From a virus: 30,390 nucleotides of DNA. Of this stretch, positions 1 through 30,390 are shown in pieces. Numbering within the stretch: position 1 is the stretch's first letter; the number at the start of each line of letters is the position of its first letter. The notes under the pieces are model-generated. The model saw only the letters and a program-made list of their open reading frames with translations, did no database searches and had not been told where the DNA came from. The translations under genes were made by a program, and so were the position numbers. Where the stretch lies: IMG/VR virus record IMGVR_UViG_3300013094_000188, positions 1 to 30,390 of that record, one strand, 5' to 3'.

Positions 1-1524
1 GAGGCATGGCCGCTGGGTTCCTTTAATGAACTGCTGGGTGTCTGGGAAGCCGACGAACTCATCAACCCCGATGACGTAGAGGTCATTCGTAGCCCGTTCC
101 TCAAAGAGCCACGTTTCGAGATGGCACTACCGGAAGATATTCGTAAGATCATCAAGGAGCGGGACCCCAAGTGGGAGTACGAAGCCCTCATGCGTTCGTA
201 TCCAGAGTTGGCGCATTTCACTACAGATGATGCCAAGATGCCGGTGTCGAACATCTTGCTGAAGCAGATTCCATTCAAGGGTGATTCGTTCCACCCTCGG
301 GGCATCCCAATCCTCATGCGTGGATTCCGAGCCATCATTCAAGAAGAAATGCTCAACGCTGCTCAGGACGCTATTGCCGAGCGCCTTTACACGCCCCTCA
401 TCATCGCCAAACTGGGTGCCTCTGCTAGTGACCTTGGCACGTCGGTCCCGTGGATCCCGACGATGGACGATCGGGCATCCTTTGAGGAATCCCTTGACGC
501 TGCTCTAGCCGGTGACTTTCGGGTTCTTATCACTCACTTCGCCACTAACGTCACGTCCGTGTTCGGCAAAGAGGCTATGCCAAACTTCACCCCGGAGTTT
601 GACCGCCTCAATGATCGCCAGTTGCAGATTTTCGGCATGTCCAAGACCATGCTGTCGGGTGCTTCGTCTGGCCAGACCTATGCAGCCGATGCCCTCAATC
701 GAGACCTGCTCACCCAGTTGCTCACGACCTACCAGCGCAAGATTAAGCGATTCGTGACTGATCGTATGCGAGTGGTGGCCGAGGCCCAAGAGCACTACGA
801 CTACGAAGAGCGTGGTGGTATCAAGTACCCCATCATGGAAGAGATTCTCGAGGTCGATTCCGAGACCGGCGAGCACCGCATCATCGAGCAGCCAAAGTTG
901 CTGGTTCCCGAAGTCACGTTCAAGACGATGAACCTCGCTAGTGAAAAAGACGAGCGTCAACTCGTCGAGGCACTTCGCACATCTGGCGTACCTATTTCGA
1001 TGCGGTCTCGAGTCACCAACATTCCGATCGATCTCGACGAGGAAATTGAGTTGGTCAAAAAGGAACAGGTCGATCAGGCCGTCGCAGCGCAAGAGGCCCG
1101 GAAGGAAACCTACCTTGCCCTTCGTGGCGCTGGTTTGCCCATCCCCGATGATCTTCGGGCAGACTTTGAGCCCAAGGCGCAAGAGAAGGATGGGGGCAAT
1201 CCTCACGCTCAGGGTGCCGAGGAGCAAGTGCTCCCCAACATTGGACTTGATCAGCCCGCTAGCACGATGGCACTAGCCCCCACCCCCGAAGACCTTTCAA
1301 ACGAGATGGGTGGTCAAGACGAGGGTGTCAACGAGGCCGTCATGCAAGAAAGCGGGTCTGTCGATCGCCTGCCCCAAAATCGTTTTAAGAATCGCCCCGA
1401 TGAGTCCGATGAGATGCGAAAGGACATGCCCAAGGCTTCTAGTCTTCAGCATGGCCCTAGTCACATTGGAAAGCGTTCTACCCGTCGTATCGACCCTACC
1501 CGACCCCTAGACGAGCAGGTCTGA
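1..1524 (+). CDS. Portal protein, C-terminal part (5' end outside window)
   Basis: The frame is open from the first base, so the gene starts upstream; 507 residues are visible and the first internal Met is at base 121. The portal is the dodecameric head vertex through which DNA enters and leaves. Support is the residue pattern around bases 580-770 (LNDRQLQIFGMSKTML, then SGQTYAADALNRDLLTQLL and a basic helix), which resembles the portal stretch where a Gly/Ser loop is followed by a long helix, plus position: it lies upstream of protease, scaffold and capsid genes, the usual tailed-phage order. The last ~130 residues are acidic, low-complexity and end in a basic tail (GKRSTRRIDPTR). The next gene begins 41 bases later behind a regulatory motif. 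Terminase is not in the window, so the assignment is by pattern and order, not by an invariant motif. Confidence 0.68.
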   Translation, partial: EAWPLGSFNELLGVWEADELINPDDVEVIRSPFLKEPRFEMALPEDIRKIIKERDPKWEYEALMRSYPELAHFTTDDAKMPVSNILLKQIPFKGDSFHPRGIPILMRGFRAIIQEEMLNAAQDAIAERLYTPLIIAKLGASASDLGTSVPWIPTMDDRASFEESLDAALAGDFRVLITHFATNVTSVFGKEAMPNFTPEFDRLNDRQLQIFGMSKTMLSGASSGQTYAADALNRDLLTQLLTTYQRKIKRFVTDRMRVVAEAQEHYDYEERGGIKYPIMEEILEVDSETGEHRIIEQPKLLVPEVTFKTMNLASEKDERQLVEALRTSGVPISMRSRVTNIPIDLDEEIELVKKEQVDQAVAAQEARKETYLALRGAGLPIPDDLRADFEPKAQEKDGGNPHAQGAEEQVLPNIGLDQPASTMALAPTPEDLSNEMGGQDEGVNEAVMQESGSVDRLPQNRFKNRPDESDEMRKDMPKASSLQHGPSHIGKRSTRRIDPTRPLDEQV

Positions 1525-1527
1525 GAA

Positions 1528-1564
1528 CCTGTTAGACAGGTAACTTTGGCACCTAAGAGGTGAG
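1528..1564 (+). promoter_or_regulatory. Bipartite late-promoter-like motif, copy 1
   Basis: CCTGT (1528-1532), TAGA, 16 bases, then CTAAGAGGTGAG ending at 1564. Same parts and spacing as the copies at 4991, 8728, 11797 and 14065. The ATG at 1565 follows directly, so here AGAGGTGAG could also act as a Shine-Dalgarno, or the transcript could be nearly leaderless. Confidence 0.6.
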
Positions 1565-4500
1565 ATGAGTAAGCGCCACGAAAGCAGCAAGCCTACTAAT
1601 AGGTTCCGTTCCGAAGCATCTTCGGATTCACTGCACTTCGCCTCTGACGATTATCCCGAGTTGGAAGAGATTCTCGTAGAGCGCCCACCGCTAGAGCACG
1701 TCTCCACGACCGACCGCTACTCGATGCCCAAGCGTGTATCCCTCGTCGCATCTCGCAAAACCGCCTCGTTCAATCGTGAGAACGTATCATGGCAGTCTCC
1801 CAATGGCACTTGGAACCTCGGGTTCTTTGAAGTAGTTTGGGAAGGTGACGAAGACCCCGAGTGGGAAGTCGAGTATGACTTTGACCATTTTGAATGGGTC
1901 AGCACTGGGCACGACACTCAAAACGAGGCCGATGATGCGTGGGATGGATCGAACCCCGGTGGAGGTCGGTCAGTAAACGATCCGAATAACCCCCTCGTCG
2001 CCAAGTACGACGCCATGGCCCAAGAACTCAAGTCGAAGGGCCGTCGTGACCCTTACAACTGGATGGCCTATATCGCAGGCAATCTTCTTTCCGACAACGG
2101 CACGACTGGCGAAGAGGACGAGGACGGCCTCGACGAGCAATTGGACTTTGGCACCGATAACTTCACCACTACGGGCGCTAACAATCCTAACGAGAAGTCC
2201 GTAGAGCCATTTGGCTATGACGACGCCAACTTCGATGACATGGCCGCTAGCGACGAGACCGGCTATTCTACTGAAAGCAATGATTCAGTCTGGGAGCCTG
2301 ACAACGGCACGCTGGGGTATCTTCACCGTGCGGACCTAACATGGGACGAATACGAGATGCGAGACGGTGGCACGGACACTTCAGGTGAGATCGATGAGCC
2401 TACCGACGATTTTCATCTTCCCGGCGACCATGCGATTGACTTCGTAGAGTCGGCTCGTCGTAAGGCATCGTCGTATTCTCGACGTGATATGGACATCGAC
2501 GCACAGTTGGAGCGTGAGGCTATTCACATTGCATCCGGTGCCGCTGTCCCCAACCCCGTCATTCCCACCCGTAAGACTGCCGAAATCCTTGATGGAGTCG
2601 ATTATGGCGAACCCACGGAGTGCTGGAATTGTGGATACGATCATGACAATTATCATGTAACTCATTACCTTGATGGTTGGGTTATTGGTTACCCGATTTG
2701 CCCGAAGTGCGAAGCGACCGGCGACGAAGTTCGTATGGGGTCAGAATCGAACTTTCGACGGGCTAATCGACGGACCGCTCAAACGCTTTCGGGCATTTCT
2801 CGTGAACAGGCCGAGCAAATCCTGACCGAGATCAACAATCGGTACAATTGGCGAACTGAAGAAAACGATAGGTGGTCCTACGACGGTTGGATGTACCCCG
2901 AACCGATCCTCATCGAATACAAGGATTACGCCCCGAACCCCTACTGGGTCATTTCGTGGGAAGATGGGCCGGACAACTGGGCCTACGGTTGCCAAGTCAG
3001 CGACCCCAAGGTTTTCTCCGAGCCTGTCTACTCGTTCGCTCTCGGCCTGTTTGAGGCCAAGCGCAAGAAGGCTTCTACTAACTCCCGCCCCCAGAATCGA
3101 AAGACGGCCATGGGTATCACGCCCTGCCAGTCCTGCGGTGGCGAACTTCCGTTTGGACAGCCCTACGGCATCTGCGTCGAGTGCACCAACTCCGACCGTG
3201 CTGCTGTTCCATCCAAGGCGTTCCCTGAGCACCTCCAGACTGTAAATGGCTCTCGTCGTACCGCCACGATCTACGTTTGCGATGCCTGTGATGGCGAAGG
3301 GTGCCCTGCTTGCGCCAACGATGGCTGGGTGACCTCCTCTCGCAAGACCGCCAAGTACGGCCCGTGCAAGCAATGTGGCTTTGAGGACAACCTCCGCAAC
3401 GGTTATTGCGCCGAATGCTATCTCGAGCGCAAGCACGCCCACCAAAATGCGGCCAAGGGATCCCGCAAAACGGCAGAAGTTAGTCCCGGCATGTATCCAT
3501 GCCCTGCGTGCGACGGTAAATGGAACAATCCCTGCCGGGTCTGTAACGGGGAGGGCGAATTGACGGATGACGCCATTCGTGCCAAATACGAATACAGCAA
3601 TTTTGATGTCGAGGAATACATTTCTTCGTGGGACGATTCCGACGAGTCAGTCACCGTTTACTCCAAGCGCAAGACCGCTCGCAAGTGCGACTACTGCAAA
3701 CAGGACGGGGCCAAGGCTGTAGGTGGCTATGCCGACCTTCACCTGTGTGGCGAGTGCCGAGCAGAGATGCAGAACGAGTACGACATGGAGCGCAACTACC
3801 ACGAGATGTACGGTTCCCGTAAGACGGCATTTGTGCAGACTTGCCCCATCTGCGACGAAGGGTTTGAGTCTCACGAAAGCGTCTACGCCGCCAATCCCCA
3901 AGATGACGATGTAACTGCCGTTTGCTCTGACCACTGCGCCGACATTTTTGAGGGAACGCCACCGCAACGAGCGGTCGCCCAACGCAAGATCGCCTACCCA
4001 GATGACGAGTACGACGAGTGCTCTCGCTGTGGCGAAGAGTTTTGGATGGGGGCCTATCAGTGCCCCTACTGTGGTCTTGGTCAGGACTTGCCCGATGGTA
4101 CCCGTGACCACCGCACTGCCGCAGGGATGGCTTGCCAATGGGGATGCGGTCGGGATCCCGTGAAGGCCCCTCGTGACGAGTATGGGATTCCGCCCTACTA
4201 TGACCTTTGTGAAGAGCACCGTGAGGAATACAACGCTGGTGGTGAGCGTCCCGGATTCCCGAATCCTCGAAACTCGCCCATGAACGTCAACCGCTATTCC
4301 TCCCTTCACGACGAAGGCGACCCTGCTGTCTACTCGGTCTGGTATGACCCCTACAAAGCACTTGGGGAAAAGGGCGAAACGGCAGGAAACCTCTTTGTTT
4401 GCTACGAGTGCGCCGACGACTGGAATTACGGCAGCGCCCCCACTCCTGCCGAACCTTGGGAATACGCAGGGCATGGAGGCTTTAAGGGTTGGGACGAATA

Positions 4501-4984
4501 CACGCCCGGTCAATCCGAAGTGACGTCGTGCGAAAGATGCGGTAATGATTTTAGTAGCCTTCCGACCTTTGATCAGATCGGGCGCACTGCTTCTGCCCAA
4601 TCCACCCTTCACGACGAGCCAGAGGCAGCACTCCCGAGCACGGATGGCAACGCTGTAGTCGATGACGAGATGGACCCCCAGCACTATGACGAGATCGGCG
4701 ATGATGAGGCGTTGGCTTCCCAGACCGCATCACGCTCATGGCTCATGGATGGCTCCTCGGGCGGTAGCCAGTCCAACGCTGACATCGCCCAAGCCGCCCA
4801 GCAGCACCTCAAGACGGCCCTGAAAGAGTTTTCCAAGGCCGAACAGGAAGAACTCATCAACGAAGGCGAAGACGTCCAAGCATCTAACCTTGACCGCTTG
4901 CAGATCGAAGGAACTCACTATGAGTACCTCGAACAGCAGTTGAGTCAGGCCGACGAGAGCGGCGAGTCTGTCTATTGGTGGTAG
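1565..4984 (+). CDS. Giant multi-zinc-ribbon modular protein with RKTA linkers
   Basis: 1139 residues; not recognised as a named family. Residues 1-300 are acidic with an SRKTA at 63-67. From about 300 the chain alternates basic linkers, with the Arg at 299 (RKA), 336, 402, 512, 564, 593, 634, 702, 752, 807, 850 and 1007 (RKTA, RRTA, RKIA or RTA), with single Cys-rich modules: CWNC/CPKC, CQSC/CVEC, CDAC/CPAC, CKQC/CAEC, CPAC/CRVC (CxxCxGxG, DnaJ-like), CDYC/CGEC, CPIC/CSDHC, CSRC/CPYC, and a last region with CQWGC, CYEC and CERC. One module (about 405-500) is Trp/Tyr-rich without a zinc knuckle. The C-terminal ~100 residues are helical and acidic, ending in YWW. It sits between portal and spike genes behind late motif copy 1, so a virion or capsid-assembly role is likely. 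The regular linkers look like processing sites or DNA-binding tails. Function is unproven. Confidence 0.85.
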   Translation: MSKRHESSKPTNRFRSEASSDSLHFASDDYPELEEILVERPPLEHVSTTDRYSMPKRVSLVASRKTASFNRENVSWQSPNGTWNLGFFEVVWEGDEDPEWEVEYDFDHFEWVSTGHDTQNEADDAWDGSNPGGGRSVNDPNNPLVAKYDAMAQELKSKGRRDPYNWMAYIAGNLLSDNGTTGEEDEDGLDEQLDFGTDNFTTTGANNPNEKSVEPFGYDDANFDDMAASDETGYSTESNDSVWEPDNGTLGYLHRADLTWDEYEMRDGGTDTSGEIDEPTDDFHLPGDHAIDFVESARRKASSYSRRDMDIDAQLEREAIHIASGAAVPNPVIPTRKTAEILDGVDYGEPTECWNCGYDHDNYHVTHYLDGWVIGYPICPKCEATGDEVRMGSESNFRRANRRTAQTLSGISREQAEQILTEINNRYNWRTEENDRWSYDGWMYPEPILIEYKDYAPNPYWVISWEDGPDNWAYGCQVSDPKVFSEPVYSFALGLFEAKRKKASTNSRPQNRKTAMGITPCQSCGGELPFGQPYGICVECTNSDRAAVPSKAFPEHLQTVNGSRRTATIYVCDACDGEGCPACANDGWVTSSRKTAKYGPCKQCGFEDNLRNGYCAECYLERKHAHQNAAKGSRKTAEVSPGMYPCPACDGKWNNPCRVCNGEGELTDDAIRAKYEYSNFDVEEYISSWDDSDESVTVYSKRKTARKCDYCKQDGAKAVGGYADLHLCGECRAEMQNEYDMERNYHEMYGSRKTAFVQTCPICDEGFESHESVYAANPQDDDVTAVCSDHCADIFEGTPPQRAVAQRKIAYPDDEYDECSRCGEEFWMGAYQCPYCGLGQDLPDGTRDHRTAAGMACQWGCGRDPVKAPRDEYGIPPYYDLCEEHREEYNAGGERPGFPNPRNSPMNVNRYSSLHDEGDPAVYSVWYDPYKALGEKGETAGNLFVCYECADDWNYGSAPTPAEPWEYAGHGGFKGWDEYTPGQSEVTSCERCGNDFSSLPTFDQIGRTASAQSTLHDEPEAALPSTDGNAVVDDEMDPQHYDEIGDDEALASQTASRSWLMDGSSGGSQSNADIAQAAQQHLKTALKEFSKAEQEELINEGEDVQASNLDRLQIEGTHYEYLEQQLSQADESGESVYWW

Positions 4985-4990
4985 TCGCCC

Positions 4991-5027
4991 CCTGTAGAAC
5001 GCCTCGCAACTCCAAGTAAGTAGTGAA
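4991..5027 (+). promoter_or_regulatory. Bipartite late-promoter-like motif, copy 2
   Basis: CCTGT at 4991-4995, AGAA, 16 bases, then GTAAGTAGTGAA. It fills the gap between the zinc-ribbon gene and the spike gene and lies about 28 bases before the spike ATG, which has its own Shine-Dalgarno (GAGGAAG). Confidence 0.6.
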
Positions 5028-5054
5028 GCCACTCCCCTTGATCGAGGAAGTTCT

Positions 5055-6014
5055 ATGAGCACTCGCACCTACACGAACATTGCTCCGCCGAGGGCACTTT
5101 CTGCCACCATCGGCACGTCTGACACCACTTTCCAAGTATCGGGGTCTACGACGGGCTATCCTGCAAGTGGCCCGTTTTTGGTCACCCTCGACCGTGGCAC
5201 CACGAGCCAAGAGGTCATTCTTTGCGCTAGCGTAAACACCTCCACGAACACGTTCACCGTGGCATCGGGTGGTCGAGGTTACGATGGCACTACCGCCTCT
5301 AGCCACACCGCAGGTGCCGCTGTCGAGCACACTTCTGCGGCCATCGACTACCGTGAGCCCAACACGTTCATCAACACCTATACCGCAGCCGGTGACCTCA
5401 TCGTCGGTGCTACTGGAGTGTCGCTGAACTACGCCCGACTGCCTTTGGGCACCACCGGCCAAGTCCTGTCGTCAAATGGCTCTACCGCCGTTTGGACCAC
5501 CCCTGCGGTCAACTCAGGAGCGACTGGACCTACCGGAGCAACCGGACCGACTGGCCAGACCGGCCCGACGGGTCCCACGCTGGTGAATCCTTACTCGTTC
5601 GCCCACTCAGTCTCTTCGCAGACGGTAGGTGCGCCTACGACCATCTCGCTTGATTCTGCGACCATGGTTCACAAGGGCACTTTGTATCCCACCCTTTCGG
5701 GCAACGTGTTTACAATCCCTACCGGAGCGTCAGGTCTGTACGTTATTAACGGAGCCATTGCTGTCAATACTTCGTCGGTAGCAAATCAATTCATCACGGC
5801 GCAAGTCACTGCAGCGGGCTCCACTTACTATGGTTCGAGCGCCCAAAACAGTTCGTCATGGGGCGCCTGCGCTTCCGTAAACATTACGGTCCCCCTTGCT
5901 AGCGGACAAACCGTATCGTTGCAAGGCATTGCTTCTAACAGCCCCAGCACAAATGTTGGCACCGGACCCACTTCGACGTACCTTTCTGTGGCCTACATCG
6001 GACCGACTACATGA
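5055..6014 (+). CDS. Spike/fibre protein with collagen-like stalk and C1q-like head
   Basis: 319 residues. Residues about 10-95 form a small beta-rich domain (TTFQVSG, then FTVASGGRGYDGT) of a type repeated in phage structural proteins. Residues about 155-175 are Gly-X-Thr/Pro triplets (GATGPTGATGPTGQTGPTGP), a short trimeric collagen-like stalk. Residues about 180-319 form a beta-rich domain resembling C1q/TNF-type trimer heads, ending in TSTYLSVAYIGPT. By analogy it is a trimeric surface spike or fibre, possibly capsid-borne since it lies among head genes. Start supported by CGAGGAAG eight bases upstream. Its stop overlaps the next start as ATGA. Confidence 0.75.
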   Translation: MSTRTYTNIAPPRALSATIGTSDTTFQVSGSTTGYPASGPFLVTLDRGTTSQEVILCASVNTSTNTFTVASGGRGYDGTTASSHTAGAAVEHTSAAIDYREPNTFINTYTAAGDLIVGATGVSLNYARLPLGTTGQVLSSNGSTAVWTTPAVNSGATGPTGATGPTGQTGPTGPTLVNPYSFAHSVSSQTVGAPTTISLDSATMVHKGTLYPTLSGNVFTIPTGASGLYVINGAIAVNTSSVANQFITAQVTAAGSTYYGSSAQNSSSWGACASVNITVPLASGQTVSLQGIASNSPSTNVGTGPTSTYLSVAYIGPTT

Positions 6015-6322
6015 TGACGAAGGCCGACGGCGAAAAGGTAGTCATCGGGAACGACCACGCCATTACGGGCATCACGCAGACGGATGGCAGCACTCGTTAT
6101 GAGTCCCTCGAGGGTGCTCAACAAACGACGCTAATGTTTCCACCCGGACTAAGCATTGAGGACATGATCCGTGAGACCATCGGAGCGATGCAGTCGCACA
6201 TGGAGTCCGGGGCGAAGCCCGCATGGATCGAAGCCGAAAACGAAGAACTGCTCGATGCCCTGATGACCTTCTACGAAATGACCGACGACCCCGACGAAAT
6301 CAAGGAAGAATCAGATGGCTAG
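6011..6322 (+). CDS. Small acidic protein following the spike gene
   Basis: 103 residues, translationally coupled to the spike gene by an ATGA overlap; the second Met (base 6014) is an alternative start. The N-terminal half is beta-like (KVVIGNDHAITGITQTDG), the C-terminal half strongly acidic and helical (ENEELLDALMTFYEMTDDPDEIKEE). No family recognised. Its position between two structural genes suggests a spike chaperone or small structural component, by inference only. It overlaps the next gene by eight bases. Confidence 0.7.
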   Translation: MMTKADGEKVVIGNDHAITGITQTDGSTRYESLEGAQQTTLMFPPGLSIEDMIRETIGAMQSHMESGAKPAWIEAENEELLDALMTFYEMTDDPDEIKEESDG

Positions 6323-6728
6323 AACCTCAGCAGGCGCAGACTGGCAGGCCACCGTGCTCGGCACCACCACGGCTCCGAGTGGCACGCTTGGCACGGGCTA
6401 CATGGCTCCGGCAAATTACATTGCCCTTTCCAATGACACCGCTAGTCCCAACTCCTCCGACACGACTCTTCCCGGCGAACTCACCGGAACCTCCACGCCA
6501 TCAACATCAACACTCGTTCGCAAGCAGGCGACCTTTGCTCACACCACTGGCACGAGCACTTACACCCTTACGACCACGTTCACCTCGGACGTGACGGTCA
6601 CTGTTGCCAAAATCGGCGTCTTCAACGCAGCCTCTAGCGGCGTCCTGTTTGCAGAGACCCTCCTGAACACCCCCATCACCTTGCATTCCGGTGACACCAT
6701 TCAGATTCAAGAAACGATCAACATCTAA
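6315..6728 (+). CDS. Thr/Ser-rich beta-structured virion protein
   Basis: 137 residues. The pattern ANYIALSNDTASP, then DTTLPGELTGT, ATFAHTTGTSTYTLTTTF, KIGVFNAASSGVLFAETLL and SGDTIQIQETINI is a recurrent phage structural-protein type, often annotated as minor structural or fibre-associated. Start chosen at the Met preceded by AAGGAAG; this gives an eight-base overlap with the preceding gene, so the three genes from 5055 form one coupled set. An inverted repeat (ATTTCC at 6729, GGAAAT at 6743) follows the stop. Confidence 0.72.
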   Translation: MARTSAGADWQATVLGTTTAPSGTLGTGYMAPANYIALSNDTASPNSSDTTLPGELTGTSTPSTSTLVRKQATFAHTTGTSTYTLTTTFTSDVTVTVAKIGVFNAASSGVLFAETLLNTPITLHSGDTIQIQETINI

Positions 6729-6755
6729 ATTTCCCCCGAAAAGGAAATCTAAGTA

Positions 6756-6923
6756 ATGGGCGAGGCGTCACCGAAAGGTGGCGTCTTTCCCTTGTATGCG
6801 CCGATTGGGGAGGAATGGCACAGTGGGATGCGAGACCTACGACGAAAGTTGGTGCCTATGGATCTTTCATCTACAGGGAGAGAGCACACGTTCGGAGGTA
6901 AGCATTCAGAAAAGGGCAGATAA
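6756..6923 (+). CDS. Small hypothetical protein (55 residues)
   Basis: Reading frame of 55 residues starting MGEASPKGGVFPLY, basic overall. Its stop overlaps the next start as TAATG, the coupling style used elsewhere in the window, which supports it. Against it, the first codons run through a strong hairpin (6764-6785), so the beginning of the frame may be a terminator rather than coding. Two later Mets in frame (MRDLRR and MDLSST) are alternatives. Confidence 0.45.
   Translation: MGEASPKGGVFPLYAPIGEEWHSGMRDLRRKLVPMDLSSTGREHTFGGKHSEKGR
6764..6785 (+). terminator. GAAA-tetraloop hairpin, possible terminator
   Basis: GGCGTCACC, loop GAAA, GGTGGCGTC: nine pairs including two G-T wobbles, closed by a GNRA-type tetraloop and followed by TTTCCC. 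It follows the 5055-6728 structural set. The T-tract is short, so termination is probable at best. Confidence 0.45.
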
Positions 6924-7240
6924 TGGTAACGATAGCGACTAGCACTTACGGAGACCCGGTGTTCTGGGCAATGTTCAGTGCCGTTATTGGTGCTGTTGCC
7001 CTCATCGGTGCTGTCATCCGTAGCATCACCAACTACTTCAAAAAGAACAAAGTCGATCGACTCCAAATGTACGTCGCCCTCGTCGATGACCTTCAAGACG
7101 AACTTAAGCGTTTGCGGTCCGATATCAAAGAGGAGCGCAAGGAAAATGGAGAGCGGGTTCGTGACCTTGCTCTCATCATCGAACGGCAAATGGTGGAGAT
7201 TGAGGCGCTTCGCAATCCGACCCCGAAAGGGAAGCCATGA
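6923..7240 (+). CDS. Small membrane protein with coiled coil (holin-like)
   Basis: 105 residues. One N-terminal hydrophobic segment, about residues 12-33 (FWAMFSAVIGAVALIGAVI), then a basic NYFKKNK stop-transfer and a charged coiled-coil helix (DDLQDELKRLRSDIKEERKENGERVRD) to the end. This layout is common in phage lysis-associated or injection-associated membrane proteins. It overlaps the next membrane-protein gene by four bases (ATGA at 7237). No endolysin is adjacent, so a holin role is only a candidate. Confidence 0.7.
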   Translation: MVTIATSTYGDPVFWAMFSAVIGAVALIGAVIRSITNYFKKNKVDRLQMYVALVDDLQDELKRLRSDIKEERKENGERVRDLALIIERQMVEIEALRNPTPKGKP

Positions 7241-7581
7241 CGACAGAAACTCCAGCCCTTGATAACGTCCACCGAACTATCGGGGCGTATCATCCACCAA
7301 GCAAGCGTCAGTGGATTCTTTGGATTTCCGGCCTTGTTATTGGTATCTCATTGCTAATCGGAATGGTCATCTCGATCTTTCTCGTAGTGCAGGTCAACAA
7401 TAGAACGGCTCAGTCCCCGGCCCAATATCAGCAGTTGCACCGTGACTTGCTGAAACTGCAAGGCCTCGCCAAACAAGAACTTGCTACCAACCCCAGCGCC
7501 CAAACCACCTACGCCCAGATCGAAGCCCAGATCAAGGATCTTTGCGGCACGGTACCGGGCTGCGTATGGAGCAAACTTTAG
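7237..7581 (+). CDS. Small single-pass membrane protein
   Basis: 114 residues. A hydrophobic segment at about 27-51 (WILWISGLVIGISLLIGMVI) is preceded by basic residues (SKRQW) and followed by a Gln-rich helix and a C-terminal pair of cysteines (DLCGTVPGCVW) that could form a disulfide outside the membrane. It is coupled to the preceding membrane protein by ATGA; the pair could be a two-component membrane complex such as a lysis or superinfection-exclusion pair. No named family recognised. Confidence 0.7.
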   Translation: MTTETPALDNVHRTIGAYHPPSKRQWILWISGLVIGISLLIGMVISIFLVVQVNNRTAQSPAQYQQLHRDLLKLQGLAKQELATNPSAQTTYAQIEAQIKDLCGTVPGCVWSKL

Positions 7582-7598
7582 ATTTATCGCTAAGTGAC

Positions 7599-7627
7599 TT
7601 GACAGCATGAGCACTTTCGGTTATGGT
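7599..7627 (+). promoter_or_regulatory. Sigma-70-like promoter (leaderless type)
   Basis: TTGACA at 7599, 17 bases, TATGGT at 7622, preceded by TGAC to give the recurrent TGACTTGACA. The next usable start codon (7635) is only seven bases past the -10, where transcription should begin. Confidence 0.75.
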
Positions 7628-7634
7628 TACAGCC

Positions 7635-8171
7635 ATGACCAACGCACCTACTTTCCAAATCGCCCGCCAGCAGACCGAAACCCGCCCCAACCGCTACGGC
7701 GGCAACTGCACCAACTGCCGTGGCTACGTCGAAGCAGATGCCGGGCTCCTCGGCCCTAAGACCGCCGAAGGCAAGTGGACGGTCATGCACATCACCTGCC
7801 CCGCTCCCGAGCCCGTCAGCGCCACCACAGCACCCACACAGGTCGAGCCCGGTATCTACATCGACGGCGAGGGCGCTATCTGGAAGGTCCAGCAGAACAA
7901 GGCCAAGACCAGCGTCTACGCCAAGGTCTGGAGCAACCACAACGGCGAGCGCCTTACCCTTGGTGGCGAGAAGGTTCACGGTGAGTGGGATTACGTTCCC
8001 GGTGGCATCCGCACCGCATCGACAGCCCGTCGCATGACGCTCGACGAAGCCAAGGCGTTCATCCTTCTTTACGGATCGTGCGTCCGGTGCGGACGGACCT
8101 TGAAGGCTGCCGAGAGCGTTGAGCGAGGGATCGGGCCTGTCTGCATCACCTACTTCAATCAGTTCGCTTAG
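7635..8171 (+). CDS. Double zinc-ribbon protein, DUF6011-like C-terminus
   Basis: 178 residues. N-terminal site CTNC (25, 28) with H52 and C55; C-terminal CVRCGRTL at 149, followed by ESVERGIGPVC, the signature of the DUF6011-type zinc domain frequent in actinobacteria and their phages. The middle (PGIYIDGEGAIWKVQQNK) is beta-rich. An upstream ATG at 7623 lies inside the -10 hexamer and cannot be used, so 7635 is the start and the mRNA is probably leaderless; no Shine-Dalgarno is present. Function unknown; a nucleic-acid or protein-binding role is inferred from the zinc sites. Confidence 0.8.
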   Translation: MTNAPTFQIARQQTETRPNRYGGNCTNCRGYVEADAGLLGPKTAEGKWTVMHITCPAPEPVSATTAPTQVEPGIYIDGEGAIWKVQQNKAKTSVYAKVWSNHNGERLTLGGEKVHGEWDYVPGGIRTASTARRMTLDEAKAFILLYGSCVRCGRTLKAAESVERGIGPVCITYFNQFA

Positions 8172-8175
8172 TGAC

Positions 8176-8204
8176 TTGACACTCTGCTGAAATTCATGTA
8201 TGTT
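8176..8204 (+). promoter_or_regulatory. Sigma-70-like promoter (leaderless type)
   Basis: TTGACA at 8176, 17 bases, TATGTT at 8199, again within TGACTTGACA. The ATG at 8211 is six bases past the -10. Confidence 0.72.
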
Positions 8205-8210
8205 GTGTCT

Positions 8211-8399
8211 ATGGCAAAGAACCGAAACACCAACACCACCGCAGACCACCTTGCAGCAGTTCGGGGACTCCGTCGAGCAGCGGCTTTGGCCGACGGCTCG
8301 TTTCACACGCAGCCCAAGTCTGTTAGAATTTCAGATGGGCGCAAGAAGGCCTCCAAGACCGCCTGCCGAAAGGGCAAGTATGGCTACATGGATCATTGA
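8211..8399 (+). CDS. Small basic hypothetical protein
   Basis: 62 residues, rich in Lys and Arg (RGLRRAAALADG, then DGRKKASKTACRKGKYGYMDH). The ATG at 8211 has no Shine-Dalgarno but sits at the predicted transcription start, so it is likely leaderless. Its C-terminal RKKASKTA resembles the basic RKTA linkers of the 1565 protein. No family recognised; nucleic-acid binding is plausible from charge only. It overlaps the next gene by 20 bases. Confidence 0.62.
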   Translation: MAKNRNTNTTADHLAAVRGLRRAAALADGSFHTQPKSVRISDGRKKASKTACRKGKYGYMDH

Positions 8400-8568
8400 G
8401 GAGACCGAGGATGGATTCGACATCCTGCGGAACGCTCGAGCGTGGCGCTACGAGGTAGACGACGAAGACGAAGCGATCGACGCCATAACACGATCGTATG
8501 AGTACGAGGGCCACGATCACATTTGGCTCGAGGACATCAACGGTTCACGCCAGCGCATCGAATTGTGA
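8380..8568 (+). CDS. Small acidic hypothetical protein
   Basis: 62 residues from MATWIIEETEDGFDI; acidic, with a predicted beta-then-helix pattern (WRYEVDDEDEAIDAITRSYEYE). Start 8380 is preferred because AAAGGG precedes it. An in-frame ATG at 8335 would add 15 Pro/Arg-rich residues and lies five bases past a TAGAAT (8324) with TTTCAC 17 bases before it, so a second leaderless start is possible. Ends with a GTGA overlap with the next gene. Confidence 0.6.
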   Translation: MATWIIEETEDGFDILRNARAWRYEVDDEDEAIDAITRSYEYEGHDHIWLEDINGSRQRIEL

Positions 8569-8726
8569 CTAGAAACTGCGTCCTTGATTCCTGTCGGGAA
8601 TACGCCACCCAAACGTGGGAGGTGACCGGGGAGATCATGGGGCGTCCGTTTCAAGCCCGAGTGCCTATCTGCCTAGTCCATTACGGACAACTCATGGCCG
8701 AGCGTCGATCGGGCAAAACCGGCTGA
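8565..8726 (+). CDS. Small Cys/His protein, probable zinc-binding
   Basis: 53 residues starting at GTG 8565, coupled by GTGA to the preceding gene. The spacing C5, C10, then C36 and H39 (VPICLVHYGQLM) suggests one zinc site. No family recognised. Upstream in-frame ATG 8523 is inside the preceding gene without a ribosome site, so the GTG is preferred. The late motif copy 3 begins two bases after its stop. Confidence 0.6.
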   Translation: MTRNCVLDSCREYATQTWEVTGEIMGRPFQARVPICLVHYGQLMAERRSGKTG

Positions 8727-8727
8727 T

Positions 8728-8764
8728 CCTGTCGGATACCATAGGACTGCACCTAAGTAGTGAG
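8728..8764 (+). promoter_or_regulatory. Bipartite late-promoter-like motif, copy 3
   Basis: CCTGT at 8728-8732, CGGA, 16 bases, CTAAGTAGTGAG. It occupies the whole space between the inserted small-gene block and the protease-scaffold gene, 25 bases before its ATG. Confidence 0.6.
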
Positions 8765-8789
8765 ACACCCGCTACGTCCGAGGAAGTCT

Positions 8790-11768
8790 ATGATCCGCAA
8801 GTACGCCACGCTAGAGACGATTTCTTCATCCTTCGCAGAAGACTCTCTCCGTAAGTCTGCCCACCGAGCGGACTTCTCCAACGTCGATGTCCGTCCGGGC
8901 TATCTTTACGTCCGTAGTCGTGCCATCTCGTCTCGCACCAACGACAACTACGACACGTTTCCCGCTGCCGAAATCAAGAAGGGCTACCTTTCTTTCATCG
9001 GCAAGCCCGTCTTCGTAAACCACGAGAACGAAAATCACCGTCGTGCCCGTGGTGTGATTCTCGACGCCAAACTTCACGAAGACGCCAATCCTGACGGTTC
9101 CCCCGATACTTGGGTCGAAGTGCTCATGGAGGTCGACGCTATTCGATTCCCCAAGTTGGCCGAAGCCATCGTCAAGGGACACATTGAAAGAACTTCAATG
9201 GGCGTGGACGTCGAGATGTCCGAATGCGGAGCCTGCCACAACGAGGCTCGTACGCCGATGGACTATTGCGCCCACATCCCCCGCATGAAGGGCTCCAAGA
9301 TCCGTCAGGTCACCGCATCGGGTACTCAGCAGGACGTGTTGATCCATGAGGTTTGCTACGGACTGAACTTCTTTGAGAACTCCCTGTTGGTCGAAGACCC
9401 GGCAGACCCCACCGCTTACTTTTTGGGCGTGGACACTAGTGGCCTCGAAATGCAAGCCACCAAGCGTGCCATCGCCACTCGCAAGAACTCAATGCGTTAT
9501 GGGAAGCCCATCGAGGCGTGGGAACTCCAAGACCGGATTGATCGTGGTCTCGACGTCTTTATTCCCAGCGGCGGCGTTTCACCGGGCAGCGTCATCTCAG
9601 AGGCCCAAGGCCGCCAGATCGTTGTTTCCGACGAAGCCACCGACGGGCTTTACCCGACGTGGGAGGTCTACGCAATCGATTCGAACGGCGACGAAGACTA
9701 CATCGGTTTCATCGAATACCCCGATTCCCGTGCCAATGACTACGGCTGGAAGCAACAAGTGGCCACTCGCAAGTCCCAATCTTTCGGTGGCCGTCGGGTA
9801 TCGTCTTTGCAGAAGAGTGCTCGTCGCAAGGTCGGCTATGGCGAGATCGTGGCTCCCCCTGCCGTAGACACCCTCCGTCAAGAAGAGTGCCCTATCTGTG
9901 GTGGCGATCAATACAACGGCGACCAATGCCTCGTTTGCGGTTTCATCAAGCCACCCGAGATGTATATGGACCCCGATCTTGAGGCTGCCGGTCTCCAAGA
10001 CCTTCGTGAGGAACAAGGAATCGACGGGGCGGTGCCAGACCAGCCCAACGCTATGTCTGGGGATATGACCCCCGGCCTAGATACAAATAACCCTGTCGTA
10101 GAGAATGTCCTTGCTGGCGACGTCCAAGAACTTGAGTGCGACTCCTGTGGCGCTTCGTTCGGCTATGACCCGACGATGGCTCACGCCCCCGGCCCTATCG
10201 AAGAGGTATCTGAGCCCGTCGCAGAACCGCCGCTGGAAAACCCGGCTCAAACTGGCCCCATGCCTGCTGGATCGGCACTAGGCGACGTTCCACCGCCCCC
10301 GCCGAATAACTCTACCGATGACGAGCCGGGTAACGAGGAATCCGCCCCTGAGCCTCCGGCTGGCGAATCGCTGCCTAAGGACGAAAAGGACTCCGATGAC
10401 GAAACGCACGACGACCCTGCTGCACAAGTTGAAGACGGGGCTAAGGCATCCCCTGAAGACTCTTCAAGCGATTCTGAAAAAGCAGTGGCCGACGATCAGT
10501 CAAGCGGTAGTAATGCAAGCGGTGACAAGTCTACTGATGTGGCTAGTGCCGATAGCGACGAAAGCGATGCTGATAACGCCTCCGACGGCTCAAAGAATGA
10601 TGACTCGTCTGCAGGCCAAGGGTTCGAGTCCATCCAACCCGGAGACCCCTGCCCCGAGTGCGGCGGAGGAACTGTAGGTCACCCTACCGAAGACAATCCC
10701 CTCAACGCCACGGACGAGAACCCTGACCCCGACAATGACGGCGATGACGACCGTTTGGGATCGGAAGACGACCCCGACCACGCCGATGAAGAGGAAGAGG
10801 TCTACGACGAAATCGTAGACGACGAAGATCAAAAGAAGAAGGACAAGGATAAGAAATCTAAGTCGGCGTCCTACCAAACACCCCGCAAGTCCAAGAAAGA
10901 AGTGAAGACTAGCCGCCGTAGCAACTCCGCACGGCGCAAAAGCCAGAAGGAAGATAGTATGGCACGTCCCATCATCCAAGCAGTTGCCGAGCAGCAGCAG
11001 GTCATCAAGCGCCAAGCCGCTGAGATCGCCCGACTCAAGAAGTCCGTTGCTCGCATCGAGCGTCTCGCCGGTATCCGTACCACCGCTGACGCCGCCAACC
11101 CCGCACAGCCGATCCCGCAGCCTGCTGGCGCCCCCGGCATTGACGGTGGCTCGCTCGAGCAGGCTCGCACGCCGGGTGCCCGTGGTCAGGTCGAAGACAT
11201 CGGTTCGGTCGCTGACACCACGAACGTCGGTGCCTACACGACTGACTCGGTGGACAACATCGGTCTTTCCAGCCCCTCGGGTTACAACATCACCCAAGAT
11301 GTGACCACGCCGGTTGCTGGTACTGAGACCATGCGCCCCCTCGACGAGGTTCGTACCCGTCCCGTCATTGAGTTCGGCAACCCGCTGAAGCCCGACTTCG
11401 CTTTCCCGCTCGAGGGTGACTTCGCCCAGCGTGCCACCGTCGGTTCCGAGGCCCGCATCTACGCTTCGCTGCGCCTTGCCCGTCTCCGCATCGAGGCTGG
11501 CACCGCAGAGGAGGATGACGACGTCGCCGAAGCCGAGACCATCAACAACGATGAGTCAAAGAGCGACGAAGACATTCAGAACGAGATCGAGACCACCTCG
11601 AAGATCCTGAAGGCCCAAGGCAAGAAGCAGACTCGCACCGCTTCACGCAACTTGGTTCCCAAGGCTCGTGGCGGACGGCAAGTTCCGTCCGTTGCCAAGG
11701 CTGGCGGAATCAGCACTGTGGCCTCGCAGGCAGCCCCTGCAGGCGACGACCCGTTCCTGTTCATCTAA
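8790..11768 (+). CDS. Prohead maturation protease fused to scaffold
   Basis: 992 residues from ATG 8790 (GAGGAAG upstream; the earlier in-frame Met at 8760 lies in the regulatory motif). Residues ~30-200 fit the S78/HK97-type prohead protease: GKPVFVNHENENHRRARGVI with candidate catalytic His78, and GHIERTSMGVDVE with candidate nucleophile Ser136. A Cys cluster (GACHNEA, then DYCAHI) lies directly after. Then come basic linkers (TRKNSM, TRKSQS, SARRKVG), a zinc ribbon (CPIC 367, CLVC 380), CDSC at 450, a very acidic Ser/Asp/Glu region (~480-700) with CPEC at 621, and a basic stretch (SRRSNSARRKSQKED). From 724 a coiled coil (QQQVIKRQAAEIARLKKSVARI) begins the scaffold part. It should cut the scaffold and capsid-associated proteins during head maturation. 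It lies directly before the capsid genes, as expected. Confidence 0.82.
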   Translation: MIRKYATLETISSSFAEDSLRKSAHRADFSNVDVRPGYLYVRSRAISSRTNDNYDTFPAAEIKKGYLSFIGKPVFVNHENENHRRARGVILDAKLHEDANPDGSPDTWVEVLMEVDAIRFPKLAEAIVKGHIERTSMGVDVEMSECGACHNEARTPMDYCAHIPRMKGSKIRQVTASGTQQDVLIHEVCYGLNFFENSLLVEDPADPTAYFLGVDTSGLEMQATKRAIATRKNSMRYGKPIEAWELQDRIDRGLDVFIPSGGVSPGSVISEAQGRQIVVSDEATDGLYPTWEVYAIDSNGDEDYIGFIEYPDSRANDYGWKQQVATRKSQSFGGRRVSSLQKSARRKVGYGEIVAPPAVDTLRQEECPICGGDQYNGDQCLVCGFIKPPEMYMDPDLEAAGLQDLREEQGIDGAVPDQPNAMSGDMTPGLDTNNPVVENVLAGDVQELECDSCGASFGYDPTMAHAPGPIEEVSEPVAEPPLENPAQTGPMPAGSALGDVPPPPPNNSTDDEPGNEESAPEPPAGESLPKDEKDSDDETHDDPAAQVEDGAKASPEDSSSDSEKAVADDQSSGSNASGDKSTDVASADSDESDADNASDGSKNDDSSAGQGFESIQPGDPCPECGGGTVGHPTEDNPLNATDENPDPDNDGDDDRLGSEDDPDHADEEEEVYDEIVDDEDQKKKDKDKKSKSASYQTPRKSKKEVKTSRRSNSARRKSQKEDSMARPIIQAVAEQQQVIKRQAAEIARLKKSVARIERLAGIRTTADAANPAQPIPQPAGAPGIDGGSLEQARTPGARGQVEDIGSVADTTNVGAYTTDSVDNIGLSSPSGYNITQDVTTPVAGTETMRPLDEVRTRPVIEFGNPLKPDFAFPLEGDFAQRATVGSEARIYASLRLARLRIEAGTAEEDDDVAEAETINNDESKSDEDIQNEIETTSKILKAQGKKQTRTASRNLVPKARGGRQVPSVAKAGGISTVASQAAPAGDDPFLFI
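10945..10961 (+). promoter_or_regulatory. Internal ribosome-binding site and in-frame ATG for scaffold
   Basis: AGAAGG at 10945-10950, eight bases, then ATG 10959 in frame with the protease gene. It falls exactly between the basic stretch and the coiled coil, and codons become markedly C-ending after it, as in the neighbouring capsid genes. Confidence 0.6.
10959..11768 (+). CDS. Nested scaffolding protein (internal start)
   Basis: 269 residues sharing frame and stop with the protease gene. It starts with a coiled-coil helix (about residues 5-38), followed by a Gly/Pro/Ala linker, a region (PLDEVRTRPVIEFGNPLKPDFAFPL) that could contact capsid subunits, an acidic helix, and a basic Gly-rich tail ending DDPFLFI. 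Known parallel: lambda Nu3 is made from an internal start of the protease gene C. A strong ribosome site and a codon-usage shift toward C-ending codons support separate, higher expression. The alternative is that scaffold is only made by proteolysis of the full product. Confidence 0.6.
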   Translation: MARPIIQAVAEQQQVIKRQAAEIARLKKSVARIERLAGIRTTADAANPAQPIPQPAGAPGIDGGSLEQARTPGARGQVEDIGSVADTTNVGAYTTDSVDNIGLSSPSGYNITQDVTTPVAGTETMRPLDEVRTRPVIEFGNPLKPDFAFPLEGDFAQRATVGSEARIYASLRLARLRIEAGTAEEDDDVAEAETINNDESKSDEDIQNEIETTSKILKAQGKKQTRTASRNLVPKARGGRQVPSVAKAGGISTVASQAAPAGDDPFLFI

Positions 11769-11796
11769 GGCTTAGAACAACAAATCAAAAACCAAC

Positions 11797-11833
11797 CCTG
11801 TCTAACCTTCTAAGCCTCCGGCTAAGAGGTGAA
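11797..11833 (+). promoter_or_regulatory. Bipartite late-promoter-like motif, copy 4
   Basis: CCTGT at 11797-11801, CTAA, 16 bases, CTAAGAGGTGAA. It precedes the decoration and capsid genes, and its distance to the ATG (about 30 bases) matches copies 2 and 3. Confidence 0.6.
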
Positions 11834-11860
11834 GACATTCTCACCGAAAGGTAGTTACTC

Positions 11861-12463
11861 ATGCTCAGGACTTCGCTCCCGCTGAACTACATCAAGCGGA
11901 CGTTCCGACCCCTGTATGGCTGGACTCAGGCCACCCCGAAGTCGGGCTTCCTCGACCCCTCGTGGAGCCGCTCCGTCGCCATCTTCCCCGGTATGGTTGT
12001 CACCAAGACCACTGGTAACAACTACACGCTCGCAGGATCGTCTAACGGCACCGTTGGCGCTACTGCTAACGCAGGTGACCGCCCCGCTGGGTTCATTGCC
12101 CAGTTCGTTGGCGGTAACGGTGTGGATGAACTGCTCGAAGCAGGCATCAACGCCATCGGCGTGTGGGAACTTGGCCCCGACGCCGAGTTCGAGGTCCTTG
12201 CCCCGGCATTCGACCCGACCCTGACGTGGGCCGAGACCGCTGGTACCGACTCCCTCATCGGCGTTTCCGTCGGTAACGGTTCTGGTGCGGCTGCTTACAA
12301 CCAAGGCCAGTTGATCCCGTGGGCTTCGGGTGGTGGGACCGTTTCTACCGCAAATGGTAGTTACCAAATCTCGACGAACCCCATTGCTCGCCTGATTCAG
12401 GTCGAGTCGCCCTCGTCCATCGTCATCGGTGGCTTGCAGCCCCGCTACGGCACCACCTACTAG
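11861..12463 (+). CDS. Probable capsid decoration protein
   Basis: 200 residues, Gly/Thr/Ala-rich and beta-structured (FPGMVVTKTTGNNYTLA, then PAGFIAQFVGG, VWELGPDAEFEVLAPAFD). It lies immediately upstream of the probable major capsid gene, uses the same C-ending codons typical of very highly expressed phage genes, and is headed by late motif copy 4. Small beta proteins with PAGF-like and VWxLGPDAEFEV-like stretches next to the capsid gene are usually head decoration proteins that stabilise the mature shell. No invariant motif proves this. Confidence 0.6.
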   Translation: MLRTSLPLNYIKRTFRPLYGWTQATPKSGFLDPSWSRSVAIFPGMVVTKTTGNNYTLAGSSNGTVGATANAGDRPAGFIAQFVGGNGVDELLEAGINAIGVWELGPDAEFEVLAPAFDPTLTWAETAGTDSLIGVSVGNGSGAAAYNQGQLIPWASGGGTVSTANGSYQISTNPIARLIQVESPSSIVIGGLQPRYGTTY

Positions 12464-12493
12464 AACCTCGATCAAGAGAAGGAAGAGACAAAA

Positions 12494-13477
12494 ATGTCGA
12501 ATCTCGCAAAGTCAGCAGGCCTTTCGCCTCGGGTCGCCCGCAAGTCGGATGACTACGTTTCGGAGATCCTGAAGCGTCGTAAGGGTGGCTCTTCGCTGAC
12601 CCACGAGGCCAAGGTCACGAAGATGGCCCTCGTCCTCCAAGACGAGGTAAACGGTATCCGTCGCCTCGGCATCGGAATGATCGGCCCGATCCAACTCAAG
12701 TTGCGCTATCAGGGCATCGTCCGTAACGTACTCGTCGAGGACCCGGTGACCCCCGGTACCCCCGTCGAGTATGACGTATGGGACGACCTCGGTCAGGCCT
12801 ACATCCTCAACGGTACTGAGGGCGAAGTCCGAGTGACTCCGTTCGAAGGCAAGCGTGTGCCGATCTTCTTCTGGCGCATCGCCTCCCGTCCGGCCATCCG
12901 TAAGGAAGACCTCTTCTACCTGCGTATCAACGTAGTGGAGCAGGCTCAGGACGAGACCAAGCAGGCCATTATGAAGCAGGAAGACTCCCGCCTCATCATC
13001 CTGCTTCAGGCTGCGTTGAATGACTACGCCACCCGTCCTGACCACGTCATCAGCCCGAACCACGCCATCACCGAGACCTCGGGTTACTTCACCCCGGCCT
13101 CGTTCTACACCGCCGTGGCTCAGACTGACCTTCACGAGATCGTCTCGGGTCGCATCCTTGTGAACCCGTACGACTACCGTGACTTCTTCCGCTGGGACAT
13201 CAACCAGACTGGTTGGGCCTTCAAGGACCGAGTCGTCGCTGGTGAGCAGATCACCACGTTCGGTGAGTTCCAGATCCAGCGTTCGATCATCCAGACGCAG
13301 GGCGAGATGTTCCTCCTGCCGAACCCCGACTTCCTCGGTGTGTTCCCCGTCCTTTACAGCCTTGACGTGGAAGAGAACCACAACGTCGAGGCCTTCTGGA
13401 AGGGCTGGGTCTTCGACGAGATGGTCAGCATGGCGATCCTCAACCCCCGTGGCATTGCCTCGATCACCAAGCAGTAG
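12494..13477 (+). CDS. Probable major capsid protein
   Basis: 327 residues, a usual length for an HK97-fold capsid subunit. It follows protease-scaffold and decoration genes, has a strong Shine-Dalgarno (GAAGGAAGAG) and the most biased codon use in the window. The N-terminus has a basic helical arm (SPRVARKSDDYVSEILKRRKGG) that could be the cleaved delta-type region. The middle has an acidic/basic helix (EDLFYLRINVVEQAQDETKQAIMKQEDSRL), and the C-terminal region FLLPNPDFLGVFPVLYSLDVEENH leads to GWVFDEMVSMAILNPRGIA, consistent with the P-domain core of capsid proteins. Identification rests on position, size and expression signature. Confidence 0.72.
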   Translation: MSNLAKSAGLSPRVARKSDDYVSEILKRRKGGSSLTHEAKVTKMALVLQDEVNGIRRLGIGMIGPIQLKLRYQGIVRNVLVEDPVTPGTPVEYDVWDDLGQAYILNGTEGEVRVTPFEGKRVPIFFWRIASRPAIRKEDLFYLRINVVEQAQDETKQAIMKQEDSRLIILLQAALNDYATRPDHVISPNHAITETSGYFTPASFYTAVAQTDLHEIVSGRILVNPYDYRDFFRWDINQTGWAFKDRVVAGEQITTFGEFQIQRSIIQTQGEMFLLPNPDFLGVFPVLYSLDVEENHNVEAFWKGWVFDEMVSMAILNPRGIASITKQ

Positions 13478-13510
13478 TCGAACTCCTACTAGAAAGAACA
13501 GGTATCAATT

Positions 13511-13951
13511 ATGCCTCGCAAGGTAACTGTAAACACGGGCTTCTCAAACGTCAGCCTTCCGAACGGTCTTTACTACAACGCTGGTGACACCGTGGTCCTG
13601 ACCGACGAGCAGGGCGCCAAGTTGCTGGACACGGTGTTCACCAAGACCGTCGTGGCTAGCGATGGTGTCGCACGCCCGGTCCTCGTGGACAACGGTTCGT
13701 ATGGGCTCGCCCTGTCGAACTCGGGTCTCACCCGCCCGACGGTCACTGGCGTAACCGCTGTGGCTGTGACGGGTGCAACCGGCACCAGCAGCACCCCATA
13801 TGGCTACACATCGCTGGCTCAGGCTAACGCTATCGTGACCGCCGTAAATGCCCTCGTTACTGACGTGACGAACATCCGAGCCGAAGTTCTGTCTTTGGCA
13901 AACATCGTGGCTGGTGCCGGTATCGCTGCCGGTTCTTCAAACCAGACCTGA
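13511..13951 (+). CDS. Small head-associated protein (possible head fibre)
   Basis: 146 residues. A beta-rich N-terminal part (PNGLYYNAGDTVVLTDEQGAKL) is followed by a Thr/Val/Gly linker and a C-terminal helix (TSLAQANAIVTAVNALVTDVTNIRAEVLSLANIV) that reads as a trimeric coiled coil. A beta foot plus coiled coil next to the capsid gene is reminiscent of phage head-fibre or cement proteins, but no firm family match is claimed. A pair of hairpins right after the stop ends this transcription block. Confidence 0.6.
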   Translation: MPRKVTVNTGFSNVSLPNGLYYNAGDTVVLTDEQGAKLLDTVFTKTVVASDGVARPVLVDNGSYGLALSNSGLTRPTVTGVTAVAVTGATGTSSTPYGYTSLAQANAIVTAVNALVTDVTNIRAEVLSLANIVAGAGIAAGSSNQT

Positions 13952-13966
13952 TCCACACCTGATCGT

Positions 13967-13993
13967 TTGCAACCGTCCTCTCCCCGGTTGCAA
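13967..13993 (+). terminator. Hairpin after capsid block
   Basis: TTGCAACCG, nine-base loop, CGGTTGCAA: nine perfect pairs starting 15 bases after the stop of the preceding gene. No T-run follows, so it may be an RNA-stabilising 3' end rather than a terminator. Confidence 0.5.
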
Positions 13994-14001
13994 GCGTAAG
14001 T

Positions 14002-14048
14002 CCACCACCCCTCCCTCTGCTTGTCCTCGGCGGGGTGAGGGGTGGTGG
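14002..14048 (+). terminator. Strong GC-rich hairpin, probable terminator
   Basis: CCACCACCCCTC pairs perfectly with GAGGGGTGGTGG over 12 bases, with a 23-base loop; the bases after it are CATTTAGG. It lies between the capsid block and late motif copy 5, so it probably separates two transcription units. Confidence 0.6.
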
Positions 14049-14064
14049 CATTTAGGGCCTTGGC

Positions 14065-14101
14065 CCTGTAGGAGAGGACAGTAGTGCAACTAAGTGGTGA
14101 G
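14065..14101 (+). promoter_or_regulatory. Bipartite late-promoter-like motif, copy 5
   Basis: CCTGT at 14065-14069, AGGA, 16 bases, CTAAGTGGTGAG. It follows the hairpin pair and is 53 bases before the start codon of the next gene. A TACAAT at 14114 further down has no convincing -35. Confidence 0.6.
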
Positions 14102-14153
14102 AGGTAGTCCTGATACAATGGGGCTACCACCAGACCGGGAGAGAAGAGAAATT

Positions 14154-14717
14154 ATGACGAACATCGCAAACACGATCAACAAGCCGATCTTCCTGCAGAA
14201 CGAGCAGGCTGGCCCCCTCGTGTTCCGTGACGACGCCTCCAACGTGGAGATCGTTTGGCAGGGTAAGGGTGACAACTCGGGCAACGACATGCAGGCTGTT
14301 CCTGTTTCGTTCCTGAACAACGTCAACTTCCTGCGAATCCTCAATCGAGGTGCGGTAACCCTGATCGACGCCGACGAGGACGTTCGGGCTGCGGTTGAGT
14401 CGCAACTCGCCTCACCAATCCTCCAGCGTCAGGCTGCCGCCGCAGCCGAGCGCAAGGTCGAGGCCGCTGCCGAAATGGCACCGCTTGACCGTCCCGAAAA
14501 GAATGACTACATCACCATCGGCTGCATTGGCCCGTCCTCTCGTGGGCAGGGCAACTGTGGAGCCGAAGTTCCCGTCCGTGAAGCCACCAAGGGCGACGTT
14601 GCCCCGCTGTGCGCCCAGCACGTTCACCTTGCCCCGCAGGCATTTCAGTTTGAGACCGAAGACATCGTAGACGGCAAGCCGGTAATGGCTTGGAGTCTTG
14701 CAACTATCGAGCGATAA
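14154..14717 (+). CDS. Hypothetical protein with Cys/His site, head-tail region
   Basis: 187 residues from ATG 14154, chosen for AGAGAAGAG just upstream; the ATG at 14118 and the in-frame GTG at 14094 lie in regulatory sequence. An N-terminal beta region (KPIFLQNEQAGPLVFRDDASNVEIVWQG) is followed by an Ala/Glu helix (RQAAAAAERKVEAAAEMAPL) and a C-terminal part with IGCIGPSS, NCGAEVP and LCAQHVHL that could bind one zinc ion. No family recognised; likely structural from its position. Confidence 0.68.
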   Translation: MTNIANTINKPIFLQNEQAGPLVFRDDASNVEIVWQGKGDNSGNDMQAVPVSFLNNVNFLRILNRGAVTLIDADEDVRAAVESQLASPILQRQAAAAAERKVEAAAEMAPLDRPEKNDYITIGCIGPSSRGQGNCGAEVPVREATKGDVAPLCAQHVHLAPQAFQFETEDIVDGKPVMAWSLATIER

Positions 14718-14729
14718 AAAGGAGCCATC

Positions 14730-15311
14730 ATGGCTGGACTTACCCCTCCCAACAACGACACGGACCAGTACGGTTACCTCGTGACGACCGAGTATGGCCG
14801 TTCGCCGTACAACGCCTATCAGGTGCAGAACATTAGTCCTCAGGTCTTTGGTCTGACTCGCCAGCAGGCGGGTAGTCTTGCCGCCCCCGTCGTTACGCTG
14901 TCTACCGCCCTTACGGGTGGCGCTACCGGTGTCACGAGCCTTGCGGTGACCGCACTTCCGGTTGCCCTCGCATCGGGTGCTACGATTCTCGTCACCTCTG
15001 GGAGCAACCCGGCCACGTCGCAGCCTAGCCCGTCTAACTCGCAGGTGTTCACCCTTTCGTCGGGTGCTGCTCAGGCTGCCACTAGCATCTCGGTTTCGTC
15101 GTCCACGATCATTGCTGCCGGTTTCCCCGTCGGCTCGTTCGTCGCCCCGATCCTGCTTGCAGGTGTGGTCGAGGAAGAGGCTCCGGTCGTGGCCCCAGTA
15201 GAGGAGGCCCCCGTGGTCGCCCCCGTAGAGGCTGAAGTGGATGGAGAGGCCACTGACGCTAACGAGACGCCTGCAAAGGCCACCTCCCGCACCACCAAGT
15301 CTGCAAAGTAG
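14730..15311 (+). CDS. Ala/Val/Thr-rich structural protein with acidic repeat tail
   Basis: 193 residues. Residues about 50-140 contain two beta-type repeats (GVTSLAVTALPVALASGATI and QAATSISVSSSTIIAAGFPVG) of the same general kind as the N-terminal domain of the 5055 spike protein. Residues about 147-170 carry a tandem repeat of EEAPVVAPV, followed by an acidic then Lys/Thr-rich tail. Start supported by AAAGGAG. Probably a virion surface or fibre-associated protein; function not known. Confidence 0.65.
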   Translation: MAGLTPPNNDTDQYGYLVTTEYGRSPYNAYQVQNISPQVFGLTRQQAGSLAAPVVTLSTALTGGATGVTSLAVTALPVALASGATILVTSGSNPATSQPSPSNSQVFTLSSGAAQAATSISVSSSTIIAAGFPVGSFVAPILLAGVVEEEAPVVAPVEEAPVVAPVEAEVDGEATDANETPAKATSRTTKSAK

Positions 15312-15318
15312 GTAGATC

Positions 15319-15915
15319 ATGGCAACGAACACCGAATACACCCGTGGGTGGGTAGCGGTTCAGGCCATGACCCAAAACGGGACTGGCATCGGCGCCACCA
15401 CTGGCGACGAGTACGGTAGCCGTGACTCGAATCACTACTGGAACGCCGAGGTAACTGGCGGCGTTAACATGACCAAGTTCCTTGGTTACGAGCGCAACTA
15501 CATGACTGCGACCTACACGTCTAACAGCAATCAGGGTACCGCCGCTTTTACTCCCCCGGCAGCCCAGATGACTGCATGGAACTCCGAGGTCGCTACGATC
15601 ACGTCGAACGACAAGCCGCTTATCTCCCAGAACCAGTCAAACAGTCAGGTTCCCGGCGATCTTATTTACGGGTCATTCAACAACACCCTCGTAGACAATG
15701 GGTCGTTCCAAGGCAACTCGGCTCTGAACGCCGGTCCTACCCTTTCGAATGTTCAGTTGGCTACTTACACCACCGCTCAAATCGGGTGGAACTTTACCGC
15801 CAAGCCTTATGACACCCTTCCCGTTTCTGGCGTCGTCGGCCCTTGGGCACGAGGCGAAGAGATGTGGGACAACGGCAACTATGGTTCTAACCGGATTGGA
15901 CAGAACGCAGTATGA
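15319..15915 (+). CDS. Asn/Gly/Thr-rich structural protein
   Basis: 198 residues, rich in Asn, Thr, Gly and Tyr (YWNAEVTGGVNMTKFLGYERNYMTATYTS), with no membrane segment and no charge clusters, as in surface beta-proteins of virions. Start supported by GTAGGTAGATC upstream. Coupled to the next gene by an ATGA overlap. No family recognised. Confidence 0.65.
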   Translation: MATNTEYTRGWVAVQAMTQNGTGIGATTGDEYGSRDSNHYWNAEVTGGVNMTKFLGYERNYMTATYTSNSNQGTAAFTPPAAQMTAWNSEVATITSNDKPLISQNQSNSQVPGDLIYGSFNNTLVDNGSFQGNSALNAGPTLSNVQLATYTTAQIGWNFTAKPYDTLPVSGVVGPWARGEEMWDNGNYGSNRIGQNAV

Positions 15916-16391
15916 GTACGCAATATGGAACTGGCGAACAGACTCAGGACTATTGGAACACGATCATTGCGTCCAATCCTCAGAACCCCGGTACGGCAGT
16001 TACCTCTGCCAGCGTCACCTACGACGTCGCATCGCCCTATGGTTATCAGCAGGCCGGGAATCTCTCGTCCTCTGGCACCCTTACGGGTCAGTCGGTTGCG
16101 GGCAACAACTATGCAGCCCAGATGCGCTATCTTGCACAAGCAAGCATCGTCGCAGGCGTTCCTCAGGTCCCGGCATCGGGTGTTGTTGTTTCCGGCATGA
16201 CTGCCGGTGGCTACCCGAATAACTCGACGACGGGTTTCGGGACCACGTTCACCAATGTGGCCGGTTCTCCGGGTGCTACCCAGAACAATGTGCAGGCTGG
16301 CGTCGTCGTCACGGATCCCTCCAAGACCAACTACAACCCCACTGGTCTGGGAACTATCTACAACTGGACGCCACAGCGTTACATGGCCTAA
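15912..16391 (+). CDS. Asn/Gly/Ser-rich structural protein
   Basis: 159 residues with composition like the preceding gene (low charge, many Gly, Asn, Thr, Ser, Tyr). It starts in an ATGA overlap, so it is translationally coupled. A stretch AAQMRYLAQASIVAGVPQVPASGV is the only helix-like part. Probably a partner of the preceding protein in the virion; no family recognised. Confidence 0.63.
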   Translation: MSTQYGTGEQTQDYWNTIIASNPQNPGTAVTSASVTYDVASPYGYQQAGNLSSSGTLTGQSVAGNNYAAQMRYLAQASIVAGVPQVPASGVVVSGMTAGGYPNNSTTGFGTTFTNVAGSPGATQNNVQAGVVVTDPSKTNYNPTGLGTIYNWTPQRYMA

Positions 16392-16408
16392 GGCCTAGAG
16401 GAGGGTAA

Positions 16409-17131
16409 GTGTCTACTACATCCCCCAAACTGGGGCTGACGGTACCCGCCACCACGGATCTGTTCTCCACGTCTACGCTGGCATCCAACTGGGGCACCAT
16501 CGACTCGTCCCCCGGCATCTGGTCGGGTGCCTACTCGGCCATCCTCGCTAAGACCGCTGGCTGGGGTTCCCCGTCGGCACACACGGGCATGACGTTTTGG
16601 GACACCACCAGCAACGTCATGTGGGTGTGGAATGGCACTCAACTCATCCGGCCCTATGCCAAGGGTTTGCTGCCAGTGCAGGCAACAGGGACTACTCCGG
16701 GCACGGCTCTAGCCACCACTCCGGGCACGGCGGTATCGTCTACGGCATACACGATCACCACGACTAATGCGGGCATTTGGAATCCCCAATTCGTCATTCC
16801 GCCAATGGCTCATAGTGTCCGATTCGACGTCTACGTCCACGGCATTACGCAGTCCTCGGGATACCTTGCTATCGGCGCTCCGGTCTATTTCACGCCATGC
16901 ACCACCTACCCGGCAACCCTCAACACCACAGGGGCAAAATTTGCCAATGCCGGTGCACAGATTTACAGTCAATCTGACGGAGTCCTGTTCAGCAGTTGGG
17001 CCGTAAACATCTCAAACACCACGCTCAATCAAAGCGGTGGTATTGCGGTGGTTCTTCTTAACGGGAACACCTCAACTGGCTCTGCCACTCTCGCATCGGG
17101 CGCCATCACCGTCGTTGCAACCGAGGTCTAA
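16409..17131 (+). CDS. Minor structural / fibre-like protein
   Basis: 240 residues from GTG 16409, with GAGGAGGG at the right distance. The N-terminal stretch (PKLGLTVPATTDLFSTSTLASNWGTIDSSPG) is the LT-P-x-x-x-D-x-x-S-x-x-x-x-x-NW-x-x-ID motif common at the N-termini of phage fibre or spike proteins. The rest is beta-rich and ends AIVVLLNGNTSTGSATLASG-like. Likely a small fibre or spike. Confidence 0.68.
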   Translation: MSTTSPKLGLTVPATTDLFSTSTLASNWGTIDSSPGIWSGAYSAILAKTAGWGSPSAHTGMTFWDTTSNVMWVWNGTQLIRPYAKGLLPVQATGTTPGTALATTPGTAVSSTAYTITTTNAGIWNPQFVIPPMAHSVRFDVYVHGITQSSGYLAIGAPVYFTPCTTYPATLNTTGAKFANAGAQIYSQSDGVLFSSWAVNISNTTLNQSGGIAVVLLNGNTSTGSATLASGAITVVATEV

Positions 17132-17133
17132 TC

Positions 17134-18039
17134 ATGGCCGACGTAGATAACGACGAACTGACTGAGGGTCAGCCAGACCCCACGGTATCCCTGAAAGACT
17201 TTCAATACGTCTCGCAGTTCGCCATGGACATTAGTGGCGTAAACATCATCGTGGCTGGTCAGCAGCACGACCCCGATGGGAACAGCGTCACCGTGACGGC
17301 CTATGACGCCCTCAACAATCAAGTGTGGACAGAGCCCGCTACTCGAGTAGGCGTCGGCCAGTATCAAGTGCAGTTTACTTCGGCCCAGACATCTATTCCC
17401 GGCTACTACACCCTCAAGTGGACGTTTAGTATCGCCACGGTAGCCCAGACGACCGAAACATGGATTCAGGTCGGTGCTCAGAACCCCGAGTACGACATCC
17501 TGCCGGATCCCATGAAGGACATCGTCGAAACGACGTGGTCACGATTCAGCGACATGTTCGACAGCCCTCAGGGTGGACCTCACCTTCAGGTCTACTTTCA
17601 GACGAACTTTAGTCGTGGTCGGTTGGCGCAGTTGCTCAAGATCGCCGTGGGCTATCTCAACACTATGGCCCAGCCCTATGCTAGTTTCAGCGTAGATTCA
17701 TCGCCGCTGTTCCCCTATCAACAGTGGGGGCCACTCCTCGAGCAGCGTCTTTATCTCGAGACGATGAAGCACCTTATTCGTTCTTACATTGAACAACCAA
17801 TGCCCAATGGCGTCACGGTCTCCCGTATGGATCGTCGAGACTACGTCGATCGCTGGAATCGTATGCTCGATCACGATGAGCGGGATTTCAAGTCGCAGTT
17901 GGATGTATTCAAAATCTCCATGATGGGTCTTGGCAGGCCTCACGTCCTCGTTTCTGGTGGCGTCTATGGAGCCTACGGTCCTACTCGCCTCCCCGGATCC
18001 GCTGCCGCCCGTGCAAGATTCTGGAGTCGGTTCTACTGA
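17134..18039 (+). CDS. Probable head-tail connector with Ig-like N-terminal domain
   Basis: 301 residues. Residues ~25-115 look like an Ig-like beta-sandwich (NSVTVTAYDALNNQVW, then GQYQVQFTSAQ, GYYTLKWTF, AQTTETWIQVG). Residues ~120-290 are mostly helical (DPMKDIVETTWSRFSDMF, LAQLLKIAVGYLNTMA, LEQRLYLETMKHLIRSYIE, DRRDYVDRWNRMLD) and end in a basic tail. Helical adaptor proteins follow the capsid gene in tailed phages, so a neck or connector role is plausible. The Ig-like fusion would add a surface-exposed module. No invariant family motif seen. Confidence 0.6.
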   Translation: MADVDNDELTEGQPDPTVSLKDFQYVSQFAMDISGVNIIVAGQQHDPDGNSVTVTAYDALNNQVWTEPATRVGVGQYQVQFTSAQTSIPGYYTLKWTFSIATVAQTTETWIQVGAQNPEYDILPDPMKDIVETTWSRFSDMFDSPQGGPHLQVYFQTNFSRGRLAQLLKIAVGYLNTMAQPYASFSVDSSPLFPYQQWGPLLEQRLYLETMKHLIRSYIEQPMPNGVTVSRMDRRDYVDRWNRMLDHDERDFKSQLDVFKISMMGLGRPHVLVSGGVYGAYGPTRLPGSAAARARFWSRFY

Positions 18040-18085
18040 AATCGTAGAATAGAGTCTCCAAAATCATTCTTAGAAAGGTCTCATC

Positions 18086-18598
18086 ATGCCAATCCCCTCT
18101 TACACCAACGCCCGGTTCCCGTCGAACGTCGTCGTCGAATCCAACCCCGTCGACTACAACGCCCCGGTGGTCAATCCTGTCGTCTATCCCACCAAGGACA
18201 TCTGGAAGGCCCTGTGGCTGGCGGTCAGCACCGACATTCAGGCTGGTAACACCCTCACCGTAGGCACCACCACCTACAACATCTACGGTTTGCAGTTCAA
18301 GTTGACGGCTCGGAACCCCGGTTTGCCCGCTGAGGTGGACTACAGTCCCGCCCAGACGCCCCAGAATGGCAACTACGGGACGAACGTAGCCACGACTATC
18401 GCAGGTAGCGGAAACCTTTCGCACGCCTCTGCTGGCCAATGGGGCACGCTGGTGTTCACACTGGCCGACTCTGCCAACTCTGCCGATCAACTCATCGGGC
18501 AGGTCTTCGAGTTTCCGAACTATGTGTTCCCCGGTGGATCCGTCGGTGTTTCGGCTTCTGCACCTGCCGGTGGCTCGTATATCGCTGCCCTCGTATGA
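18086..18598 (+). CDS. Small structural protein, paralogue A of a tandem pair
   Basis: 170 residues, Pro/Thr/Val-rich. Residues 36-79 (TKDIWKALWLAVSTD, then GTTTYNIYGLQFKLTARNPG) resemble residues 21-63 of the next gene, so the two are likely duplicates. Start supported by AGAAAGG. Its stop overlaps the next start as ATGA. A short inverted repeat (TTCTAC at 18031, GTAGAA at 18044) spans the preceding stop. Role unknown; virion association is inferred from neighbours. Confidence 0.65.
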   Translation: MPIPSYTNARFPSNVVVESNPVDYNAPVVNPVVYPTKDIWKALWLAVSTDIQAGNTLTVGTTTYNIYGLQFKLTARNPGLPAEVDYSPAQTPQNGNYGTNVATTIAGSGNLSHASAGQWGTLVFTLADSANSADQLIGQVFEFPNYVFPGGSVGVSASAPAGGSYIAALV

Positions 18599-18858
18599 GT
18601 TACGTTCCGTGGTCATGGTCGGAGGGGGCAGATGCCCTTAACACCGGCTATACCGCTACGGACTTTTACTCAGCCCTGTGGGAGATCGTCTCTAACGCTA
18701 CCGCTGGTCATATGCGACCGGCCATCGGCACCACCTACGACTGCTATGGCGTGACATTCACGGTCAAGTCTGTTGAACCGGGCCAGTTCGTCAATCTTCA
18801 AGATGGCGATGGCAACGGCGTGGAGATCCCCGGTACCCGTTGGAGTCCCTACCTGTAG
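18595..18858 (+). CDS. Small structural protein, paralogue B of a tandem pair
   Basis: 87 residues from ATG 18595, which overlaps the previous stop (ATGA); a longer frame upstream from 18439 would overlap paralogue A entirely and is not used. Residues 21-63 (ATDFYSALWEIVSN, GTTYDCYGVTFTVKSVEPG) align with paralogue A: shared D-x-x-x-ALW-x-x-VS, GTT-Y-x-x-YG-x-x-F and NPG/EPG. It lacks A's N- and C-terminal extensions. Confidence 0.62.
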   Translation: MSYVPWSWSEGADALNTGYTATDFYSALWEIVSNATAGHMRPAIGTTYDCYGVTFTVKSVEPGQFVNLQDGDGNGVEIPGTRWSPYL

Positions 18859-18897
18859 TTCAATTGTTCATGGGAGAGTCATGGCAAGGAGCCTCTC

Positions 18898-19398
18898 ATG
18901 TCCGATACGCCAACTCACGGATATACAGAATCCGGTCAGGCAGTTCATGCCGTTACCGCCGATCACCATCCCGCTAAGACTCGCTATCAGCAATTCAACA
19001 AAGTCGTTGCCACTCGAGTGACGGCGTTCGTTGGGTCGATGACCTGTGCGTACATATTTTGCCTGCTGGCCTTGGCTAGCCTGCCAGCGGTCCTAAGCGG
19101 ATTCCCGATGTTCGATAGCGCATTTCCAAACTGGATGATTCGGCCTAGCGTCATTGCCCTCGTAGCGTGGATTGCCCAGACGTTCCTGCAGTTGGTTTTG
19201 CTTAGTGTCATCATGGTCGGTCAGGAAGTCCAAAGCCTTGCGGCTGACGCTCGTAGCGCCAAAACCTTTGAGGACACGGAGCACATCATCGACGTGCTCG
19301 ATGTTAATACCGCTGGTGGGCTTCAGGTAGTATTAGAAGAGGTGAGATTCATCCACCAAGCCATTATGGGAGAGCATCAAAATGAGCAACAAGCCTAA
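18898..19398 (+). CDS. Two-pass membrane protein, DUF1003-like topology
   Basis: 166 residues. Two hydrophobic segments at about 42-67 (AFVGSMTCAYIFCLLALASL) and 82-107 (SVIALVAWIAQTFLQLVLLSVIMV), then an amphipathic helical tail (AADARSAKTFEDTEHIIDVLDVNTAGGLQVVLEEVRFI). Two segments followed by a helical cytoplasmic tail rich in Ala/Asp resembles DUF1003-type membrane proteins, but the match is topological. It overlaps the next gene by 17 bases. It may alter the host envelope during infection. Confidence 0.65.
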   Translation: MSDTPTHGYTESGQAVHAVTADHHPAKTRYQQFNKVVATRVTAFVGSMTCAYIFCLLALASLPAVLSGFPMFDSAFPNWMIRPSVIALVAWIAQTFLQLVLLSVIMVGQEVQSLAADARSAKTFEDTEHIIDVLDVNTAGGLQVVLEEVRFIHQAIMGEHQNEQQA

Positions 19399-19942
19399 TC
19401 AATACGTCACCTTATCGAGGGTTGTCGAAGCCATCGAGGTTCCTTACGATTGGGATCCCGAGATTGAAGAATATTTGGACGAGGACTACATTGGCATCGT
19501 TGTAAACGATACGACGTGGGGCGTTGCCATTGTAACCCTTAACGGCACCCGTATTGCCTATCCCGGCGACTGGATTGTCTTTGACGCCGAGGGGGCTTTC
19601 CCGGTCATCTACAACCGATACGAGTTTGAGAGCCGTTACGTGCTTGCCTCCGTCGCCATTGCTCATGGAGAGCAAGGTTCCCACACTGAAAACGAGACGC
19701 TTCGGGCGCTTGTTGCTGTGCAAGATGAGCAGATCGCCTCGCTTAGCGCCACCATCAACGGCCTCGTCGAGTCGGTGTTCAATCTGGTGGAGGGACCGAA
19801 CTTTCCCGCCAAAGACTCCACCCTTCCCGACCCGTACCGGGTGACGTCGGACCCCGCCCACATTTTGCTCAACTCGACCAAGCCCAACTACCCGCCCAAG
19901 ACCAAGGGCTGCGGTGGTAAGCAGTGCCTCTGCAACCCCTAG
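19382..19942 (+). CDS. Hypothetical protein with PGDWI motif and Cys-rich tail
   Basis: 186 residues. GTRIAYPGDWIVFDAEGAFPVIYNRYEFESRY is the PGDWI/PGDY-type motif seen in many small phage proteins of unknown function. A central helix (LRALVAVQDEQIASLSATINGLVESVFNLV) suggests oligomerisation. The C-terminus ends GCGGKQCLCNP, three cysteines that could bind metal. Start at 19382 lies in the end of the membrane-protein gene, preceded by GGAGAG. Confidence 0.65.
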   Translation: MSNKPNQYVTLSRVVEAIEVPYDWDPEIEEYLDEDYIGIVVNDTTWGVAIVTLNGTRIAYPGDWIVFDAEGAFPVIYNRYEFESRYVLASVAIAHGEQGSHTENETLRALVAVQDEQIASLSATINGLVESVFNLVEGPNFPAKDSTLPDPYRVTSDPAHILLNSTKPNYPPKTKGCGGKQCLCNP

Positions 19943-19946
19943 ATCG

Positions 19947-20132
19947 ATGAAACGCCTCCGTTGGATAGCGAACGCTACACGAACCTTAGCGATTCTGTCT
20001 ATCTCAATGGGGCTGTTCTCGGCATGGGAGATGATGTGGCATTACCACGTCAATCAGCGATCCCCGTTTCCCGGAGATCCGTTTTTCGATCTTTACGAGG
20101 AACCGCAGCAGGAACCCGTTTCCCTGTTATGA
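19947..20132 (+). CDS. Small membrane protein, 61 residues
   Basis: Starts MKRLRWIANATRTLAILSIS: a basic N-terminus, a hydrophobic stretch at about 8-28 (ANATRTLAILSISMGLFSAW) and a Pro-rich, acidic C-terminus (FPGDPFFDLYEEPQQEP). It reads as a signal-anchor microprotein with the tail outside. The start is four bases after the previous stop without a clear Shine-Dalgarno, so expression probably depends on coupling. It ends 19 bases before a strong promoter. Confidence 0.5.
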   Translation: MKRLRWIANATRTLAILSISMGLFSAWEMMWHYHVNQRSPFPGDPFFDLYEEPQQEPVSLL

Positions 20133-20150
20133 AGATTTTCTTCGAATAGA

Positions 20151-20180
20151 TTGACACGGTAGATAAATCCATGATACGTT
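20151..20180 (+). promoter_or_regulatory. Sigma-70-like promoter
   Basis: TTGACA at 20151, 18 bases, TACGTT at 20175. It opens the accessory region; the next start codon (20235) is about 55 bases downstream. Confidence 0.65.
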
Positions 20181-20234
20181 CCTTTGCGTAAACCGGCAAC
20201 GAAAACGCTGCCCCAATCATGGAGAACAAACATA

Positions 20235-20627
20235 ATGCCTAACGTCTCAGAGAAGACCTTTCAGAACACCCCGTGCGGTACGCATCGCAAGTACCAGTAT
20301 TCTTGCCGTTGCAACGAGTGCACGCAGGCCCAGCGTCACTATCAGGCGATTGAGGGGATGGCCGGTCGTGCCGCCCTTCGCTGGATGAAGGAGAACCGCC
20401 CTCGTCTCCACGCTCGCATTATCGAGGACGCCGAACTTCGCCGTGCAGGCAAGTCCGCTCCTGCGATCAAGGTGGGTTCCGAGGTGGTTCACATCGACCC
20501 GAAGTTTGAGGTCTTGGGCAAGGGCAAGGTCACGTCCAAGTCCAACGACGAGGTCCGGGTCAAGTGGGAGCAGGGCATGGCCGGTTGGATCGGCATGGAC
20601 AGCGTGCGTCCCGCCCCGACCGAGTGA
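20235..20627 (+). CDS. Small protein with Cys zinc knuckle and SH3-like C-terminus
   Basis: 130 residues from ATG 20235 (GGAGAAC upstream). Residues 12-35 carry CGTHRKYQYSCRCNECTQAQ followed by RHYQA, the short zinc-knuckle motif (CGT-x-x-x-Y-x-x-x-CRC-x-x-C) common in actinobacteriophage small proteins. Residues ~80-128 (KVGSEVVHIDPKF, GKGKVTSKSNDEVRVKWE, GWIGMDSVRP) look like an SH3/Tudor-type barrel. Together this suggests a nucleic-acid or host-protein binding factor made from its own promoter. Ends with a GTGA overlap. Confidence 0.72.
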   Translation: MPNVSEKTFQNTPCGTHRKYQYSCRCNECTQAQRHYQAIEGMAGRAALRWMKENRPRLHARIIEDAELRRAGKSAPAIKVGSEVVHIDPKFEVLGKGKVTSKSNDEVRVKWEQGMAGWIGMDSVRPAPTE

Positions 20628-20797
20628 GCGAAGAATCAGCGCCAAGGTGGGATCACCAAGTTCCCGTGGGGGAGCCGGGGGTCCTGCCTTGGCCGCTGGT
20701 CAATGACTTGCTTTCGACTTACTTCCACAATGGCGTGCCACAATGGCATAGATCATTAGATCACGAAGAAGTTGACAACTGTAACGACAACCTGTAA
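20624..20797 (+). CDS. Small hypothetical protein, 57 residues
   Basis: Starts at GTG 20624 in a GTGA overlap with the preceding stop. Contains a Pro/Trp-rich stretch (PRWDHQVPVGEPGVLPWPL) and ends in HEEVDNCNDNL, encoded by the next gene's promoter; its TAA lies in the -10 hexamer. Plausible because the overlap style is repeated in the window, but no Shine-Dalgarno or family support. Confidence 0.42.
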   Translation: MSEESAPRWDHQVPVGEPGVLPWPLVNDLLSTYFHNGVPQWHRSLDHEEVDNCNDNL

Positions 20798-20800
20798 GGT
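20772..20800 (+). promoter_or_regulatory. Sigma-70-like promoter (leaderless type)
   Basis: TTGACA at 20772, 17 bases, TAAGGT at 20795. Only ACACAC separates the -10 from the ATG at 20807. Confidence 0.72.
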
Positions 20801-20806
20801 ACACAC

Positions 20807-21229
20807 ATGGACACGAACCGAGCATCACAAATCGCAGCGATGGCCCACGAGGGTCAGCGTGACAAGTCCAACGTGCCCTACATCCTTCACCCGATGCGAG
20901 TGGCCTCGAGGTTCCTTGCGGATTCAGATCAGTCGGTGGTGGCATGGCTCCACGACGTCCTTGAGGACACGGACTGGACGCTCGAGGAGTTGCAGGCCGA
21001 AGGCCTTACGCAGCGTCAGGCCGATGCCTTGGTGGCCATCACCAAGATCAACCACGAGCCTAACGTGGACTACATCGCCCGAGTGAAGGCCAACGACATC
21101 GCCACAATGGTGAAGTTGTCTGACCTTGCCGACAACTCATCGCCAAAGCGGATGGCAAACCTTGACGAAGCCACGGTGGCCCGTCTCCAGACCAAGTACG
21201 ACCGAGCCCGAGCCCAGTTGCTCGCCTAG
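20807..21229 (+). CDS. HD-domain phosphohydrolase, RelA/SpoT hydrolase (MESH1)-like
   Basis: 140 residues. The order AHEGQRDKSNVPYILHP (H14, H28), AWLHDVLEDT (H49-D50, E53-D54) and VKLSDLADN (D106, N110) reproduces the metal-binding HD pattern of the (p)ppGpp hydrolase domain of SpoT and small alarmone hydrolases. These remove the 3'-pyrophosphate of (p)ppGpp with Mn2+. No synthetase, TGS or ACT domain is present, so it is a single-domain enzyme, shorter than most at 140 residues. It would lower alarmone or act on another nucleotide during infection. The start lies at the predicted transcription start (no Shine-Dalgarno), so the mRNA is likely leaderless. Confidence 0.82.
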   Translation: MDTNRASQIAAMAHEGQRDKSNVPYILHPMRVASRFLADSDQSVVAWLHDVLEDTDWTLEELQAEGLTQRQADALVAITKINHEPNVDYIARVKANDIATMVKLSDLADNSSPKRMANLDEATVARLQTKYDRARAQLLA

Positions 21230-21241
21230 AAGGAGGAAACA

Positions 21242-21448
21242 ATGAGCGACACCTACAACGAGTGCATGAAGATGATCGATGAGGTCATGGACATCTATGC
21301 TCAGGGATATCCCGTCGGTGGTGGTGATGCGCCTATGTGGTACGTCTATGCCCAAAACGGCGAGACCCCCCGTGGCATCATCGAGTCCGAGCATGACAGC
21401 ATCGCCGACGACCTGCAGAAGATGCGGGAGTGGCTGGCTCGTCAATAA
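21242..21448 (+). CDS. Small hypothetical protein, 68 residues
   Basis: Acidic protein with an excellent ribosome site (AAGGAGG, six bases before ATG) 12 bases after the HD gene, so co-transcribed with it. Helical ends (NECMKMIDEVMDIYAQ and DSIADDLQKMREWLAR) flank a short beta hairpin (MWYVYAQNGETPRGIIES). No family recognised. Confidence 0.7.
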   Translation: MSDTYNECMKMIDEVMDIYAQGYPVGGGDAPMWYVYAQNGETPRGIIESEHDSIADDLQKMREWLARQ

Positions 21449-21529
21449 CATGTTACGATAGCCCTTCAAGCGAACGTAGCACCCATCTGCGGACCCGAAT
21501 CCTTTAGGAACGGGTACCGCACGGCACGG

Positions 21530-21558
21530 CCCTCCCCTAACTGTCCTCCGGGGGAGGG
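21530..21558 (+). terminator. GC-rich hairpin, probable terminator
   Basis: CCCTCCCC pairs with GGGGAGGG (eight pairs, 13-base loop). A second inverted repeat (ACCCG and CGGGT, about 21493-21515) lies just upstream. Both are in the 145-base gap between the HD operon and the glycosyltransferase. No T-run. Confidence 0.5.
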
Positions 21559-21593
21559 TCCTGCTGTATCCGGGGTGTGGTAGCGTGATGGGT

Positions 21594-22634
21594 ATGAGAT
21601 TTCACCTCACGGCCCTGCCCCACACTCAAGTGACGAGGGCATATTCCTCGTGCGCCTACACCCAAAAGGTCTTGAAGTTTGCGGACATGATGGTGGCTCG
21701 AGGTCACGAGGTCATCATCTATGGCAGCGAGGACAACGAGTCGGCTGGAGAGTTGGTGACGTGCATCACCAAAGAACAACAGCGTGAAATGGGTTTCCAT
21801 GGCCCCGAGGATTACCAATCCATTGACTTTGATCCCGAGAAGCCGCTGTTCGCCAATTTCAATGAGCGCATCGTCGAGGAGATGAAGCAGCGTGCTATGC
21901 CTAAGGATTTCATCTTGCTGTCGATGGGGGTCTCGAACACTCCGGTCATCAAGGCGTTTCCGGCCCACCTCAAGGTCGAATACGGCATTGGATACACCGG
22001 CATCTCATTTGAGACGTTCAAGGTCTACGAGAGTTACGCATGGAGGCATTTTGTTGCCGGGGTCTATGACGCCAACGGCCAGTTCTACGACGAGGTCATT
22101 CCTAACTACTTCGAGGTAGCGGACTTTCCACCATCGGTGCCAGAGGACTACTACCTCTACATGGGACGACTCATTGACCGCAAGGGCTACTCCATTGCCG
22201 TCGAGGCGTGCCAAGAACGCCAGCAGCGACTCGTAATTGCCGGAGCGGGAGAACCACCCGCCTATGGCGAATACAAGGGCATGGTGGGCGTCGAAGAACG
22301 TGGCGAACTCATGTCAAAGGCCGTGGCATTGTTCTGCCCAACTCTTTACGTCGGTCCCTTCGAAGGGGTTTCGGTCGAGGCCAACATGTGCGGAACGCCG
22401 GTAATCACGACCGATTGGGGTTCCTACACCGAGAACGTCATCGAAGGTTTTAACGGATTCCGCTGCAAATCTATGGCCGATTTTCGACGGGCTATGGATC
22501 TTGCCCATCACGTCGATCGCCAAGCCATCCGTGAGTGGACGATTGATCGATTCTCCACCGAGGCCGTGGCCCAAAAGTATGAAGAGTATTTCGAGCGCCT
22601 CGAGACTCTTTGGGGCAAAGGCTTCTATTCCTGA
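21594..22634 (+). CDS. GT-B glycosyltransferase (GT4-like)
   Basis: 346 residues. N-terminal Rossmann half with GHEVIIYG; linker; C-terminal half with YLYMGRLIDRKGY (donor-site K197 region), LVIAGAGE and GPFEGVSVEANMCGTPVITTDWGSYTENV (254-282). The usual GT4 E-x7-E is altered: Gly254 stands at the first Glu position and an upstream-shifted Glu (PFEG) is present. It should transfer a sugar from an NDP-sugar, perhaps to phage DNA, virion protein or a host glycan. The alternative start at 21585 overlaps a TAGCGT that resembles a -10; start 21594 lies seven bases past it, as in the leaderless genes here, although no good -35 is present. Confidence 0.82.
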   Translation: MRFHLTALPHTQVTRAYSSCAYTQKVLKFADMMVARGHEVIIYGSEDNESAGELVTCITKEQQREMGFHGPEDYQSIDFDPEKPLFANFNERIVEEMKQRAMPKDFILLSMGVSNTPVIKAFPAHLKVEYGIGYTGISFETFKVYESYAWRHFVAGVYDANGQFYDEVIPNYFEVADFPPSVPEDYYLYMGRLIDRKGYSIAVEACQERQQRLVIAGAGEPPAYGEYKGMVGVEERGELMSKAVALFCPTLYVGPFEGVSVEANMCGTPVITTDWGSYTENVIEGFNGFRCKSMADFRRAMDLAHHVDRQAIREWTIDRFSTEAVAQKYEEYFERLETLWGKGFYS

Positions 22635-22653
22635 TCTGCTACAGTGACCGTGA

Positions 22654-22738
22654 CGATGGGTGCCCGAGTGGCCAAAGGGATCTGGCTGTAAACCAGACGG
22701 CTCAGCCTACGGGGGTTCGAATCCCTCCCCATCGACCA
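22654..22738 (+). tRNA. tRNA-Tyr (anticodon GTA)
   Basis: Acceptor CGATGGG (22654) pairs with CCCATCG (22728); anticodon stem TCTGG/CCAGA with loop CTGTAAA, anticodon GTA at 22688-22690; long class II variable arm (CGGCTCAGCCTAC), as expected for bacterial tRNA-Tyr; T-arm GGGGG, TTCGAAT, CCCTC; discriminator A and an encoded CCA at 22736-22738. It sits between the glycosyltransferase and the next gene. Confidence 0.93.
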
Positions 22739-22755
22739 TCGACCAAGGGAGAGCA

Positions 22756-23175
22756 ATGACCGTTCTGTCACAAGACCCAAAGACACTCGGAATCCTTCTC
22801 GAGAACGCCATTAGTGCCTTGCCCGAAGACGGCAACTACAAACTCCTACAAGGCTTGCAGGACGTTCTCCGGGAAGTTATGGTGCAGGTGCAACCCAAAG
22901 AGGTGAGGTGGGCAGAGGTTCCGCCCCATTACGTTTGGAACGAGACCTATGACCATTGGGTTTACGAAGTACCCGGCAACGATCGATACTCAGGTCGAGT
23001 AATGATGAGCGATCTGGGGGTTCGGGGATCGATCTGGGATTCCAAATACAAGGAATCGGTGCTGTCGTTTCATAACCACCGAAGCCTTGCCGAAGCGGAG
23101 CAGGTAGTCAATAATGCCCTTTCAAACTTGCTGGGGCACGAGCAACTCAAGATGTTTGAGACGGAAAGGGTATGA
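22756..23175 (+). CDS. Hypothetical protein after tRNA-Tyr
   Basis: 139 residues from ATG 22756 (GGGAGAG upstream); the longer frame from 22660 would start inside the tRNA. The N-terminal part is helical (PKTLGILLENAISALPED, YKLLQGLQDVLREVM); the centre is aromatic-rich (PPHYVWNETYDHWVYEVPG); the C-terminus is helical (RSLAEAEQVVNNALSNLL). No family recognised. Ends in an ATGA overlap. Confidence 0.7.
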   Translation: MTVLSQDPKTLGILLENAISALPEDGNYKLLQGLQDVLREVMVQVQPKEVRWAEVPPHYVWNETYDHWVYEVPGNDRYSGRVMMSDLGVRGSIWDSKYKESVLSFHNHRSLAEAEQVVNNALSNLLGHEQLKMFETERV

Positions 23176-23435
23176 CGATGACCGATAGAGAGCATGTGCA
23201 AGATGGCGTTAAGCCAACTGTGCCGCAAATCCGTGAGCGTTATGACGCCGGTCGATACGACCACACCATCGACGCCACCATCGGAGTGCTGCTAGACTTC
23301 ATCACGGAGATGCGTTTTGCACTTCACGAGATCAATGATGGCTTCGAATCAGCCCTGCGGGGTTGGGAGGCCGAACGAAAGTCTCACGACCAAACCCGAG
23401 CATTGCTCACGAACAAGGAGAACATCAATGGCTGA
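23172..23435 (+). CDS. Small helical hypothetical protein
   Basis: 87 residues, coupled by ATGA to the previous gene; a second Met two codons on is an alternative. Mostly helical and acidic/basic mixed (IGVLLDFITEMRFALHEINDGFESALRGWEAERKS), suggesting a coiled coil. Its 3' end carries the ribosome site (AAGGAG) of the following membrane-protein gene, which it overlaps by eight bases. Confidence 0.65.
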   Translation: MTMTDREHVQDGVKPTVPQIRERYDAGRYDHTIDATIGVLLDFITEMRFALHEINDGFESALRGWEAERKSHDQTRALLTNKENING

Positions 23436-23844
23436 AGCCACTCCCGCCGCTAAGGCACCCGCTAAGAAGGCAGCCGCCAAGAAGGCTGCACCCGTCACCG
23501 TCCCGACCGCACCGCTCGAGAACGCCAAGGTACTCGTCGAGCCAGTTGGCACTCCGGCGATTGACACCCTGAGCGTCCCAAGTATCAAGTTGCCGAACTG
23601 GGCCGACGGTACTTCGATCACGGCGTTCATCATGTCCCTCGTGGTGTTTGTGCTGGGCATCCTTACGGTCGCCCACGTCACCGTTCCTAGTGGCACGTCC
23701 AACACGGCCAGCACTTGGGCCGGTATCGCTGGCGTCGCTATTGCCGCTGGCGTGCAGGGCTTCAACTGGATCCGGGTCACCGTGCTCCACAAGGCTGCCA
23801 TCAACAACGGCGTCAAGATCGTCACGAAGCCTGTCAAGCCGTAG
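23428..23844 (+). CDS. Membrane protein with histone H1-like Ala/Lys tail (holin candidate)
   Basis: 138 residues. Residues 1-22 are Ala/Lys/Pro repeats (AKAPAKKAAAKKAAP), like the tails of histone H1 and actinobacterial HU proteins. Two hydrophobic segments follow at about 70-91 (ITAFIMSLVVFVLGILTVAHV) and 98-117 (STWAGIAGVAIAAGVQGFNW), and the C-terminus is basic. Two-helix proteins of this size are often holins, but no endolysin is nearby. The basic tail could instead tether DNA or bind anionic membrane or cell wall. A strong hairpin follows the stop. Confidence 0.7.
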   Translation: MAEATPAAKAPAKKAAAKKAAPVTVPTAPLENAKVLVEPVGTPAIDTLSVPSIKLPNWADGTSITAFIMSLVVFVLGILTVAHVTVPSGTSNTASTWAGIAGVAIAAGVQGFNWIRVTVLHKAAINNGVKIVTKPVKP

Positions 23845-23871
23845 TACCAGCGCCTAAGGCGCACCAAGATC

Positions 23872-23920
23872 GAAGAAGGCCCTCGTCATCCACACGGCTC
23901 GTGATGGCGGGGGCTTCTTC
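23872..23920 (+). terminator. Long hairpin, probable terminator
   Basis: GAAGAAG pairs with CTTCTTC at the base, and the stem continues inward through CCCTCG/GGCGGGGG-type wobble pairs and TCATC/GATG with two single-base bulges, about 20 pairs in all, small loop ACGGCTC. A smaller palindrome GCGCCTAAGGCGC lies at 23850-23862. It separates the tRNA-to-membrane-protein block from the cassette array. Confidence 0.6.
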
Positions 23921-23941
23921 ATGCCCGTGATTAGAAATGAC

Positions 23942-23970
23942 TTGACACAGACATAGCCATCGACTATGTT
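23942..23970 (+). promoter_or_regulatory. Sigma-70-like cassette promoter 1
   Basis: TGACTTGACA with TTGACA at 23942, 17 bases, TATGTT at 23965; the -10 is preceded by CGAC as in several later cassettes. About 41 bases later comes CAAGGAGGACACC and an ATG. Confidence 0.78.
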
Positions 23971-24011
23971 GTGAAACGTAAAGGGAATCGCCCCACATCA
24001 AGGAGGACACC

Positions 24012-24506
24012 ATGATTAAGAAGATTGCGGTTCGCAACGAGGCCCAGCGTATTCTTTTCGAGAACCTGCAAGGACAGTTCTCGGACGGCTATTGGGAGAA
24101 CAGCACGATGCCGTGGCAGGATTGGTCGCACGCCGAAGTCATCGTGGACCCGGACAACCTCGGCGTCGAGGGTTGGGCCAACCGTTACTACAACTTGACC
24201 AACTCCGAGATGCTCGGTTACATCGAGGACAGCCTCATCCACGAGGTCATCCACGGCGCAACGTGGCGAGGGCAAACCGGAACCGGCGACGAGTCCTACG
24301 ACCACAAGCGTCTCATGAAGGACCTCAACGACCTCAAGCGGATCCAGAAGATGGAGCGTGACACCACCAAGCCCGAGCCAACCAAAGCCGACATCGCCTT
24401 CAAGTCGTGGCTCGAGGCCGTAAAGCGAGTCGAGGCAGCCGAGATTGCCCTACAAAATGCGCAGAAAGTCGCACGAGACGCACGAAACGCATACGAAGCC
24501 GTCTGA
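24012..24506 (+). CDS. Hypothetical protein with C-terminal coiled coil
   Basis: 164 residues with a near-perfect ribosome site (AAGGAGGACACC). Residues 1-95 are mixed (GYWENSTMPWQDWSHAEVIVD, then MLGYIEDSLIHEVIHGATWRG; the HEVIHG resembles a zincin-like HExxH with one residue changed order, H-E-V-I-H, so a metal site is possible). Residues ~100-164 form a long charged helix (LKRIQKMERDTTK, AVKRVEAAEIALQNAQKVARDARNAYEAV). No family claimed. Confidence 0.7.
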   Translation: MIKKIAVRNEAQRILFENLQGQFSDGYWENSTMPWQDWSHAEVIVDPDNLGVEGWANRYYNLTNSEMLGYIEDSLIHEVIHGATWRGQTGTGDESYDHKRLMKDLNDLKRIQKMERDTTKPEPTKADIAFKSWLEAVKRVEAAEIALQNAQKVARDARNAYEAV

Positions 24507-24526
24507 CGAAAGGAAACCGGATCATC

Positions 24527-24676
24527 ATGAGCAACAAACCAAAGCCCGAGACCGTCGCAAAGAATCCGCTGCTCTGCCCTGAGTGCGGAGCAAGCCGAGA
24601 CATCTACGGATCATCTGGTGGCAGGCTGATCGCCCGTTGCCCGAACTGTGACGAAAGCGAAAGGGGAACAGCATGA
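24527..24676 (+). CDS. Zinc-ribbon microprotein, 49 residues
   Basis: A single CPEC/CPNC zinc ribbon (LLCPECGASRDIYGSSGGRLIARCPNCDESE) with a short Lys-rich N-terminus. Start 24527 follows AAAGGAAACC. It overlaps the next gene by four bases (ATGA at 24673). Such single-ribbon proteins act as protein or nucleic-acid adaptors; role here unknown. Confidence 0.7.
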   Translation: MSNKPKPETVAKNPLLCPECGASRDIYGSSGGRLIARCPNCDESERGTA

Positions 24677-24816
24677 AGACTATCGGCTGGTGCGAGAAGT
24701 GCCATCGGGTTCGTCGAGTGCGGGTATCCGCCTATGGCTACATGAAGCCTAACTCGGCACCCACCGGCATCTGCGACGACTGCGAAGAGGAATCTTCGAG
24801 AATCAATCGCAAGTGA
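24673..24816 (+). CDS. Zinc-ribbon microprotein, 47 residues
   Basis: MKTIGWCEKCHRVRRVRV, then GICDDCEEES: a CxxC/CxxC ribbon with a very basic first knuckle. Coupled to the previous microprotein by ATGA, with GGGGAAC as ribosome site. Its TGA stop is the first three bases of the TGACTTGACA promoter of the next cassette. Confidence 0.68.
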   Translation: MKTIGWCEKCHRVRRVRVSAYGYMKPNSAPTGICDDCEEESSRINRK

Positions 24817-24817
24817 C

Positions 24818-24846
24818 TTGACAACAAGAACCGTATCGACTACAGT
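24818..24846 (+). promoter_or_regulatory. Sigma-70-like cassette promoter 2
   Basis: TTGACA at 24818, 17 bases, TACAGT at 24841, preceded by TGAC (the previous gene's stop). CGAC before the -10. CCAAGGAGGACAG and ATG follow. Confidence 0.78.
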
Positions 24847-24880
24847 TCAAAGTATCAACCCACCCAAGGAGGACAGAATC

Positions 24881-25285
24881 ATGGGATACACCCACTATTG
24901 GACCATCACGAAGCCATCGACCGAGCAGGCGCAGCAGTTCGTTTCGGACGTGAACGAGATCATCGCAGCCACGCAGGTCGAGTTGCGCCGTGAGTACGAC
25001 CGACCCGGTACCGCCCCCGAGGTCACCACATCAAGCATCGCCTTCAATGGCGTCGATGACGACGGCCACGAGACGTTCTACATCGATCTCGAGAACGGTG
25101 GCGGGGACTTCTGCAAGACCGCCGAGAAGCCTTACGACGAGGTCGTGACGGCCATCCTCATCCGTGCAGCCATTACCCTTGGTGCCGAAGTCCGAAGCGA
25201 CGGCTACTGGAACGAGTGGGGTCCCGGTCGTGACCTTTACACCAAGGTCTTCGGCGATGCCCCCGACAGCATCCTGCCAAGGTGA
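24881..25285 (+). CDS. MGYTHYW-family phage protein
   Basis: 134 residues beginning MGYTHYWTITKP, the hallmark of a conserved but uncharacterised family found in many phages and some bacteria. Features: a helix (QAQQFVSDVNEIIAAT), a beta core (SIAFNGVDDDGHETFYIDL), then FCKTAEKPYDEVVTAILI and a conserved-looking SDGYWNEWGPGRDLY end. Start supported by AAGGAGGACA. Its stop overlaps the next promoter. Function of the family is not known to me. Confidence 0.82.
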   Translation: MGYTHYWTITKPSTEQAQQFVSDVNEIIAATQVELRREYDRPGTAPEVTTSSIAFNGVDDDGHETFYIDLENGGGDFCKTAEKPYDEVVTAILIRAAITLGAEVRSDGYWNEWGPGRDLYTKVFGDAPDSILPR

Positions 25286-25286
25286 C

Positions 25287-25315
25287 TTGACACCCCACCC
25301 TCAACCTGATAGAAC
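25287..25315 (+). promoter_or_regulatory. Sigma-70-like cassette promoter 3
   Basis: TTGACA at 25287, 17 bases, TAGAAC at 25310 (weaker -10, last base not T). The preceding TGA is the stop of the MGYTHYW gene. Confidence 0.68.
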
Positions 25316-25343
25316 ACCATCACCGAACAAAAGGAGAGACGTC

Positions 25344-25694
25344 ATGGGAGCAACGGTTTTTGAAACCGAAGGAATCGGCGCCACCACGAAAGAGGCTTAC
25401 GCCGCAGCAGTGGAGCAGGCCTTCTACGACCACGGCCACAGCGGCTACACGGGCACCATTGCCGAGAAGGCTGGCTACCGTGAGTTCACAGTGCCCAAGG
25501 ACACCAGCGCCGGTGAGTTTGCCGACTTGGTGATCAAAGCAATGTGCGACGACGCCATGGACGAACTCGTCGCCAAGATCGGCGCACTCGCCGCAGAGCA
25601 GATTGTGGTCACCGCCGACGACAAGTGGGGACCAGCGGTGGCGCTCAAGGTCGAGGATGGCAAGTGGCTGTTCTTTGGTTGGGCGTCTTGCTAA
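25344..25694 (+). CDS. Small hypothetical protein
   Basis: 116 residues from ATG 25344 (AAAGGAGAGACG upstream). An N-terminal stretch (VFETEGIGATTKEAYAAAVEQAFYDHGHSGYTGTIAEK) and a middle helix (GEFADLVIKAMCDDAMDELVAK) precede a beta end (ADDKWGPAVALKVEDGKWLFFGWAS). It has the size and own-promoter layout of the other cassette genes. No known function. Confidence 0.72.
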   Translation: MGATVFETEGIGATTKEAYAAAVEQAFYDHGHSGYTGTIAEKAGYREFTVPKDTSAGEFADLVIKAMCDDAMDELVAKIGALAAEQIVVTADDKWGPAVALKVEDGKWLFFGWASC

Positions 25695-25711
25695 TCAACG
25701 CAGCGTTTGAC

Positions 25712-25741
25712 TTGACAACTGTCACACCCATCGACTATGGT
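25712..25741 (+). promoter_or_regulatory. Sigma-70-like cassette promoter 4
   Basis: TGACTTGACA with TTGACA at 25712, 18 bases, TATGGT at 25736, CGAC before the -10. Confidence 0.75.
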
Positions 25742-25774
25742 TCATTGAAGTAACCAACCAAGGAGGACACCCAA

Positions 25775-26248
25775 ATGGGACTTGACCAGTACGCATACGC
25801 AGTTCGTCCGCACCGGGACAACACCGACTTTGCCTTTGCATGGCATTGGGCAGCCAACCCTGACGAGGTCACCGAGACTCGCCTTGCCGAGGCTGACTAC
25901 CACAGCCACGTTCACAAGATTGCTCAGTGGCGCAAGCACTCCGATCTGCAGGGTTGGATGGAGCGCCTGTGGATCGAGAAGATGGAGGCCGCAGGCACGC
26001 CCCCACAGCCCGAGGCTGACGGATGGTTCGCAGGCGAGATCGTCTTCAACTGCCAGCCCGTGCGCCTGACGTTGGCCGATCTGCAACGGCTTGGCGATGA
26101 CACGGCTGGCAACAACCTTCCCCACACCGAAGGATTCTTCTTCGGGTCGTCATCCTACGAGGACCGGGCCGACGTGTTCGCTTTCTTGAAGGAGGCACGG
26201 AACGCCATCGCTCAGGACATGGAAATCTACTACGACAGTTGGTGGTAG
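25775..26248 (+). CDS. MGLDQYAY-family phage protein
   Basis: 157 residues starting MGLDQYAYAV, a conserved family of unknown function seen in many phages (sometimes labelled phosphoglycerate kinase, without motif support here). Contains a Trp/His-rich helical part (FAWHWAANPDE, HSHVHKIAQWRKHSDLQGWMERLW), a central beta part (FNCQPVRLTLADLQRL) and GFFFGSSSYEDRADVFAFLKEAR near the C-terminus. Promoter 4 and AAGGAGGACACC precede it; WhiB follows after three bases and is probably co-transcribed. Confidence 0.8.
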   Translation: MGLDQYAYAVRPHRDNTDFAFAWHWAANPDEVTETRLAEADYHSHVHKIAQWRKHSDLQGWMERLWIEKMEAAGTPPQPEADGWFAGEIVFNCQPVRLTLADLQRLGDDTAGNNLPHTEGFFFGSSSYEDRADVFAFLKEARNAIAQDMEIYYDSWW

Positions 26249-26251
26249 ACG

Positions 26252-26506
26252 ATGAACTGGCGTGAGCAAGCGGCCTGTCGTGGGCAAGGGGCTATGACGT
26301 TTTATAGCCATAGCGAAGCCGAACCCAAAGAGCAGCAGTACGCCAAAGAGCGGGCTAGGGAAGTCATCAAAGCCAATTGCGCTCAATGCCCGGTACGCCG
26401 TGAGTGCCTCGAGTACGCAGTGACCCATGGAGAGATCCACGGGATATGGGGCGGCATGACAGAAACCGAACGGCACGAATATGTAAAATCTGTCAAAATG
26501 ACTTGA
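26252..26506 (+). CDS. WhiB-family iron-sulfur transcription factor
   Basis: 84 residues. Four cysteines in WhiB order: C9, then C43-x2-C46-x5-C52, followed by GIWGG at 64-68, the turn that contacts the sigma factor. WhiB-like proteins bind a 4Fe-4S cluster, bind region 4 of the host primary sigma factor and redirect transcription; phage copies such as WhiBTM4 can repress host WhiB2 and block septation or superinfection. The C-terminus is short and less basic than in many WhiBs (TETERHEYVKSVK). It lies three bases after the MGLDQYAY gene. Its stop TGA lies inside the next promoter's TTGACA. It is the strongest indication of an actinobacterial host. Confidence 0.92.
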   Translation: MNWREQAACRGQGAMTFYSHSEAEPKEQQYAKERAREVIKANCAQCPVRRECLEYAVTHGEIHGIWGGMTETERHEYVKSVKMT

Positions 26507-26531
26507 CAGCAACATCGCAAACGACTAAGGT
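26503..26531 (+). promoter_or_regulatory. Sigma-70-like cassette promoter 5
   Basis: TTGACA at 26503, 17 bases, TAAGGT at 26526, with TGAC before and CGAC before the -10. It overlaps the end of the WhiB gene. Confidence 0.77.
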
Positions 26532-26564
26532 GCGTAGCAAGAGGTCAACCAAGGAGGACACGAA

Positions 26565-26939
26565 ATGAGCAACACCTACACCTACGGGACTATCGGTTTC
26601 GGGGGCTTCGGCAACGACTGCTCCTACAACTACCAGATCGAGATCGTTCGTGAGAACTTCGAGAACAACGGTATCGTCAAGGTCAAGGGCACCGTCAATC
26701 AGCAGGTTGCCCCGTACACTTCTCGCAACGCTGAGGTTTGCGTCCGACTCGATGTCAACGTGACCACGGACAGCGATGGTGAGCCCAACATCGTCACGAC
26801 CTACTCCGTGGACGGCGTGCCAAGCACCTACGCCACGCTTCGCCGTGCCATCGAGGTTGCCAGCGACGAGTGCCTGAGCGATCTGAACAACCTTGCGATG
26901 GTCGTTCTTTACTCCGAAATTGAGGACAAGGCGGTTTGA
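26565..26939 (+). CDS. Small beta-rich hypothetical protein
   Basis: 124 residues. Gly/Tyr-rich start (TYTYGTIGFGGFGNDCSYNYQIEIV), then beta strands (GIVKVKGTVNQQVAPY, AEVCVRLDVNVTTDSDG, NIVTTYSVDGVPSTYATL) and a C-terminal helix. Ribosome site AAGGAGGACACG. Own promoter, single-gene cassette. No family recognised. Confidence 0.72.
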   Translation: MSNTYTYGTIGFGGFGNDCSYNYQIEIVRENFENNGIVKVKGTVNQQVAPYTSRNAEVCVRLDVNVTTDSDGEPNIVTTYSVDGVPSTYATLRRAIEVASDECLSDLNNLAMVVLYSEIEDKAV

Positions 26940-26954
26940 TTCAGGTCAAATGAC

Positions 26955-26983
26955 TTGACACCGACAACCACAGCGACTAAGGT
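26955..26983 (+). promoter_or_regulatory. Sigma-70-like cassette promoter 6
   Basis: TGACTTGACA with TTGACA at 26955, 17 bases, TAAGGT at 26978, CGAC before the -10. Confidence 0.78.
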
Positions 26984-27015
26984 TCGTATTACGAAGCCTA
27001 CAAGGAGGAACTGAA

Positions 27016-27315
27016 ATGCCTATCGTCGAAACCAAGATCAACCTGAGTGACGCAGAGAAGGACGAGATTTTCGCCCACGAGTTCTGCGCCTTTACCCCCG
27101 AGGGCAACCTAGCATTGGCCCTCACGCTTATCGAGACCGTCAAGAATGGATTCATCCAGCCTGCCGATTTGGACTCGTTGGACTCCTACTGCAACCTCGT
27201 GGTGAACATCTGCGCCAACGCAAACCGCATCTCCGGCGACGGTGGCTGCGAGGATACCGAGCCTCGCATTGAGGTGGCGTCCATCCTGCGTCGTCTGCTT
27301 GGCGTGGATCGGTAA
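27016..27315 (+). CDS. Small helical hypothetical protein
   Basis: 99 residues, acidic, mostly helical (SDAEKDEIFAHEFCAFTPEG, LALALTLIETVKNGFIQPADLDSL, CNLVVNICANANRI). Ribosome site AAGGAGGAAC. Single-gene cassette with its own promoter. No family recognised. Confidence 0.7.
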   Translation: MPIVETKINLSDAEKDEIFAHEFCAFTPEGNLALALTLIETVKNGFIQPADLDSLDSYCNLVVNICANANRISGDGGCEDTEPRIEVASILRRLLGVDR

Positions 27316-27329
27316 CTGGCCAAAGTGAC

Positions 27330-27358
27330 TTGACAAGTTCATATCGGAATGATAGAAC
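27330..27358 (+). promoter_or_regulatory. Sigma-70-like cassette promoter 7
   Basis: TGACTTGACA with TTGACA at 27330, 17 bases, TAGAAC at 27353 (same -10 as promoter 3). Probably drives the long run of coupled small genes to the right end. Confidence 0.7.
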
Positions 27359-27381
27359 ATCATCAAAGGAAAGGAGGCCCA

Positions 27382-27726
27382 ATGACCACCACAGCGCAGC
27401 AACAGAAGATCACCCGCACCTACGAGATCGACGGCAACGTGATCGCCGTCACACGCCGCTGGGTCAATGAGGCGTATGCCCGAAACGGCAATGTCGCCAA
27501 CCCAACGCAGTATTACCTGTATTACTCCACCCTCAACGGCGAGAACGTCACGGACTACTGCAAACGATCGGCTGATGCGTACGAGCACGCACGGGCCAAA
27601 CTGCTTGGCATCGACTACTTTCCGGGCGTTGGTCCCACCGATCAAGGCGCAAGAAACGTGCGGCCCCACTGGGTCGTCACGGACGAGATGAAGGCCAACT
27701 ACACCGGAATGACCCGTCACGATTGA
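27382..27726 (+). CDS. Small hypothetical protein
   Basis: 114 residues from ATG 27382 with AAAGGAGG upstream. Beta N-terminus (ITRTYEIDGNVIAVTRRWV), Tyr-rich middle (NPTQYYLYYSTLNGENVTDYC), basic helix, and a C-terminal PHWVVTDEMKANYTGMTRHD. No family recognised. It is the first gene of the right-end operon. Confidence 0.7.
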   Translation: MTTTAQQQKITRTYEIDGNVIAVTRRWVNEAYARNGNVANPTQYYLYYSTLNGENVTDYCKRSADAYEHARAKLLGIDYFPGVGPTDQGARNVRPHWVVTDEMKANYTGMTRHD

Positions 27727-27762
27727 CGGGCTTTCTATCCCACCAACTAGAGAGGACATCCA

Positions 27763-28269
27763 ATGAAGCGCAGCGAAACCTACGTCGGCCAGATCGTGCA
27801 AGAGGTCAGGACTGAAGGTCGTTCTGGCAATCGTGCCCCCGGCTGGTCAACGTACAAGATCGTCGACAACGGCAAGTGGAAGAGGTCACCGTATCATGGC
27901 AGTTCGGTGATGCAGGCCACCAAGGGCCAAGGGATCAAGGTCACGCCTTGCAATGTAGACGGCGAGGTCACCAACCCGGACTGGGAAAAGGTCGTGATGC
28001 TCAATCAGATTGAGCCGATCGAGGTCGTGGCCTTGCTGTCGCAACGCCGAAAAGCCGTTCGTGACTACGAGGAGAAGTCTTACCAGCGTCGTCAGGAAGT
28101 TCGTCAGGACATTCAGACGGCTCTCGAAAGCATCGGCGTATCGACTTACCTGCAGGCTTCAGGCTCGGCCTACCTCGTCAGCGAAACGGTGCTGATCCAA
28201 ATCCTCGCCAAGGCAGGCGTCACGGTTGCAGAGCGCCCCCGTCCCGAATACCCCAATTTCACCAACTAG
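27763..28269 (+). CDS. MKRS-family small protein, copy A
   Basis: 168 residues. Starts MKRSETYVGQIVQEV, an SH3-like opening; then GWSTYKIVDNGKWKR, a charged helix (LLSQRRKAVRDYEEKSYQRRQEVRQDIQTAL) and a C-terminal fold (GVSTYLQASGSAYLVSETVLIQILAKAGV). The next gene has the same opening (MKRS-D/E-x-Y-x-G) and layout, so they are paralogues. Ribosome site AGAGAGGAC. Function unknown; SH3/Tudor-like barrels in small phage proteins are typically binding modules. Confidence 0.7.
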   Translation: MKRSETYVGQIVQEVRTEGRSGNRAPGWSTYKIVDNGKWKRSPYHGSSVMQATKGQGIKVTPCNVDGEVTNPDWEKVVMLNQIEPIEVVALLSQRRKAVRDYEEKSYQRRQEVRQDIQTALESIGVSTYLQASGSAYLVSETVLIQILAKAGVTVAERPRPEYPNFTN

Positions 28270-28279
28270 AAAGGCATCT

Positions 28280-28732
28280 ATGAAGCGCAGTGACCTTTAC
28301 GAAGGAATGACGGTCTACCGTCGAATCAAGAATGGCAAAAAGATCGTCGCAGATGGTCCGTGGACCGTGGCGCAAACGACGCCCTATTGCACCGACAGTC
28401 AAGGATCCATCGGCAAGTCTTCCACCGGCAACGGAGTGCTGCTCCATCAGAATCACCAAAACTACATCGTTTCCGGTTTGGGATGGCTTCTCGAGGAGTC
28501 CGAAGGACTGGCGCTTATTCAGCGCAACGAGCAGGAGCAAGCCGAGGAGTGGGCACGGGTCGAGCGTGAGAACATCCAATGCCTTACCCACAGTTCGTAT
28601 TTTCAAGGCTGCGGATTCAAGGATGCCAGCGTGCAGATCGAAGGAGATCGAGTCGTCCTTGACGTTAGCGTTTACGAGGCGCTGCTAGATCAGTGGACCC
28701 GAACCTTCACCAAGCAACCTGTAGGCAACTAA
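28280..28732 (+). CDS. MKRS-family small protein, copy B
   Basis: 150 residues from ATG 28280 (AGAAAGG upstream). MKRSDLYEGMTVYRRIKNGK, a beta region (KIVADGPWTVAQTTPY, NYIVSGLGWLLEE), a charged helix (QRNEQEQAEEWARVERENIQ) and a C-terminal part (DASVQIEGDRVVLDVSVYEALLDQWTR) laid out like copy A. It overlaps the next gene as TAATG. Confidence 0.7.
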   Translation: MKRSDLYEGMTVYRRIKNGKKIVADGPWTVAQTTPYCTDSQGSIGKSSTGNGVLLHQNHQNYIVSGLGWLLEESEGLALIQRNEQEQAEEWARVERENIQCLTHSSYFQGCGFKDASVQIEGDRVVLDVSVYEALLDQWTRTFTKQPVGN

Positions 28733-28956
28733 TGACCACTTGGAACTACAGGGTCATGCGAGAGGTATCACCTGATCCTGATGGCGATTGGGAAACCTAT
28801 TCGATCGTGGAGGCGTACTACGACGACGAGGGGCGCATTGAGGGGACTACGGGTTCCATCAAACCCATGGGCAATTCGTTGCTAGAACTCAAATCCGATC
28901 TTTGCCTCATGCTCCAAGCCCTCGAGAGGGATACACTGGACTCCGAAAGCATTTAA
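28732..28956 (+). CDS. Small acidic hypothetical protein, 74 residues
   Basis: Starts in a TAATG overlap (28732), giving MTTWNYRVMREVSPDPDGDWETYSIVEAYYDDEGRIEG; the longer upstream frame is inside copy B. Resembles small phage proteins with a YRVM-x(4)-D-x-W/Y-x-I-x-E-x-YYDDxG pattern (widespread, unknown function). Ends in another TAATG. Confidence 0.7.
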   Translation: MTTWNYRVMREVSPDPDGDWETYSIVEAYYDDEGRIEGTTGSIKPMGNSLLELKSDLCLMLQALERDTLDSESI

Positions 28957-28970
28957 TGAGGAGGGGGCTC

Positions 28971-29057
28971 GTGGAGTTTGTCTATGCGTTAGTGGCGGTT
29001 GGTCTTGGCTACGGAATCGTGAAAATCTATCAAACAACCTATGGGAGAAATCGCTAA
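28971..29057 (+). CDS. Single-span membrane microprotein, 28 residues
   Basis: From GTG 28971 with AGGAGGGGG at ideal distance: MEFVYALVAVGLGYGIVKIYQTTYGRNR, one hydrophobic helix followed by a basic end, cytoplasmic side likely at the C-terminus. The ATG at 28956 (TAATG overlap) would add five residues (MRRGL). The stop forms TAATG with the next frame. Too short for a family match. Confidence 0.5.
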   Translation: MEFVYALVAVGLGYGIVKIYQTTYGRNR

Positions 29058-29107
29058 TGAAGCGCAGTGAATCCATGATTACGGACGGAACGAAATGGGC
29101 ACCATGA
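29057..29107 (+). CDS. 16-codon MKRSE mini-frame, possible truncated MKRS copy
   Basis: MKRSESMITDGTKWAP: the first 14 bases (ATGAAGCGCAGTGA) match copy B and nearly match copy A. It starts in TAATG and its stop lies in an ATGA with a possible start at 29104. It could be a remnant of a third copy, or a coupling mini-gene. Confidence 0.4.
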   Translation: MKRSESMITDGTKWAP

Positions 29108-29295
29108 CGTTCGATGAATGGATCAAGTACGGCATCGAAAATGGCTATTGCACCGAGCAGCATTGCTACATTCATGCGGGGCCACCACTTACCGATCGGG
29201 AATATGCAGCATGGGACCGTGGTACGGATTTCTGCGTCCATGCGTTGCGGTTAGGTACGCCAGCCGACTGGGATTTGGATTTGGGGGACGAATGA
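29095..29295 (+). CDS. Small hypothetical protein, 66 residues
   Basis: ATG 29095 has GGACGGAA at a workable distance; ATG 29104 (63 residues) would overlap the mini-frame stop as ATGA. Product has C and H residues (GYCTEQHCYIHAGPPLTD, then DFCVHALRLG) that could form a metal site, and DREYAAWDRG. Ends in an ATGA overlap with the next gene. Confidence 0.62.
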   Translation: MGTMTFDEWIKYGIENGYCTEQHCYIHAGPPLTDREYAAWDRGTDFCVHALRLGTPADWDLDLGDE

Positions 29296-29498
29296 TAGAG
29301 GAAGATCCACTCGTGCTCGTCGAGATTGAGCCGGGATTCATTCAGTCCCTGTTCGATATCGTCGAAGCAGCGGCCCGAGTCGTCAATGACCCGGCCATCG
29401 AAAAGGCATTTCGGTTCGAAGGCAATGCCGCTCTCGATGCTCTCGACAAATTGATCGAGGCGTTCGATGGAAACCCACCTATCGATTCGATAGAATGA
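29292..29498 (+). CDS. Small acidic helical protein, 68 residues
   Basis: Starts in ATGA at 29292. Acidic and helical (FIQSLFDIVEAAARVVNDPAIEKAF, ALDALDKLIEAF); ends in ATGA with the next frame. No family recognised. Confidence 0.6.
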   Translation: MIEEDPLVLVEIEPGFIQSLFDIVEAAARVVNDPAIEKAFRFEGNAALDALDKLIEAFDGNPPIDSIE

Positions 29499-29629
29499 CC
29501 GAGGACCCAATCACCGAGTTTGCTCGTCTGGTACTGAGCCTTTGTGATTGGAGAGTGCGACCCCACGTCCGGGTAGCAGAAATACGAAAAGCGGCATTAA
29601 AAATACTTTCCTCGAAGGAGGAAGAATGA
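29495..29629 (+). CDS. Small hypothetical protein, 44 residues
   Basis: MTEDPITEFARLVLSLCDWR, then RVAEIRKAALKILSSKEEE: one or two helices. Starts and ends in ATGA overlaps, and its last codons contain the ribosome site (AAGGAGGAAG) of the next gene. Confidence 0.52.
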   Translation: MTEDPITEFARLVLSLCDWRVRPHVRVAEIRKAALKILSSKEEE

Positions 29630-29922
29630 ACCATTACTACCAGATGAGTCATGCCAAAGTCTGCAAGCACTGCGGCGAACTGATCGACTTTGACGAAAAG
29701 GAACCAGATTTCTGGTATCACGATACTCATGGCGCTAGTTTGTGTCGGGATGACTTGACATCTGCGGAGCCATATAGTAGCGTCGACACCGTGACTATCA
29801 CTATCGCACGAGAGGCAGCACATGAGATGGCTTTGCATTGGGCCGAGTCAGATCAGGCATCGAGCGCCAAGCGTCAGATTGCCCTAGAGTGCCTCCACGC
29901 CTTAGGGAGGCCACATGACTAA
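29626..29922 (+). CDS. Zinc-ribbon protein spanning an internal promoter-like element
   Basis: 98 residues. N-terminal ribbon VCKHCGELIDFDEKEP, then HDTHGASLCRDD (C, C, H, H, C ligands), a linker (LTSAEPYSSVDT) and a C-terminal helical part (AREAAHEMALHWAESDQASSAKRQIALECLHAL). The linker is encoded by a copy of TGACTTGACA with a spaced -10. Strong ribosome site AAGGAGGAAG. An in-frame Met (MALHWAESDQ) could start a short internal product. Confidence 0.65.
   Translation: MNHYYQMSHAKVCKHCGELIDFDEKEPDFWYHDTHGASLCRDDLTSAEPYSSVDTVTITIAREAAHEMALHWAESDQASSAKRQIALECLHALGRPHD
29755..29783 (+). promoter_or_regulatory. Intragenic sigma-70-like promoter
   Basis: TGACTTGACA with TTGACA at 29755, 17 bases, TAGCGT at 29778, inside the zinc-ribbon gene at 29626. 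Confidence 0.5.
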
Positions 29923-29974
29923 CCCCAACGCCTACAGCGCCGAAAGGGGCACGTCTCGTGGCAACGTGGTGTAA
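29915..29974 (+). CDS. Possible 19-residue frame
   Basis: MTNPNAYSAERGTSRGNVV, preceded by GGGAGG seven bases earlier, overlapping the previous gene by eight bases and the next by 17. Too short to judge; it may serve to couple translation. Confidence 0.3.
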   Translation: MTNPNAYSAERGTSRGNVV

Positions 29975-30390
29975 GTGCGGACCAGACCATCAATGGTCAG
30001 ATCACAACGAGCAAGGATGCACATGGCACGGATGCCCGTGTAAAATCACCGAAGAGTCAGTGATCCGATGGCGGCACGTCGATGAGTGGATGGATGGTAG
30101 CGGAGAGGCCCGATGGATGGACTATTCGAAACTACCTTCGCAAACTGAGAGATTCATTGAGGCGCTTGATGCAATGGACGGAGCGACCGAACCGATGGAG
30201 GGCGACTCCGATATGAACGTCAAGCCTATTGACTCCGATAAGGACGTAACAAGCGGTTTGCACGCTCGCTCCAAGCGTTTAGAGCTCTCGGTTTCAGACA
30301 CCGATGACGAGATCGCGATGCTCTTGAACCCCGAGCGGATGGAAAGCATCAGGCGCGGGGTCGAGCAGTCCAAGGCTGGTGAGGTCACTC
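29958..30390 (+). CDS. Cys/His-cluster protein with antitoxin-like C-terminal helix (3' end outside window)
   Basis: Open frame from GTG 29958 to the window end, 144 codons visible. N-terminus MATWCKCGPDHQW followed by GCTWHGCPCKI forms a dense Cys/His cluster. Then RWRHVDEWMDGSGEARWMD, an acidic linker, and a conserved-looking end (LHARSKRLELSVSD, then EIAMLLNPERMESIRRGVEQ and SKAGEVT) that resembles the C-terminal helix of Phd-type and related antitoxins (L-x-x-PE-x-M-x-x-IR-x-G-x(4)-KAGE). A toxin gene could follow beyond the window; none is visible. Confidence 0.55.
   Translation, partial: MATWCKCGPDHQWSDHNEQGCTWHGCPCKITEESVIRWRHVDEWMDGSGEARWMDYSKLPSQTERFIEALDAMDGATEPMEGDSDMNVKPIDSDKDVTSGLHARSKRLELSVSDTDDEIAMLLNPERMESIRRGVEQSKAGEVT

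Follow-up and report, generated by a model that had tools for sequence, protein, structure and literature searches.

A putative head-packaged cargo polyprotein with [KR]TA-separated candidate zinc ribbons in a viral contig related to Bxz1-type myoviruses

We describe a protein, P0001, encoded between the portal and maturation protease genes of a 30,390-base viral contig record (the whole stretch of DNA analysed here, hereafter the window). P0001 is probably a cargo polyprotein that is packaged in the phage head and cut at [KR]TA motifs by the maturation protease into zinc mini-proteins. This reading draws on the position of the gene, a constant C-terminus joined to a variable interior, an excess of the motif in genes for head-interior proteins, and a string of four-cysteine beads. 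The wider proposal is that an actinobacterial myovirus lineage has placed maturation-protease sites between effector beads, such that head maturation would yield a cocktail of injected proteins, with the window phage delivering zinc-ribbon mini-proteins. We put this at slightly short of an even chance.

Genes in the window follow the same order as gp89-gp99 of Mycobacterium phage ArcherS7 (Bixzunavirus), gp15-gp19 of Rhodococcus phage Finch (Finchvirus) and gp72-gp79 of phage E3 (Table 1). The major capsid protein (MCP) of the window is approximately 58% identical to the MCPs of the ArcherS7/Finch/E3 group, and by sequence comparison the window phage is a relative of Bxz1-type myoviruses. The protease domain lies at about 8847-9419 within the head maturation protease ORF, and a cement protein (PF23968) is also encoded downstream of P0001.

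Table 1. Positions of the features of the window (residue numbers refer to P0001).
Feature	Position	Strand	Remarks
Portal protein (5' end outside the window)	1..1524	+	phrog_2833, E 2e-107
Cargo polyprotein P0001 (putative)	1565..4984	+	1139 aa, 128 kDa, pI 4.4; between portal and maturation protease
N-terminal motif DDYPELEEILVERPP (DYPEL element)	1646..1690	+	Shared with some relatives; seen in L035, L049, L192
Separator RKTA, residue 64	1754..1765	+	Motif scan
Separator RKTA, residue 336	2570..2581	+	Motif scan
Zinc bead 340-405, four Cys	2582..2779	+	Ends with separator RRTA (402)
Non-zinc segment 406-515	2780..3109	+	Ends with separator RKTA (512); 410-498 resembles phrog_6619
Zinc bead 516-567, four Cys	3110..3265	+	Ends with RRTA (564)
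Zinc bead 568-596, four Cys (CxxCxGxG-like)	3266..3352	+	Ends with RKTA (593)
Zinc bead 597-637, four Cys	3353..3475	+	Ends with RKTA (634)
Zinc bead 638-705, four Cys	3476..3679	+	Ends with RKTA (702)
Zinc bead 706-755, four Cys	3680..3829	+	Ends with RKTA (752)
Zinc bead 756-810, four Cys	3830..3994	+	Ends with RKIA (807)
Zinc bead 811-852, four Cys	3995..4120	+	Ends with HRTA (849); weak double-zinc-ribbon match
Segment 853-1009, seven Cys, 157 aa	4121..4591	+	Ends with GRTA (1006)
Constant C-terminal module (LHDEPEAALPSTDG ... AEQEELINEG ... NLDRLQIEGTHYE), proposed packaging signal	4592..4981	+	Common to 78 non-identical cargo genes
Head maturation protease with long C-terminal tail	8760..11768	+	phrog_18299, E 5e-21; alignment with relatives
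Major capsid protein (MCP)	12494..13477	+	phrog_2522, E 5e-98
RVA before RKSDDYV, proposed propeptide cleavage site of MCP	12530..12538	+	[KRH]-x-A pattern

Separators and zinc beads of P0001

The motif [KR][KR][TIS]A occurs ten times in P0001, against a mean of 0.11 and a maximum of 3 in 20,000 shuffles of the protein's own sequence, and the looser [KR][TI]A occurs 13 times (shuffle mean 0.65, maximum 6). An initial annotation, made from the DNA alone, had placed the separator arginines at residues 336, 402, 512, 564, 593, 634, 702, 752, 807, 850 and 1007. All of these positions are correct, and two copies were absent from the list: the RKTA at residue 64 and a KTA at residue 1083, which lies inside the C-terminal module.

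Each of the seven consecutive intervals between residues 516 and 852 contains exactly four cysteines, a pattern that arose in 60 of 200,000 trials when the inner separators were placed at random. The earlier statement that every interval from 512 to 850 holds one zinc module is well founded. The estimate of about ten modules was somewhat high, since we count eight clean four-cysteine beads (the eighth being 340-405), each with two cysteine pairs, in addition to the single seven-cysteine segment. P0001 also has non-zinc segments at 68-339 and 406-515, and it gives no confident Pfam domain. A Pfam search with the whole protein found no real domain and no peptidase domain, while searches with single beads gave weak zinc-ribbon, FYVE, DnaJ-like and YHS matches (best zinc-ribbon E 0.005). 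An AlphaFold2 (AF2) model of the zinc string from single-sequence input was uninformative (pLDDT 40). The calculated masses of the beads, if cut out, are 3-8 kDa.

The two non-zinc segments are bounded by the same tetrapeptides, which indicates that these are general separators and not linkers specific to zinc modules. The RKTA copies differ in their codons (for example, CGC AAA ACC GCC, CGT AAG ACT GCC and CGA AAG ACG GCC), and no clear homology links one bead to another (bead-to-bead similarity z <= 3.7 with the cysteines held fixed). A tetrapeptide repeated at regular places is what might be left behind by a recent tandem duplication, with no function of its own. We regard this origin as extremely improbable, given the codon differences, the dissimilar beads, the presence of the same separators around non-zinc segments, and their recurrence in an unrelated bead string in Finch gp12. 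The repeats are instead explained, on the evidence of these comparisons, by selection on the peptide, as their regularity had already been taken to imply.

The zinc string itself appears to be restricted to the window among the sequences that we searched: IMG/VR searches with the whole of P0001 and with residues 502-856 recovered relatives of the C-terminal module only, and tblastn of P0001 in phage records gave no match beyond that module. At the N-terminus, the DYPEL element is more widely found, with DYPE present in 21 and YPEL in 19 of 61 relatives.

A constant C-terminal module and a variable interior

Similarity between P0001 and known phages is confined to the last ~110-115 residues, where the C-terminal module matches positions 721-822 of phrog_30974 (E 6e-12). 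Using IMG/VR scans with the protease, the MCP and the C-terminal module (profile A3 of the C-terminus was too diverged for scanning), we assembled 78 non-identical cargo genes, including that of the window. The only sequence common to all 78 is the C-terminal module (~110 aa), with the consensus FQRTAG / KTALKxFSxAEQxELINEG / NLDxLxIxGTHYE. An AF2 model of this module built with 61 rows consists of four helices (pLDDT 73), with a low pTM of 0.29.

The interiors of the relatives' cargo genes encode Nudix, GNAT, double zinc ribbon and SWIM domains and inteins, as well as 2'-5' RNA ligase-like 2H phosphoesterase, Arr ADP-ribosyltransferase, lipase and ParB C-terminal domains. Among these relatives, several unrelated domains are clearly combined within single chains. 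The closest relative by MCP that has a readable cargo gene (L190, MCP 88% identical) carries a SWIM and a 2H domain, as well as a pair of stretches resembling ADP-ribosyltransferases by eye, with no zinc string. Since the interiors are exchanged while the C-terminus stays constant, the locus can be regarded as a polymorphic cargo slot in which the zinc string is one cargo. By its domain content and arrangement it is a cargo slot for polyvalent proteins, following the pattern described in PMC5512222. Dense separators are not a fixed feature of the slot, as the L190 cargo gene has only two [KR]TA sites and several relatives (e.g., L007, L010 and L180) have none.

The same slot in cultured phages is occupied by Bixzunavirus gp96, Finch gp16 and E3 gp76 (phrog_30974), which share with P0001 a homologous C-terminal module but, unlike P0001, contain a SWIM-type domain, few separators and no zinc string. 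These proteins are annotated as LysM-like or hypothetical.

Separators between domains were also found in two other genes. Finch gp12 (NC_054724, 6105-8504) is an acidic protein of 799 aa (pI 4.2) with nine [KR]TA sites, mostly KKTA, against 0.47 expected by shuffling. Its separators divide the chain into short pieces, with two cysteine pairs falling in one of these, and a search with the bead region found no homologues. The second is a protease-linked chain of 1827 aa in L037 with seven [KR]TA sites, several of which fall between successive GNAT-, 2H-, ADP-ribosyltransferase- and zincin-like stretches recognised by eye; Pfam confirmed the GNAT copies only. By their sequences, Finch gp12 and the L037 chain are independent cases of separators placed between domains.

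Distribution of the [KR]TA motif across head genes

If RKTA is a site for the maturation protease, the motif would be expected in excess in proteins of the procapsid interior and not elsewhere. We counted [KR]TA as distinct site clusters, which limits double counting of homologous sites, and compared the counts with the mean of five other orders of the same residues. Among the relatives, the excess was 4.7-fold in the portal, 3.7-fold in the protease/scaffold protein, 3.4-fold in the cargo (window excluded) and 2.7-fold in genes upstream of the cargo. The ratio was 1.9 in genes between the cargo and the protease, 1.5 in unclassified ORFs and 1.2 downstream of the MCP. In Finch, we covered most of the 139 kb genome with mechanically called ORFs and without repeated counting of homologous sites. 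Here, gp12-gp17 contain 24 [KR]TA sites in 4145 aa, compared with 20 in 35,438 aa elsewhere (p = 6e-13), a 10-fold difference in density (5.8 versus 0.56 per 1000 aa). The ORFs richest in the motif are gp12, gp17, gp16 and gp13.

The placement of the motif within these proteins was also examined. The conserved core of the portal is free of the motif, with all 17 sites lying in one or other terminal tail (N or C); 8.7 core sites would be expected, and 4 of 17 sites fell in the core in permuted controls. In the protease protein, 19 of 180 sites are in the catalytic domain (32 expected; 54 of 217 in permuted controls), and the C-terminal tail often has several copies in the relatives. The window's own protease has one [KR]TA, an RTA near its C-terminus (residue 959), and its portal fragment has none. 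Counts inside Pfam domains are in the expected direction, with small numbers (1 versus 4.4 expected). The SWIM region gave no depletion that would support avoidance of the site (6 versus 9.8 expected, with controls more depleted).

A related tripeptide is found at the N-terminus of the MCP. By a strict pattern, 40 of the 51 distinct MCPs carry [KRH]-x-A immediately ahead of a conserved SDDYV, with RTA, RVA, KVA and RFA among the variants, and several of the other 11 have RKA or RTA one step off by eye. Phage G gp27, whose structure (6wkk) is that of a remote relative of the window MCP, lacks the N-terminal extension present in these MCPs, so that 6wkk neither proves nor refutes the proposed site. 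Assemblin-type maturation proteases, such as the herpesvirus assemblins, have Ala at P1, which fits a tripeptide that ends in Ala.

Taken as a cleavage motif, an interpretation already raised in the initial annotation, [KR]TA thus gains indirect support from its enrichment in the cargo, the protease/scaffold protein, the portal tails and the upstream head genes, from the [KR]-x-A at the MCP N-terminus, and from its lack of enrichment in tail and later genes. The same enrichment over head-interior proteins would be produced by a docking or retention motif for the shell, scaffold or protease, with P0001 acting as one multivalent chain and its beads as rigid spacers. Multivalent binding would fit the extreme number of copies that P0001 and Finch gp12 carry. 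We nevertheless consider docking unlikely, since the MCP has a single copy just before SDDYV, where a propeptide would end, and multiple copies in the protease C-terminal tail fit self-processing better.

The initial annotation had also suggested that P0001 might organise packaged DNA through basic, DNA-contacting linkers. RKTA is indeed basic and stands between zinc modules that could possibly bind nucleic acid. This function is nonetheless highly improbable for a protein with 100 K+R against 211 D+E and a computed pI of 4.44, in which most beads are acidic or near neutral, and whose motif recurs in portal tails, protease C-terminal tails and unrelated enzyme-type cargo.

Proposed maturation pathway and comparison with known systems

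We propose the following course, in which packaging, injection, the role of the beads, and cleavage with its precise bond are all inferred. P0001 would be translated as one chain alongside the late head genes and held in the procapsid by its C-terminal module, as the constancy and position of that module suggest. The distribution of the motif suggests that [KR]TA would then be cleaved by the maturation protease, with the Ala probably preceding the cut, and the same enzyme would trim the N-terminus of the MCP, the tails of the portal and the C-terminal tail of the protease itself. The products would be seven or eight mini-proteins (zinc ribbons of about 3-8 kDa) and a few other segments. The freed beads could remain in the head with the DNA and be small enough for passage through the tail into the host, a route for which T4, SPN3US and P1 offer precedents (PMC10052503, PMC9024508). 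Our guess is that cutting the string may make unfolding-resistant zinc ribbons deliverable. In the host, an early role is probable for the beads, which would bind proteins or nucleic acids of the cell. Small zinc ribbons are most often protein or nucleic acid binders, and our leading but weak guess is that the beads interfere early with host transcription or defence.

Iyer et al. (2017; PMC5512222) described polyvalent proteins as large multidomain chains and proposed that these are packaged and then injected. P0001 resembles them as a large chain coded among head genes, and the relatives in its slot carry the ART, GNAT, Nudix, 2H phosphoesterase and ParB domains found in such proteins. It differs in that it strings together small zinc ribbons instead of enzymes, and in that its separators match a motif common to head proteins. 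For polyvalent proteins, processing mainly by zincins has been proposed, and an assemblin-like peptidase, where present, is fused C-terminally (PMC5512222). Such processing, together with the zincin-like stretch seen by eye in L037, could point to cargo that is injected whole, any cutting being left to a host protease or a metallopeptidase after entry. We judge this very unlikely for P0001, in which Pfam found no peptidase domain and whose motif is common to the portal, protease and MCP, none of which is an injected effector.

The internal head proteins of T4 and SPN3US are trimmed by the prohead protease, and in SPN3US several motifs are cut within one propeptide (PMC10052503). P0001, as a proposed head-interior protein with a candidate protease motif that is also carried by other head-interior proteins and the MCP, is comparable to these. 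However, the cuts in T4 and SPN3US remove propeptides from one mature protein, whereas those in P0001 would free many mature beads, and the motif here is [KR]TA, unlike that in T4 and SPN3US. The Dar proteins of phage P1 are very large, head-packaged and believed to enter the cell, and DarA is thought to be processed (PMC9024508). Compared by description, the packaging signal of DarB is N-terminal (PMC9024508), whereas the constant module of P0001 is C-terminal. The general kind of system is already known (PMC5512222, PMC10052503). The earlier remark that no such phage system had been described holds for the zinc string and the shared separator code; both appear to be new, as does the second string, found in a cultured phage.

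Should the protease indeed cut at [KR]TA, head-interior proteins and their mature pieces could both be predicted by a simple sequence rule. Such a rule would apply to the approximately 200 phages of this group that have been sequenced (Bxz1-like, Gordonia and Rhodococcus), in which most such genes are now labelled "hypothetical". A site of this kind would also connect polyvalent effectors with the maturation of the head and offer a way in which large folded cargo could be reduced in size for passage through the tail. We found no virion mass spectrometry of this group's cargo in the open-access literature. Finch gp12 and the E3/Bxz1 relatives come from cultured phages, which makes the prediction accessible to ordinary virion mass spectrometry. 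The record of phage E3 labels gp70, the product of the corresponding upstream slot, a "structural protein".

Genes around the cargo slot

Whereas the cargo gene directly adjoins the maturation protease gene in Rhodococcus phage Finch and Mycobacterium phage ArcherS7, several additional genes separate the two in the window (5055-8568). Another beads-on-a-string protein, with KKTA separators, is gp12 of Finch, a cultured Rhodococcus phage, whose record annotates it as hypothetical. In Rhodococcus phage E3, the LigT-like 2H gene near the slot looks like a cargo domain in free-standing form. E3 gp70, noted as a structural protein, is recorded as a pseudogene in two pieces, with a change of reading frame close to its 3′ part.

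Insertions and extensions in related loci

The intein/Hint element in the cargo gene of relative locus L047 apparently interrupts its SWIM-type zinc finger. Three maturation-protease ORFs reach 1827-3240 aa and carry effector-type domains beyond the protease.

Features in the window and in related loci (L-numbers)
Feature	Coordinates	Remarks
Collagen-like protein	window 5055-6014	GPTG repeat; cargo-protease interval
DUF6011 protein	window 7623-8171	contains KTA and RTA; cargo-protease interval
Candidate HD/SpoT-like protein	window 20807-21229	by eye
Candidate glycosyltransferase	window 21585-22634	by eye
Finch gp12	L001:5103-7502 (NC_054724 6105-8504)	
Cargo gene	L047:4148-8227	intein/Hint element
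Cargo gene	L050:4233-9140	intein/Hint element
Long maturation-protease ORF	L037:6771-12254	GNAT after protease part
Long maturation-protease ORF	L005:10019-19369	GNAT, Nudix, Arr ADP-ribosyltransferase, ParB
Long maturation-protease ORF	L006:10001-19723	GNAT, Nudix, Arr ADP-ribosyltransferase, ParB
E3 gp70	L194:6562-9721	
E3 gp74, gp75	L194:13153-13933	stand-alone LigT-like 2H gene, WhiB-like gene; portal-cargo interval
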